DNA from: Thioalkalivibrio sp.
GTDB taxonomy: Bacteria; Pseudomonadota; Gammaproteobacteria; Ectothiorhodospirales; Ectothiorhodospiraceae
Length of the DNA: 56,296 nucleotides
Direction: 5' to 3'
Assembly: GCA_007692435.1 (NCBI GenBank)
Contig: RECA01000089.1
Span: forward strand, 1-56,296
Notes under the pieces: model-generated
Told to the model about the DNA's origin: nothing
The model's database searches: none
The model's input: only the letters and a program-made list of their open reading frames with translations
Position numbers and translations under genes: made by a program
Shown: piece by piece, positions 1-56,296 of the stretch
Layout: each line of letters begins with the position of its first letter
How positions within the stretch are numbered: position 1 is the stretch's first letter

Positions 1-63
1 GGCGGATGACGCTGCGCTCTTCCGCCCTACCGGTTCCCGAGGCGCACGCCATATTCTTTCACC

Positions 64-1278
64 CTAACCGCTGCCGAAGAGGTGGCCGAAGATGCGCGCC
101 CCGCCGATGTAGGTGCCCATCGCAGAACCGAGCGTGGTCAGCATGAAGACCAGCAGGACCCGTGACACCCGGTTGGTCCACCATCCGCGCGCGCTGGTGG
201 TGTCGCGGCGCAGGCTGGCGAAGTCGCCCACCTGCGGCTTGCGCATGTAGATCTCCACCGCCGCCGCGACGAAGCCCACGCCGATGGTCGGATTCAGCGA
301 GGTCAGGGGCGCGGCGAGCGCCACCGCGCCGATCGTGACCGGGTGCGCGAGCGCGATGATGCCGCCCACCGCCGCCAGGCCACCGTTGATCATGATCCAG
401 TCCAGCACCATCTGCAGGCCGAGTTCGGTGTTGCGGCTGAAGCCGATCACGAAGCCCGTCAGGATGATGCCGACCACCACCCACGGGATGTATTTCGGCC
501 AGCGTGCCTTCGGCGGGGACTTCTCCAGCTGCTCCAGCACGTCATCGGGCCGCTGCCGGTCGAGGGCCACGTAGTTCTCGATGCCCTTCAGGTGTCCCGC
601 GCCGACCACGGCCAGCACCTGGCGCGCGTCCCCCTCCGCCAGCTTGCGGAGATGCGCGGCCATGTAGCGGTCGCGCTCGTCGATCAGTGGCACATAGAGT
701 TCCCGCGACTGTTCGGCGAACTCGTTGAAGGTGGACTCGAGCATGTCGCCCTCCTTCAGGCGCTCGATGTCCTCCTCGGCGATCTTCTCCCGGCTCAGCA
801 CGCTGGCGAACAGTCCCCCGACCAGTCCCATGCGCTGCCACCAGGGCACCGCGCGGTAGGCCCGGCGCAGGGTCAGGCCGATGTCGCGGTCGATCAATGC
901 CAGCGGCAGCCCCTTTTCCAGCGCGCCGAACATCGCCGCGCGCATCTCCGCGCCCGGCTCGATGCCGTACTGGTCGGCCAGTCGCTGCTGGTAGGCCCCG
1001 AGCGCGAGGCTCGCCGCGATCATCGGTGCCTGACCGCTGCGGATCACGCTGAACAGATCCATCCTGCTCATCGCCTCGGGGTCGAGCATCGCGCGCTGGC
1101 GGCTCATGCAGAGTTCGATCGCGACGGTGTCGAAGACGCCGGTGGCCATCAGGTCGGTGACCACCCGCGCACTCGCCGGCGACACGTGGGCGGTGCCGAG
1201 CAATGTGATCTCGGTCTCGCCGATGCGGACCCGGCGGTGGGGTTCCCGGGCGAGGAGTTGGTCGACGGTGTCGTTCAT
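64..1278 (-). CDS. TraB/PrgY-family membrane protein
   Basis: A 404-residue protein of the TraB/PrgY family, named after enterococcal pheromone-shutdown proteins; the bacterial role is unsettled and a membrane-bound peptidase-like (Tiki/EreA-related) activity has been proposed. The N-terminal domain carries the family signatures LLGTAHVS near residue 22 and VVGAGHLKG near residue 225. The C-terminal 110 residues hold several hydrophobic segments (for example WVVVGIILTGFVIGF), so the soluble domain is membrane anchored. The frame is open a further 49 codons upstream, but that part looks like non-coding translation, and ATG at 1278 begins directly before the conserved region. It is a single-gene unit 112 bp downstream of the phosphatase gene on the same strand. 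Confidence 0.85.
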   Translation of the reverse strand: MNDTVDQLLAREPHRRVRIGETEITLLGTAHVSPASARVVTDLMATGVFDTVAIELCMSRQRAMLDPEAMSRMDLFSVIRSGQAPMIAASLALGAYQQRLADQYGIEPGAEMRAAMFGALEKGLPLALIDRDIGLTLRRAYRAVPWWQRMGLVGGLFASVLSREKIAEEDIERLKEGDMLESTFNEFAEQSRELYVPLIDERDRYMAAHLRKLAEGDARQVLAVVGAGHLKGIENYVALDRQRPDDVLEQLEKSPPKARWPKYIPWVVVGIILTGFVIGFSRNTELGLQMVLDWIMINGGLAAVGGIIALAHPVTIGAVALAAPLTSLNPTIGVGFVAAAVEIYMRKPQVGDFASLRRDTTSARGWWTNRVSRVLLVFMLTTLGSAMGTYIGGARIFGHLFGSG

Positions 1279-1390
1279 CGTGCTCTGATCAGCAGGCGCA
1301 AAGCCCGCCATCGTAGCCGGAACGCGGCCCCGGGGCGAGCCGGCGTTGAAAGTCCTCGATGGCGCGGCGGCGTTCGGACCGGAGTGGGCG

Positions 1391-2197
1391 TCAGGATGCG
1401 CCCTCCAGCCAGTGCAGCCAGGCATCCTGCAGCCCGGGGGATCGCGCGGCGACCGCGGAGGGCTTCTGCAGGCTGCGGCGGAACACGGGGCTGCCGTCCA
1501 GCGTGCTCTGGCGCCCGCCGGATTCCGCCAGCATCAGAGTGCCCGCGGCGCTGTCCCACAGCGCCTGGCCGCCGTGCAGGTAGAGATCGGCCCGGCCGGC
1601 CGCCAGCCACGCCCATTCGAGGGCGCAGGCGCCGAGGTTGCGCTGGGAGCGGAAGGGCGGTTCCGTCACCAGGGCCAGCGCGAGTCGATGCGGCAGGCGC
1701 TTGTAGTCGACCAGGGCCGTGCAGCGCGACAGGTCGGCCCGCTCCGGTGGCCGGCCGGCCGGGGTCTCGCCGTTCAGCCGCAGGCCCCTGCCGCGCGCGA
1801 CGCTGAAGAGCTCATCGCGGATGGGGTCGTAGGTGGCGCCGTATTTCACGCCGTCGGTGTCGATCAGCGCGAGCGAGATCGCGAAGAAGGGCATGCCGCC
1901 CGCGAAATTGGTGGTGCCGTCGAGCGGGTCCAGCAGCCAGCAGGGGCCGCTCCCCTCCAGCGCCGCCTGCTGCGCGTCGCGCGACTGCTCCTCGCTCAGC
2001 ACCGGGATTTCCGGGAACAGCTGGCCCAGTACGTCGCGCAGGCGCCGGTCCACCGCGTGGTCGGCACTGGTGACCAGGCTGCCGTCGGCCTTCTCCGACA
2101 CCGCAAGGTGGCCGTCGAAGCGTGGCAGCAGTTCCTCCCGGCCGGCACCGCGCAGGGCCTGGAGGAGGGCGTCGAAGGAAGGTTCGGGCGATGTCAT
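1391..2197 (-). CDS. Inositol-monophosphatase-family phosphatase
   Basis: A 268-residue Mg-dependent, lithium-sensitive-type phosphatase of the IMPase/FBPase/CysQ superfamily. Metal-binding elements are visible in order: SEE at residues 68-70, WLLDPLDGTTNF at 87-98, and the C-terminal ALWDSAAGTLMLAESGG block near residue 210. The DGTTNF form of the second motif resembles inositol monophosphatase/SuhB more than CysQ, which usually has DGTKEF. The substrate cannot be fixed from sequence: inositol phosphate, 3'-phosphoadenosine phosphate and histidinol phosphate are all used in this superfamily. It is divergent from the DUF3301-oxyR pair across a gap of about 90 bp that must hold both promoters. 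Confidence 0.85.
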   Translation of the reverse strand: MTSPEPSFDALLQALRGAGREELLPRFDGHLAVSEKADGSLVTSADHAVDRRLRDVLGQLFPEIPVLSEEQSRDAQQAALEGSGPCWLLDPLDGTTNFAGGMPFFAISLALIDTDGVKYGATYDPIRDELFSVARGRGLRLNGETPAGRPPERADLSRCTALVDYKRLPHRLALALVTEPPFRSQRNLGACALEWAWLAAGRADLYLHGGQALWDSAAGTLMLAESGGRQSTLDGSPVFRRSLQKPSAVAARSPGLQDAWLHWLEGAS

Positions 2198-2288
2198 CGG
2201 CTGGGTCCATTCTGCTCAGGGCCGCCACGGCTGCGGGCGGATGTCGCGGGGTGAGCACGGGTCGGTCCTGCGCGTATGATACCGGTTC

Positions 2289-2648
2289 ATGACCGGACTC
2301 TTCGTGATCCTTGCCATCGTGCTGGTTGTCCTCTACTTCAACGACGCCTGGCGCAGCCTCGAACGCGCACGCAAGGTCGCGCGCGACCTGTGTGCCCGGG
2401 CCGACGTGCAGTTCCTGGACAGCAGCGTGGTGCAGAAAGGCGTCAGGGTCGTGCGCGGCGGATCCTGGGGGCTGATGCTGGCCCGGACCTACCGCTTCGA
2501 GTTCGCGACCGATGGCCACTCGAGGCATTCGGGCGAGATCACGCTGCGGGGACGCCGGGTGCGCGTGGTCAGCATGGATCTGCCCGAGGGGGGGCGGGTG
2601 CTCGACGGGGAGACACCGGCACGGGATCCCGGGGAGTCGACACGGTGA
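2289..2648 (+). CDS. DUF3301 small membrane-anchored protein
   Basis: A 119-residue protein matching the DUF3301 pattern: one N-terminal hydrophobic segment (MTGLFVILAIVLVVLYFND), then a short basic domain with YRFEFATDGHSRHSGEITL. Function is unknown; the family is common in gammaproteobacteria. The TGA stop overlaps the GTG start of oxyR as GTGA (2645-2648), so translation of the two is very probably coupled. The weakly conserved last 20 residues suggest the C-terminus is not critical. Confidence 0.75.
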   Translation: MTGLFVILAIVLVVLYFNDAWRSLERARKVARDLCARADVQFLDSSVVQKGVRVVRGGSWGLMLARTYRFEFATDGHSRHSGEITLRGRRVRVVSMDLPEGGRVLDGETPARDPGESTR

Positions 2649-3622
2649 CGCTGAACGAGCTTCGATACGTGGCGGCGGTGGCCCGCGAACGGCACTTCGG
2701 CCGGGCGGCGGATGCCTGCCACATCAGCCAGCCTTCGCTGTCGGTGGCGGTGCGCAAGCTCGAGGACGAGCTCGGCGTGACCCTGTTCGAGCGGGGGCAC
2801 GGCGAGGTGACGCTGACCCCGGCCGGCGAGGGCCTGGTCCGTCAGGCGCGCAGGATCCTGGACGAGGTCGGCGTGCTTCGGGAGATGGCCACGCAGCAGC
2901 AGGACCAGCTCTCCGGTCCGTTGCGGCTCGGCGCGATCTACACCATCGCGCCCTACCTGCTGCCCGAGCTGATCCCGGTGCTGCACGAAGACGCGCCGAA
3001 CATGCCGCTGGTGATCGAGGAGAACTTCACCGCGCGCCTGCGCGACCGGCTGAAGGAGGGCGAACTCGACGCGATCGTCGTGTCCCTGCCCTTCGACGAG
3101 CCCGGCGTCGTGACGCTGCCGCTGTACGACGAGCCCTTCGTGGCCGTACTGCCGGCCGCGCATCCGCTGCGTCAGGAGAAGACGCTGAACCTGGACCGCA
3201 TGGCGGATTCGACCCTGCTGCTGCTGGGTGCCGGCCACTGTTTCCGGGACCAGGTCCTGGAGCTCTGCCCGCGCTGCATGCGCACCGCGGAGGAGGCCGG
3301 CAGTACCACCCGCAACCTGCAGGGCTCGTCCCTGGAGACGATACGGCACATGGTGGCCTCTGGCGTGGGCGTGACCATCCTGCCCTGCACCGCGGCCGGT
3401 GCCGATCGCTACGCGCAGCGTCTGCTCGCGGTGCGGCGCTTCGCGGAGCCGGTCCCGAGCCGGCGCGTGGCGTTGGCGTGGCGGGCGAGCTTCCCGCGTC
3501 CGCAGGCGATCGAGGCACTGCGTCGGGCGGTGCTGGAGACCGGCCTGTCCTGCGTGCGCTTCATCCAGCCCGGGCAGCGAGACGGCCGGGTGGGCGGTAA
3601 AGGGACCGCTGCGCCAGAGTGA
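2645..3622 (+). CDS. oxyR: LysR-type peroxide sensor OxyR
   Basis: A 325-residue LysR-family regulator. An N-terminal winged HTH (residues 1-60, with HFGRAADACHISQPSLS) is followed by a substrate-binding-type domain. The stretch GHCFRDQVLELC places cysteines at residues 199 and 208, exactly the numbering and spacing of the redox disulfide of E. coli OxyR, so peroxide sensing is strongly supported. A third cysteine (211) follows closely. The start is GTG at 2645, four bases inside the end of the DUF3301 gene; upstream codons in this frame do not resemble a LysR N-terminus. Expected targets are peroxide-defence genes, perhaps including the glutathione and Msr genes of this window, but that is inference. 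Confidence 0.93.
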   Translation: MTLNELRYVAAVARERHFGRAADACHISQPSLSVAVRKLEDELGVTLFERGHGEVTLTPAGEGLVRQARRILDEVGVLREMATQQQDQLSGPLRLGAIYTIAPYLLPELIPVLHEDAPNMPLVIEENFTARLRDRLKEGELDAIVVSLPFDEPGVVTLPLYDEPFVAVLPAAHPLRQEKTLNLDRMADSTLLLLGAGHCFRDQVLELCPRCMRTAEEAGSTTRNLQGSSLETIRHMVASGVGVTILPCTAAGADRYAQRLLAVRRFAEPVPSRRVALAWRASFPRPQAIEALRRAVLETGLSCVRFIQPGQRDGRVGGKGTAAPE

Positions 3623-3675
3623 GGGTTACGGTGGGAGCAGCCTCCGGACGTGATTCCCGGCACGCTCATCGCCCT

Positions 3676-3855
3676 GTGGGAGGCGAGCCCTCTCGGCGAT
3701 CGGGCGCTTGGAGAACGGGTCGCCCAGGGGGCTGGCCTCCTACGGTGCGGATCCCGGGCCCCTGTGGGAGCGAGCCTGCTCGCGAACGCGTCCCGGGCGC
3801 GCCCGAGGCCGGGGCTTCAGCCGACGCCCATTCGCGTGCGAGGCAGGCTCCCACA
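3676..3855. repeat. REP-like composite repeat, copy A
   Basis: Two imperfect palindromes in tandem. The first (3676-3743) runs from GTGGGAGGCGAGCCCTCTCG to GGGGGCTGGCCTCCTAC. The second (3764-3855) runs from GTGGGAGCGAGCCTGCTCGC to GCGAGGCAGGCTCCCACA. The unit recurs almost unchanged and in the same orientation at 4875-5052, and its first palindrome recurs at 54201-54268. The GTGGGAGCGAGC motif resembles the REP/BIME class known from pseudomonads and relatives. It lies between the convergent oxyR and lipase genes, where it could also end transcription. Confidence 0.85.
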
Positions 3856-3908
3856 CGGCCGCTCCGGCTCTTACAGGAGGCGGGGCCTCCCGGCGATTCG
3901 GGTTGGAG

Positions 3909-4763
3909 TCACCCCGCCCGCGCGGCGATTCGCTCGAGGATTACCCTGACATCCGTTGCATCGAGGCTGTGACCCAGCGGGCTGGCGATCACGGAGGCGC
4001 GTCCGCGCAGTGCGGGGACCTGGTTCAGATCCTGGCTCCAGGCGGGGATCAGGATGTCGCCGCCCATCCGGAAACCGGTGTTGCGGACCACCGCGTCGTA
4101 GGTGATCTCCGGGTGTTCCTGCACGTTCAGCCAGCCGAGCAGATTGCCACGGTGCGGCGGCGCGAGGTCGAGCAGCAGGGCCTGCGACTGCCGGATGGCC
4201 TCGTAGTTGCTGCTGCCGAGGGCCTGGCGCGTGAGGATCTGGCGGAAGGGCCCGAACATGCCGCCGCTGTTTGTCGCCTGCAATGCCTGCAGCGCACGCT
4301 CGGTACCCAGGTGCGGACTGGCGATCGTGATCAGATGCTCGACGGCCCCCTGGCCACCGCGGACCAGCGCCAGGCGTGCGACCACGCCGCCGGCGGAGTG
4401 CCCGACCAGGGTAATCGGCTCGTCGGGGTGGCGCTGCTCTGCCGCGCGGCGCATCGCCGTCAGCCAGTCGGCCTGCAGGGCCAGCGGGGCGGTGGCCGGC
4501 AGGTTCACGGTGTAGACCGTGCGTTCGCCGGTGCCGGCGTCCCCGACGAGGCGTACCCGGCCATCAGGCGCGGGGCGCCAGTTGCCGCCGTAATGCCAGC
4601 CCCCGGCATCCAGGGCATCGACCACGCCGGCCCGGTGAAAGCCCTGCCCGTCACCGAGATAGCCGTGTACCAGCACCATCACGGAGGCCGGGGCCGCAGG
4701 GGCCCAGAGCAACAGCACCATCAGCAGGGAGGCCAGCAGGCCGGTCTTCGCATGTCTCTTCAT
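3909..4763 (-). CDS. Secreted alpha/beta-hydrolase (lipase/esterase)
   Basis: A 284-residue alpha/beta-hydrolase with an N-terminal signal peptide (KRHAKTGLLASLLMVLLLW, cleavage probably after PASA-type residues near 27), so it acts in the periplasm or outside the cell. VLVHGYLGDG near residue 31 forms the oxyanion-hole strand. The nucleophile elbow is GHSAGG with Ser123, and the C-terminal GHSLDATD supplies the catalytic His265. LITIASPHLGT is typical of triacylglycerol-lipase-type enzymes that release acyl esters. No lipase chaperone gene is adjacent. It stands alone between two direct copies of a REP-like composite, which makes it a candidate for gain or loss as a unit. Confidence 0.85.
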   Translation of the reverse strand: MKRHAKTGLLASLLMVLLLWAPAAPASVMVLVHGYLGDGQGFHRAGVVDALDAGGWHYGGNWRPAPDGRVRLVGDAGTGERTVYTVNLPATAPLALQADWLTAMRRAAEQRHPDEPITLVGHSAGGVVARLALVRGGQGAVEHLITIASPHLGTERALQALQATNSGGMFGPFRQILTRQALGSSNYEAIRQSQALLLDLAPPHRGNLLGWLNVQEHPEITYDAVVRNTGFRMGGDILIPAWSQDLNQVPALRGRASVIASPLGHSLDATDVRVILERIAARAG

Positions 4764-4834
4764 GATTCGGTTCCTTGTTCCGTTCGGGCGTGCCGGGGGG
4801 GGCGCTGATGTGCCCGGGGCGCGCGATGACCCCT

Positions 4835-4840
4835 ATTATA
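4835..4840 (-). promoter_or_regulatory. Possible -10 box for the lipase gene
   Basis: On the minus strand this reads TATAAT within an AT-rich island (4833-4860) that stands out from its GC-rich surroundings, about 70 bases upstream of the lipase start. No good -35 hexamer is visible at 16-18 bp, so the call rests on the -10 match and the base composition. Confidence 0.4.
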
Positions 4841-4874
4841 TTAGAAAGCGCGAATATTTGGCTGCGAAGCCCTC

Positions 4875-5052
4875 GTGGGAGGCGAGCCCTCTCGGCGATC
4901 CGGCGCCGGGGCATGTCGCCCAGGGGGCTGGCCTCCTACGGTGCGGATCCCGGGCCCCTGTGGGAGCGAGCCTGCTCGCGAACGCGTCCCGGGCGCGTCC
5001 GAGGCCGGGGGCTTCAGCCGACGCCCATTCGCGTGCGCGGCACGCTCCCACA
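4875..5052. repeat. REP-like composite repeat, copy B
   Basis: Second copy of the two-palindrome composite seen at 3676-3855, in the same orientation: first palindrome 4875-4939, second palindrome 4960-5052. Most of the stretch CTACGGTGCGGATCCCGGGC to the CGCGTCCCGGGCGCG core is identical to copy A. It fills most of the 338-bp gap between the divergent lipase and ABC-F genes and ends only 49 bp before the ABC-F start, so it may lie inside that gene's promoter region. Confidence 0.85.
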
Positions 5053-5101
5053 CGGCCGCCGCGGGCATCGCGCGCGGGCTTCACGTTACACTTGCGCGCC
5101 T

Positions 5102-7003
5102 ATGATCCGTTTCGAGAACGTGGAACTGCGTCGCGGTGGCCAGGCGCTGGTCCGCAATGCCTCCTTTGCGATCCATCCCGGCTGGCGCGTCGGCCTGACC
5201 GGCGCCAACGGTAGCGGAAAGAGCACGCTGCTGGCGGCCTTGCGTGGCGAGATGGTGCCGGATGCCGGCACCATCGACTGGCCCCGGGGCTGGGTGCTGG
5301 CGCACCTGCCGCAGGAGGTGGCGGCCAGCCCCCGGAAGGCGGTGGACTACGTGCTGGATGGCGACCGGGCCCTGCGGGAGCTTCAGGCGCGGCTCGAGCG
5401 GACCGAGGACGGCGAAGAGCGCGGGCACCTCTACGCCGAGATCGACGCGATCGACGGCTGGAGCGCTGATGCGCGTGCCCGGCAGTTGCTGGCCGGCCTC
5501 GGCTTCGAGCCGTCGGACCCGGATCGGGCGGTGTCGGAGTTCTCCGGCGGCTGGCGCATGCGCCTGGGGCTGGCCCGCACCCTGATGACGCGCTCGGACC
5601 TCCTGCTGCTGGACGAGCCCACCAACCACCTCGACTTCGAGACCGTGCTGTGGCTCGAGGACTGGCTCCGGCGCTATCCGGGCACGCTGATCGTGATCGC
5701 CCACGACCGGCGCTTCCTGGATGCGGTGGTCACGCACGTCGCGCACATCGAGCACCGGCAGGTGCAATTGTTCACCGGCAGCTACAGTGCCGCGGAGCGC
5801 CGCCGGGCCGAGATCCTCGCGCAGACCGAGGCCGCGGCGGCACGCGTCGCGCAGGAACGCGCCCACCTCGAACGCTTCGTCGCGCGCTTTCGGGCGAAGG
5901 CGACCAAGGCCCGGCAGGCGCAGAGCCGCCTGAAGCGCCTGGAGAAGCTGGACGAGATCGCGGTGCTGCGCGCGGCCCGGCCGATGCACCTGAAGATTCC
6001 GGCACCGGAACGCCTGCCCGACCCCCTGCTTCGCCTGGACCACGCCAGCGTCGTCACGGAGGGGAAGACCCGCCTGCATCCCGCCACGCTGCGGCTGCGG
6101 CCGGACGATCGCATCGGCATCCTGGGGCCGAACGGCGCCGGCAAGTCGACGCTGCTGTCGGTGCTGGCCGGCCTGCTGCCGCTGAGCGGGGGCGAGCGCG
6201 AGGTGGAGCCCGGCCTGGTGGTCGGTTACTTCGCGCAGCATCAGCGCGAGCAGCTGGACGAGGCCGCGAGCCCGCTGCTGCACCTGCAGCGGCTGGAGGT
6301 GGCGATGACCGAGCAGGAACTGCGCAACCTGCTCGGCGGCTTCGGCTTCGCGGGCACGCGCGCCGACATGCCCGTGGCCGGGCTCTCCGGTGGCGAGCGG
6401 GTCCGGCTGGTGCTCGCGATGCTGGTCTGCCAGGCTCCGGCGGTGCTGTTGCTCGACGAGCCCACGAACCACCTCGATCTGGACATGCGCGAGGCCCTGA
6501 CGGAGGCGCTGGAGGATTACGCGGGGGCGCTGGTGGTGGTCTCGCACGATCGCGACCTGCTGACCCGCGTCTGCGACCGCTTCTGGCGCGTGCGCGAGGG
6601 CCGGGTCGAGGAGTACGAGGGGGACCTCGACGACTACGCCCGTGAACTGACCCGGGTGCGCGCTCAGGCGACCGAGGCACCGCGCGGCGACTCAAGTGCC
6701 CCCGCCGCGCCGGAGCGCGAGGGCGGCCGCGAGCGGCGGCAGCAGGCCGCCCGCCAGCGCCAGTCCCTGAAGCCGCTGCGCCGGGCCGCGGAGCGCGAGG
6801 AGGCGCGCTGTTCCCGCCTGCAGGAGGAACTCGAAGCGGTGGAGACGGCGATGGCGAATCCGGAGTTGTACGACGGGGTGGATGGCGGCCAGCTGGAGGT
6901 CCTGCTGCAGCGCCAGGGGCGGCTGCGTCAGGAACTCGAGGAGGCCGAGGCCGCCTGGATGCAGGCGCTGGAGGCCCTGGAAGGCGCGACCGCCCGACTG
7001 TGA
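5102..7003 (+). CDS. ABC-F ATPase (YheS-like)
   Basis: A 633-residue soluble protein with two ABC ATPase domains and no membrane segments, as in the ABC-F family that acts on ribosomes. First domain: Walker A GANGSGKST at 34-42, signature FSGGWRMRLGLA, Walker B LLLLDEPTNHLD. An arginine/alanine-rich linker follows (about 230-290). Second domain: GPNGAGKST, LSGGERVRLVLA, VLLLDEPTNHLD. A charged coiled-coil tail (about 520-630) is typical of YheS/Uup-like members. The start is ATG at 5102, immediately before the first strand of the ABC domain; the upstream open frame is repeat DNA. There is no Shine-Dalgarno sequence before this ATG. Between the subfamilies, YheS fits the long C-terminal arm better than Uup. 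Confidence 0.9.
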   Translation: MIRFENVELRRGGQALVRNASFAIHPGWRVGLTGANGSGKSTLLAALRGEMVPDAGTIDWPRGWVLAHLPQEVAASPRKAVDYVLDGDRALRELQARLERTEDGEERGHLYAEIDAIDGWSADARARQLLAGLGFEPSDPDRAVSEFSGGWRMRLGLARTLMTRSDLLLLDEPTNHLDFETVLWLEDWLRRYPGTLIVIAHDRRFLDAVVTHVAHIEHRQVQLFTGSYSAAERRRAEILAQTEAAAARVAQERAHLERFVARFRAKATKARQAQSRLKRLEKLDEIAVLRAARPMHLKIPAPERLPDPLLRLDHASVVTEGKTRLHPATLRLRPDDRIGILGPNGAGKSTLLSVLAGLLPLSGGEREVEPGLVVGYFAQHQREQLDEAASPLLHLQRLEVAMTEQELRNLLGGFGFAGTRADMPVAGLSGGERVRLVLAMLVCQAPAVLLLDEPTNHLDLDMREALTEALEDYAGALVVVSHDRDLLTRVCDRFWRVREGRVEEYEGDLDDYARELTRVRAQATEAPRGDSSAPAAPEREGGRERRQQAARQRQSLKPLRRAAEREEARCSRLQEELEAVETAMANPELYDGVDGGQLEVLLQRQGRLRQELEEAEAAWMQALEALEGATARL

Positions 7004-7091
7004 CGGAGCCGTTCAACGTCATCGCGATACGCGTCGATATGTGCCACGGGGTGCTGCGGCCAGCCGGCTGCGCATCGAGCGAACGGTGCGC

Positions 7092-7898
7092 TCAGTCCCT
7101 GGCCCATGGCAGCCGGGTCGGGATCTCGTCGGCCCACCGGTGCGGTTCCAGACCGAAATAGAGGCCGAGCAGGCGGTAGATCGCGGGCCATTCCGCCTGC
7201 AGGTAGGCGGGCGAGAAGAAGAAGTACTCCGCGACCACCGCCAGGAACTCGGCCGGGTCGGTGGCGGCGTAGGGGTCGATCACCGGTTCCGTGCCCCGCT
7301 CGAGTTCCTGCTGGAGCTGCTCGTAGGCGGCACTGAAGGTGTCGGTCCACTCGGCCGGCGGCAGCGTCCGGGGCAGGGGCGGAAAGCCGTTCACGTCGCC
7401 GTTGCCGGCATCGAGCGTGTGCGTCACTTCGTGCACGATCACCGCGCCGTCGTCCGCGATGTCGTTCCAGGACAGGACCACCGGACCGCGTTCCCAGGCC
7501 TCTCCCGCCTGCGGCATCACCGCCTGGTGATGCACGCCGGCCTCGTCGACCCATTCCTGTTCGGGTGCGAAGGTGTCCGGATACACGATCACCGTCTGCC
7601 AGTCGCGGTACCTGTCGATGCCGAGGTGCAGGATGGGCAGGCAGGCGTAGGCCGCGATCAGGTGCCGCTGCCACGGATCCAGGCGCATGCCGATGTCCTT
7701 GAAGGTCTTGCGGCCCAGGAATTCGCCGACCCGTTCCCGCAGCGCCTCCATCTCCGCAGACGGCAACAGGCCGATGAAGGCCGCGTTCGCGCGCAGTTGC
7801 CTCCATTCGGTGTCGTCCAGCGGGGCAGTCGCGGGCGCGGGCAGCAGCCGCTCGCCAAGCCCCCGGACCAGGTTGTGCAGATCGCGAAACATCACCAT
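7092..7898 (-). CDS. mtfA: MtfA-family zinc metallopeptidase
   Basis: A 268-residue protein of the MtfA (DUF980/M90) family. E. coli MtfA binds the Mlc repressor and has aminopeptidase activity; whether Mlc exists here is unknown. The gluzincin motif HEVTH lies at residues 156-160, with the third-ligand region FLAVVAEYFFFSP about 60 residues later. The usual family form is HEFAH/HELAH, so this is a mild variant with catalytic residues kept. The start is ATG at 7898; a second in-frame ATG at 7892 is better spaced from the AGG upstream and is an alternative. It is divergent from gshA with a 74-bp shared control region. Confidence 0.85.
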   Translation of the reverse strand: MVMFRDLHNLVRGLGERLLPAPATAPLDDTEWRQLRANAAFIGLLPSAEMEALRERVGEFLGRKTFKDIGMRLDPWQRHLIAAYACLPILHLGIDRYRDWQTVIVYPDTFAPEQEWVDEAGVHHQAVMPQAGEAWERGPVVLSWNDIADDGAVIVHEVTHTLDAGNGDVNGFPPLPRTLPPAEWTDTFSAAYEQLQQELERGTEPVIDPYAATDPAEFLAVVAEYFFFSPAYLQAEWPAIYRLLGLYFGLEPHRWADEIPTRLPWARD

Positions 7899-7972
7899 AG
7901 CCTAAGCCAAGTGACCGGGACCGGTCGTTGCGGTATGTTCCGCACCTTTGCCGCCGGCGTAAAGGATCAAGC

Positions 7973-9583
7973 GTGACCCGTCCGGAAAGCGACTTGCAGC
8001 ACCTCGTCCACGAACTCGGTGAACGCCTGCCCGCGCAGATGCTGCGGGGACGCATCGGCCTGGAGAAGGAGACCCTGCGCGTGCAGGCGGCCGGCTCCAT
8101 TGCCCAGACGCCGCACCCTTCGGCCCTGGGTTCCGCGCTGACGCATCCCTACATCACCACCGACTACTCCGAGGCGCTGCTGGAGCTGGTGACGCCGCCC
8201 TTCGACGACGCGCGCGAGACACTGGGATTCCTGCAGGACCTGCAGGCCTTTGCCGCGGCCCGGGTCGGCGAGGAACTGCTCTGGGCGACCAGCATGCCCT
8301 GCGTGATCAACGGCGAGGAGTCCATTCCGGTGGCGCAGTACGGGCACTCCAACGCCGGCCGCATGAAGACCGTCTACCGCGTCGGCCTGGGGCACCGCTA
8401 CGGGCGCCTGATGCAGGTGATTGCCGGGGTGCACTTCAACTACTCCCCGCAGCCCTCGCTGTGGCCGGTGCTGGCCGAGTTGCAGGGCGAGTCCGACTCC
8501 CGGGCCTACCGGGACCGGCGGATGATGGGCATGGTCCGCAACCTGCTGCGCTTCGGCTGGATGGTGCCCTACCTCTTCGGGGCCTCGCCCGCCGTGTGCA
8601 ATTCCTTCGTCGACGGGCGCGGGGCAAGGCTCGAGGACTTCGACGACGACAGCAGCTACCTGCCCTTCGCGACCAGTCTGCGGATGGGGGACATCGGCTA
8701 CACCAACCGCAAGGAGGCGGACACCGGGATCAAGGCCAACTACAACTCGCTGGACGACTACGTGGAGAGCCTGCGCTGCGCGATCACCACCGAGAGCGCC
8801 GAGTGGGCGCGCCTCGGCGTAAAGGTGAACGGCGACTACCGCCAGCTGAACGCGAACATCCTCCAGATCGAGAACGAGTACTACAGCACGGTGCGGCCGA
8901 AGCAGCCGCTGGAGCGCTTCGAAAAGCCCACCGATGCGCTGGAGTCGCGGGGCGTGGCCTACGTCGAGCTGCGTTCGGTGGACGTGAACGCCCAGCACCC
9001 GCTCGGCGTCGACGAGAGCCAGCTGCGGTTCCTGGAGACGCTCTGTCTCGCGGCACTGCTGCTGCCGAGCGCGCCCCTGCCCGCCAGCGCGATCGCGGAC
9101 ATCGACGCCAACCTGCTCGAGGTCGCCCACCGCGGGCGCGAGCCGGGCCTCACGCTGCGCTGCGAGCGCGGCGAGGTGCCGCTGCCGGAGATGGCCCGCG
9201 AGATCCTTGCACTGTTGCGGCCCGTGGCCGCGGTGCTGGACCAGGGGCTGCCCGGGGACCCGTACCGCCGCTCGCTGAGCGAGCAGTGGGGCAAGGTCGA
9301 GCAGCCGGCGCTGACGCCGTCGGCGCGCATGCTGGAGGACATGATGGCGCGCGAGGAGGGCTTCTATCGCTACGCCCGGCGGCTCTCCGAGCAGCACCGC
9401 GAGACCTTCCGCAGCAACTGCCCGCTGCCGCGTGAGGCCGAGCTGGTGGAACTGGCGCAGCACTCCCTGACGGAACAGGCGGCGATGGAGGCCAGCGACC
9501 GCTACGACTTCGACAGCTTCCTGCGGCGGTATTTCGACGGGAGCCTGGTGGGGACATCCGGAGCCCGTGCGTTCATCCGTTGA
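7973..9583 (+). CDS. gshA: Glutamate-cysteine ligase, class I
   Basis: A 536-residue gamma-glutamylcysteine synthetase of the gammaproteobacterial (E. coli-type, about 518-residue) class, catalysing ATP-dependent joining of glutamate and cysteine, the first step of glutathione synthesis in the cytosol. Signatures: IGLEKETLRV near residue 24, SEALLELVTPP, VGLGHRYGRLMQVIAGVHFN and YVELRSVDVNAQHP. The start is GTG at 7973, six bases after AAAGGA; the ATG 45 bases upstream adds an unlikely basic leader. gshB is not in the window. Together with OxyR, MsrA and MsrB this points to active thiol/redox homeostasis. Confidence 0.93.
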   Translation: MTRPESDLQHLVHELGERLPAQMLRGRIGLEKETLRVQAAGSIAQTPHPSALGSALTHPYITTDYSEALLELVTPPFDDARETLGFLQDLQAFAAARVGEELLWATSMPCVINGEESIPVAQYGHSNAGRMKTVYRVGLGHRYGRLMQVIAGVHFNYSPQPSLWPVLAELQGESDSRAYRDRRMMGMVRNLLRFGWMVPYLFGASPAVCNSFVDGRGARLEDFDDDSSYLPFATSLRMGDIGYTNRKEADTGIKANYNSLDDYVESLRCAITTESAEWARLGVKVNGDYRQLNANILQIENEYYSTVRPKQPLERFEKPTDALESRGVAYVELRSVDVNAQHPLGVDESQLRFLETLCLAALLLPSAPLPASAIADIDANLLEVAHRGREPGLTLRCERGEVPLPEMAREILALLRPVAAVLDQGLPGDPYRRSLSEQWGKVEQPALTPSARMLEDMMAREEGFYRYARRLSEQHRETFRSNCPLPREAELVELAQHSLTEQAAMEASDRYDFDSFLRRYFDGSLVGTSGARAFIR

Positions 9584-9591
9584 GGCTGGCT

Positions 9592-9660
9592 GCCGGGGGC
9601 CGGGGGGGGAGAATCTGACCCCATCGTTTTTGGAATTAAACGGGCGTGTCACGGTCCCTG
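9592..9660. other. Low-complexity G tract with repeat-like motif
   Basis: Between gshA and the RND adaptor, a run of G residues leads into GAATCTGACCCCATCG and an AT-rich stretch (TTTTTGGAATTAAAC). On the minus strand the GATGGGGTCAGATTC motif resembles sequence often found beside REP-associated transposase remnants, but no transposase gene is present. No gene is seen in 9584-9787. Confidence 0.4.
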
Positions 9661-9787
9661 ACATCGTGGAGGACTGCTGCCTGCCCGGGTGGCTGCCCGT
9701 ACCGAACCCGGGACCCGCCCGGGGCCCATGCAGCCACGGCACCATGCCGGAGGCCGGAGAATCGAAGAACGTGTCACCAAGCCTGCG

Positions 9788-10891
9788 ATGCCGCATGCCT
9801 CTTCCCGGGGACGCAGCGTGCTGAAAGCGATCGCCGCACTGCTCGCGCTGGTCGTCCTTGCCGGTGGCGGCCTGTGGTTCTGGTCGGCGCAGGGGCCTGG
9901 CGCCGGCAATGCCAGTCCTGCCGCCGAGGCCGCGGTCGACCGCCACATCCCGGTGCGGGTGGCGGCGGTGGAGCCGCGCCGCTTCGAGACGGTGCTGGAG
10001 TCCCTGGGCACCGGGCAGGCCAACGAATCGGTGACCCTGACCGCGACCGTCACCGCGAACGTCGCGGAGATCGCCTTTCGCGACGGGGACGAGGTCGAGG
10101 CGGGCCAGATCCTGGTGCGCCTGGCCTCCGCGGAGGAACTGGCCGACCAGCGCGAGGCGCAGGTCACACTGACCGAGCAGCGCCGGGAGCTGAACCGCAT
10201 CCGGGGCCTGGTCGCCGATGGCATCCTTCCGAGCCAGCAGCTGGACCAGCAGCGCTCGCGCGTCGAGGAGGCGGAGGCGCGTCTGGCGGCGGGGGAGGCG
10301 CGGCTGTCCGATCGCGTGATCCGGGCGCCGTTCTCCGGGGTCCTCGGGCTGCGTCGGGTCAGCACCGGCACGCTGGTCACGCCGGGTACCGCGATTGCCG
10401 AGCTGGACGACATCTCGGTGATCAAGGTCGACTTCACCCTTTCCGAGCGTTTCGTCGGGTCGGTTCGGCGCGGCATGCCCATCGAGGCCCGCAGCGTGGC
10501 ATTCCGGGACCGCGTCTTCGAGGGCGAGGTCACCGCCGTCAGCACCCGGGTGGACGTCGCCAGCCGGACGGTCACCGTGCGCGCCGAGGTCGACAATCCG
10601 GAGGGGGAACTGCGCCCCGGCATGCTGCTGACCACGTGGCTCCCGCTGGATCCGGCCGATCGCCTGGCAGTCCCCGAGGGCTCGGTGGTGGCCCGGGCCG
10701 ACCAGCACTTCGTCTTCGTGCTGACTGACGACGACACCGTCAGGCGACAGCAGATCACGATCGGTCGCCGCCAGCCCGGCGTGGTCGAGGTCCTCGACGG
10801 CCTCGACGAAGGCGACCGCGTGGTCGACGACGGCATCATGCGGGTCCGGGATGGCACCCGGGTGCGGGTGCTGGACGGAGACGCCGCGTGA
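9788..10891 (+). CDS. RND efflux periplasmic adaptor (membrane fusion protein)
   Basis: A 367-residue adaptor that would link the inner-membrane RND pump to an outer-membrane channel. The N-terminus has a basic stretch and one hydrophobic anchor (SVLKAIAALLALVVLAGGG). A barrel-sandwich/lipoyl half (DGDEVEAGQILVRLAS) comes next, then an alpha-helical hairpin rich in Gln/Arg/Glu (about 115-170), the second half APFSGVLGLRRVSTGTLV, and a beta-barrel domain. ATG at 9788 is chosen because the anchor follows it; ATG at 9728 is possible but its leader looks non-coding. The stop overlaps the pump's GTG start by four bases (GTGA), showing translational coupling. Confidence 0.88.
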   Translation: MPHASSRGRSVLKAIAALLALVVLAGGGLWFWSAQGPGAGNASPAAEAAVDRHIPVRVAAVEPRRFETVLESLGTGQANESVTLTATVTANVAEIAFRDGDEVEAGQILVRLASAEELADQREAQVTLTEQRRELNRIRGLVADGILPSQQLDQQRSRVEEAEARLAAGEARLSDRVIRAPFSGVLGLRRVSTGTLVTPGTAIAELDDISVIKVDFTLSERFVGSVRRGMPIEARSVAFRDRVFEGEVTAVSTRVDVASRTVTVRAEVDNPEGELRPGMLLTTWLPLDPADRLAVPEGSVVARADQHFVFVLTDDDTVRRQQITIGRRQPGVVEVLDGLDEGDRVVDDGIMRVRDGTRVRVLDGDAA

Positions 10892-13800
10892 TCATCTCCG
10901 ACATCGCCAACCGCAGGCCGGTACTCGCGGTGGTCTTCAACCTGCTGCTGGTCACCTTCGGACTGATCGCCTACCAGCAGCTGCCATTGCGGGAATACCC
11001 GGACATCGATGCACCGGTGATCACGGTCTCGACCAACTATCCCGGCGCGAGCGCGGAGATCATCGAGCGCGAGGTCACCCAGCGGCTGGAGGACCGGATC
11101 GCCGGCATCGAGGGCATCCGCTACATCCAGTCGAGCAGCCGGGACGGGCGCTCGTCCATCACCATCGAGTTCAACCTGAACCGGGACATCGACGCGGCCG
11201 CGAACGACATCCGCGAGGCGGTCTCGCGCGTGGTGCGGTCCCTGCCGGACGAGGTCGATCCCCCGCAGGTGACCAAGGCCGATGCCGACGCGCGGCCGAT
11301 CCTGTGGCTGAACCTCTCGAGTACCGAGATGGACGGGCTCGAGCTCGCCGACTATGCACGCCGCCACCTCGTGGACCGGATTTCGGTGGTGGACGGTGTT
11401 GCGCTGATCCGCCTGGGCGGGGCGCGCAACTACGCGATGCGCATCTGGCTCGATCGCGAGGCGCTGGCCGCCCGGAACCTGACCGTCGGCGATGTCGAGG
11501 ATGCGCTGCGCCGCGAGAATGTGGAACTGCCGGCGGGGCGCGTGGACTCGGTGGACCGGGAGTTCCGGGTGCGCGTGGACCGCATGTACCGCAGCGCGGA
11601 GGACTTCGCGGGTCTGGTGGTCAAGCGGGCCGACAACCAGCATCTGGTGCGGCTGGGCGAGGTCGCCGATGTGATGCTGGGCTCGGACTCGGAGCGCACC
11701 GAATTCCGTGGCAACGGGGAGGACATGGTCGGCCTCGGCATCATCCGGCAGGCCAACGCCAACGTGCTGGACGTCGCCAGCGGCGTGAAGCGGGTTGCCG
11801 AGGAACTGCAGGGGCAGCTGCCTGAAGGGACGTCGCTGGTCGTGACCTACGACTCCTCGGTGTTCATCGAGGGCGCGATCCGGGAGGTCTTCATTACGCT
11901 GGCCATCGCCACCATTGCCGTGGTGCTGGTGATCTACCTGTTCCTGGGGAGCTGGCGTGCCACGCTGATTCCGGCGGTGACCGTGCCGGTCGCGATCACC
12001 GCCACCTTCATCGGGGTGGCCGCCCTTGGCTTCTCGGTGAACCTGCTGACGCTGCTCGCGCTGGTGCTGGCCATCGGGCTGGTGGTGGACGATGCGATCG
12101 TGATGCTGGAGAACATCCACCGGCGCATCGAGCGCGGCGAGCCGGGGTTGCTGGCCGCCTATCGGGGCGCCCGGCAGGTCGGTTTCGCGATCGTCGCCAC
12201 GACCTCCGTGGTGGTGGCCGTGTTCGTGCCGCTCGCCTTCCTCAGCGGTACGGTGGGCAAGCTCTTCACGGAGTTCGCACTGGCGATCGCGATCGCGGTG
12301 GTCTTCTCGAGCCTGGTGGCCCTGACCCTGGCGCCGGTCCTCTCGGGGCGCCTGATGCGCAAGGGCGATGACGACACCGGGGCCGCACGCGTGATCAGCC
12401 GGGGCTTCGCCGCCCTGGAACGCGGTTACGCCGGCGTGCTGGAGCGCAGCCTGCCGAAGGCCTGGGCCGTGGTTCCGCTGCTCGTGCTGAGCCTCGCCGG
12501 GGTGTGGTGGCTGGTGAACACCATCCCCGAGGAGTTCGCGCCGCGCGAGGACCGGGGGGCCTTCTTCATCATGGTCAACGGCCCCGAGGGTGCCACCTTC
12601 GAGTACATGAGCGAGCGGATGGCCGAAGTGGAGCGGCGGCTGCTGCCCCTGACCGAGGCGGGAGAGGTGCGCCGCATCATGGTGCGCACGCCGCGCGGCT
12701 TCGGCGGTGCCGAGGCCGTGAACAATGGCTTCGTGATCGTGATCATGCACCACTGGAACGACCGCGAACGCTCCGCCTGGCCGGTGATGGACGAGATCAA
12801 CGCGTCGCTCGCGGAGATCCCGGGGGTCACCGCGCGCGCGATCATGCGGCAGGGGCTCTCTCAAGGGCGGGTCGGGCCGCCCGTGCAGTTCGTGATCACC
12901 GGTCCCGACTACGACGACCTCGCGCAGTGGGGGGAGGACCTGCTGGCTCGCGCCGAGGAGATTCCGGGGCTTGCCCGGCTGGATCTCGACTACAAGCCGA
13001 CCCAGCCCCAGATCTCGGTGCGCATCGACCGGGATCGGGCGGCCGACCTCGGGGTCTCGCTCGCGACCGTGGGCCGGACCCTGGACGTGATGCTGGGTGG
13101 CCGCAGCATGACCACCTTCATCGACCGCGGCGAGGAATACGACGTGATCGTCGAGGGCCGTTCCGATCAGCGGCGCACGCCCGGCGACATCTCGAATCTC
13201 TACGTGCGCTCGGACCGCGGTGCGCTGATCCCGCTGTCGAGCCTGGTCAGCTACGAGGAGGGGGCCGGTGCCGGATCGCTCGAGCGCTACAACCGCGCGC
13301 GGGCGGTGACGCTGACCGCCGGCTTGCAGGAGGGCTACACGCTCGGGGAGGCGCTGGCCGATCTGGATGCGGCTGCCGCCGAGGTCCTCCCGGCCGAGGC
13401 GGGGATCGACTACAAGGGCGATTCGCTGGAGATGCGCGAGGGGACGCAGGCGGTGCTGTTCATCTTCGTGCTGGCCCTGCTGGTGGTCTACCTGGTGCTG
13501 GCGGCGCAGTTCGAGAGCTTCGTGCACCCGTTCGTGATCATGCTGACGGTTCCGCTTGCGATCATGGGCGCGCTGCTGGGGCTCCACCTGACCGGGCAGA
13601 CGCTGAACATCTACAGCCAGATCGGCATGGTGATGCTGATCGGGCTCGCTGCGAAGAACGGGATCCTGATCGTCGAGTTCGCCAACCAGCTCCGCGACCA
13701 CGGGCGGGAATTCAACCGGGCCGTGGTCGAGGCAGCCAGCATGCGCCTGCGGCCGGTACTGATGACCGCGCTGACCACCGTGGCGGGGTCGATCCCGCTG

Positions 13801-14043
13801 ATCCTCGCGATGGGTCCGGGTTCCGAGACCCGCTTCGTGATCGGGGTCGCGATCTTCTCCGGCGTGCTGTTCGCGACGCTGTTCACGCTCTTCGTGATTC
13901 CGGCGGCCTACGCCCTCCTCGCCCGGGGCACGCAGTCACCGAAGGCCACGACCCGGCACATCGAGGGTCTCGATGGCCGCATCGAGGACGTCGACCGCGA
14001 TCCGGAGCTTGGCGAGCCCGCCACCCGGGACCGGGGCGCATAG
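10888..14043 (+). CDS. RND efflux transporter, HAE1 family
   Basis: A 1051-residue proton-driven RND pump of the AcrB/MexB class in the inner membrane. It has the standard 12-TM plan: TM1 at residues 10-28, a large periplasmic loop, a TM2-6 block from about 335, a second periplasmic loop from about 560, and a TM8-12 block from about 865. The DD pair of TM4 used for proton relay is present in LVVDDAIVMLENIHR. The porter domains contain LREYPDIDAPVITVSTNYPGA-type sequence at the start. The start is GTG, coupled to the adaptor gene. No TolC-like gene is nearby, so an outer-membrane partner must be encoded elsewhere. Substrate range cannot be read from sequence. The C-terminal 30 residues are acidic/basic and poorly conserved. 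Confidence 0.92.
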   Translation: MIISDIANRRPVLAVVFNLLLVTFGLIAYQQLPLREYPDIDAPVITVSTNYPGASAEIIEREVTQRLEDRIAGIEGIRYIQSSSRDGRSSITIEFNLNRDIDAAANDIREAVSRVVRSLPDEVDPPQVTKADADARPILWLNLSSTEMDGLELADYARRHLVDRISVVDGVALIRLGGARNYAMRIWLDREALAARNLTVGDVEDALRRENVELPAGRVDSVDREFRVRVDRMYRSAEDFAGLVVKRADNQHLVRLGEVADVMLGSDSERTEFRGNGEDMVGLGIIRQANANVLDVASGVKRVAEELQGQLPEGTSLVVTYDSSVFIEGAIREVFITLAIATIAVVLVIYLFLGSWRATLIPAVTVPVAITATFIGVAALGFSVNLLTLLALVLAIGLVVDDAIVMLENIHRRIERGEPGLLAAYRGARQVGFAIVATTSVVVAVFVPLAFLSGTVGKLFTEFALAIAIAVVFSSLVALTLAPVLSGRLMRKGDDDTGAARVISRGFAALERGYAGVLERSLPKAWAVVPLLVLSLAGVWWLVNTIPEEFAPREDRGAFFIMVNGPEGATFEYMSERMAEVERRLLPLTEAGEVRRIMVRTPRGFGGAEAVNNGFVIVIMHHWNDRERSAWPVMDEINASLAEIPGVTARAIMRQGLSQGRVGPPVQFVITGPDYDDLAQWGEDLLARAEEIPGLARLDLDYKPTQPQISVRIDRDRAADLGVSLATVGRTLDVMLGGRSMTTFIDRGEEYDVIVEGRSDQRRTPGDISNLYVRSDRGALIPLSSLVSYEEGAGAGSLERYNRARAVTLTAGLQEGYTLGEALADLDAAAAEVLPAEAGIDYKGDSLEMREGTQAVLFIFVLALLVVYLVLAAQFESFVHPFVIMLTVPLAIMGALLGLHLTGQTLNIYSQIGMVMLIGLAAKNGILIVEFANQLRDHGREFNRAVVEAASMRLRPVLMTALTTVAGSIPLILAMGPGSETRFVIGVAIFSGVLFATLFTLFVIPAAYALLARGTQSPKATTRHIEGLDGRIEDVDRDPELGEPATRDRGA

Positions 14044-14061
14044 GTCGCCGCGACAGCACGC

Positions 14062-14085
14062 ACTCCCCCGCCTGCGGGCGAGGGG
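14062..14085. repeat. Small GC palindrome between convergent genes
   Basis: ACTCCCCCGCC and GGGCGAGGGGT form a hairpin around TGC. It lies in the 59-bp gap between the convergent RND pump and msrB genes and could stop transcription from both sides, although no T tract follows. It resembles a widespread short repeat in high-GC proteobacteria. Confidence 0.4.
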
Positions 14086-14102
14086 TGGGGATGCGCCGCG
14101 GT

Positions 14103-14498
14103 TCAGTCGGGCTCGAACTCCAGCACCGCCGAGTTGATGCAGTAGCGCAGGCCGGTGGGCTCGGGGCCGTCCGGGAACACGTGCCCGAGGTGCGACTGGC
14201 AGCGCGCGCAGCGCACCTCGGTGCGGATCATCCCGTGGCTCGCATCCCTGTGCTCGCTGACGGTGTCCGGGCTGGCGGGCGCCGTGTAGCTGGGCCAACC
14301 CGATCCGGAATCGAATTTTTCCGACGACTGGAACAGCTCGGCGCCGCAGACCACGCAGCGATAGCGCCCGGGTGCCTTGTGCGCGTGGTAGGCGCCGGTG
14401 AAGGCGGGTTCGGTCCCGCCCTCGCGGGCGATGTGGTACTGCTCCGGCGTCAGCCGCTGACGCAGTTCGGTCTCGGATATCTCGTCTGATCGGGACAT
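14103..14498 (-). CDS. msrB: Peptide-methionine (R)-S-oxide reductase MsrB
   Basis: A 131-residue zinc-containing MsrB that reduces methionine-R-sulfoxide in proteins. Zinc ligands CVVC (48/51) and CARC (97/100) are intact. The family signature [13 protein letters not shown] follows residue 58, and the catalytic cysteine is Cys120 in RYCIN. No signal peptide is visible, so it acts in the cytosol. The frame is open upstream but ATG at 14498 gives a normal family N-terminus ([16 protein letters not shown]). It is divergent from the sucrose-phosphate synthase gene; msrA is far away at 50.6 kb, so the two Msr genes are not in one operon. Confidence 0.94.
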
Positions 14499-14655
14499 GG
14501 TGCCTCCGGCGTGTTGGCTCAACGGTCGCAGTATTCCCGCGCGCAGGCCGGAAGTGGAAATGTCCACCCGGGGCCCGGTGCAATCCGGCGGGCGGGTTGC
14601 CGGACCGGTATCCGCATCTGGCCGAGCCGGATCGGGTTGTGTATGGTTCAGCAAC

Positions 14656-16845
14656 ATGAAAAAGACCCAGAGCAAGGCGCGTGCGGGAGAGGGCCTCTAC
14701 CTGGTGCTGATCAGCGTGCACGGGCTGATCCGCGCGCACAATCTGGAGCTGGGACGGGACGCCGACACCGGCGGGCAGACCCTCTACGTCGTGGAGCTCG
14801 CACGGGCCCTCGCGCGGCATCCCGAGGTGGGCCGTGTGGACCTGCTGACCCGGCGCGTCGTGGACACGCGCGTCGCCAACGACTACGCCGAGCGCGAGGA
14901 GGACCTCGGGGACGGCGCGCGCATCGTGCGCATCGACTGCGGGCCGCGCCGCTACCTGCACAAGGAGCGGCTCTGGCCGCACCTCGACTGCTATGCCGAC
15001 AACGCGCTCGACCACATCCGTCGCGTCGGCCTCCGGCCGGACGTGATTCACGGACACTACGCCGATTCGGGTTACGTCGCGACGCGCCTGTCCAACCTGC
15101 TCGGTGTGCCGATGCTGCAGACCGGTCATTCCCTGGGGCGGGTGAAGCGCGAACGGCTGCTGGCCAACAAGACGAGGGAGGCGGACCTCGAGAGCCGCTA
15201 CAACATCTCCGTGCGCATCCAGGCCGAGGAGGAGGCGCTGGCCCACGCGCACCGGGTGATCGCCAGCACCCAGCAGGAGGTGGACGAGCAGTACGCGGTG
15301 TATGACAACTACCAGCCCTCGCGCATGGTGGTCATCCCGCCCGGGACCGACCTCTCGCGCTTCCACCCGCCGAAGCGCGGACAGCACAGGCCGCCGATCT
15401 GGCCGAGCATCGCCCGGTTCCTCGAGAGGCCCGAACGGCCGCTGATCATGGCCCTGTCGCGCGCGGACGAGCGCAAGAACATCCGCGGGCTGGTGGACGC
15501 CTATGCCGGCAGCGAATGGCTGCGTGCGCACGCGAACCTGCTGATCGTGGCCGGCAACCGCGACAACATCGCCGATCTGGACAAGGGCGCGCGGCAGGTC
15601 CTGAAGGATCTGCTCCTGCGCATCGACCGGCATGACCTCTACGGGAAGGTGGCCTATCCGAAGCACCACCAGAGCGACGACGTGCCCGACCTCTACCGGC
15701 TGGTCGCGTCCACCCGCGGCGTGTTCGTGAACCCGGCGCTGACCGAGCCCTTTGGCCTCACCCTGATCGAGGCCGCCGCCAGTGGCGCCCCCATCGTCGC
15801 AACCAACGACGGAGGGCCGCAGGAGATCCTGTCCCGCTGTCACAACGGGGTGCTGGTCGATCCGCTGGATCCGCCCGGCATCGCGGCCGCGATCGAGACC
15901 ATCCTCGGTGACCGCCAGCTCTGGAGGCGCTTCTCGGACCAGGGCCTCAAGGGCGTGCGCGAGCACTATTCCTGGGACGGGCACGCGGCGCGCAATGTCC
16001 GGCTGATCAAGCGGCTCGGCCGCGAGGTCAAGCGCGCGCGGCGCGAACAGCGGTCCGTGTCCGGACGGCTGGCGGACGTGGATCGCGCGGTGCTCACCGA
16101 CATCGACAACACCCTGATCGGCGACCCGGGGGCGCTGAAGGCCCTGCTCGCGTGGATTCGCAAGCACCGCGCCGAGGTCGCCTTCGGGGTGGCCACCGGA
16201 CGCCGGCTGGAATCCGCCCAGGAGGCGCTGGCGCGGCACGGCGTGCCGGCCCCGGACCTCTGGATCACCTCGGTCGGCGCCGAGATCCACTACGGGGCCG
16301 AGGCCACGCCGGACAAGGGCTGGGAACGGCACATCAGTCACCGCTGGAGGCCCGACCGGCTGCGCGAGGTGCTGCTGGACCGGCCCGGCCTGTCGCTGCA
16401 GCCGGAGGTGGACCAGCGCCCGTTCAAGGTCAGCTTCTTCGTGGACCCGGAGGAGTTCGAGGGCGTGGCCGCGATCGAACGCCTGCTCTACCAGGCGGAT
16501 CTGAACGCCCGCGTGATCCACTCGCACGACATGTTCCTCGACGTGCTGCCGGTGCGGGCCTCCAAGGGCCTCGCGGTGCGTTACGTCGCCCACAAGTGGG
16601 GCATCCCGCTGGAGCAGGTCCTGGTCGCCGGTGATTCCGGGAACGACGAGGACATGCTGCGCGGCCGCCTGCTCGGCGTGGTGGTCGGCAATCACCACCC
16701 GGAACTGGACAAGCTGCGCGGCTACGAGCGCATCTACTTCGCCGAGGCGATGCACGCGCGGGGTATCCTGGAGGCCGTCGAGTACTTCGACCTGCTGAAC
16801 CGCTGTGACGTGCCGGCGAGGGCGGCAAACGGCGCCGGGGCGTGA
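14656..16845 (+). CDS. Sucrose-phosphate synthase with fused HAD phosphatase domain
   Basis: A 729-residue two-domain enzyme. Residues 10-460 form a GT-B glycosyltransferase of the sucrose-synthase/SPS family: [20 protein letters not shown] binds UDP-glucose/fructose-6-P, followed by [13 protein letters not shown] and the donor-site block [16 protein letters not shown]. Residues 475-720 form a HAD-IIB phosphatase like sucrose-6-phosphate phosphatase, with motif [11 protein letters not shown] (Asp482, Asp484) and motif [15 protein letters not shown] single chain could thus make sucrose from UDP-glucose and fructose-6-phosphate. Sucrose is an osmoprotectant in halophilic and halotolerant gammaproteobacteria. 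The start is ATG at 14656, right before the GT domain. No sucrose synthase or fructokinase gene is adjacent. Confidence 0.9.
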
Positions 16846-16854
16846 TACCGCCTC

Positions 16855-17616
16855 TCAGGGCCAGGGCAGCAGCAGGCCGATCCCCGTCAGGACGGTGACG
16901 GTCTCGAAGGTCCGCTTTACCAGGACGTTGCCGTAGCGGTGGGCCATCGAGGCGCCCAGGTAGCCCCCGAGAAGGCTGCCAACCAGCAGGGCCGGCAGCC
17001 AGTCCCACTGCACCTCCCCGAGGGTGCCCAGCACCAGCGCACCGGCACCGTTCCAGAACAGGCCCACCAGCACCAGCGTGTAGGCGACGGCCTGCGTGTA
17101 CGAGAGCCCGTACCAGCGGACCAGCCACAGGGTGACCATCAGGCCGGTGCCGGAGGTCAGCGAACCGTTCAGCACGCCGATCACCAGCAGGCCGAGGGCC
17201 CCGGTCACCGCGTGCGCGGTGCCGCCGGCGACCGCCACCGCCTGCCGCCCGAGCTGTGGCCGGCGCCAGGAATACCAGCCGAGCCCGATGGTCAGCACGC
17301 CAAGCGCGATCTCGCCGGCGCGCGCCGGGATCTCGAGGACCAGCATCGCCCCGAGCACCACGCCGGGCAGGCCGGCGGCCAGGATCAGGATCAGTCGGTG
17401 AGACTCGAAGGTACTCTGCTTAAAGTGTCGCAGACTCGCGCCGATACCCAGTGCTACAGAGGCGATCTTGTGCGTGGCCAGGGCGACCGGAAAGGGGAGT
17501 CCGAGAAAGATCAGCGCCGGGAGCTGGAGCAGTCCCGCGCCGCCACCGGCGAGGGCCGACAGTCCGTTGGCCAGCAATGCGATCAGGATCAGACCGAGGT
17601 GCTCGAGGGGTGACAT
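16855..17616 (-). CDS. TauE/SafE-family membrane exporter
   Basis: A 253-residue polytopic inner-membrane protein with about eight hydrophobic segments in two halves, as in TauE/SafE (DUF81) anion exporters associated with sulfite, sulfoacetate or organosulfonate export. The N-terminal motif NGLSALAGGGAGLLQLPALI is the family glycine-rich entry, and GVLNGSLTSGTGLM marks the second half. The substrate is unknown; sulfite export would suit a sulfur-metabolising host. ATG at 17616 is chosen as start. Its CAT on the plus strand shares bases with the ATG of the opposite-strand DUF4124 gene, so the two genes diverge with zero intergenic space. The 3' end is convergent with the sucrose-phosphate synthase gene, 9 bp apart. 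Confidence 0.85.
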   Translation of the reverse strand: MSPLEHLGLILIALLANGLSALAGGGAGLLQLPALIFLGLPFPVALATHKIASVALGIGASLRHFKQSTFESHRLILILAAGLPGVVLGAMLVLEIPARAGEIALGVLTIGLGWYSWRRPQLGRQAVAVAGGTAHAVTGALGLLVIGVLNGSLTSGTGLMVTLWLVRWYGLSYTQAVAYTLVLVGLFWNGAGALVLGTLGEVQWDWLPALLVGSLLGGYLGASMAHRYGNVLVKRTFETVTVLTGIGLLLPWP

Positions 17617-18271
17617 GAAGCAGACGATACGCATGTTGGCGTTGCTGGTGCCATTGGTCGCCCTGCTGCTGCCTCCGGCCGATGCGCGCATCTACCGCTG
17701 GACGGACAATGCCGGCGTGGTCCACTACTCGACGACCCCGCCACCCTCCTCGGCCGACCGGGAGCTGCGGATCCTCGACAGCGAGGGCCGCCAGCGCCAG
17801 GTCCGGCCCGCGCCGCCGACTGCGGAGGAGCGCGAACGCGCGGCGCAGGAACGCGAACGGGAACGGCTCGAGGCCGAGCGACTTGAACGCGAGCAGGCGC
17901 AGCGCCAGTCCGAGGCCGCAGCGCTCGAGCGGCGCGCCCGGCAGCTGCGCGCCGCCTATGCCAGTGTCGACGAGATCCGGCAGCAGCGGGATCGACGGCT
18001 GGAGATGGTGGAGACCACGCTGATGCTCAGCGAACGGCAGGAGACCACGCTGCAGAGCGAGCTCGAGCGCATTGCCGGTCAGATGCGGAATTCACAGGTC
18101 GATGAGCGCACCATGGCGCGTTACCGCGAGGAGTTCGCCGACCTGGAATCGCGGATCCACCGTGAGTGGGCCTTCCAGCGCCGCCAGCGCGAGATGCTCG
18201 CCGAGATCATGGCCTCCGCCGAGGAGGACAAGCGCGACTTCGAGGGGCTGATGAACGACGTGCCGCGCTGA
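17615..18271 (+). CDS. DUF4124 secreted coiled-coil protein
   Basis: A 218-residue exported protein. A signal peptide (KQTIRMLALLVPLVALLLPP, cleaved after ADA) is followed at once by the DUF4124 motif RIYRWTDNAGVVHYSTTPP, common in gammaproteobacterial envelope proteins. The rest (about 65-205) is a long, highly charged Arg/Glu/Gln helix that should form a coiled coil. Function is unknown. The start codon overlaps the start codon of the divergent TauE-type gene; ATG at 17633 is a second candidate with a shorter signal. The 3' end faces argB 14 bp away. Confidence 0.8.
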   Translation: MKQTIRMLALLVPLVALLLPPADARIYRWTDNAGVVHYSTTPPPSSADRELRILDSEGRQRQVRPAPPTAEERERAAQERERERLEAERLEREQAQRQSEAAALERRARQLRAAYASVDEIRQQRDRRLEMVETTLMLSERQETTLQSELERIAGQMRNSQVDERTMARYREEFADLESRIHREWAFQRRQREMLAEIMASAEEDKRDFEGLMNDVPR

Positions 18272-18285
18272 CCCTGGACCGTGCG

Positions 18286-19164
18286 TCAGCGGCTGATCAG
18301 GGTGCCGACGCCCTGACTGGTCAGCAGCTCCAGCAGCACCGCATGCTCGACGCGGCCGTCCACGATATGGGTCGCGGTCACGCCGCTGCGCACCGCGTCC
18401 AGCGCGCACTGGATCTTCGGGATCATGCCCCCGTGGATCACGCCGCTGCGGATCATCTGGTCGACTTCCGAGGCGGTGAGTCGCGGGAGCAGCCGGCCCT
18501 CTGCGTCCAGCACGCCGGGCGTGTTGGTCAGCAGGAAGAGCTTCTCCGCATCCAGCACCACGGCGAGCTTCTCCGCGGCGGTGTCGGCGTTGATGTTGTA
18601 GGCATTGCCCTCGCGGTCGAAGCCGATGGGCGCGATCACGGGGATGAAGGCGCTGCGGTCCAGGTTGTGCACGATCGCCGGGTCCACGCTCTCGATCTCG
18701 CCGACGAGGCCCAGGTCGACCGCCGTCATGCCCTCGGGACCGTTCACCTCGCGCAGGGGGCGGGCGCGGATCATCTGTCCGTCCTTTCCGGTCAGTCCCA
18801 CCGCCTTGCCGCTGAAGTGGTTGATCAGCGAGACGATCTCCTGGTTCACGAGCCCGCCGAGGACCATCTGCACCACTTCCATGGTCTCGCGGTCGGTCAC
18901 GCGCAGGCCATGCACGAACTCCGAGACCTTGCCCAGGCGCTGCAGCAGCTGTCCGATCTGCGGTCCGCCGCCGTGTACCACGACCGGGTTCACGCCGACC
19001 TGTTTCAGCAGCACCACGTCGCGGGCGAAACCGGCCTTGAGGTGCGCCTCGGTCATCGCGTTGCCGCCATACTTGATCACGATCGTCTTGCCGGCGAAGC
19101 GCTGGATGTACGGCAGCGCCTCGATCAGCACGTGGGCGACGGATTGCGCGGAGTTCATGTCCAT
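18286..19164 (-). CDS. argB: Acetylglutamate kinase
   Basis: A 292-residue amino-acid-kinase-fold enzyme that phosphorylates N-acetylglutamate, the second step of arginine synthesis. Conserved blocks: VIKYGGNAM (phosphate binding) near residue 30, [11 protein letters not shown] near 62, and the C-terminal [14 protein letters not shown]. An N-terminal helix ([19 protein letters not shown]) is of the type found in hexameric, arginine-inhibited forms. No other arg gene is near. It is followed on the same strand's upstream side by dut, 52 bp away, so the two may be co-transcribed with coaBC. Confidence 0.95.
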
Positions 19165-19216
19165 CGGAGGTCCGGTAATAGCGGGTCAGGGGTGCATTCT
19201 AGCGCGGGCCGGTGAT

Positions 19217-19678
19217 TCAGCGGCGGCCCGAGGAGCCGAAGCCGCCGCTGCCCCGGAGGCTCTCGGCGAAGTCGTCGACCACGGTGAACCGCGCCTGCAG
19301 AACCGGCACGATCACCAGCTGGGCGATGCGCTCGCCGACGGTGATCCGGAACGGCTGTTCGCCCCGGTTCCAGCAGGAGACCATCAGCGGGCCCTGGTAG
19401 TCGGAGTCGATCAGCCCGACCAGGTTGCCCAGCACGATCCCGTGCCTGTGGCCGAGCCCCGAGCGGGGCAGCACCAGTGCCGCGTAGCCGGGATCCTCGA
19501 TGTGGATCGCGATACCCGTGGGAATCAGCAGCGTCTCGCCGGGGGGCAACTCGTGCTCCGTCTCCAGCAGCGCGCGCAGGTCCACGCCGGCGGATCCGTC
19601 CGTGGCCGGCTGGGGCAGGGGGAAGTCCCGGCCGATTCGGGGATCCAGGATCTTGAGTGCGATTTCCGGTACGGGCAT
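19217..19678 (-). CDS. dut: dUTP diphosphatase
   Basis: A 153-residue trimeric dUTPase that hydrolyses dUTP to dUMP and diphosphate, keeping uracil out of DNA. The five family motifs are visible, including GVDLRALLE near residue 30, [16 protein letters not shown] near 70, [11 protein letters not shown] near 88, [11 protein letters not shown] near 115, and the C-terminal [10 protein letters not shown] lid that closes on the substrate. It lies 15 bp downstream of coaBC on the same strand, the conserved coaBC-dut order of gammaproteobacteria, and is probably co-transcribed with it. Confidence 0.96.
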
Positions 19679-19693
19679 TTCCGGCTCCGTGTT

Positions 19694-20905
19694 TCAGTTC
19701 GTGTCAGCTTCTGCGTCGCCGGCCATGCGCGCGGCGATCAGTGCGATCAGTGCATGGGCCAGGTCTCCCTTCGGCTGCTCGGGGAACAGGCGCTCCCCGC
19801 CCGGCCAGAGCACGACCAGCGAATTCTCCTGACGGCCGATCGCCCTGCCCGCGGAGACGTCGTTGGCGGCGATCATGTCGACGCCCTTGCGTTCCATCTT
19901 TGCCCGCGCGTTCTCCCGCAGCCGCGTGGTCTCGGCCGCGAAACCGACCACGAACGGCCGCGGCCGGCGCGCCGCGACGTCTGCGAGGATGTCGGGCGTG
20001 CGCACCAGCTCGACCGTCATCCCCGGCGCGTCCTTCTTCAGCTTCTGGTCCGCCGGGGCCCGGGGGCGGTAGTCGGCCACGGCGGCCGCGCCGATGAACA
20101 GATCGACGCCTTCGAGGTGCTCCAGCACCGCCGCGTGCATCGCCTCCGCGGTGTCCGCCGCCACCGCCTGCACCCCGGCAGGCAGCGGGACGCCCAGCGG
20201 GCCGTGTACCAGGCGGACCTCGGCGCCCGCGTCCCGCGCGGCCGCCGCCAGCGCGACGCCCATCCGGCCCGAGCTGCGGTTGCCGATGAAGCGCACCGGG
20301 TCGATGGGCTCCTGCGTCGGCCCTGCGGTGATCAGCACCCGTTGACCGGTCAGCGGGCCCGATGCGGAACCGAGCAGGGCGTGCAGTATCGATCGTGGCT
20401 CCGCCATGCGCCCGGCACCGGTCTCGCCGCAGGCCTGGCCGCCGGATTCCGGCCCGACCATCCGCACGCCGCGCTGCTCGAGCAGGCGGTGGTTGGCCTG
20501 CGTCGCCGGGTGCTCCCACATCACCCGGTTCATCGCCGGCGCGAGCAGGATCGGCGCCTCGGTCGCGAGGCACAGCGTGGTCAGCAGATCGTCGGCAAGG
20601 CCCGCGGCCAGGCGCGCGATCAGGTCCGCGGTCGCGGGTGCGATCACCACGCGATCCGCCCAGCGGGCGAGCGCGATGTGATCCATGCCGCTCTCGGCCT
20701 CGGCATCCAGCAGGTCGACGCGCACCGGCTGCCCGGACAGCGCCTGGAAGCTCAGCGGCGTGACGAACGCGGCCCCGCCGCGCGTCATCACCACCCGGAC
20801 CTCGCAGCCGGCATCGCGCAAACGCCGCACCAGCTCGCAGCTCTTGTACGCGGCGATCCCGCCCCCGACGCCCAGCAGGACCCTGGGTTGCGCTTGCCTT
20901 TCCAT
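19694..20905 (-). CDS. coaBC: Bifunctional phosphopantothenoylcysteine decarboxylase/synthetase
   Basis: A 403-residue bifunctional CoA-pathway enzyme (Dfp). The N-terminal CoaC half (1-190) is a flavoprotein decarboxylase with [20 protein letters not shown], the [16 protein letters not shown] block and the [15 protein letters not shown] loop holding its catalytic cysteine. The C-terminal CoaB half (190-403) starts at [19 protein letters not shown] and contains [13 protein letters not shown] and a KLKKD lysine region used in adenylate chemistry. The ATG at 20905 is divergent from radC, with a 123-bp gap occupied by a palindromic repeat. Confidence 0.95.
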
Positions 20906-20917
20906 CGGCGAAGCTTA

Positions 20918-20958
20918 CGGCCTCGGGGGGCAGATTTGAAATCTGTCCCGCGAGGCCG
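20918..20958. repeat. Palindrome in the coaBC-radC control region
   Basis: Near-perfect inverted repeat: CGGCCTCG...CAGATT on the left and AATCTG...CGAGGCCG on the right around TGA, with two mismatches in 19-base arms. The core CAGATTTGAAATCTGTCCC is a motif often seen scattered in proteobacterial genomes near REP-associated transposase systems. It sits 13 bp from the coaBC start codon and 70 bp from radC, so it could affect transcription of either gene. Confidence 0.7.
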
Positions 20959-21028
20959 ATCCCCTTCCCGAAGTCCATGCGATCGTGATAAGAATGCGTT
21001 TCCGACTCGAAGCCACAGGGAGGTGGTG

Positions 21029-21700
21029 ATGGCGATATCCGACTGGCCGGCGGACGAGCGTCCCCGGGAGCGGCTCCTGCTGCGCGGCCCGGCCGCGCTC
21101 TCCGATGCGGAACTGCTCGCGATCTTCCTGCGTACCGGCGTTGCGGGCAAGAGCGCGGTGGACATCTCCCGCGACCTGCTGAACCACTTCGGGGGGCTGC
21201 GGCCCCTGCTGCAGGCGGACCGGGCCGCGTTCTGCGCGGCGCGCGGCCTCGGCGCCGCGAAGTACGCGCAGCTGCAGGCGGTGCTGGAGATGGGCCGACG
21301 CCACCTTGCCGCGGCGCTCGAACGCGGCGACGCAATCACCTCCCCCGCGGCGACACGCGCCTTCCTCTCGGCGCGTCTGCGCGACTACCCCTACGAGGTC
21401 TTCGCCTGCCTGTTCCTCGACAACCGTCACCGGATGCTGGCCTTCGAGGAGCTCTTCAGGGGGACCATCGACGGCGCCAGCGTGCATCCCCGCGAAATCG
21501 TGCGCCGGGTGTTGCACCATAATGCCGCGGCGGTGATCCTGGCCCATAATCATCCTTCGGGCGTTGCGGAGCCGTCGCGTGCGGACGAGGCCATCACCCG
21601 GCGCGTGCAGGAGGCGCTGGGGCTGCTCGACGTCCGCGTGCTCGACCACGTGATCGTGGCCGACGAGACGCTGTCCTTCGCGGAGCGGGGGCTGATCTGA
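21029..21700 (+). CDS. radC: RadC/JAB-domain protein
   Basis: A 223-residue RadC-family protein, close to the E. coli length. The N-terminal helix-hairpin region ([19 protein letters not shown]) precedes the MPN/JAMM-like domain with [27 protein letters not shown] and a following acidic residue, the metal-site arrangement. Despite its historic DNA-repair name, a direct repair role for RadC is doubtful. The start is ATG at 21029 with a strong AGGGAGG six bases upstream. It is divergent from coaBC, a neighbourhood conserved in many gammaproteobacteria. Confidence 0.93.
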
Positions 21701-21743
21701 ACCCCGGCCGGGTCCGTGGTGTCCGCACGAAGGGAGGATTGCC

Positions 21744-22940
21744 ATGTCGATAGGGTTTTCGATCGCACGTCTGCCCCGGATCGAGTTCGGTCCGGGTGTG
21801 CGGCACCGGCTGCCGCGCATCGCGGCGGGTTTCGGACGCCGGGTGCTGCTGGTGACCGGCAGCCGCTCGCTGCTGCAGGGGCCGTTCTGGCCCGAGCTCG
21901 AGACGGCCTTCGCCTCTGCCGGGCTCGACGTGATCGGTCACCGCATCTCCGGGGAACCCTCGCCCGAGGCGATCGACGCAGCGGTGCAGCGCTACCGCAG
22001 CCGGGCGATCTCGGTGGTCGTCGCGATCGGCGGCGGCAGCGCGCTGGACGCCGGCAAGGCGATCGCGGGCCTGCTGCTTCCGGGTAACCCGGTACTGGAT
22101 CACCTCGAGGGGGTCGGGCCGGAACGCCCCTACCGCGGACCGGCGGTTCCCCTGGTCGCGGTGCCGACCACCGCGGGCACCGGGTCCGAGGCGACCCGGA
22201 ACGCGGTGCTGAGCCGTGCGGGTGCGGAAGGCTTCAAGAAGTCGTTTCGGGACGAACGGCTGGTGGCCCAGTACGCGGTCGTGGATCCCGATTTCCTGGC
22301 CACCTGTCCGCCGTCGGTGATCGCCGGCAACGGGATGGACGCCCTGACGCAGCTGCTGGAATCCTACGTGTCGCAGCGCGCGAACCCCTTCTGCGACGCG
22401 CTGGCGCTGGACGGCCTGGCACGGGCCCGCGACAGCCTGCTGCCGCTGTACCGCGATTCCGCGGATGCCGAGGCCCGGGCCGGGATGGCCTATGCATCGC
22501 TGCTGTCCGGCATCACCCTGGCCCAGGTCGGGCTCGGATCCGTGCACGGGCTGGCGTCGCCGCTGGGTGCCTTCTTCCCGATCCCGCACGGGGTGGTCTG
22601 CGGCACGCTGGTCGCTGCCGCCACCGCGGTGAACATCCGCGCATTGCGGGAGCGGGAACCGCGGCATCCCGCGCTCGCCCGGTATGCGCGGGTCGGCCGC
22701 CTGCTGACGGGCGAGCCCTTCCCGGACGATGCCGAGGCGGGTGACGCACTGGTCGCGCTGCTCGACCAGTGGACGCGCCGGCTCGACCTGCCGACGCTGG
22801 ACCGCTTCGGCATCACGCCGGAGGATCATCCGCGCATCGTCGCGTCCAGCCGGGGGTCGAGCATGAAGACCAACCCGATCGTGCTGGAGGACGCCGAGAT
22901 CACCGGGATCCTGGAGGCCCGGCAGGGCGGGGCCCCCTGA
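21744..22940 (+). CDS. Iron-type alcohol dehydrogenase family protein
   Basis: A 398-residue member of the group III (iron-containing) alcohol dehydrogenase family. The NAD(P)-binding GGGS is at residues 97-100 (AIGGGSALDAGKA), with PTTAGTGSEAT at 141-151. Expected metal ligands are Asp199 (GNGMDALTQ), His268 (GSVHGLASPLG) and His282 (PHGVVCG). The position normally held by the second ligand is Gln203 rather than His, a variant form found in part of the family. The substrate is unknown. An SD-like GGAGG precedes the ATG. It follows radC by 43 bp and may be read with it. Confidence 0.88.
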   Translation: MSIGFSIARLPRIEFGPGVRHRLPRIAAGFGRRVLLVTGSRSLLQGPFWPELETAFASAGLDVIGHRISGEPSPEAIDAAVQRYRSRAISVVVAIGGGSALDAGKAIAGLLLPGNPVLDHLEGVGPERPYRGPAVPLVAVPTTAGTGSEATRNAVLSRAGAEGFKKSFRDERLVAQYAVVDPDFLATCPPSVIAGNGMDALTQLLESYVSQRANPFCDALALDGLARARDSLLPLYRDSADAEARAGMAYASLLSGITLAQVGLGSVHGLASPLGAFFPIPHGVVCGTLVAAATAVNIRALREREPRHPALARYARVGRLLTGEPFPDDAEAGDALVALLDQWTRRLDLPTLDRFGITPEDHPRIVASSRGSSMKTNPIVLEDAEITGILEARQGGAP

Positions 22941-22963
22941 ACGCGGGACCCACGGGCGGGTGC

Positions 22964-23044
22964 GTAGGGTGGGCCAAGCGCAGCGGGCCCACAGCTCTGG
23001 CCACCGTGTCCTGTGGTGGGCCCGCTGCGCTTGGCCCACCCTAC
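22964..23044. repeat. Perfect 29-bp inverted repeat
   Basis: Arms 22964-22992 and 23016-23044 are perfect reverse complements, starting GTAGGGTGGGCCAAGCGCAG, around a 23-base spacer. The GTAGGGTGGGC motif is typical of short palindromic elements scattered through many proteobacterial genomes. It lies between the convergent alcohol dehydrogenase and dsrE2 genes and could act as a two-way transcription stop. No gene is present. Confidence 0.85.
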
Positions 23045-23073
23045 AGGCACCGGGGCGGTTGCAGGGGGGGTCT

Positions 23074-23535
23074 TCAGGTGAACACGCAGATGTCGGATTC
23101 GCCGGCGGACTGGAAGAAGGTGGCGGCACCCGCGTATTGCACGCCGGGGATGAAGTCCTTCTTGGTGAACTCGTGCAGTTCGGCGGTCATCTGGCAGGCG
23201 TACATCTTCACGTCGGCGTCCAGGCACAGCTGCCGCAGCTCCTCGATGTCCGCGACACCCTTTGCGCGCAGTCTCTCCCGCGTCCTGCGGGTGAACATGG
23301 CCTGCATCCCCGGCAGGGCCTTGAGGAACACCGGGATCCGTGACCCGAGAGCGGGGTTGCCGAGCGGGCTCACCTGCAGCCGCAGATTGCGTTTCAGCAG
23401 CTGGAGCCCATAGAAGGTGAAGAACATCCGGCACTCGTAACCGAGGGCGGTCGCGGTGGACGCGAGGATCAGGGGCGGGTAGGCCCAGTCCAGCGAACCC
23501 TTGGTAACGATGATGGTGATGATCTTTGCCGACAT
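23074..23535 (-). CDS. dsrE2: DsrE2-type sulfur-carrier-like protein
   Basis: A 153-residue protein of the DsrE/F superfamily, DsrE2-like branch. Features: N-terminal IITIIVTKGSLDWAYPPLILA, the CRMFFTFYGLQLL segment (residues 35-47) and Cys114 in MYACQMTAEL, the position of the reactive cysteine in this group. DsrE2 proteins occur in sulfur oxidisers next to rhodanese and TusA genes and are thought to pass persulfide sulfur to oxidising complexes; those partners are absent here. ATG at 23535, with GGAG 9 bases upstream, is preferred over a longer open frame whose leader overlaps bioF. It lies 50 bp downstream of bioF. Confidence 0.78.
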   Translation of the reverse strand: MSAKIITIIVTKGSLDWAYPPLILASTATALGYECRMFFTFYGLQLLKRNLRLQVSPLGNPALGSRIPVFLKALPGMQAMFTRRTRERLRAKGVADIEELRQLCLDADVKMYACQMTAELHEFTKKDFIPGVQYAGAATFFQSAGESDICVFT

Positions 23536-23584
23536 TGCGAAGACTCCGGATCGGAAGAACGAAGTGCATCTATTCTGTAGGACC

Positions 23585-24784
23585 TCAGCAGACCGCCGGA
23601 TGTGCCCGGAAATCCTGTGGGAGCAAGCGGTCGATCGCATCGAGCAGCCGGTCCACCTGCGTCTCGGTGTGAGCGGCCGACAGCGTGATGCGCAGGCGCG
23701 CGCTGCCCTCCGGCACCGTCGGCGGCCGGATCGCCGGGACCAGAAGCCCCTCCTCGAACAGCGCGTCGGCCGTCGCGGTGGCCAGGCCGGAAGTGCCGAG
23801 GATCACCGGCTGGATGGGGGTGATGCCCCCCGGGTCGGCGAGTCCGAGCTGCGTCAGCCCCTGCTGCAGGCGGCCGATCAGGCTGCGCAGGTGATCCCGG
23901 CGCCAGGATTCCCGCTGCGCGATCGCGAGCGATTCCCGGGCCGCGGCCGCGACTGCCGCGGGCATCGCGGTGGTGTAGATGTAGGTCCGGGAGAACTGGG
24001 TCAGGGCCTCGATCAGCGTGCGGCTGCCGGCGACGAACGCACCCGCGGTGCCGAAGGCCTTGCCCAGCGTACCCATCAGCACCGGGACCTCGGCGGGGGA
24101 GAGGCGGAAGTGCTCGCAACTGCCGCCACCACCGTCACCGAGCACGCCCAGGCCGTGCGCGTCGTCGACCATCAGCCAGGCCCCGTGCCGCTGCGCGAGC
24201 GCGGCCAGCGCCGGCAGTGGCGCGGGGTCGCCGTCCATCGAGAAGACGCCGTCGGTGACGATCAGCCGGGAGTGCTGCGCAGCCGTCGCCTCCAGCAGCG
24301 CCGCCGCGTGTTCCGCGTCACCGTGCCGGTAGCGGCGTGTCCGGCAGCCGGCCAGGCGGCTGGCATCGATCAGCGAGGCATGGTTCAGGCGGTCTTCCAG
24401 TACCGTGTCGTGACGCCCCAGCAGGGTCTGGAGCACGCCGAGATTGGCCATGTACCCGGTGGAAAACAGCAGCGCCCGCTCGCGGCCGGTGAACGCTGCC
24501 AGGTCCGCTTCCAGTTCCGCGTGGGCCCGGGTGTGGCCGTTGACCAGGTGGGCCGCGCCCGCGCCCATGCCGTAGTCTTCCAGCGCCGCGCGCGCGGCGG
24601 CCGCGACCCTCGGGTCGGCCGCCAGGCCCAGGTAGTCGTTGGAACAGAAGGCCACCACCCGGCGCCCGTCGATCACCTGCTCCGGTGACTGCGGGCCCTC
24701 CAGGGTGCGCGGCGCGCGCCAGCGGCCCGCGGCACGCGCCGCGCCCAGACGCTCGCGCAGGCGCTGTTCGATGGATACCCTCAA
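23585..24784 (-). CDS. bioF: 8-amino-7-oxononanoate synthase
   Basis: A 399-residue PLP-dependent alpha-oxoamine synthase that condenses pimeloyl thioester with alanine in biotin synthesis. Conserved features: FCSNDYLGLAADPRV near residue 50, the VNGHTRAHAELEADLA block, DGVFSMDGDPAPLPAL with the PLP-contacting aspartate, MVDDAHGLGVLG, and the Schiff-base lysine in MGTLGKAFGTAGAF. It lies 27 bp downstream of bioB on the same strand. bioA, bioC, bioD and bioH are not in the window, so the pathway is split. Confidence 0.95.
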   Translation of the reverse strand: MRVSIEQRLRERLGAARAAGRWRAPRTLEGPQSPEQVIDGRRVVAFCSNDYLGLAADPRVAAAARAALEDYGMGAGAAHLVNGHTRAHAELEADLAAFTGRERALLFSTGYMANLGVLQTLLGRHDTVLEDRLNHASLIDASRLAGCRTRRYRHGDAEHAAALLEATAAQHSRLIVTDGVFSMDGDPAPLPALAALAQRHGAWLMVDDAHGLGVLGDGGGGSCEHFRLSPAEVPVLMGTLGKAFGTAGAFVAGSRTLIEALTQFSRTYIYTTAMPAAVAAAARESLAIAQRESWRRDHLRSLIGRLQQGLTQLGLADPGGITPIQPVILGTSGLATATADALFEEGLLVPAIRPPTVPEGSARLRITLSAAHTETQVDRLLDAIDRLLPQDFRAHPAVC

Positions 24785-24811
24785 CAGACCGTCATCCCCG
24801 CACGCAAGGCA

Positions 24812-25822
24812 TCAGCCGTGCTGAACCCGGGCCGCCTCCTGTTCCTGCGGTTGCGTTCCGGATGCGGATTCCCGTGCCGCCTCGGCCTGAATCCCCAGCC
24901 GTTCGAACAGGGTGCGATCGCGGTCGGTCTCCGGGTTCGGCGTGGTGAGCAGGCGCTCGCCATGGAAGATCGAGTTGGCGCCCGCGAGGAAGCACAGGGC
25001 CTGCATCTCGTCGCTCATCTCCGTGCGGCCGGCGGACAGTCGCACGTGGGACTGCGGCATCAGGATGCGCGCCGCCGCTACGGTGCGGACGAACTCGAAG
25101 GGATCCAGGGCTGCGGTCCCGTGCAGCGGCGTGCCCTCCACCTGGACCAGCTGGTTCACCGGCACGGATTCCGGATGCCGGGGCAGGCTGGCCAGCTGCT
25201 GCAGCAGGCCGGCACGATCCCGACGCGACTCGCCCATGCCCAGGATGCCGCCGGTGCAGACATGCATGCCCGCCTCGCGCACGTGCTCGAGGGTGTCCAG
25301 CCGCTCCTGGTAGGTCCGCGTGCTGATCACCTCCCCGTAGAACTCCGGGGAGGTGTCGAGGTTGTGGTTGTAGTAGTCCAGGCCCGCCTCGGCCAGGCGC
25401 CGGGCCTGCTTCGGGGTCAGCATGCCCAGCGTCATGCAGGTCTCCAGCCCCTGCTCGCGCACCGCCCGCACCATCTCGATCACGCGTTCGAGGTTGCGGT
25501 CGGTGGGATTGCGCCACGCGGCCCCCATGCAGAAACGCGTCGCACCGTGCTCCCGGGCGCCGCGCGCGGCCTCCTGCACCTCCTCCAGCGGGAGCAGGCG
25601 CTCGCGTTCCAGGTCCACCGGGTGGTGGGCGCTCTGCGGGCAGTAGCCGCAGTCCTCGGGGCACGCACCGGTCTTGATCGACAGCAGGGTACTGACCTGC
25701 ACCCGGTTGGGGTCGAAGTGTTCGCGGTGGACCTGCTGCGCCCTGAAGATCAGATCGCTGAACGGGAGTTCGAGGAGGGCCTCGACCTCGTCCCGGGTCC
25801 AGTCATGACGAATCGTTGTCAT
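24812..25822 (-). CDS. bioB: Biotin synthase
   Basis: A 336-residue radical-SAM enzyme that inserts sulfur into dethiobiotin. The radical-SAM cluster motif is [10 protein letters not shown] with Cys54, Cys58 and Cys61; further conserved blocks include [10 protein letters not shown], the [16 protein letters not shown] substrate region and [12 protein letters not shown], which holds the [2Fe-2S] arginine. Its start overlaps the stop of the upstream small membrane protein gene by four bases, so the two are translationally coupled. The C-terminal tail (about 315-336) is low-complexity Glu/Gln/Ala. Confidence 0.96.
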
Positions 25823-26271
25823 TGCTCATGCTCCTCGGAGTCGATCTCGATCTCGACGTCCTGCCAGCGCTCCCGGTAGGTGCCGACCAGTGCGGCGATC
25901 GTCCAGGGGATCAGGATCAGGGCGGCCACCACCCAGTAGCCGCGGTAGTAGTTGAGGTCCGGCGGAAAGAAGGTGGCCACCACGATCAGCGAGCCCATCA
26001 GCGCGTAGTAGCGGTAGGCGGCCCACTGGGTGATCTGGCCGACCCGGTCCTCGGGATGATGCCGGCACATCGCGTAGACCATCATCGAGGCCCCGAACCA
26101 GAAGATCAGTGGTACGATTCCCATGATCGCGGCGACGATGGTGGCGATGCCGACCTCGCCGCTCACCAGGAACAGCGGTATGCCCGCCAGGGAGACGGCG
26201 ATGAGGTTGCCCCAGTCGAAGGTCGATGCGGCGCGGCGGCAGGAACGCCCCGAGACGGTCTTGGTTGCCAT
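25819..26271 (-). CDS. Small polytopic membrane protein upstream of bioB
   Basis: A 150-residue protein with about four membrane segments: roughly 20-37, 42-67, 88-102 and 110-131, with an acidic C-terminal tail ([13 protein letters not shown]). I do not recognise the family. It begins the transcription direction of bioB-bioF, and its stop overlaps the bioB start as ATGA (25819-25822), so production is tied to BioB. A role in biotin or precursor handling is possible but unproven. The codon before ATG 26271 is TTG and might serve as start; ATG with GGGGCC just upstream is preferred. Confidence 0.7.
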
Positions 26272-26306
26272 CAAGGCCCCACTGATAAAACCCCAAGCTT
26301 AGCATC

Positions 26307-27047
26307 GTGGCTCCCTGCCACCCACAATCCCCCACTCCCTCCTCCGGGCACTGGACCCGTCTCCTGCAGTCCTGGGGCGCCGTCCTGCTGGAGCGTTTCT
26401 ATCCCGGGCGATGCGCGTTGTGCCTGGACCCCGCGCCGGCCGGACTCTGCGCCGCCTGTGCGTCGGACCTCGCCCGTCCCGGACCCTCCTGCCCGACCTG
26501 CGCCGAGCCACTCCCGTTCGCGGGCGACTGCCCGTCCTGCCAGCGCAGCCCGCCGCGACTCGACGCGGTCTGGGCACCCTTCGTCTACGCGTGGCCGCTG
26601 AGCCATCTGCTGCTGGCCTACAAGGGCGGTGGCCGCCCGCAATTGGGCCGGCCGCTCGGGTCCCTGCTGGCCGAGCATCTCCCCCTGATCGCAACCGACG
26701 GGGTCGACCGGGTGATCCCGGTCCCGCTGCACGAACGGCGCCTGGTCTACCGCGGCTTCAACCAGGCCGAGGACCTGGCCCGGGCGCTGTGCCGCCAACG
26801 CGACCTGTGCATCGACACCCGCAGCGTCACCCGCGTGCGCGCCACCCCCAGCCAGCAGGGCCTCAGCCGCCGCGCCCGCCGGGCCAACCTGCGCGGCGCC
26901 TTCGCGGTGTCGGCGGACCTCTCGGGCGAGCGGATCCTGCTGCTCGACGACGTGATGACCACCGGCACGACACTGAACGAACTCGCGGATGCGGTTCGCC
27001 GCGCCGGCGCGGCCCGCGTCACCGCCGTGGCCCTCGCTCGGGCGTGA
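26307..27047 (+). CDS. comF: ComF-family phosphoribosyltransferase-like protein
   Basis: A 246-residue ComF/GntX-type protein, needed for natural transformation in several bacteria. The N-terminal part carries zinc-finger-like cysteine pairs (CALC, CAAC, CPTC, CPSC between about residues 36 and 77). The C-terminal part is a phosphoribosyltransferase fold with the PRPP loop ILLLDDVMTTGTTLNEL near residue 212. The start is GTG at 26307, 35 bp from the divergent small membrane protein gene. The comF-bioB-bioF neighbourhood is common in gammaproteobacteria. dprA at 35.6 kb is a second competence-type gene in this window. Confidence 0.9.
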   Translation: MAPCHPQSPTPSSGHWTRLLQSWGAVLLERFYPGRCALCLDPAPAGLCAACASDLARPGPSCPTCAEPLPFAGDCPSCQRSPPRLDAVWAPFVYAWPLSHLLLAYKGGGRPQLGRPLGSLLAEHLPLIATDGVDRVIPVPLHERRLVYRGFNQAEDLARALCRQRDLCIDTRSVTRVRATPSQQGLSRRARRANLRGAFAVSADLSGERILLLDDVMTTGTTLNELADAVRRAGAARVTAVALARA

Positions 27048-27114
27048 AGGGCGGCGTTCCTGCATGAGCGGGTCCCCGGTGGAGCCACGCCGTTCGGCGG
27101 GCACGTCTCCGTGC

Positions 27115-27323
27115 GGGACGCCGTGGATGCACCCGGGGAATCTTCGGGTGTGCTCGAGGCCCCTGCGCGGTTTGCTGCCCCGAGTATTTTTGCCTTTGGG
27201 TGCCCTGAGACACTGCAGGAGCCGAATGGGGCTGCCCGCCAGCGGGTGTCGGCAGCAGGGATGCTGCCGTCAAGCCTACATGGATGTATTCACGGCGTCC
27301 CGCTGGCGGGCAGCCCCATCCGG
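27115..27323. repeat. Nested palindromic repeat element
   Basis: This element occupies most of the 326-bp gap between the convergent comF and ubiA genes. Outer arms are GGGACGCCGTGGATGCACCC (27116-27135) and the related complement ending TTCACGGCGTCCC (to 27301). An inner inverted repeat has 25-base arms at 27222-27246 and 27299-27323 (CCCGCTGGCGGGCAGCCCCA) with one mismatch. A small hairpin GGCAGCAGGGATGCTGCC lies at 27251-27268. TGGATGTATTCACGGCGTCC is a recurrent repeat motif in related genomes. No protein-coding signal is seen. Confidence 0.7.
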
Positions 27324-27373
27324 CGGATCCCGCGGCGGTGACGACACCGCCCCGGAAGCTGCCCGTAGTGCAC

Positions 27374-28243
27374 TCAGCCGAGGAGCAGGGTGTCGGCGAC
27401 CATGCCCACCAGTACCACCAGGCCGAGGTGGTGGTTGTTCCGGAAGGCACGGAAGCAGGCCTCGGGTTCGCGGTCGAAGATCAGGAACTGCTGGTAGAAC
27501 ATCAGCATGGCCACGACGACCAGCGCGCCGAGGTAGATGCCGCCGAAGCCCGCCTGCTGCCCGACCAGGAAGAGGCCGAGCCAGACCAGCACCTGGAGGA
27601 TGCCGGTGATCAGGCGGTCCTGGTCGCCGAACAGGATGGCGGTGGAGCGTACGCCAATGGCCAGGTCGTATTCGCGGTCCACCATCCCGTAGAAGGTGTC
27701 GTAGACCACGGTCCAGGTCAGCGTGGTGACGAAGAGCAGCCAGGCGATCGGTGGCGGGGCTTCGTTCGTCACGGCGGTGAAGGCCATCGGCACGGCCCAG
27801 GCGAAGGCCACGCCGAGGTGCACCTGCGGCAGGCTGTGAAGGCGCTTCATGAAGGGGTAGGTGGCCGCGAGCACCACGGCGACCAGTGCAAAGGCGATGG
27901 TCAGTGGATTGGTGAGGAGCACCAGCCCGAAGGCGAGGGCGGAGAGCACGACGAAGACGGCCACCGCTTCCCACGGCTCGATGCTGCCCTGCGCGAGCGG
28001 CCGCGACCGGGTGCGCTCGACGTGGGGGTCGATGTGCCGGTCGGCGAAGTCGTTGATCGCGCAGCCCGCCGACCGCATCAGGGTCACGCCGGCGACGAAG
28101 ATGAGCAGGATGGGCCAGGGCGGCATGCCATCGGCCGCGATCCACAGGGCCCAGAGCGTGGGCCACAGCAGCAGGTAGATGCCCACCGGGCGGTCCAGCC
28201 GGATCAGCCGGACATACTCGGCGAGTCGCGCGCTCGCGGTCAT
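27374..28243 (-). CDS. ubiA: 4-hydroxybenzoate polyprenyltransferase
   Basis: A 289-residue integral membrane prenyltransferase that attaches the polyprenyl tail to 4-hydroxybenzoate in ubiquinone synthesis. About eight to nine hydrophobic segments are present. The two Asp-rich Mg-diphosphate sites are CAINDFADRHIDPHVERTRS (near residue 70) and the DREYDLAIGVRSTAILFG loop (near 190). ATG at 28243 is chosen; TTG at 28261 in the same frame would add six residues. ubiC is not adjacent. It is downstream of, and on the same strand as, the OmpA-type lipoprotein gene. Confidence 0.95.
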   Translation of the reverse strand: MTASARLAEYVRLIRLDRPVGIYLLLWPTLWALWIAADGMPPWPILLIFVAGVTLMRSAGCAINDFADRHIDPHVERTRSRPLAQGSIEPWEAVAVFVVLSALAFGLVLLTNPLTIAFALVAVVLAATYPFMKRLHSLPQVHLGVAFAWAVPMAFTAVTNEAPPPIAWLLFVTTLTWTVVYDTFYGMVDREYDLAIGVRSTAILFGDQDRLITGILQVLVWLGLFLVGQQAGFGGIYLGALVVVAMLMFYQQFLIFDREPEACFRAFRNNHHLGLVVLVGMVADTLLLG

Positions 28244-28283
28244 CGGGAGCCGTGGACGCAAAGGCCGCGCGCCGCCTCTCGGG

Positions 28284-28946
28284 TCAGCCGGCTGTCAGCG
28301 GGAAGAGCGTGAGTTCCACGCGGCGGTTCAGGGTCCGGCCCACCGGGGTTGCGTTGGTTGCGACCGGCTGGTGGGGGCCGAAGCCGATGGTCCCGATACG
28401 CGCGGGGTTCACGCCGCGGATCCGCAGTGCACGGCCGACGCTCTCGGCGCGCCGTTCCGACAGACCCATGTTGTATTCGACACTGCCGGTGCTGTCGGTG
28501 TGACCGGCGATCTCGATGCCGGTCTTGTCGTACTTGTTCAGCACCAGCACGACGGAGTCGAGCACCGGGTCGAACTCCGGCTTGATTTCGGTGCGGTCCA
28601 CGTCGAAGGTGATGTGGCCGGGCATGTTCAGGACCAGGTTGTCACCGACCCGGGTCACGCTGACGCCCGTGCCCTCCAGCTCCTGCCGGATCTCGGCCTC
28701 CTGCTGGTCCATGTAGTTGCCGATCGCGCCGCCCGCAAGGGCGCCGATGCCGGCCCCGATCATGGCCCGCTGGGTGCGGTTGCGGCTGGAGGTCACGCTG
28801 CCGACGATGGCGCCGGCCAGCGCACCGATCCCCGCGCCGGTGGCGGTTCGCGCGGCGCGCTCCTCGCCGGTGTAGGGGTCCAGTGTGGTGCAGCCCGTCA
28901 CGAAGGCGAGCAGTCCGACGAAGGCCAGGAGAAGGGACTTGCGCAT
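28284..28946 (-). CDS. OmpA-family outer-membrane lipoprotein
   Basis: A 220-residue lipoprotein of the YiaD/OprL-like type. The signal sequence ends in the lipobox VTGC (Cys19). Glycine-zipper repeats (GAGIGALAGAIVGS and GAGIGALAGGAIGNYM, about 38-80) are followed by a C-terminal OmpA peptidoglycan-binding domain (110-215) with ITFDVDRTEIKP, IEIAGHTDSTGS and LSERRAESVGRALR. It would tie the outer membrane to the cell wall. It stands as its own unit between ubiA and aroE, all on the minus strand. Confidence 0.9.
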   Translation of the reverse strand: MRKSLLLAFVGLLAFVTGCTTLDPYTGEERAARTATGAGIGALAGAIVGSVTSSRNRTQRAMIGAGIGALAGGAIGNYMDQQEAEIRQELEGTGVSVTRVGDNLVLNMPGHITFDVDRTEIKPEFDPVLDSVVLVLNKYDKTGIEIAGHTDSTGSVEYNMGLSERRAESVGRALRIRGVNPARIGTIGFGPHQPVATNATPVGRTLNRRVELTLFPLTAG

Positions 28947-29024
28947 GATGATGTCCTCGGAACGGCGGGGTTTCCCGCCACAATCCTAGTCTAAATCGGC
29001 GGGTTGAACGAAACCTGAAGCGGG

Positions 29025-32434
<3,410 letters not shown>

Positions 32435-32444
32435 CGCGTCCGTG

Positions 32445-34982
32445 TCAGGTTCCGCCTGTCGCACCGGGGCGGGAACCCGGACGGCCGGAATCGCGCTTCG
32501 AGTCCTTCGCCGGCTTGGCTGCGGCCGGCTTCTTCGCCGTTTTCTTCGCCGCCGTCCGTTTCTTGCTGCCGGCGGCCTTCGTGGCCGCGGACCGGGATGC
32601 GGCGGGCTTCTTCGTGCCGTTCGACTTCTTGGTCGTGGCCTCCTTCGCGGGCGCGCTCTTCGACGATGCCTTTGCGGCCTTGCCGCCGCGTCGGCCGCGG
32701 CGCTCCGGGGCGGCCGCCAGCAGTTCCCGGCACTCCTCCAGCGTCAGGCTGGCCGGCTCCCGGTCCTTCGGGATCTTCGCATTCTTGCTGCCGTCCGTGA
32801 TGTACGGCCCGTAGCGGCCATTGAGGACCTCGATCCCTTCTTCCGGAAAGGTCTTGATGTGCTTCTGGGCATCGAGGGCCTTCTTTTCGGCAATGATCTC
32901 CAGTGCCCGCGGCAGCTCGATGGTCCAGACGTCGTCGTCGGGGCTCAGGGACGCGAACTTGCGGCCGTACTTCACGTACGGGCCGAAGCGGCCGACGTTG
33001 ACCTGTACCGGCTCACCGTCCGCGGTCTCGCCCAGCTCCCTCGGCAGCCTGAAGAGCGCGAGGGCCTCGTCCAGCGTCACCTGATCCATCTTCTGGCCCG
33101 GGAGAAGCCCCGCGAACCGCGGTTTTTCCTCGTCGTCCTTGGTGCCGATCTGGACGATGGGGCCGAAGCGGCCCAGGCGCACGCTCACCGGCCGCCCGCT
33201 CTTCGGGTCGGTGCCCAGGTCGCGCGACTGCACCGCCTCGGCACGGGTCACGCTTGCGGCCTTGTCCTCGACCTGGTCCCGGAAGTCCGCCCAGAAGTGT
33301 TCGAGGACCGGGATCCACTCCTTCTCCCCCCGGGCGATCTCGTCCAGCTCGTCCTCCAGCTTTGCGGTGAAGTCGTAGTCGACGTAGCGGGCGAAGTGCT
33401 GGGTCAGGAAGGCGTTCACGATCCGGCCAATGTCGGTGGGCAGGAAGCGCTTGCCGTCCATCTCCACGTATTCGCGCGATTGCAGGGTGGAGATGATGCT
33501 GGCGTAGGTCGAAGGCCGGCCGATGCCGTACTCCTCCAGCGTCTTGACCAGGCTGGCCTCGGTGTAGCGCGGGGGCGGTTCCGTGAAGTGCTGTTCCGCG
33601 TTGATGTCGATGAGGTCAACGACCATGCCCTCGGTCAGTTCGGGCAGGCGCCGTTCCTCGTCGTCGCGACTGGCCTCGTCGCGGCCCTCCTGGTAGACCG
33701 CGATGAAGCCGGCGTGGCGCAGGGTGGAGCCGGTGGCCCGGAAGCGGTGCGTGCTGTCCCCGGGCACGAGGTCGGCCGCAACGGTGTCGAAGGTTGCGTG
33801 GACCATCTGGCAGGCGACGGTGCGCTTCCAGATCAGCTCGTAGAGCCGGGCCTGGTCCGAGCTCATGCGGTCGCGGACCTCGTCCGGCAGCCGCCGCACC
33901 GAGGTCGGTCGGATCGCCTCGTGGGCCTCCTGCGCATTCTTCGACTTGGTCTTGTACTGGCGCGGGCTCGACGGGAGGTTGTCCGCGCCGTAACGCTCCT
34001 CGATCAGGCCGCGGATCTCGGCGATGGCCTCGCCGGCGAGGGTCACCGAGTCGGTGCGCATGTAGGTGATCAGGCCGATCGCGCCGCTGCCGAGGTCGAT
34101 GCCCTCGTACAGCTGCTGGGCGACGCGCATCGTGCGGCTGGCGGTGAAGCCGAGCTTGCGCGAGGCCTCCTGCTGGAGGGTCGAGGTGGTGAAGGGGGCG
34201 GCCGGGTTGCGCTTGCGCTGCTTCTTTTCCACGGAATCGATGCGCAGGCGGCCGTCTGCCGCCTGCAGCAGCCGGTTCCGGGCGTCGTGCGCCAGCGTGT
34301 CGGAGTTCAGGTCGAACTGGTCGAGCTTGTGTCCGTCGAGATGGGTGAGCCGCGCGGAGAAGGGCTGGTCCTCGCGCCGCACCTGCGCATCGATGCTCCA
34401 GTATTCCCGCGCGACGAAGCGCTCGATCTCGTCCTCGCGCTCGCAGATCATCCGCAGCGCCGGGCTCTGCACCCGCCCTGCGGACAGGCCCCGCTTGATC
34501 TTCCGCCACAGCAGCGGTGACAGGTTGAAGCCGACCAGATAGTCGAGCGCGCGGCGTGCCTGCTGCGCGTTGATCAGGTCGGTGGAGAGGGTGCGCGGAT
34601 TCGCAACCGCCTCCTGGACGGCGCGCTGGGTGATCTCGTGGAAGACCACCCGCTTCACCGGCCGGTCACCGAGCAGCCCGCGCTCGCGGAGGATCTCCAG
34701 CAGGTGCCAGGAGATGGCCTCGCCCTCCCGGTCGGGGTCCGTTGCGAGGATCAGCGTGTCGGCCGACTTCAGGGCCCGGGCGATCGACTGGACCTGGCGC
34801 TCGTTGCGCTCGATCACCTCGTAGCTCATCCGGAACCCGGCATCCGGATCCACCGCACCCTCCTTCGGCTTCAGGTCGCGCACGTGTCCGTAGGACGCGA
34901 GCACGGTGAAGTCCGGCCCGAGGTACTTGGCGATGGTCTTGGCCTTTGCAGGCGATTCCACAATGACGAGGTTCTTGCTCAT
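32445..34982 (-). CDS. topA: DNA topoisomerase I
   Basis: An 845-residue type IA topoisomerase that relaxes negative supercoils. The N-terminal Toprim domain has VIVESPAKAKTIAKYLG and the acidic triad region ATDPDREGEAISWHL. The active-site tyrosine is Tyr307 in ITYMRTDS. Instead of the zinc-ribbon tail of E. coli TopA it has repeated C-terminal domains, each with a GRFGP/GRYGP core (about 590, 655 and 720), followed by a Lys/Ala/Ser-rich tail of about 90 residues (766-845) resembling histone H1-like DNA-binding tails. ATG at 34982 is preferred; GTG at 34997 is an alternative. It lies 138 bp downstream of smg. Confidence 0.96.
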   Translation of the reverse strand: MSKNLVIVESPAKAKTIAKYLGPDFTVLASYGHVRDLKPKEGAVDPDAGFRMSYEVIERNERQVQSIARALKSADTLILATDPDREGEAISWHLLEILRERGLLGDRPVKRVVFHEITQRAVQEAVANPRTLSTDLINAQQARRALDYLVGFNLSPLLWRKIKRGLSAGRVQSPALRMICEREDEIERFVAREYWSIDAQVRREDQPFSARLTHLDGHKLDQFDLNSDTLAHDARNRLLQAADGRLRIDSVEKKQRKRNPAAPFTTSTLQQEASRKLGFTASRTMRVAQQLYEGIDLGSGAIGLITYMRTDSVTLAGEAIAEIRGLIEERYGADNLPSSPRQYKTKSKNAQEAHEAIRPTSVRRLPDEVRDRMSSDQARLYELIWKRTVACQMVHATFDTVAADLVPGDSTHRFRATGSTLRHAGFIAVYQEGRDEASRDDEERRLPELTEGMVVDLIDINAEQHFTEPPPRYTEASLVKTLEEYGIGRPSTYASIISTLQSREYVEMDGKRFLPTDIGRIVNAFLTQHFARYVDYDFTAKLEDELDEIARGEKEWIPVLEHFWADFRDQVEDKAASVTRAEAVQSRDLGTDPKSGRPVSVRLGRFGPIVQIGTKDDEEKPRFAGLLPGQKMDQVTLDEALALFRLPRELGETADGEPVQVNVGRFGPYVKYGRKFASLSPDDDVWTIELPRALEIIAEKKALDAQKHIKTFPEEGIEVLNGRYGPYITDGSKNAKIPKDREPASLTLEECRELLAAAPERRGRRGGKAAKASSKSAPAKEATTKKSNGTKKPAASRSAATKAAGSKKRTAAKKTAKKPAAAKPAKDSKRDSGRPGSRPGATGGT

Positions 34983-35120
34983 GTCGCTCGGGACCACTCC
35001 GTCTGCGCCCGGGTTCCAACAAGATGCGTCCGCGCGAAGCTGCCGGAAGCCGCACGGATGGGCCGCAGGCGGGTTGTCGGCTCACAAATGCGGCGGACGC
35101 AGGGCTGCGTTATAAGGTCT

Positions 35121-35606
35121 TCAGTGAAGGTATTCGGTCAGCGCGGGTACGCTCTCCGCCATCACCACCTCCTCGAGACGCGAGTAGGCGATGTTGTCGT
35201 CGGGCTGGTTGAACAGCACCATCAGCACGACCCACTTCAACTGGTACAGGTCGATCTCGTCTGCGTCCAGTTCCATTACGCGGTCGATCACCAGCTCGCG
35301 GGTCCCGGTGGTGAGCAACCCGTTCTGCTCCAGGAACACGAGAAAGCCCCGGGCCTCGAGATTCAGCCGATGCTGCTCCTCGAAGGTGTACACCCGCTGC
35401 GCGGCCTCGGACCCGAGGCGCTCGGCCACCGGTTCCTCGCTGACCAGGCGGTCCAGCCACCCCAGCGCCTGGTCGATCTCGGCGGAGTGAAAGCCGGCCT
35501 CGTCCAGGCGCGCCTGGAGGTCCTGCCGATCCGGTTCGTTCTCCGCGTCCTCGTCCATGTAGTGCTCGAACAGGTACATCAGCACGTCCAGCACGTCTTC
35601 TTTCAT
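35121..35606 (-). CDS. smg: Smg protein (DUF494)
   Basis: A 161-residue acidic protein of the Smg/DUF494 family, of unsettled function, conserved beside dprA in gammaproteobacteria. The start is MKEDVLDVLMYLFEHYMD, a family hallmark; the C-terminal half contains LYQLKWVVLMVLFNQPDD. The ATG at 35606 overlaps the dprA stop by four bases, so translation is coupled. No membrane segment or catalytic motif is visible. Confidence 0.92.
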   Translation of the reverse strand: MKEDVLDVLMYLFEHYMDEDAENEPDRQDLQARLDEAGFHSAEIDQALGWLDRLVSEEPVAERLGSEAAQRVYTFEEQHRLNLEARGFLVFLEQNGLLTTGTRELVIDRVMELDADEIDLYQLKWVVLMVLFNQPDDNIAYSRLEEVVMAESVPALTEYLH

Positions 35607-36775
35607 GTCGTGGGCGGTCCTGCATCGAGGCGCTGGTAGCGCCCGTGGCTGAGTAAGGCCACGCGGCCGTTGAGTTCCATCAAAACCAGAATGGAGGAAA
35701 GCGCCTCCACGGTCAATCCAGTTCGCTGCAGCAGTTCCTCGAGGCTCACGGGATCGAATCCCATCAGTTTCAGCACGCGCTCGTGCTCGGGATCGAGGCT
35801 GCCGGCATCGTCGGGTGGCGGTTCCGGACCGGCGGATTGCCCGCCCACGCCGAGCCAGTCGGCGAGATCCTCGAGGATGTCGTCGGGCGATTCCACCAGC
35901 TGTGCCCCCTCCTGGATCAGCCGGTGACAGCCCCGGCTCACCCGGCTCAGGATCGACCCCGGCACTGCGTAGACCGAGCGTCCCTGCTCGGCGGCGAGGC
36001 GCGCGGTGATCAGCGATCCGCTCCGGAGTGCGGCCTCGACCACCAGGGTGCCGAGGGCCAGGCCGCTGATCACGCGGTTGCGCTGGGGGAAGTGGCCGGG
36101 GCGGGCCACGGTGCCCACCGGCCACAGGGAGACGATCAGGCCCTGGTCTGCGACGCGGTGCGCCAGGCGCCGGTGCGCGGACGGGTAGACCCGATCCGGG
36201 CCGGTGGCCACCACGGCCACGGTGCTGCCTCCCGGTCCGGACAGCGCGCCATTGTGGGCGGCGGCGTCGATGCCGCGGGCGAGGCCGCTGGTCACCGTCA
36301 GGCCCGCCGAGGCGAGCGAACGGGCGAAGCGCTCGGTGGTGCGCAGACCCTGGGGTGTCGCCTCGCGGCTGCCCACGATCGCGATCTGAGGCCGGCGCAG
36401 CATCGCGGGGTCCCCGAGCAGGTACAGGGCCGGCGGCGGATCGGGCAGCTGGGCCAGCAGCGGCGGGTAATCGGGGTCGTCCCGGGTCAGGATGAAGTGC
36501 CGGGGGTCGCGTTCCAGCCAGTGCAGGTCGGTGTCGACACCGGCCTCGCGCACCGCGATCTCGCCGCCCTCGCACGGGGTGCCGCCGGCGCCGGCCGCCG
36601 CCCAGGCCCGGGCGCCGGCCTGCAGTGCGGCGGCGGGTGTGCCGAAGGCCTCCAGCAGGCGGGCGACGCGCCGCGGGCCGAGTCCGGGCGTGTGCAGCAG
36701 GCGGAGCCAGTCGCGCAGCCGTTCCCTCGGCGCCTCGGTTGCCGGATCAGGGGTGTCGGGTCTTGAACCCTTCAC
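35603..36775 (-). CDS. dprA: DNA-processing protein DprA
   Basis: A 390-residue DprA/Smf protein, which binds incoming single-stranded DNA and loads RecA during transformation. The Rossmann-like core (about 100-310) carries IAIVGSREATPQGLRTTERF, TSGLARGIDAAAHNGAL, VSLWPVGTVARPGHFPQRNR and VEAALRSGSLITARLA. An N-terminal helix-hairpin-helix-like part (TPGLGPRRVARLLEAFG) and a C-terminal winged-helix (SLEELLQRTGLTVEALSSIL) flank it. The start is GTG at 36775, inside the last 29 bases of the LysM gene; no nearer start gives a full N-terminus. Confidence 0.94.
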   Translation of the reverse strand: MKGSRPDTPDPATEAPRERLRDWLRLLHTPGLGPRRVARLLEAFGTPAAALQAGARAWAAAGAGGTPCEGGEIAVREAGVDTDLHWLERDPRHFILTRDDPDYPPLLAQLPDPPPALYLLGDPAMLRRPQIAIVGSREATPQGLRTTERFARSLASAGLTVTSGLARGIDAAAHNGALSGPGGSTVAVVATGPDRVYPSAHRRLAHRVADQGLIVSLWPVGTVARPGHFPQRNRVISGLALGTLVVEAALRSGSLITARLAAEQGRSVYAVPGSILSRVSRGCHRLIQEGAQLVESPDDILEDLADWLGVGGQSAGPEPPPDDAGSLDPEHERVLKLMGFDPVSLEELLQRTGLTVEALSSILVLMELNGRVALLSHGRYQRLDAGPPTT

Positions 36776-37838
36776 GGATGGGTCGCGTGGATTCGATCAC
36801 CAGCCCGTAGGCCACCTTCTCGAAGGTGCGGAACACCATCAGCATGCCGACCTCCTCCTCGGGCAGCTGCACGACCTCGTTGCCTCTGCCGGCGACGGGA
36901 TCGGCAGCGGTGCGCCCCGCCTCCCAGACCGCGAAGACCTGGCCGTCGTGGACGCCCTCGCGCTCGCCACGATTGATCACGGCAGCCTGATAGGTGCCGA
37001 TCTGGCTGATCGCGTCGAACAGCAGGATCACCTCGCCCTCGAGTCCCGGGGGCGGATTGCTGATGTCGAACAGCAGGTCGGGATCCTCGTCGAAGCCGAT
37101 CAGGCGGTCGCCGCGCAGCGCCTCGCGCTCGCCAACGCTGATCAGCGCGGTCGCGATCTCGCCGCCACGCAGGACCTCGGCCTCGCCGACGGGGATGGTG
37201 GCCACGCCCAGCTCCTCCCGGGTCACCGGGTCCACCAGCATCCGGTCCCTGCGGACCAGCTGGTAGAGGTCGTACTGCTCGGCGTCCGGGGCGTTGCGCA
37301 CGTAGACCTCGTCGCCGGGCCCGAAGAGCACGCGCTCGTCGCGGGCGGCCACGATGTAGGGGGCCTGTTCGAGGGTTTCCTCGTCGACCACGCGTGCCCG
37401 GAACATGAAGGGCTGCAGCGCGGCGATCGGGAAGGCCTCGTCCTCCAGTTCCTCGATGCGGATGCGCGGAGCGAGGTCCACCATCACGCGCGGCCGGTCA
37501 TCGACGAAGTGGATGCTCAGGACATCACCGGGGTAGATCACGTGCGGGTTGCGCACCTGGGGGTTGACCAGCCAGATCTCCGACCAGTACCAGGGATCGC
37601 GCAGAAAGACGTTGGCGATGCTCCACAGCGTATCGCCCTCCTGGACCACGTACTGCTCCGGCGCTGTCGGGCGAAGTACCGGTTCCGGTGCAGGCTCCGG
37701 TGCCGCCATCGGCTCGGGGACCGGGTCCGGTTCCGGAGCCGCGGGTTCGGGGGCGGTCGCGCAGGCGACCAGCCCCAGTGCCAACAGGACAACAACGGCC
37801 GTCTGGCGCACGCGTGCTGCAGCCCTCGCATAGAACAT
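36747..37838 (-). CDS. LysM-domain lipoprotein
   Basis: A 363-residue envelope protein. The signal sequence ends in the lipobox LVAC (Cys26). A Pro/Glu/Ala-rich spacer follows (28-60), then one LysM peptidoglycan-binding module (about 62-110, YVVQEGDTLWSIANVFLRDP ... PHVIYPGDVLSI). The remaining 250 residues are a beta-rich domain of unknown function conserved in proteins encoded directly upstream of dprA. It would be anchored in the outer membrane and bind the cell wall. It is the first gene of the long minus-strand run; its 3' end overlaps dprA by 29 bp. Confidence 0.9.
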   Translation of the reverse strand: MFYARAAARVRQTAVVVLLALGLVACATAPEPAAPEPDPVPEPMAAPEPAPEPVLRPTAPEQYVVQEGDTLWSIANVFLRDPWYWSEIWLVNPQVRNPHVIYPGDVLSIHFVDDRPRVMVDLAPRIRIEELEDEAFPIAALQPFMFRARVVDEETLEQAPYIVAARDERVLFGPGDEVYVRNAPDAEQYDLYQLVRRDRMLVDPVTREELGVATIPVGEAEVLRGGEIATALISVGEREALRGDRLIGFDEDPDLLFDISNPPPGLEGEVILLFDAISQIGTYQAAVINRGEREGVHDGQVFAVWEAGRTAADPVAGRGNEVVQLPEEEVGMLMVFRTFEKVAYGLVIESTRPIREGFKTRHP

Positions 37839-38244
37839 CGTCTTCCCCCTGTGCCTGTCCCCGCGACGTCCGCCCGGCGCATTCTGCCGCCGTCACCGCT
37901 TGCCCTGTCGGGCGAATTCCTGTCGGCCGCCGCTGTCTGACCATCCGATCGGGCATCTGCCCCGCAGTGTCCGTGCCGGTTTGCGGTTCTCTCGTAAAAT
38001 GAACCGATGAACCAATATACTGCAAATCAGGCCCGGCGGCGGTGCAGTGTCCCATCAGCGCCGAGATCGAGCGCGCCACGCTTCCGGCCCGTCCTTCCGC
38101 CCGCGGGCGGAACCCGAGGGAACGGGAACGATCACGGCGTCGTGCGACCGATCTTCATCCCCTACAGCGGCAGCGTGCGCCAACAGCTTTAGAAGTTATC
38201 AGAAAATCGGCGCCGGCACAGTACACAAGACCGAGGTTTTACCG
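37839..38244. other. Intergenic region, divergent LysM lipoprotein and def genes
   Basis: 406 bp without a convincing gene. It should hold promoters for two long divergent runs. Local AT-rich patches occur at 37994-38024 (TAAAAT at 37995-38000 and TATACT at 38016-38021) and 38186-38210; TATACT would suit a plus-strand -10, but no good -35 is found at normal spacing. No palindromic repeat of the kinds seen elsewhere in the window is present. Confidence 0.4.
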
Positions 38245-38790
38245 ATGGCACTTAGAGAGATCCTTCACTTTCCGGACACGCGCCTGCGCCTGCGCGCCCA
38301 CCCGGTGGAACAGGTGGACGATTCCGTCCGGCAGCTGGTCGACGACATGTTCGAGACCATGTATGCGGCGCCCGGCATCGGCCTTGCGGCCACGCAGATC
38401 AACGTGCAGAAGCGGATCCTGGTCGCGGACGTATCGGAGGACCAGACGGAGCCCCACTGCCTGATCAACCCGGAGATCGTCAGCCGCGAGGGAGAAGAGG
38501 AGATGGACGAGGGCTGCCTCTCCGTCCCGGGCTTCTACGAGACCGTGCGGCGGGCCGAGCGGATCCGGGTGCGCGCGCTGAATCGTGACGGCGAGGTCTT
38601 CGAGACGGAGATCGATGGCCTGCTCGCGGTCTGCATCCAGCACGAGATCGATCACCTCGACGGCAAGCTCTTCGTCGACTACCTCTCCACCCTGAAGCGC
38701 AACCGCATCCGCAAGAAGCTGGAGAAGCAGGCGGCCAGGGCGCCGTCCGGCAGCCCGGCTCTGGCCGGCTCCGCTGCCGGCCGCTTATGA
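38245..38790 (+). CDS. def: Peptide deformylase
   Basis: A 181-residue metalloenzyme that removes the formyl group from nascent proteins. All three family motifs are intact: [10 protein letters not shown] near residue 48, [10 protein letters not shown] near 90, and the metal-binding [17 protein letters not shown] near 132. The C-terminal tail after RIRKKLEKQ is low-complexity Ala/Gly/Ser. The start is ATG at 38245 with GAGG about 8 bases upstream. It opens the plus-strand def-fmt-rsmB run, a highly conserved order. Confidence 0.97.
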
Positions 38791-38806
38791 CCGCTGATGA
38801 CCGCTG
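38787..38806 (+). repeat. 10-bp tandem duplication at the def-fmt junction
   Basis: ATGACCGCTG occurs twice in a row (38787-38796 and 38797-38806). The second copy supplies the fmt start. The first copy's ATG overlaps the def stop codon (ATGA) but now reads out of frame with fmt into a stop after six codons. Confidence 0.8.
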
Positions 38807-39750
38807 ACCGGCGCATCGTCTACGCCGGAACCCCGGAATTCGCGGTTCCCGCGCTCGAGGCGCTGATTGCATCGGGACGCGGTCCCGTCGCGGTCTACAC
38901 GCAGCCGGATCGGCCCGCGGGACGCGGCCGCAGGCTGAGCCCGAGCCCGGTGAAGCGGGTGGCGCAGGATACCGGGATCCCGGTGCTGCAGCCCGCGTCG
39001 CTGAAGTCCGCGGAGGCCCTGGAGGGTCTGCGGCAGCTGGAACCGGACCTCCTGGTCGTTGCCGCCTACGGACTCATCCTGCCGCCTGCGGTGCTGTCGA
39101 TCCCATCCTCCGGCTGCCTGAACATCCATGCGTCGCTGCTGCCGCGCTGGCGCGGTGCCGCCCCGGTGCAGCGGGCGATCCTCGCCGGGGACGCGGAGAC
39201 CGGCGTCTGTCTGATGCGGATGGAGGCGGGCCTGGACACGGGTCCCGTATACGCCTGCGGACACCTGCCGCTGGACGGAGAGATGACCGCCTCCGAGGTC
39301 ACCGAAGGTCTGGCCGCGATGGGTGCGGCACTGCTCGTGGAACATCTGGACGCGATTCTCGAGGGCCGTCTGCAGCCGCGGCCACAGCCGGAGTCGGGCG
39401 TGCTCTATGCGCACAAGGTCGAAAAGGCGGAGGCCTGGGTGGACTGGAGCGAGCCGGCGGTCCGGATCGGCCGGCGCGTGCGCGCCTTCCAGCCCTGGCC
39501 GATCGCGCAGACGCGGCTCGGCGAGCGGGTGCTGCGCATCCACCGGGCAGGCGTGCCCGAGGCGGCCGACGGGGCTGCGGCGCCCCCGGGCACGGTCGTC
39601 GCGACCGGGCCGGAGGGCGTGGATGTGGCGACGGGCGCCGGGCTGTTGCGCCTGCTGACGGTGCAGCTTCCCGGGCGCAGGCCGATTCCCGCGAGTGCCT
39701 GGGCCCGTGGCGAGACGCTGGCCGGACGCCGCCTCGGGGGCGATGGATGA
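38797..39750 (+). CDS. fmt: Methionyl-tRNA formyltransferase
   Basis: A 317-residue enzyme that formylates initiator Met-tRNA using 10-formyl-tetrahydrofolate. N-terminal domain: RIVYAGTPEFAVPALEAL, YTQPDRPAGRGRRL and the folate/catalytic block LNIHASLLPRWRGAAPVQRA (with Asn, His and later Asp in AGLDTGP). The C-terminal OB-like domain (about 205-310) binds tRNA. The start follows the def stop by six bases; its surroundings show a 10-bp tandem duplication. The stop overlaps the rsmB start by four bases (ATGA). Confidence 0.97.
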   Translation: MTADRRIVYAGTPEFAVPALEALIASGRGPVAVYTQPDRPAGRGRRLSPSPVKRVAQDTGIPVLQPASLKSAEALEGLRQLEPDLLVVAAYGLILPPAVLSIPSSGCLNIHASLLPRWRGAAPVQRAILAGDAETGVCLMRMEAGLDTGPVYACGHLPLDGEMTASEVTEGLAAMGAALLVEHLDAILEGRLQPRPQPESGVLYAHKVEKAEAWVDWSEPAVRIGRRVRAFQPWPIAQTRLGERVLRIHRAGVPEAADGAAAPPGTVVATGPEGVDVATGAGLLRLLTVQLPGRRPIPASAWARGETLAGRRLGGDG

Positions 39751-41066
39751 GCGTAGGCCAGACCGGCTGGATCCCGCGTCGGCAATGTCTGGCGGCCCTG
39801 AGCCGGGTGATCCTGAAGGGCGAGTCACTGACCGCCGCGCTGGCGGAGGAGACGCGCGACCTGCCTGCACGCGAGGCGGCCTGGAGCCGCGCGCTGGCCT
39901 ATGCGACCGTGCGCTGGTACATCCGCCTCGAGGCCATGGTCGACGGCATGCTGGACCGGCCGCTGAAGCCGCGCGATGCGGTGATCCGCGTGCTGCTGTG
40001 CCAGGGGCTGGCCGAGATCTTTCACTTCGGCACGCCGGATCACGCAGCGGTGCGGGAGACGGCGGAACTGGCCCGCACCGTGCAGCGGCCGGGTGCGGTC
40101 GGGCTGGTGAACGCGCTGCTGCGGCGGGCGCTGCGCGAGCGCGAGCAGCTTGCGGCGGTGATGGACCGCGACGCGGCGACGCGCTACGCCTGCCCGTCGT
40201 GGCTGATCAAGGGGATCCGGGATGCCTTCCCCGACCAGTGGGAATCCGTGCTCCAGGCCTCGACCGAGCCCGCGCCGATGACCCTTCGCGTGAACCTCGC
40301 GCGGATCTCCCGGGACCAGATGCGGACGCGGCTGGCGGAGCAGGGCATGGCCGCTGAACCGCACCCGCTGGTGCCCTCCGCGCTGACGCTGGCCGCGGCG
40401 CTGGACGTGCAGGATCTGCCCGGATTCGCCGAGGGGCTGGTGTCGGTGCAGGATGCGGCGGCCCAGTGGGCGGCCCTGCTGCTCGCCCCGAAGCCCGGAG
40501 ACCGGGTGCTGGATGCCTGCGCGGCGCCCGGCGGCAAGACCGGGCACCTGCTGGAGTGTGCGGACGGCGAACTCGACCTGACCGCGCTGGACGTGGACGG
40601 CGGCCGCCTCGGCCGGGTCCGGGACAACCTGCGCAGGCTGGATTACCGTGCCCGCATGTGGGTTGGCGATCTGGCGGATCCGGAGGCCTGGTGGGACGGG
40701 GAGCCCTTTGATGCGATCCTGCTCGATGTCCCGTGTTCGGCCACCGGGGTGATCCGCAGGCACCCGGACATCAAGCTGCTCCGGCGCCAGCGCGATATCC
40801 CCGATCTGGTGGCCCGTCAGCGCACGCTGCTGACTGCCGCGTGGAAGCTGCTGCGCCCCGGGGGGCGGCTGCTGTACGCCACCTGCTCGCTGCTGCGCGC
40901 GGAGAACGAGGCGGTGGTGGCCGCCTGGCTCGACGGCAACCCGGAGGCGCGCGTCTGCCATCCGGACCTTCCCGGCGGGATCGACCGGGAGGTGGGCCGC
41001 GCCATCGCCCTGGGCACCCGGGAAATGGACGGCTTTTACTATGCACTGCTGGAGCACCGTGGCTGA
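39747..41066 (+). CDS. rsmB: 16S rRNA m5C967 methyltransferase RsmB
   Basis: A 439-residue SAM-dependent rRNA cytosine-5 methyltransferase (Sun/Fmu). The N-terminal NusB-like RNA-binding domain (1-140) includes RDAVIRVLLCQGLAEIFHF. The Rossmann domain has the SAM loop CAAPGGKTGHLLE near residue 253, the DVPCSATGVIRRHPDIK motif with one active-site cysteine, and YATCSLLRAENEAVV with a second. It is translationally coupled to fmt and overlaps the next gene, DUF4390, at its 3' end. Confidence 0.96.
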   Translation: MSVGQTGWIPRRQCLAALSRVILKGESLTAALAEETRDLPAREAAWSRALAYATVRWYIRLEAMVDGMLDRPLKPRDAVIRVLLCQGLAEIFHFGTPDHAAVRETAELARTVQRPGAVGLVNALLRRALREREQLAAVMDRDAATRYACPSWLIKGIRDAFPDQWESVLQASTEPAPMTLRVNLARISRDQMRTRLAEQGMAAEPHPLVPSALTLAAALDVQDLPGFAEGLVSVQDAAAQWAALLLAPKPGDRVLDACAAPGGKTGHLLECADGELDLTALDVDGGRLGRVRDNLRRLDYRARMWVGDLADPEAWWDGEPFDAILLDVPCSATGVIRRHPDIKLLRRQRDIPDLVARQRTLLTAAWKLLRPGGRLLYATCSLLRAENEAVVAAWLDGNPEARVCHPDLPGGIDREVGRAIALGTREMDGFYYALLEHRG

Positions 41067-41622
41067 TCCGATGCGGCAACTGCTCGCGGTACTGCTCGCC
41101 TTGATGCTGCTGGCGCCATCGGCGACCATGGCGGCCGAGATCCGGCAGGCGGATCACGTCTGGCAGGGTGAGGACCGTCTGCTGGTGCGCCTGTACCTGG
41201 ACATGGGCCTGCCCGAGGTGGTGCTCAATGCGCTCGCGAACGGCGTGGGCGTGGACTTCGTCTCCGAGGCCCGGCTGGAATACCGGCGCTGGCTGATCGG
41301 CGAGCGGACCGTGACGGCGCAGACCCGCTCGGTGCGTATCGAGTACTACGAGCTGAGCCGCCACTACGTGGTCACGGATCACGAGCGCCAGCAGACCGAT
41401 CTCGCGCCGACCCTCGGTGATGCGCTGGAGATCCTGGCCCGGCGCCTCGGGCGGATGGTGCTGGACGTGAACCGGAATTCGCTGCGTCCCGGGCGCGATT
41501 ACACGCTGGCCACGCGGATCCAGGTGGATCACGCGGCCCTGCCGCTGCCCCTGCAATGGGATGCGCGGCTGCGCAGCGCCTATGTGACACGACTGGGGTG
41601 GTATCGGTGGTCCTTGGACTGA
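41059..41622 (+). CDS. DUF4390 exported protein
   Basis: A 187-residue protein of the DUF4390 family, conserved between rsmB and ntrY-like kinase genes. A signal peptide (RQLLAVLLALMLLAPSATMA) implies periplasmic location; the mature part is beta-rich with RLYLDMGLPEVVLNALANGV and ends in LPLQWDARLRSAYV. Function is unknown. GTG at 41059, with GGAG just upstream, overlaps rsmB by eight bases; ATG at 41071 is an equally possible start that gives a cleaner signal peptide. Its stop overlaps the kinase start region. Confidence 0.8.
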   Translation: MADPMRQLLAVLLALMLLAPSATMAAEIRQADHVWQGEDRLLVRLYLDMGLPEVVLNALANGVGVDFVSEARLEYRRWLIGERTVTAQTRSVRIEYYELSRHYVVTDHERQQTDLAPTLGDALEILARRLGRMVLDVNRNSLRPGRDYTLATRIQVDHAALPLPLQWDARLRSAYVTRLGWYRWSLD

Positions 41623-43808
41623 GGCGTTTCCCCTGGGGCCTGCTGGGCATGGTCCTGCTGTTCCTGCTGCTGCTGGCCTCGCTGGTGCTGATGGGCGACG
41701 CCGCCCAGAATTCCGCGCGCTTCGAGCAGCTCTTCCTGTGGCTGCTGGCCTTTCACGGTCTGGTCCTGGTCGCGCTCGGGACCCTGATCATCTACCAGTT
41801 CTCGCGCCTGATCGTGCAGTACCGGGACGGCGTGCCCGGAAGCCGCCTGACACTGCGCCTCGTGGCCGGTTTCATGCTGGTCGCGGTGCTGCCGGTCACG
41901 GTCGTCTACTACTTCTCCTTCAAGTTCCTGAACGAGGGGGTGGACTCGTGGTTCGACGTGCGGGTCGAGGGGGCGCTGGAGGACGCGCTGGAGCTGTCCC
42001 GCTCGTCCCTGGATCTGCGCGTGCGGCAGCTGGCGCAGGAGACGCAGGAGATCATGGGGCAGCTGCAGGACGTGTCCGAGAGCCTGGTGCCGCTGGCCCT
42101 GAACGATGTCCGGGCCCAGATGGGCGCCCAGGAGCTGACCCTGGTCGGCGCGAACAACCGGATCATCGCCTCCAGTACCGATAGCCCGATCCGGCGGCTG
42201 CCCTCGCCGCCCGGCTCTGACGTGCTGCTGCGCATGAGCCCCGGACAGCCCTTCACGCGGCTCGAGCCACAGGCGGACGGAAGCCTGGTGATCCGCGTGG
42301 TGGCGGCGACCGGGAACCGCCGGCCGGGTGCCGACAGCCGCATCCTGCAGGGCATCTACCCCGTGGATCCGCGCATGAGTGCGCTGGCGGTGCGGGTGCA
42401 GGACGCCTTTGTCGATTACCGGGAGTTTGCCTACCTGCGCGGACCGATCAAGCAGGGCTTCATCTTCACGATGTCCCTGGCGCTGGCGATCTCGCTGATG
42501 GCTGCGCTGTGGGCGGGACTGCTCGTCGCCCGCCGACTGGTGCGGCCGGTGACGGACCTGGCCGAGGGCACCCGTCTGGTGGCCTCGGGCGACTACAGCA
42601 CCCGGCTCGCGGTCAGCCGGGACGACGAGCTCGGTTTCCTGGTGCGCTCGTTCAACGCGATGACGCGCACGCTGAGCGAGGCGCGGCAGGAGGCGGAGCG
42701 CAACCGGCGGCTCCTCGATGCGGAACGCGCCTACCTCGAGAGCGTGCTGCAGCACCTGCGCTCCGGGGTGCTGGCGCTCGACGGCAGCCTGCGCCTGCGC
42801 ACCGCCAACGCAGCCGCCTGCCAGATCCTCGAGTGCGACCTGTGGGCCGGCCACAACCGCTTCCTGTCCGAGTACGACGGTGAGTGTCCGCTGGTCGCCC
42901 AGTTCTTCGATGCGATCACTGACGCCCTGACCCGCCGCGAGCAGGAGTGGTCGCGCGAGGTCGTGGTGTTCACGCGCACGGGGCGCAAGGTATTGATGAC
43001 CCGGGCGGTGTGGTTGCCGAACCTCGGCAACAATCGCGGGCTGCACGCGATCGTCTTCGACGACATGACCGAATTCCTCCGCGCCCAGCGCGATGCCGCC
43101 TGGGGCGAGGTGGCGCGGCGGCTCGCACACGAGATCAAGAACCCGCTGACGCCGATCCAGCTCTCCGCCGAGCGGCTCTCCCGGCGGCTGGGCAAGACCC
43201 TCGAGGGTTCCGACCGCGAGGTGCTGGACCGGGCGACCCAGACCATCATCCAGCAGGTGGAGGCGATGAAGACCCTGGTCAACGCCTTCCGCGACTACGC
43301 CCAGGCGCCACGGCTTGCACTGGTGCCACTGGATCTGAACGGCCTGCTGCGCGACGTGTGCGAGCTCTACGGGGGTGTGGAGCACGCCCGCATCGTGCTC
43401 GATCTGGAGCCGGGGCTGCCCGCGATCCGGGCGGACGCCGGTCGTCTAAGGCAGCTGCTGCACAACCTGATCAAGAACGCGATGGAGGCCGTGGCGCAGC
43501 AGCCCGCGGGCGAGGTCCGGGTGGCGACGCGCGGCCTCGACGACGGCAACGGCCGGCGGGTCGAACTGCGGGTGGCGGACAACGGGCCCGGCATCCGGCC
43601 GGACTTTCTCGAACGCATCTTCGAGCCCTACACCACGGACAAGCCGCGGGGTACCGGGCTGGGTCTGGCCGTGGCGCAGAAGATCGTCGAGGAGCACGGG
43701 GGCATGATTGAATGCCATAATGACCCCGCCGGGGGCGCGGTGTTCGTGATCCGGATTCCGGTCGATCATGGCGGAGAGACCGGCGACGTCGGAGAAGAAC
43801 AGCAATGA
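41607..43808 (+). CDS. ntrY: NtrY-like sensor histidine kinase
   Basis: A 733-residue membrane sensor kinase. Membrane segments lie at about 7-30, 40-60 and 75-97; after a periplasmic stretch of about 170 residues comes a fourth near 285-305, then HAMP (RRLVRPVTDLAEGTRLVASG), PAS (about 370-480), HisKA with His508 in RRLAHEIKNPLTPIQLSAER, and the HATPase domain (NLIKNAMEAV, DNGPGIRPDF, GTGLGLAVAQKIV). NtrY-type kinases are linked to nitrogen, redox or envelope signals in different species; the signal here is unknown. The start is GTG at 41607 with GGGGTGG five bases upstream; it overlaps DUF4390 by 16 bases. The stop overlaps the regulator gene by four. Confidence 0.92.
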   Translation: MVLGLRRFPWGLLGMVLLFLLLLASLVLMGDAAQNSARFEQLFLWLLAFHGLVLVALGTLIIYQFSRLIVQYRDGVPGSRLTLRLVAGFMLVAVLPVTVVYYFSFKFLNEGVDSWFDVRVEGALEDALELSRSSLDLRVRQLAQETQEIMGQLQDVSESLVPLALNDVRAQMGAQELTLVGANNRIIASSTDSPIRRLPSPPGSDVLLRMSPGQPFTRLEPQADGSLVIRVVAATGNRRPGADSRILQGIYPVDPRMSALAVRVQDAFVDYREFAYLRGPIKQGFIFTMSLALAISLMAALWAGLLVARRLVRPVTDLAEGTRLVASGDYSTRLAVSRDDELGFLVRSFNAMTRTLSEARQEAERNRRLLDAERAYLESVLQHLRSGVLALDGSLRLRTANAAACQILECDLWAGHNRFLSEYDGECPLVAQFFDAITDALTRREQEWSREVVVFTRTGRKVLMTRAVWLPNLGNNRGLHAIVFDDMTEFLRAQRDAAWGEVARRLAHEIKNPLTPIQLSAERLSRRLGKTLEGSDREVLDRATQTIIQQVEAMKTLVNAFRDYAQAPRLALVPLDLNGLLRDVCELYGGVEHARIVLDLEPGLPAIRADAGRLRQLLHNLIKNAMEAVAQQPAGEVRVATRGLDDGNGRRVELRVADNGPGIRPDFLERIFEPYTTDKPRGTGLGLAVAQKIVEEHGGMIECHNDPAGGAVFVIRIPVDHGGETGDVGEEQQ

Positions 43809-45181
43809 GCGTAGCGTACGTACTGGTGGTGGACGACGAGCCGGACATCCGCATGCTGCTGCGCGATGTGCTGGAGGACGAAGGCTACGAGGTGGCGCTC
43901 GCCGGCTCGGTCGCGGAGGCGAAGACGGCCCGGCGGGCCCGGCGTCCCGACCTGGTCCTGCTGGACGTCTGGATGCCGGACGGTGACGGGATCAGCCTGC
44001 TGAAGGAATGGAGCGACGAGGACGGTCTGCCCTTCCCGGTGGTGATGATCTCCGGGCACGGCAACGTGGAGACCGCGGTCGACGCGACCCGGCTCGGCGC
44101 CTACGATTTCATCGAAAAGCCCCTGTCCATCGACAAGCTGACGATCACGCTGAGCAACGCGCTGGAGTCGGACCGGCTGCAGCGCGAGAACCAGGGGCTG
44201 CGCCGCTTCGGTGCCGCGATCGCCGAGCCGGTCGGCGACAGCGCGGTGATGAACAACCTGCGCGACCAGGTGCAGCGCATGGCGCAGCACGACACCTGGG
44301 TCCTGATCTCCGGCGAGGCCGGCGTGGGCAAGCACACCTTCGCGCGCTACCTGCACGGGCGCAGCGCCCGTCGCGACAACCCGTTCATCGTGGTCGCGGT
44401 CGGCTCGCTGTCCGGTGAGGAATCCGCGGCCGAGCTCTTCGGCACCGAGCAGGGGGAGCGTGTCCGCTTCGGGCTGGTGGAGCAGGCCGCAGGGGGCGTG
44501 CTGTTCCTGGACGAGGTGGCGGAGATGGATCCGCAGACACAGGGCCGGCTGCTGCACGCGCTGGACACGCAGCGCATCACCCGAATCGGCGGCACCCAGC
44601 CGATCACCGTGAACGTCCGGGTGGTGGCGGCGACCAAGGCGGACCTCGGGGAGGCCGTGGCGCAGGGCCGGTTCCGGGAGGATCTGTACTACCGCCTGAA
44701 CGTGCTGCCCCTGAAGATCCCGCCCCTGCGCGAACACCCCGAGGATATCCCGGCGCTGCTCCACTACCACATGATCCAGCTGCATCAGCAGGAGGGGCTG
44801 CCGGTGCGCACCTTCCAGTCGGGGGCCCTGGATCGGCTGCGCCGTTACCACTGGCCGGGCAATGTCCGCGAACTGCGCAACTTCGTGCAGCGGCTGATGA
44901 TCCTCGGGTCCGGTGACGAGGTGAGCCGCGAGGAGGTGGAGCGCACGCTGTCCGGTCAGACGCTGCAGGAGACCGAACTGGACGAGGCGGGGCTGTTCCC
45001 CGATCTCCCGCTGCGCGAGGCCCGCGAGCAGTTCGAGCGCCAGTACCTGATCCACCAGCTCGAGCGCAGCGAGGGCAACATGACCCGCCTGGCGGAACGC
45101 GTCGGGCTGGAGCGGACCCACCTCTACCGCAAGTTCAAGACCCTGGGCATCGATCCCAAGAGACTCAAGGCCGAGGGCTGA
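43805..45181 (+). CDS. ntrX: NtrX-like response regulator lacking GAFTGA
   Basis: A 458-residue NtrC-family regulator paired with the kinase upstream. Receiver: phosphoacceptor Asp54 (LVLLDVWMPDGDG), conserved Lys105. AAA+ domain: Walker A GEAGVGK (170-176), Walker B GVLFLDEV (231-238), RFREDLYYRLNVLPLKIPPL, and the YHWPGNVRELRNFVQRL sensor II region. C-terminal Fis-type HTH: MTRLAERVGLERTHLYRKF. The loop that normally reads GAFTGA is replaced by a shorter LFGTEQGERVRFGLVEQA, about five residues short. That loop contacts sigma-54, so this protein probably does not open sigma-54 promoters. Coupled by a four-base overlap to ntrY. Confidence 0.92.
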   Translation: MSVAYVLVVDDEPDIRMLLRDVLEDEGYEVALAGSVAEAKTARRARRPDLVLLDVWMPDGDGISLLKEWSDEDGLPFPVVMISGHGNVETAVDATRLGAYDFIEKPLSIDKLTITLSNALESDRLQRENQGLRRFGAAIAEPVGDSAVMNNLRDQVQRMAQHDTWVLISGEAGVGKHTFARYLHGRSARRDNPFIVVAVGSLSGEESAAELFGTEQGERVRFGLVEQAAGGVLFLDEVAEMDPQTQGRLLHALDTQRITRIGGTQPITVNVRVVAATKADLGEAVAQGRFREDLYYRLNVLPLKIPPLREHPEDIPALLHYHMIQLHQQEGLPVRTFQSGALDRLRRYHWPGNVRELRNFVQRLMILGSGDEVSREEVERTLSGQTLQETELDEAGLFPDLPLREAREQFERQYLIHQLERSEGNMTRLAERVGLERTHLYRKFKTLGIDPKRLKAEG

Positions 45182-45195
45182 GCGCGGGGCCCCGG

Positions 45196-46578
45196 TTGAA
45201 GCGCATCGTCATCGTCGGCGCCGGGCAGGTGGGGCAGTCCCTCGCCGAGGCCCTCAGCGGGGACGGCCACAACGTGACGGTGATCGACACCCGCGCCGAC
45301 TGCCTCGAGGCCATCGCCAGCCACCTCGACATCCGGACGATCAACGGCTTCGGCTGTCATCCGGGCGTGCTCGAATCCGCCGGCGCGCGGGAGGCCGAGA
45401 TGCTCATCGCGGTCACCGATTCCGACGAGGTGAACATGCTCGCCTGCCAGGTCGGCTCCACGCTCTTCGGGATCGGCACCAAGATCGCGCGGGTGCGCGA
45501 GCGCAGCTATCACGACAATGCGGGGCTGTTCGCGCCGGACGCGGTGCCGGTGGACATGCTGATCTCCCCGGAGGCGATCGTGACCAGCCAGATCCAGCGG
45601 CTGGTCGAACATCCCGGTGCGCTGCAGGTGCTGGACTTTGCCGACGGGCTGGTTTCGCTGGTCGGGGTCAAGGCCTACTACGGGGGGCCGCTGGTCGGCC
45701 ACGAGCTGCGCAAGATCAGCACCGACATGCCGGGCATCCACACCCGCGTTGCCGCGATCTTCCGGCGCAATCGCCCCATCGAGCCCGATGGGGACACCGT
45801 GGTGGAGGCCGAGGACGAGGTCTTCTTCGTGGCCGCGAAGAAGAACATCCGGGCGGTGACCTCGGAGCTGCGCAAGCTGGACAAGCCGTACCGGCGGATC
45901 CTGGTGGGCGGGGGCGGCAACATCGGCCGCCGGCTGGCGGAGGCGCTCGCCGATCGTTACGAGGTCCGGCTGATCGAGCGCGATCCGCGGCGCGCGGAAT
46001 ACCTGGCCGCGGAACTGCCATCCATCACTGAAGTGCTGACGGGGGACAGCGCCGACGACCGCTTCCTGGAACGCTGCGGAATCGGCAGGATGGACGTGTT
46101 CTGCGCGGTGACCAACGATGACCAGGCGAACATCTTTTCCGGCATGCTGGCCAAGCGCCGGGGCGTGCGCAAGGTCATGGCCCTGATCAACCGGCCCGGA
46201 TACGTCGAACTGATGGACGGTGGCCCGATCGACGTGGCCCTCTCGCCCCAGCAGGCGACCATTGGCGTGCTGCTGGCCCGTGTGCGCGAGGAGGGCACGG
46301 CCACCGTGCACAGCCTGCGGCGGGGCGCTGCCGAGGCCATCGAGACCATCGTCAGAGGCGACTGGCGCACGTCACGCGTGGTCGACCGCCGCATCGACGA
46401 GTTGCGGCTGCCAAAGGGTGCCAGCATTGGTGCGATCGTGCGCAACCGGGAGGTGATCGTGCCCCACCATGACACGGTGATCCGCGTTGGTGACCACGTG
46501 ATCCTGTTCCTCACCGACCGTGACCGGCTGAAGGCCGTGCAGCGCCTGTTCCGGCCGGCATCGCGGTTTTTCCGATGA
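45196..46578 (+). CDS. trkA: Trk potassium uptake regulatory subunit TrkA
   Basis: A 460-residue peripheral membrane protein that gates the TrkH/TrkG potassium channel. It has two repeats, each with an RCK-N Rossmann domain (RIVIVGAGQVGQSLAEAL at the start; RILVGGGGNIGRRLAEALA near 233) and an RCK-C domain. NAD(H) and ATP binding are family traits. The start is TTG at 45196; no ATG or GTG lies near the N-terminus. The ntrX-trkA order is common in gammaproteobacteria, but the usual trkH neighbour is missing and a TPR gene follows instead. Potassium uptake fits an osmotolerant host. Confidence 0.94.
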   Translation: MKRIVIVGAGQVGQSLAEALSGDGHNVTVIDTRADCLEAIASHLDIRTINGFGCHPGVLESAGAREAEMLIAVTDSDEVNMLACQVGSTLFGIGTKIARVRERSYHDNAGLFAPDAVPVDMLISPEAIVTSQIQRLVEHPGALQVLDFADGLVSLVGVKAYYGGPLVGHELRKISTDMPGIHTRVAAIFRRNRPIEPDGDTVVEAEDEVFFVAAKKNIRAVTSELRKLDKPYRRILVGGGGNIGRRLAEALADRYEVRLIERDPRRAEYLAAELPSITEVLTGDSADDRFLERCGIGRMDVFCAVTNDDQANIFSGMLAKRRGVRKVMALINRPGYVELMDGGPIDVALSPQQATIGVLLARVREEGTATVHSLRRGAAEAIETIVRGDWRTSRVVDRRIDELRLPKGASIGAIVRNREVIVPHHDTVIRVGDHVILFLTDRDRLKAVQRLFRPASRFFR

Positions 46579-46648
46579 ATTGCGCGCGCGGGTATGCCAA
46601 GGGGGGTTGTGCTAGTCTCCCGCCCCGAACGAAGCCGGAGGAACCGGA

Positions 46649-46990
46649 ATGGTCGACATGATCCCCCGTTTCGAGGCCATGCTCGAGGCCGGGCAGGATT
46701 CGCCGATGCTGCGCCTCTCGCTGGCCAACGCGCTGGTTGCGGCCGGGCGGACCGGCGACGCCATCCCGCACCTGGAACGCGCGCTGGAGCAGGACGTCGG
46801 CTATTCGGCGGCCTGGAAGCTGCTCGGGCGGAGCCTCCTCGATGCCGGCGAGCCGGTCCGGGCGCTGGAGGTCTGCGAACGCGGCGCGGCCGTGGCCCGT
46901 GACAAGGGCGACCTCCAGGCGGCGAAGGAGATGGAGGTCTTCGCCCGGCGCGCGCGCAGGCAGATCGACCCCCCTGCCGGCGGAAAATGA
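46649..46990 (+). CDS. Small TPR protein
   Basis: A 113-residue soluble protein made of about two to three tetratricopeptide helices: SPMLRLSLANALVAAGRTGD, AIPHLERALEQDVGYSAAW and LLGRSLLDAGEPVRALEVCE. It has no signal peptide. TPRs bind protein partners; the partner is unknown. A strong GGAGGAACCGGA precedes the ATG. Its stop overlaps the start of the acyltransferase gene (ATGA, 46987-46990), so the two are co-translated. Confidence 0.85.
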   Translation: MVDMIPRFEAMLEAGQDSPMLRLSLANALVAAGRTGDAIPHLERALEQDVGYSAAWKLLGRSLLDAGEPVRALEVCERGAAVARDKGDLQAAKEMEVFARRARRQIDPPAGGK

Positions 46991-47994
46991 GCACCAGGGC
47001 CGGCGACGCGCCTTCCGGGACCGACGCCTACCGCGCGGAGCTGACCTGGCGCCACGCGTTGCCGCGGCACTGGGGCACGTGGCTGGGCCTGGGTCTGCTG
47101 TGGCTGCTGCACCGGCTGCCGCGGCCGCTGCTTCGCGGCGTGGTGCCGGGGCTGGCCTGGGCGCTGCGCGCCGGCTCCGCCAAGCGTCGCCACAACGTGC
47201 GGGTGAACCTGTCCTGGTGCTTTCCGGATCTGACGCCGGAACAGCGCGAGCGCCTGCTGCGCGAGCACTACCGGTATGCGGCGCAGAGCATGCTCGACTA
47301 CGGGATGCTCTGGTTCGGATCCCCGGAAACCCACGCGACCCGCATTCGCATCGTGGGCGAGGAGCACTATCAGCGGCTGCGTGCCCGGAACGTCCCGGTG
47401 ATCGTGCTCGCGCCACACTCGGTGGCGCTGGATCACGGCGGGCTGCGCATGAGCCAGTCCCACGACGGGGTCTCCTTCGCGAAGCCGATGCGGAATCCGG
47501 TGGTGGAGTGGATCAACCACCGGTCACGGACCCGCTACGCCGGCGACATCTTCACCCGGGAACAGGGGCTGCGACCGGCGATCCGCCAGATCCGCAAGGG
47601 GCGATTCTTCTACTACCTGCCGGACGAGGACCTGGGTGCGGAGGGGGCGGTCTTCGTGGAATTCTTCGGGGTGCGCAAGGCGACGCTGACCGCGCTCGGG
47701 CGTCTCGCGCGCATGACCGGCGCCGCCGTGCTGCCGGGTTTCACGAGTTATGATGCGGTCGAGGACCAGTACGTGCTGAAGCTGTGGCCACCGCTGGAGG
47801 ATTTTCCGAGCGGCGACGACAGCGCCGACGCACGGGCGATGAATGCGGCGGTCGAGCGCGCGATCCGCGAGACGCCGGCGCAGTATCTCTGGACCATGCG
47901 CCTGTTCCGCACCCGCCCCGACGGGCAGCCGAATCCCTACCGCGACCCGCCCGATGTCGGGGCGGCCGGTGATCTGTCGCGCTGGAAACTGTAA
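46987..47994 (+). CDS. LpxL/HtrB-type lipid A acyltransferase
   Basis: A 335-residue inner-membrane acyltransferase that adds a secondary fatty acid to lipid A. An N-terminal hydrophobic segment (about 32-60) anchors it. The catalytic HX4D motif is His144-Asp149 (LAPHSVALDHGG), and RFFYYLPDEDLGAEGAVFVE and the FFGVRKATLTALGRLA block are family-typical. It is closer to LpxL/HtrB (lauroyl) than LpxM by general pattern, but acyl length cannot be set from sequence. It is coupled to the small TPR gene upstream. Confidence 0.9.
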   Translation: MSTRAGDAPSGTDAYRAELTWRHALPRHWGTWLGLGLLWLLHRLPRPLLRGVVPGLAWALRAGSAKRRHNVRVNLSWCFPDLTPEQRERLLREHYRYAAQSMLDYGMLWFGSPETHATRIRIVGEEHYQRLRARNVPVIVLAPHSVALDHGGLRMSQSHDGVSFAKPMRNPVVEWINHRSRTRYAGDIFTREQGLRPAIRQIRKGRFFYYLPDEDLGAEGAVFVEFFGVRKATLTALGRLARMTGAAVLPGFTSYDAVEDQYVLKLWPPLEDFPSGDDSADARAMNAAVERAIRETPAQYLWTMRLFRTRPDGQPNPYRDPPDVGAAGDLSRWKL

Positions 47995-48018
47995 CAAACC
48001 GCGCATTAGGATACCGCC

Positions 48019-49041
48019 ATGGTTGCGAAGGTCCTGACCGTCAAGCCCTCCCACATGCAGCGCCCGGTCGGCCAGGTTGCCCGGCTGCTGATGCGCAAGC
48101 GCCTGGCGGCGGCGGACGCGCTGGCCGGCGATCTGGACGATCCGGAGGCGGTGCATCAGTTCCGGGTCGCCATCCGGCGTGCGCGCAGCATCGAGAAGGC
48201 CTACCGGCCGTATCTGGCCGACGTCGTCACGCGGAAGCTGCGCCGCCGCCTGAAGGCCGTGGTCGACGCCACGGGCGCGGCGCGCGACACGGAGGTGCAG
48301 CTGGCACGGCTCGCGCAGCGGCGGGCCGACCCGAAACCCCACCACCGGCCCGGCTTCGAGTGGTTGCAGCAGCGCCTGGAACGCCGGCTGGAGACGGAAT
48401 ACGCAGAACTCCGGGCGACCCTGGCCGAGCGCTTCCGGCTGGTGCACAAGCCGCTGCGCGCCCGGCTCAAGGCGAAGCGGGACGATCCCCGGCACAGCTT
48501 CGCGGAGGTGACCGCGGGACTGCTGCTGGAGGCCAGCGGCGACTTCGCCACGCAGTGCGCGAACATCCTCGCGGACACCGCGGAAGAGCCCCTGCACATC
48601 GCGCGCATCAGCGGCAAGCGCCTGCGCTACCTGCTCGAGCCACTGGTCATCGCGCTCCCGGACGCGGTCGAGCGGGTCCGGGAACTGAAGGTGCTGCAGG
48701 AACTGCTGGGCGAGATCCACGATCTGCAGGTCTTCGGACAGGAGCTGGCCGTGGCCTCGGAGGAGGCGGGCGCCGCCCGGATGCGCAAGCTGATCGAGCT
48801 GTCCCTGACGCTGCCGCAGGATGCGCCGGAGCTGGAGCTGGCGCGCCAGCAGGACGAGCGGGCGGGGCTGATGTCTCTCGCCCGCGAGCTGCAGACACGC
48901 CAGGCCGACCTGGTCGAACACCTGCGTGCTCGGCTGCGCGCCGGGGATGCGGAGGCGCTGGTGACCGCGGTCCGGACCCTCGCGACCGACTGCGCCCGGG
49001 CCGGTCTGGCTGTGGAACCCGCCCGTGGCCTGCCGGACTAA
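48019..49041 (+). CDS. CHAD-domain protein
   Basis: A 340-residue all-helical protein with a CHAD domain, a fold rich in conserved histidines and arginines shown to bind inorganic polyphosphate. Visible elements: the VHQFRVAIRRARSIEKAYRP start of the domain near residue 37, and AEEPLHIARISGKRLRYLLE near 195, which begins the second half of the repeat. No CYTH domain is fused or adjacent. AGGAT lies about 5 bases before the ATG. It is 25 bp downstream of the acyltransferase gene and may share its transcript. Confidence 0.88.
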   Translation: MVAKVLTVKPSHMQRPVGQVARLLMRKRLAAADALAGDLDDPEAVHQFRVAIRRARSIEKAYRPYLADVVTRKLRRRLKAVVDATGAARDTEVQLARLAQRRADPKPHHRPGFEWLQQRLERRLETEYAELRATLAERFRLVHKPLRARLKAKRDDPRHSFAEVTAGLLLEASGDFATQCANILADTAEEPLHIARISGKRLRYLLEPLVIALPDAVERVRELKVLQELLGEIHDLQVFGQELAVASEEAGAARMRKLIELSLTLPQDAPELELARQQDERAGLMSLARELQTRQADLVEHLRARLRAGDAEALVTAVRTLATDCARAGLAVEPARGLPD

Positions 49042-49083
49042 GCATCATGTCGACACGCGCTGCCCCGAGGGATGAGAGCGCCG

Positions 49084-49190
49084 CATGGAGTGCGGTGGCT
49101 TGCCGCCGCTTTGCCCTGCAGGAGGCTTGCCTCCTGCGGCGGAAGCAAGCTTCCGCGATTGAAAGCGCCGGCAAGCCACCGCACTCCATG
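49084..49190. repeat. Long palindromic element with internal hairpins
   Basis: Outer arms of about 29 bases with one mismatch (CATGGAGTGCGGTGGCTTGC at 49084 and its complement ending at 49190). Inside are two more hairpins: GCAGGAGGCTTGCCTCCTGC (49118-49137) and GGAAGCAAGCTTCC (49141-49154). The whole could fold into a three-armed cruciform. It starts 43 bp after the CHAD gene stop, in a 396-bp gene-free region (49042-49437). Confidence 0.8.
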
Positions 49191-49322
49191 GCGAACGGGC
49201 ACAGGAGACGGGCGACCGTCCAGCCGAGGTGGCGGCAGGGCCAGCGATGGGTCGCGCACGCCGTGTTCCTTCACGCCAACTGTCATGCCCTCGGGGGCAA
49301 GGCATTCCAGAGAATGAAGGCA

Positions 49323-49392
49323 AGCCACGGAAGACACGGGCATCAGGGGACATGACGGGCATGCAAACTCTTTTCCGTGTCCTTCCGTGGCT
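49323..49392. repeat. Inverted repeat AGCCACGGAAG...CTTCCGTGGCT
   Basis: Arms AGCCACGGAAGACACGG (from 49323) and CCGTGTCCTTCCGTGGCT (to 49392) pair with a one-base bulge. The CCGTGTCTTCCGTGGCT-type motif is a recurrent intergenic repeat in many proteobacteria. It ends 46 bp before the sugar dehydrogenase start and so lies in or near its promoter. It is unrelated in sequence to the element at 49084-49190. Confidence 0.65.
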
Positions 49393-49437
49393 GCTCTTTC
49401 ATGTCAACGCTGCCGGGCGGCAGCAGGGGATATGTTG

Positions 49438-50580
49438 ATGCACTCGATGCGAACGGGTCCCTGGCGGATCCTTCCCTTTCTGCTCCTGCTCGCGTCGCTC
49501 GCCGCCTGCGCGGGCGAGCAGGCACATACGGACGCGTCCGCTGACTACCGCGTCGTGCCGCTGACCGGCGGCCTGTCGCACCCGTGGGGGCTGGCCTTCC
49601 TGCCGGAAGGCGACATCCTGATCAGCGAGCGGCCGGGGCGCCTCAGGATCTTTCGCGAGGGCCGGCTGTTGCCGGAGCCGGTACCGGGGTTGCCGCAGAT
49701 CACCGCCACCGGTCAGGGCGGTCTGCTCGATCTGGCGCTGCACCCGGGCTTCGAGGACAACCGCTGGCTGTATTTCACCTACGCCGCCCCGGTCGGGGGC
49801 GGAGTGACCACGCGGCTGGCGCGTGCGCGCTTCGAGGATGACCGCCTGAGCGACGTCGAGGTCCTGTTCACCGCCGGGCCCGCCAGCCGTGGCGGACGTC
49901 ATTTCGGCAGCCGCATCGTCTTCGACGACGACGGGTACGTCTTCCTGTCCGTTGGCGATCGCGGCGACAGGCCGCGCGCCCAGGACCTCGACGACCACGC
50001 CGGCAGCATCGTCCGGCTGCACGACGACGGCCGCGTGCCCGAGGACAACCCCTTCGTCGGGCGCGACGGCGCGCGGCCGGAGATCTATGCCTACGGCGTG
50101 CGCAACCCCCAGGGGATGGCCCTGCACCCCGAGACGGGGGCCTTGTGGGAACACGAGCACGGGCCCCGGGGCGGTGACGAGATCAACATCATCGAAGCCG
50201 GCCTGAACTACGGCTGGCCGGTGATCACCCACGGCATCGCCTATTCGGGTGCGGTGATCGGGGAGGGGATCCGCGAAAAGGAGGGCATGGAGCAGCCCCT
50301 GTACCACTGGACCCCGTCGATCGCGCCGTCGGGCATGGCCTTCTACCGGGGTGGGGCCTTCCCCGGCTGGGACGGCGATCTGCTGGTCGGAGCGCTCGCC
50401 CACCGGCACCTCGCGCGGCTCACCCTGGACGACGACAATGCCGTGGTCTCCGAGGTCCGCATGCTCGAGGCACAGAACCGTCGCATCCGCGACGTGCGCG
50501 TGCGCGACGGTCTGATCTACGTGCTCACCGATCACGATCCCGGCGAGCTGCTTCGCCTCGAACCGCCGGGTCAGCCCTGA
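49438..50580 (+). CDS. PQQ-type sugar dehydrogenase lipoprotein
   Basis: A 380-residue exported beta-propeller of the glucose/sorbosone dehydrogenase family (YliI/Asd-like), which oxidises aldose sugars with PQQ. The signal sequence ends in the lipobox LAAC (about residue 22), so it is membrane-anchored in the periplasm. Propeller motifs: [67 protein letters not shown] and [14 protein letters not shown], the last with the metal/PQQ-site pattern of the family. Of three clustered ATG codons, 49438 is spaced seven bases from AGGGGA and is preferred to 49432. No pqq synthesis genes are in the window. msrA follows after 10 bp. Confidence 0.88.
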
Positions 50581-50590
50581 GGAGTCTCCG

Positions 50591-51235
50591 ATGCTGTTTG
50601 CCGCGATGCACAAGACCCGCATGCCGGATCCCACCGAGGCCCTGCCCGGCCGCGATACCCCGGTGCCGGTGCCCGAGCGCCACGCGGTGCTCGACGTGCC
50701 GCTGCTGCCGCCCTATCCCGAGGGGATGCAGGTGATCCACTTCGGCATGGGCTGTTTCTGGGGCGCCGAGCGGCTGTTCTGGCTGCAGCCCGGTGTCCAC
50801 GTGACCGCGGTCGGCTACGGTGCCGGCCACACGCCGAATCCGACCTACCGCGAGGTGTGTTCGGGCATGACCGGCCACAACGAAATCGTCCGCGTGGTCT
50901 TCGACCCTGCCAGGCTTCCGCTCGAGTCGGTGCTGAAGATCTTCTGGGAGGGCCACGATCCGACCCAGGGCATGCGTCAGGGCAACGACGTCGGCACGCA
51001 GTACCGCTCGGGAATCTACCCGTCGAATCCGGACCAGATCCCGCTGGCCGAGGCCAGCCGCGACCGCTTCGCGGCCCTGCTGGAGGAGGCGGGCCGCGGT
51101 CCGGTGACCACGGAGATCGGGCCGCTGGAGGACTTCTACTTCGCCGAGGACTACCACCAGCAGTACCTGGCAAAGAACCCGGGCGGTTACTGCGGCCTCG
51201 GAGGCCTCGGCATTCCCTATCCGGCCGCGGGCTGA
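50591..51235 (+). CDS. msrA: Peptide-methionine (S)-S-oxide reductase MsrA
   Basis: A 214-residue MsrA that reduces methionine-S-sulfoxide. The catalytic cysteine is Cys55 in [14 protein letters not shown]. Further family blocks are [29 protein letters not shown] and [20 protein letters not shown], with a resolving cysteine near the C-terminus. The N-terminal 45 residues match the longer proteobacterial form. No signal peptide. It is 10 bp downstream of the sugar dehydrogenase gene with GGAG before the ATG, so the two are probably one operon. Its last 19 bases overlap the 3' end of the opposite-strand amidotransferase gene. Confidence 0.95.
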
Positions 51236-52065
51236 TCCGGACCCTCGGGCGCCCGCCGGGCGGCCTCCACCAGGGCCCGGAACAGCCGCTGCTGGACCTC
51301 CTTCTGCGGCAGGTACTCGGGGTGCCACTGCACGCCGATGCACCAGTCGTCCGTGGCCTCGATGGCCTGGATCACGCCGGCCGGTTCGCAGGCCGCGATC
51401 CGGATCCTGCGGCCCAGATCTTTCACGGACTGGTCGTGCAGGGCGTTGACCCACAATTCCTCGCGACCGAAGACCCGCTCCAGCCGGCTGCCGGATTGCA
51501 CGGAGATCTTCTTTACCGGCAGCAGGCTGCGCGACTTCGGGGTCTCCACGTAGAAGGCGTCGAGACTGCGGTTCAGGGTCCCTCCGAGCACCACGTTGAT
51601 CAACTGCATGCCGCGGCAGATGCCGAGCACCGGCAGGTGTTCGTCGAGCGCCCGGTTGATCAGGGCCTTCTCCAGCCGATCCCGCTCGGGATCCAGCGTG
51701 CCCCCGTGGGACTGGAACATGCGCCGCAGCAGCCACAGCATCGGGTAGAAGGCATAGCCGATCAGGCGTTGCGTCCAGCGCCGCTCGGCCGACTGTATGT
51801 CACGGGCGCTCGGGCCTTCGGGCTCGTCGTAGAGCGCCGGATCGATGTCCGCACCACCGCCGACGATCAGGGCGTCGAAGGGACAGTGGTAGCGGGGTTT
51901 CGAAGGCCGGATCCTGAGCGGACGGCCGCCGGCCCGGCGCACGGCCAGCGCGGTGAAGAACCAGGCCGGCCAGCCGCCGCGATCCGGCCCGGTGATCGCG
52001 ACCAGCGGACGACGCCCTCCACGGCCCGGCGCTTCGCGGGGCGCTTCCGGATCAGAACCAGTCAC
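51217..52065 (-). CDS. Class-I glutamine amidotransferase (peptidase C26-like), amidoligase partner
   Basis: A 282-residue protein with a class-I glutamine amidotransferase/gamma-glutamyl hydrolase fold (PuuD-like). The catalytic triad is intact: Cys150 in [12 protein letters not shown], His248 and Glu250 in [10 protein letters not shown]. The oxyanion loop is [11 protein letters not shown] near 67. The family either supplies ammonia from glutamine or hydrolyses gamma-glutamyl amides. A basic insertion (about 97-122, with [15 protein letters not shown]) is longer than in PuuD. The start is GTG at 52065, overlapping the amidoligase gene by 14 bases. Being fused by overlap to an amidoligase suggests it feeds or edits that enzyme's amide product. 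Confidence 0.85.
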
Positions 52066-53044
52066 GGATCCGCCTCGCCCAGTCGTCCGCGAACTGACCC
52101 AGCGCCTGCGCGGGACGCCGCAGGTATTCCTCGCGTGCGTCCGCGAGGCGGTCCGCATCCGACGCGAGGTGCTCCACCTCCGCCCAGGCATTGAAGGGTC
52201 GCGCCAGGGTCCAGTCGGGATCGTCGATCTCGCAGTTCGGCAGCCGGTAGTGCAGTGCCGGCCGGGGCTTGATCAATTCGTGCTCGACGGGTGCCGCCAG
52301 CACCCGTTGCTCGTCCACCTCCGTGAACAGGGGCAGCATGTCCAGCGGACGGTTGCGGGTCGGGTTGTACTCGAGGTAGTCGTCGATCAGCTCGCCGATC
52401 CCGGGCTGGTAGCCAGGCTGCAGCACGTGACGCACGTAGCCGCCCGGGAAGGGCTTGATGAACGGGGTCAGCTGACGGGAAAAGTCGATGTTGCCGGCCT
52501 TCACCAGCGCCTCGTAGAGCAGCACGAAGGCCTGCAGGATCGGAGTGAGCCAGCGGGCCTCCAGGCTGTGGGCCTCGATGTTCAGCTGCAGTCCGAAGGC
52601 GTAGAGCAGGGATGACTGGGTGCCCTGCGCCCCTTGCCGCTGCAGGGCGGCACGCATGCGGTCGAGACGCGGCAGCACGGTCATCGGGACCGGAGGGGCC
52701 ACGATCTCGTACGGGACCAGGTGGGCCGCGGCATCGGCGAGCCAGCGATCCAGGGACGCGCTGTTCTCCTCATCGAGCTCGATGCCCAGGCGCCGGAGGT
52801 GCTCGCGGTAGCGGTGGTCCCGGAGCACGCTGGCGTCGAGCTCCACCTCGAAGTCCCCGTACTCCGTTTCCCGCACGTGCGTGACGAAGGCCCCGCCGCC
52901 CTCGATCCGTCCGCCGAACTCCGCACGTACGGCCTCCGCCATCACGTCCAGCGCCACGCCCGCCATCTCGATCTCCACCCCGATGCGGCGCGGGCTCCCG
53001 TCAGGGGCGTCCGGCCAGGGCAATGCTCGAAAACGGGTGCTCAT
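52052..53044 (-). CDS. Putative amidoligase (Amidoligase_2 family)
   Basis: A 330-residue protein of the putative amidoligase family (glutamine-synthetase/GCS-like fold, PF12224 type). The N-terminal RIGVEIEMAGV (Glu24, Glu26) and GDFEVELDASV provide the acidic metal/ATP-site residues, and FGLQLNIEAHSLEARWLTP is the later conserved histidine/glutamate block. Such enzymes are predicted to form amide or peptide-like bonds with ATP. Comparative genomics has linked them to glutamine amidotransferases like the one encoded downstream. The product is unknown. The ATG at 53044 is divergent from folB, about 200 bp away, so the pair has its own promoter. Confidence 0.8.
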   Translation of the reverse strand: MSTRFRALPWPDAPDGSPRRIGVEIEMAGVALDVMAEAVRAEFGGRIEGGGAFVTHVRETEYGDFEVELDASVLRDHRYREHLRRLGIELDEENSASLDRWLADAAAHLVPYEIVAPPVPMTVLPRLDRMRAALQRQGAQGTQSSLLYAFGLQLNIEAHSLEARWLTPILQAFVLLYEALVKAGNIDFSRQLTPFIKPFPGGYVRHVLQPGYQPGIGELIDDYLEYNPTRNRPLDMLPLFTEVDEQRVLAAPVEHELIKPRPALHYRLPNCEIDDPDWTLARPFNAWAEVEHLASDADRLADAREEYLRRPAQALGQFADDWARRIRDWF

Positions 53045-53243
53045 CGCGGCTCCGGCTCCGGCTGCTGGTCCTGCAGGCGGCAGGACGGCTTCTTCGGCGT
53101 CTTCGGCCCGGGATCATAGCGCAGCCAGTGCCGGGCGTCCGCAGGCCGGCGCGCGGCAGCAGTGCTCGTCGGTGTGACGGGCGGTCGGGTATGCTTGCGC
53201 CCCTGTATCTGGCGCACCAGCCTCGCCGGGGGGAGAGCAGACC

Positions 53244-53597
53244 ATGGATCACATCTACCTGCACGACCTCGAAGTCGAAGCCGTGATCGGCGTCTATGCC
53301 TGGGAGCAGCGGATCCGGCGCCGCCTGCGCTTCGACATCGAGCTGGAGACCGATACCCGCTCGGCCTCGGACTCCGGCGACATCGGCGACACGATCGATT
53401 ACGCGGCCGTCGCCGACTGCATCCGCGCGATCGTGACCCGCGAGCCCCACGTGCTCCTGGAGACCCTGGCCGAGGAGATCGCGCAGACCGTGCTGGAGCG
53501 GTTCGGCAGCCGGTCGGTCCGCCTGACGGTGGGCAAGCCGGGTGCGGTACCCGGCGTTCGCGAGGTCGGCCTCGTGATCGAACGGGGCCGCCCTTGA
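53244..53597 (+). CDS. folB: Dihydroneopterin aldolase
   Basis: A 117-residue enzyme that cleaves 7,8-dihydroneopterin to 6-hydroxymethyl-dihydropterin in folate synthesis (possibly also epimerase). Typical pattern: IYLHDLEVEAVIGVYAWEQR, where the Glu/Tyr active-site residues lie, IDYAAVADCIRAIV, and the C-terminal VRLTVGKPGAV with the catalytic lysine. A strong GGGGGAGAG lies upstream. Its stop overlaps the folK TTG start by four bases. Confidence 0.94.
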   Translation: MDHIYLHDLEVEAVIGVYAWEQRIRRRLRFDIELETDTRSASDSGDIGDTIDYAAVADCIRAIVTREPHVLLETLAEEIAQTVLERFGSRSVRLTVGKPGAVPGVREVGLVIERGRP

Positions 53598-54109
53598 ACT
53601 CCGGGTACGCGCCGCCCCTGCCCGCCTTCGTCGGACTCGGCAGCAATGTCGAACCGGCCAGCCACCTGCGCAAGGCCGTGGATGCGATCGCCGGGGCCTT
53701 CGGGGCGGTGAGGCGCTCGCCGGTCTGTGTCAGTCCCGCGGCCGGATACGCGGGACCGGACTACTGGAACCTCTGCGTGACCTTCGACACGGCGCTGTCC
53801 CCGGAGGAGCTGGTCGGCTGGCTGAAGCGGCTCGAGATACGCCTGGGCCGCCGACCGGACGAACCGCGCCATGCCCCGAAGACCCTCGATGCGGACCTGT
53901 TGCTGCTTGGCGGGCTGGTATCGGCGGAACCGCCGCTTCCCCATCCCGAGATCCTCACCCGCAGCTATGTGCTCGGACCGCTGGCGATGCTGGCGCCGGA
54001 GCTGCTGCTGCCCGGCAGCAAGCGGACGGTCGGCGCCCTCTGGCACGAAGGTCCGCGCACAGGCCCCCTCGAGGTCCTCTCCCCGGATCCGCTCCGGGAG
54101 GGACCCTGA
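53594..54109 (+). CDS. folK: 6-hydroxymethyl-dihydropterin pyrophosphokinase
   Basis: A 171-residue HPPK that transfers pyrophosphate from ATP to the pterin, directly after FolB in the pathway. Motifs: FVGLGSNVEPASHLRKA at the N-terminus, PDYWNLCVTFDT, and the signature block RHAPKTLDADLLLLGG followed by LPHPEILTRSYVLGPL. The start is TTG at 53594, overlapping folB as TTGA; no ATG or GTG gives a full-length N-terminus. The two genes form a coupled folB-folK unit. The C-terminal 25 residues are longer than usual. Confidence 0.9.
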   Translation: MNSGYAPPLPAFVGLGSNVEPASHLRKAVDAIAGAFGAVRRSPVCVSPAAGYAGPDYWNLCVTFDTALSPEELVGWLKRLEIRLGRRPDEPRHAPKTLDADLLLLGGLVSAEPPLPHPEILTRSYVLGPLAMLAPELLLPGSKRTVGALWHEGPRTGPLEVLSPDPLREGP

Positions 54110-54200
54110 TCCAGGCGGCAAATGGCATCCTGAGGACCGTGCAGGCTCCGCGGGCCGCGCGGTCGTGCACCCGGGGCGATCCGCACGAGCCTCGCCCCCT

Positions 54201-54268
54201 GTAGGAGGCGAGCCCTCTCGGCGATCGGGCGCTTGGGGAACGGGTCGCCCAGGGGGCTGGCCTCCTAC
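54201..54268. repeat. REP-like palindrome, copy C
   Basis: A single palindrome, GTAGGAGGCGAGCCCTCTCG to GGGGGCTGGCCTCCTAC, nearly identical to the first palindrome of the composites at 3676 and 4875; the second palindrome is absent. It follows folK by 91 bp and lies 47 bp upstream of the NtrC-type site, so it separates folK from the glnK control region. Confidence 0.85.
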
Positions 54269-54315
54269 GGTGCTCGCCCCGGCCCCTGTGATTTCAATCC
54301 CCTCATTGCCGGTTA

Positions 54316-54332
54316 TGCACCGTCCTGGTGCA
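54316..54332. promoter_or_regulatory. NtrC-type enhancer site
   Basis: TGCACC-GTCCT-GGTGCA is a perfect 17-bp palindrome matching the NtrC consensus. Its centre is about 130 bp upstream of the start point predicted from the sigma-54 promoter at 54428, the usual distance for NtrC enhancers. Confidence 0.85.
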
Positions 54333-54361
54333 ACGATCCGTGGCATTCCGTTCGCTTTTGG

Positions 54362-54378
54362 TGCGGGCGTCCCGTGCG
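54362..54378. promoter_or_regulatory. Possible weaker NtrC half-site
   Basis: TGCGGG-CGTCC-CGTGCG keeps the 6-5-6 spacing of an NtrC site but matches the consensus only in TGC and GTGC. Its centre is 46 bp from the perfect site, close to whole helical turns, so cooperative binding is conceivable. Confidence 0.35.
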
Positions 54379-54427
54379 TGACCGCAATCCGGCCGCAAAT
54401 GGCGCCCGAGCCGTCGCTGATGCTGGT

Positions 54428-54443
54428 TGGCACGGGCCATGCA
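54428..54443 (+). promoter_or_regulatory. Sigma-54 promoter of glnK-amtB
   Basis: TGGCAC-GGGCC-ATGCA matches the sigma-54 consensus TGGCAC-N5-TTGCA with one change, and the essential GG (-24) and GC (-12) are correctly spaced. It lies about 73 bp before the glnK ATG, leaving a leader of about 60 bases with AGGAG at 54505-54509. Confidence 0.85.
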
Positions 54444-54512
54444 AGAGGCTCCGCGTCTACATGACAACTCTCGTCCCCCCGTGGACAAACCAGTTCTATG
54501 GACAAGGAGTGA

Positions 54513-54854
<342 letters not shown>

Positions 54855-54895
54855 GCCGCCCGGACTGAACTCACCTTTACTGGAGATTTCCGATC

Positions 54896-56173
<1,278 letters not shown>

Positions 56174-56175
56174 GC

Positions 56176-56220
56176 GACTCGGGTGCCCGGAGCCGGTGTT
56201 CCGGGCACCCAAACCGAGTC
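56176..56220 (+). terminator. Inverted repeat after amtB
   Basis: GACTCGGGTGCCCGGA and TCCGGGCACCC...CCGAGTC form a stem of about 18 base pairs with a three-base bulge, just 3 bases after the amtB stop. No T tract follows, so it may stabilise the mRNA end or aid termination rather than act alone. Confidence 0.6.
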
Positions 56221-56268
56221 TCCTCCGACACCGACCACACAGTCTCCCAGGGCTTGAAATCGGTGATT

Positions 56269-56296
56269 GCGGGCGCATCAGCGCCCGCTTTTTTTT
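56269..56296 (+). terminator. Rho-independent terminator of glnK-amtB
   Basis: GCGGGCGC-ATCA-GCGCCCGC forms a perfect eight-base-pair GC stem with a four-base loop, followed by eight T residues running to the window edge. It lies 96 bases after the amtB stop, on the same strand. Confidence 0.92.

Follow-up and report, generated by a model that had tools for sequence, protein, structure and literature searches.

Two mosaic REPIN clusters on either side of a lipase-like gene in a Thioalkalivibrio genome

A single lipase-like gene of Thioalkalivibrio sp. lies between two repeat composites that are in direct orientation and, judging from their mosaic alignment, have probably exchanged sequence. 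The composites are found at positions 3676-3855 and 4875-5052 of the stretch of DNA that we analysed (56,296 nucleotides of contig RECA01000089.1, hereafter the window), and they are ordinary REPIN clusters of an already known and widespread family. The explanation that we favour, and consider probable, is that both spacers flanking a conserved gene were entered by such clusters, which afterwards exchanged sequence. A previous sequence-only reading of the window had described REP-like composites at these positions, in the same orientation and with only the lipase between them. Our analysis confirms this description, including the REP-type nature of the repeats, which is seen in their inverted pairs, hairpin folds and many copies.

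Each composite is built of two consecutive REPINs (inverted REP pairs), REPIN A followed by REPIN B. In copy 1, REPIN A (3676..3743, forward strand) is an inverted pair of GTGGGAGGCGAGCC-type REPs with an 18-nt loop allele, recognized by motif scan, hairpin fold (z -3.45) and loop alleles, and REPIN B (3764..3855, forward strand) joins a GTGGGAGCGAGCCTGCTCGCGAA-type REP to a degenerate inverted partner (motif scan, fold z -3.26). The same methods show that REPIN A of copy 2 (4875..4939, forward strand, fold z -4.38) carries a 15-nt loop allele unlike that of copy 1, and that REPIN B of copy 2 (4960..5052, forward strand, motif scan and fold z -3.81) is 95% identical to REPIN B of copy 1. The motif scan (4 mismatches) detected the inverted partner of REP A in both copies; the inverted partner of REP B was not listed by the scan and was recognized by eye and in the fold. 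As single-stranded DNA, all four units fold better than the shuffle mean (z -3.26 to -4.38); for each unit, no more than 1 of 200 shuffles folded as well. Both copies are extragenic: copy 1 occupies the spacer between the convergent oxyR and lipase genes, and copy 2 the spacer between the divergent lipase and ABC-F genes, where it ends 49 bp before the ABC-F start. By its position between convergent genes, the left REPIN cluster could serve as a terminator.

The first of the three genes (2645..3622, forward strand) encodes an oxyR-like LysR-family regulator with the Pfam domains HTH_1 and LysR_substrate, for which the best NCBIfam model is OxyR (259.4 bits, below the cut-off of 329). The enclosed gene (3909..4763, reverse strand) encodes a lipase-like alpha/beta hydrolase that matches the Pfam models PGAP1-like, Abhydrolase_1, Abhydrolase_6 and DUF676 above their cut-offs; a GHSAGG motif and a signal-peptide-like N-terminus were both recognized by eye. 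It gave no NCBIfam match and no PDB sequence match at E 0.01. The term lipase is used here as a family-level reading, and the description of the protein as secreted is based on the signal-like N-terminus read by eye. Upstream of the gene, an AT-rich promoter-like element reading TTTCTAATATAAT on the lipase strand (4834..4847, reverse strand) was noted by eye, and similar letters are visible upstream of the lipase in the relatives inspected and beside the copy of the relative G019. The third gene (5102..7003, forward strand) encodes an ABC-F family ATPase that matches NCBIfam NF000355 with 452.1 bits (cut-off 380); its best-scoring model, PRK10636, reaches 659.3 bits, below the cut-off of 917. 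A distant paralogue of the lipase (42%) is present on contig C66 of the window's genome. A plasmid-borne block was considered and rejected, as window positions 3600-5110 had no match among the 72,556 plasmid records of one collection.

To place the locus in its genus, we searched 30 Thioalkalivibrio genomes, one per species and with the window's own genome (G000) included, of which 14 belong to the window's subclade and 16 to a sister subclade. The lipase is located between oxyR and ABC-F in 11 of the 14 genomes of the window's subclade. In eight of them (G000, G002, G003, G004, G018, G020, G025 and G026) the three genes share one contig, oxyR of G018 being partial; the two sides of the slot are on two contigs in G023, the contig ends within the lipase in G024, and G021 presents the lipase start and its upstream DNA only. 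One of the 14 genomes, G019, has a slot without the lipase. The remaining two assemblies are incomplete at the slot and were counted neither as lipase present nor as absent. The contig of G017 ends 285 bp past oxyR and this genome has no close ABC-F; the ABC-F contig of G027 starts 150 bp before the gene, within the end of a REPIN B that is close to ABC-F as in the window, and neither a lipase above the paralogue level nor an oxyR at E 1e-60 was detected in this genome.

A different gene fills the slot in all 16 genomes of the sister subclade. Its protein was found in 16 of 16 sister loci and in none of the four lipase-subclade loci tested, and genome-wide, at the threshold of E 1e-60 at which the oxyR and GGDEF searches were cut, it was confined to those 16 genomes, the other 14 giving no match. 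The one copy of the 16 that was scanned, from G005, contains a GGDEF domain. Lipase matches (E 0.001) are present in nine of the 16 sister genomes, 35-42% identical and never on the contig of the slot, and in none of the other seven. The lipase and the GGDEF-type gene both run opposite to ABC-F (window 3622-5102; for example L059 3632-4552), and no genome has both of them in the slot.

REP sequences are unevenly placed in these loci. In G026, the spacer between lipase and oxyR contains one REP A core and three REP C cores, and further REP-like arms were seen by eye before ABC-F; in G020 and G018, REP C cores precede ABC-F. No REP core (up to 4 mismatches) was present on the stretches of G002, G003, G004, G021, G023, G024 and G025, which for G021 and G024 applies to the ABC-F side. 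Genomes therefore vary in the REPINs of both spacers, but the lipase is kept in most of them. The proposal that the lipase is strain-variable is not supported in general, given that 11 of 14 genomes carry it in the slot. The double composite was found in the window's genome only and in no other slot.

The lipase-free slot belongs to the MAG CSSed11_1 (G019), which is incomplete (80% complete, 340 contigs). Its oxyR/ABC-F spacer measures 153 bp including the oxyR stop codon and contains one REPIN B, with a best match to copy 1 of 86% over 59 bases; REPIN A is absent from this spacer. The spacer opens as the DNA after oxyR does in the window, and the 44 bases at its other end are identical to those preceding the ABC-F start of the window. 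ABC-F of G019 (L044) has one in-frame TAG within the aligned region. The lipase of G019, 85% identical as protein and 84% as DNA, is on another contig of 6.2 kb that opens within the 3' part of a tmRNA gene. This part is 82-97% identical to the tmRNA loci of relatives, and the partial tmRNA has an Rfam score of 30.1 bits, below the cut-off of 47; the other flank of the lipase is DNA without a match among the loci compared. The likeness between G019 and G026 starts about 105 bp upstream of the lipase and stops 6 bp after the gene. No REP A, B or C core (up to 4 mismatches) is present on the lipase contig, and a second, att-like tmRNA end was sought on it and not found. The contig has a G+C content of 0.63 (junction contig 0.69), and G002 and G003 have the tmRNA loci most similar to its tmRNA part, indicating that mis-binning is possible. 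Since G019 keeps a lipase of the same lineage beside tmRNA, the gene would have been relocated, by excision and re-entry, or lost and regained from a near relative, and not simply lost. The earlier expectation that genomes with one repeat and no lipase would be found is thus borne out at the slot of G019, with its one REPIN B, but not for the genome, which keeps the lipase beside tmRNA. Likewise, comparing the oxyR to ABC-F spacing among relatives yielded one lipase-free slot, against 11 of 14 genomes that carry the lipase there.

The empty slot could itself be an assembly error, in which two repeat copies were collapsed and the lipase skipped. G019 is an incomplete MAG of many contigs, and near-identical direct repeats are prone to such errors. 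However, a skipped lipase should sit on a short, repeat-bounded contig, and the actual 6.2-kb contig has a tmRNA flank and no REP core. We regard this reading as unlikely.

We then consider the phylogenetic placement of the G019 genes. The lipase tree, built from 11 of the 12 genomes in which some lipase sequence is present (G021, with the gene start only, was left out; G023 and G024 are partial), groups G019 with the window and G026 at 99/98. The ABC-F tree, which includes three of the 16 sister-subclade genomes, unites G000, G019, G026 and G027 at 100/99, the order inside the four not being fixed. The oxyR tree, which includes two sister-subclade genomes, joins G019 to G017 and G021; the support of 89/97 falls short of the starred level. 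As the grouping of the lipase agrees with the ABC-F tree, we rejected deep horizontal transfer as the origin of the lipase in G019.

These data also bear on the idea that the lipase is an excisable cassette, which a crossover between the direct repeats pops out as a circle that is either lost or re-enters elsewhere, making its presence strain-variable. As predicted by this idea, G019 combines an empty slot holding one REPIN with a same-lineage lipase (99/98) at another site, accompanied by about 105 bp of upstream DNA, and the two copies in the window look recombined. It is hard to reconcile with the lack of any REP A, B or C core (up to 4 mismatches) on the G019 lipase contig and with the fact that 11 of 14 subclade genomes carry the lipase in the slot; moreover, the REPIN B of G019 (86% over 59 bases, without REPIN A) is no proof of an ancestral second copy. 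Taken together, an excisable cassette seems quite unlikely to us.

The tmRNA tree, based on the last 262 nt, groups the window's genome with G020 and G025 (96/92), contrary to the ABC-F tree, and does not place G019. The disagreement between the two trees may reflect exchange at the tmRNA locus. The DNA beyond tmRNA differs among L179 (the window's genome), L181 (G026) and L112 (G019), as at an island hot spot. Past tmRNA, G019 and G026 share about 80 bp, G019 and the window's genome share none, and in G019 the lipase is located there.

The repeat family is abundant in the 2.71-Mb, 244-contig genome of the window, with at least 73 matches in at least 40 clusters, both counts being lower bounds because 40 of 177 first-look candidates were scored. 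With up to 27 candidates scored per genome, it was matched in 28 of the 30 genomes of the genus, including that of the window. Ten of the 40 clusters start less than 100 bp from a contig start. REP B cores occur at 16 places in the genome (control 0) and have the heads GTGG or GTAG in 11 of the 16 listed cores and GCGG, GCAG or GGGT in the other five; GTGG/GTAG heads are also found in nearly all listed REPIN A copies. Another REPIN A of the same family is located at window 54201-54290. The genome has four Y1_Tnp genes, all of which match the REP-associated tyrosine transposase model NF047646, two with scores of 199.8 and 81.8 bits (cut-off 80) and the others with 79.1 and 66.8 bits. REP A, B and C cores (up to 4 mismatches) are absent from the transposase contigs C172, which measures 3.2 kb and ends near the gene, and C233; on transposase contig C29 the nearest REP cores are about 5 kb off. 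The gene scoring 199.8 bits is found at 10019-10552 of L128 (G000:C233), a 10.7-kb contig without REP A, B or C cores.

We compared the two composites with each other and with further copies. The two are 92.8% identical over 181 columns (BLAST, E 3e-71). Of the 12 difference events, eight are in columns 1-45 of the 182-column alignment (permutation p 0.00175, for a 45-column cut that was picked after the alignment had been seen), and the longest clean run between the copies covers 83 columns (p 0.0066). The composites had been called near-identical, which is true of the right block (134/138 columns identical) and not of the left block (34/43). Among the 17 loops compared, which are not all matches, the 18-nt loop of copy 1 is nearest to the loop at window 54201 (17/18) and the 15-nt loop of copy 2 to one on contig C205 (15/16), the two loops agreeing with each other at 9/18. 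REPIN B presents the opposite profile: copies 1 and 2 are 95% identical, and neither exceeds 85% identity to the 14 others compared (eight from this genome and six from relatives), this comparison covering the copies on 17 stretches and, again, not all matches.

When the right-hand 112 bases were used as a query against the genome, 18 matches were listed, of which the two studied copies have 100 and 96% identity and the remaining 16 have 73-87%, except for a 32-base fragment at 91%; 40 of 61 candidates were scored in this search, and the two copies are the best among the matches listed. A 28-base spacer stretch (up to 3 mismatches) occurs within the assembly only in the two studied copies. The right blocks resemble each other and differ from the remaining copies of the comparison, a likeness that goes beyond chance. 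The simplest reading of the mosaic is that the right part was exchanged between the two copies; instead of diverging as if never recombining, the pair looks recombined. A similar picture may arise from a third copy with the same haplotype, which may be unassembled since the assembly is broken at these repeats, or could arise from a plain local duplication, after which one loop was replaced from another copy.

It could also be argued that the composites inserted independently, or arose by a simple duplication, with no recombination between them. Under uniform placement of 40 clusters, 0.6 pairs with a gap of up to 1050 bp are expected and one is seen, and the expectation rises above 0.6 if there are more than 40 clusters. 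At least 0.6 such close pairs are thus expected by chance, indicating that the bracketing of the gene alone is not beyond chance. In addition, the different REPIN A loop alleles point to separate histories of the left parts, and REPs in one or both spacers of G026, G020 and G018 suggest that both spacers accept insertions. Nevertheless, the near identity of the right blocks (134/138) and a spacer haplotype unique to them within the assembly make a history without recombination decidedly improbable. That the slot is an exchange site, where a REPIN-REPIN crossover cut out the lipase with its upstream region for re-entry beside tmRNA, so that REPINs shuttle a host gene, is in our view highly improbable.

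According to the explanation that we favour, REPINs would have arrived in each spacer independently. Later, homologous exchange (gene conversion), for which the short distance between the copies is favourable, would have replaced the right-hand part in one of them by that of the other. The same homology would allow deletion of the lipase by crossover. In the G019 lineage, the lipase would have left the slot while one REPIN B stayed, and the lipase would now sit beside tmRNA. REP-mediated rearrangement at the locus is possible, and lipase deletion would be a possibility of the arrangement and not its function, the gene being usually kept. What speaks against this explanation is the absence of these REP cores from the vicinity of all four transposase genes.

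Published accounts of REPINs or REP families in Thioalkalivibrio already exist (PMC3116915, PMC3733652 and PMC2817692). The text of Bertels & Rainey 2011 (PMC3116915) describes REPINs, or REP doublets, as inverted REPs able to form a long hairpin, present in many copies and in tandem clusters; clusters of two unrelated REPINs are described and Thioalkalivibrio HL-EbGR7 is also treated. Inverted pairs, hairpins, many copies and the clustering of unlike REPINs are common to that text and our locus. Here, as opposed to what that text presents, a composite of two different REPINs recurs in the genome and its relatives, two composites flank one gene, and no transposase gene was found with these REPs nearby. 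The text of Di Nocera 2013 (PMC3733652) places GTAG-1 elements in Thioalkalivibrio sp. K90mix. GTGG/GTAG-headed palindromes are shared with the GTAG-type REPs of that text, from which our locus differs in that the REPIN A core is distinct from that of REPIN B. From the motif, and with that text as our guide, our reading is that REPIN B is of the Pseudomonas-like GTAG type.

In the literature searched by listing, no published description of this locus was found, which is no proof of absence. In Neisseria meningitidis, deletion of porA by recombination between REP clusters was reportedly observed by van der Ende in 1999. Our locus is like that of porA in having REP-type clusters around a gene, able to recombine and delete it; here, however, the deletion would be deduced from a single relative whose slot is empty and whose lipase is at another site.

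At present, our findings are a modest addition to the knowledge of REPINs and describe a largely ordinary arrangement of a known kind of element. On a small scale, the locus offers a test in nature of whether REPINs that lie next to each other exchange sequence and can take out or move the enclosed gene, the test material being the mosaic pair of one genome and, in a relative, the empty slot with one REPIN. If this is true and confirmed by genomes of the same species, REPINs would reshape gene content, beyond copying themselves.
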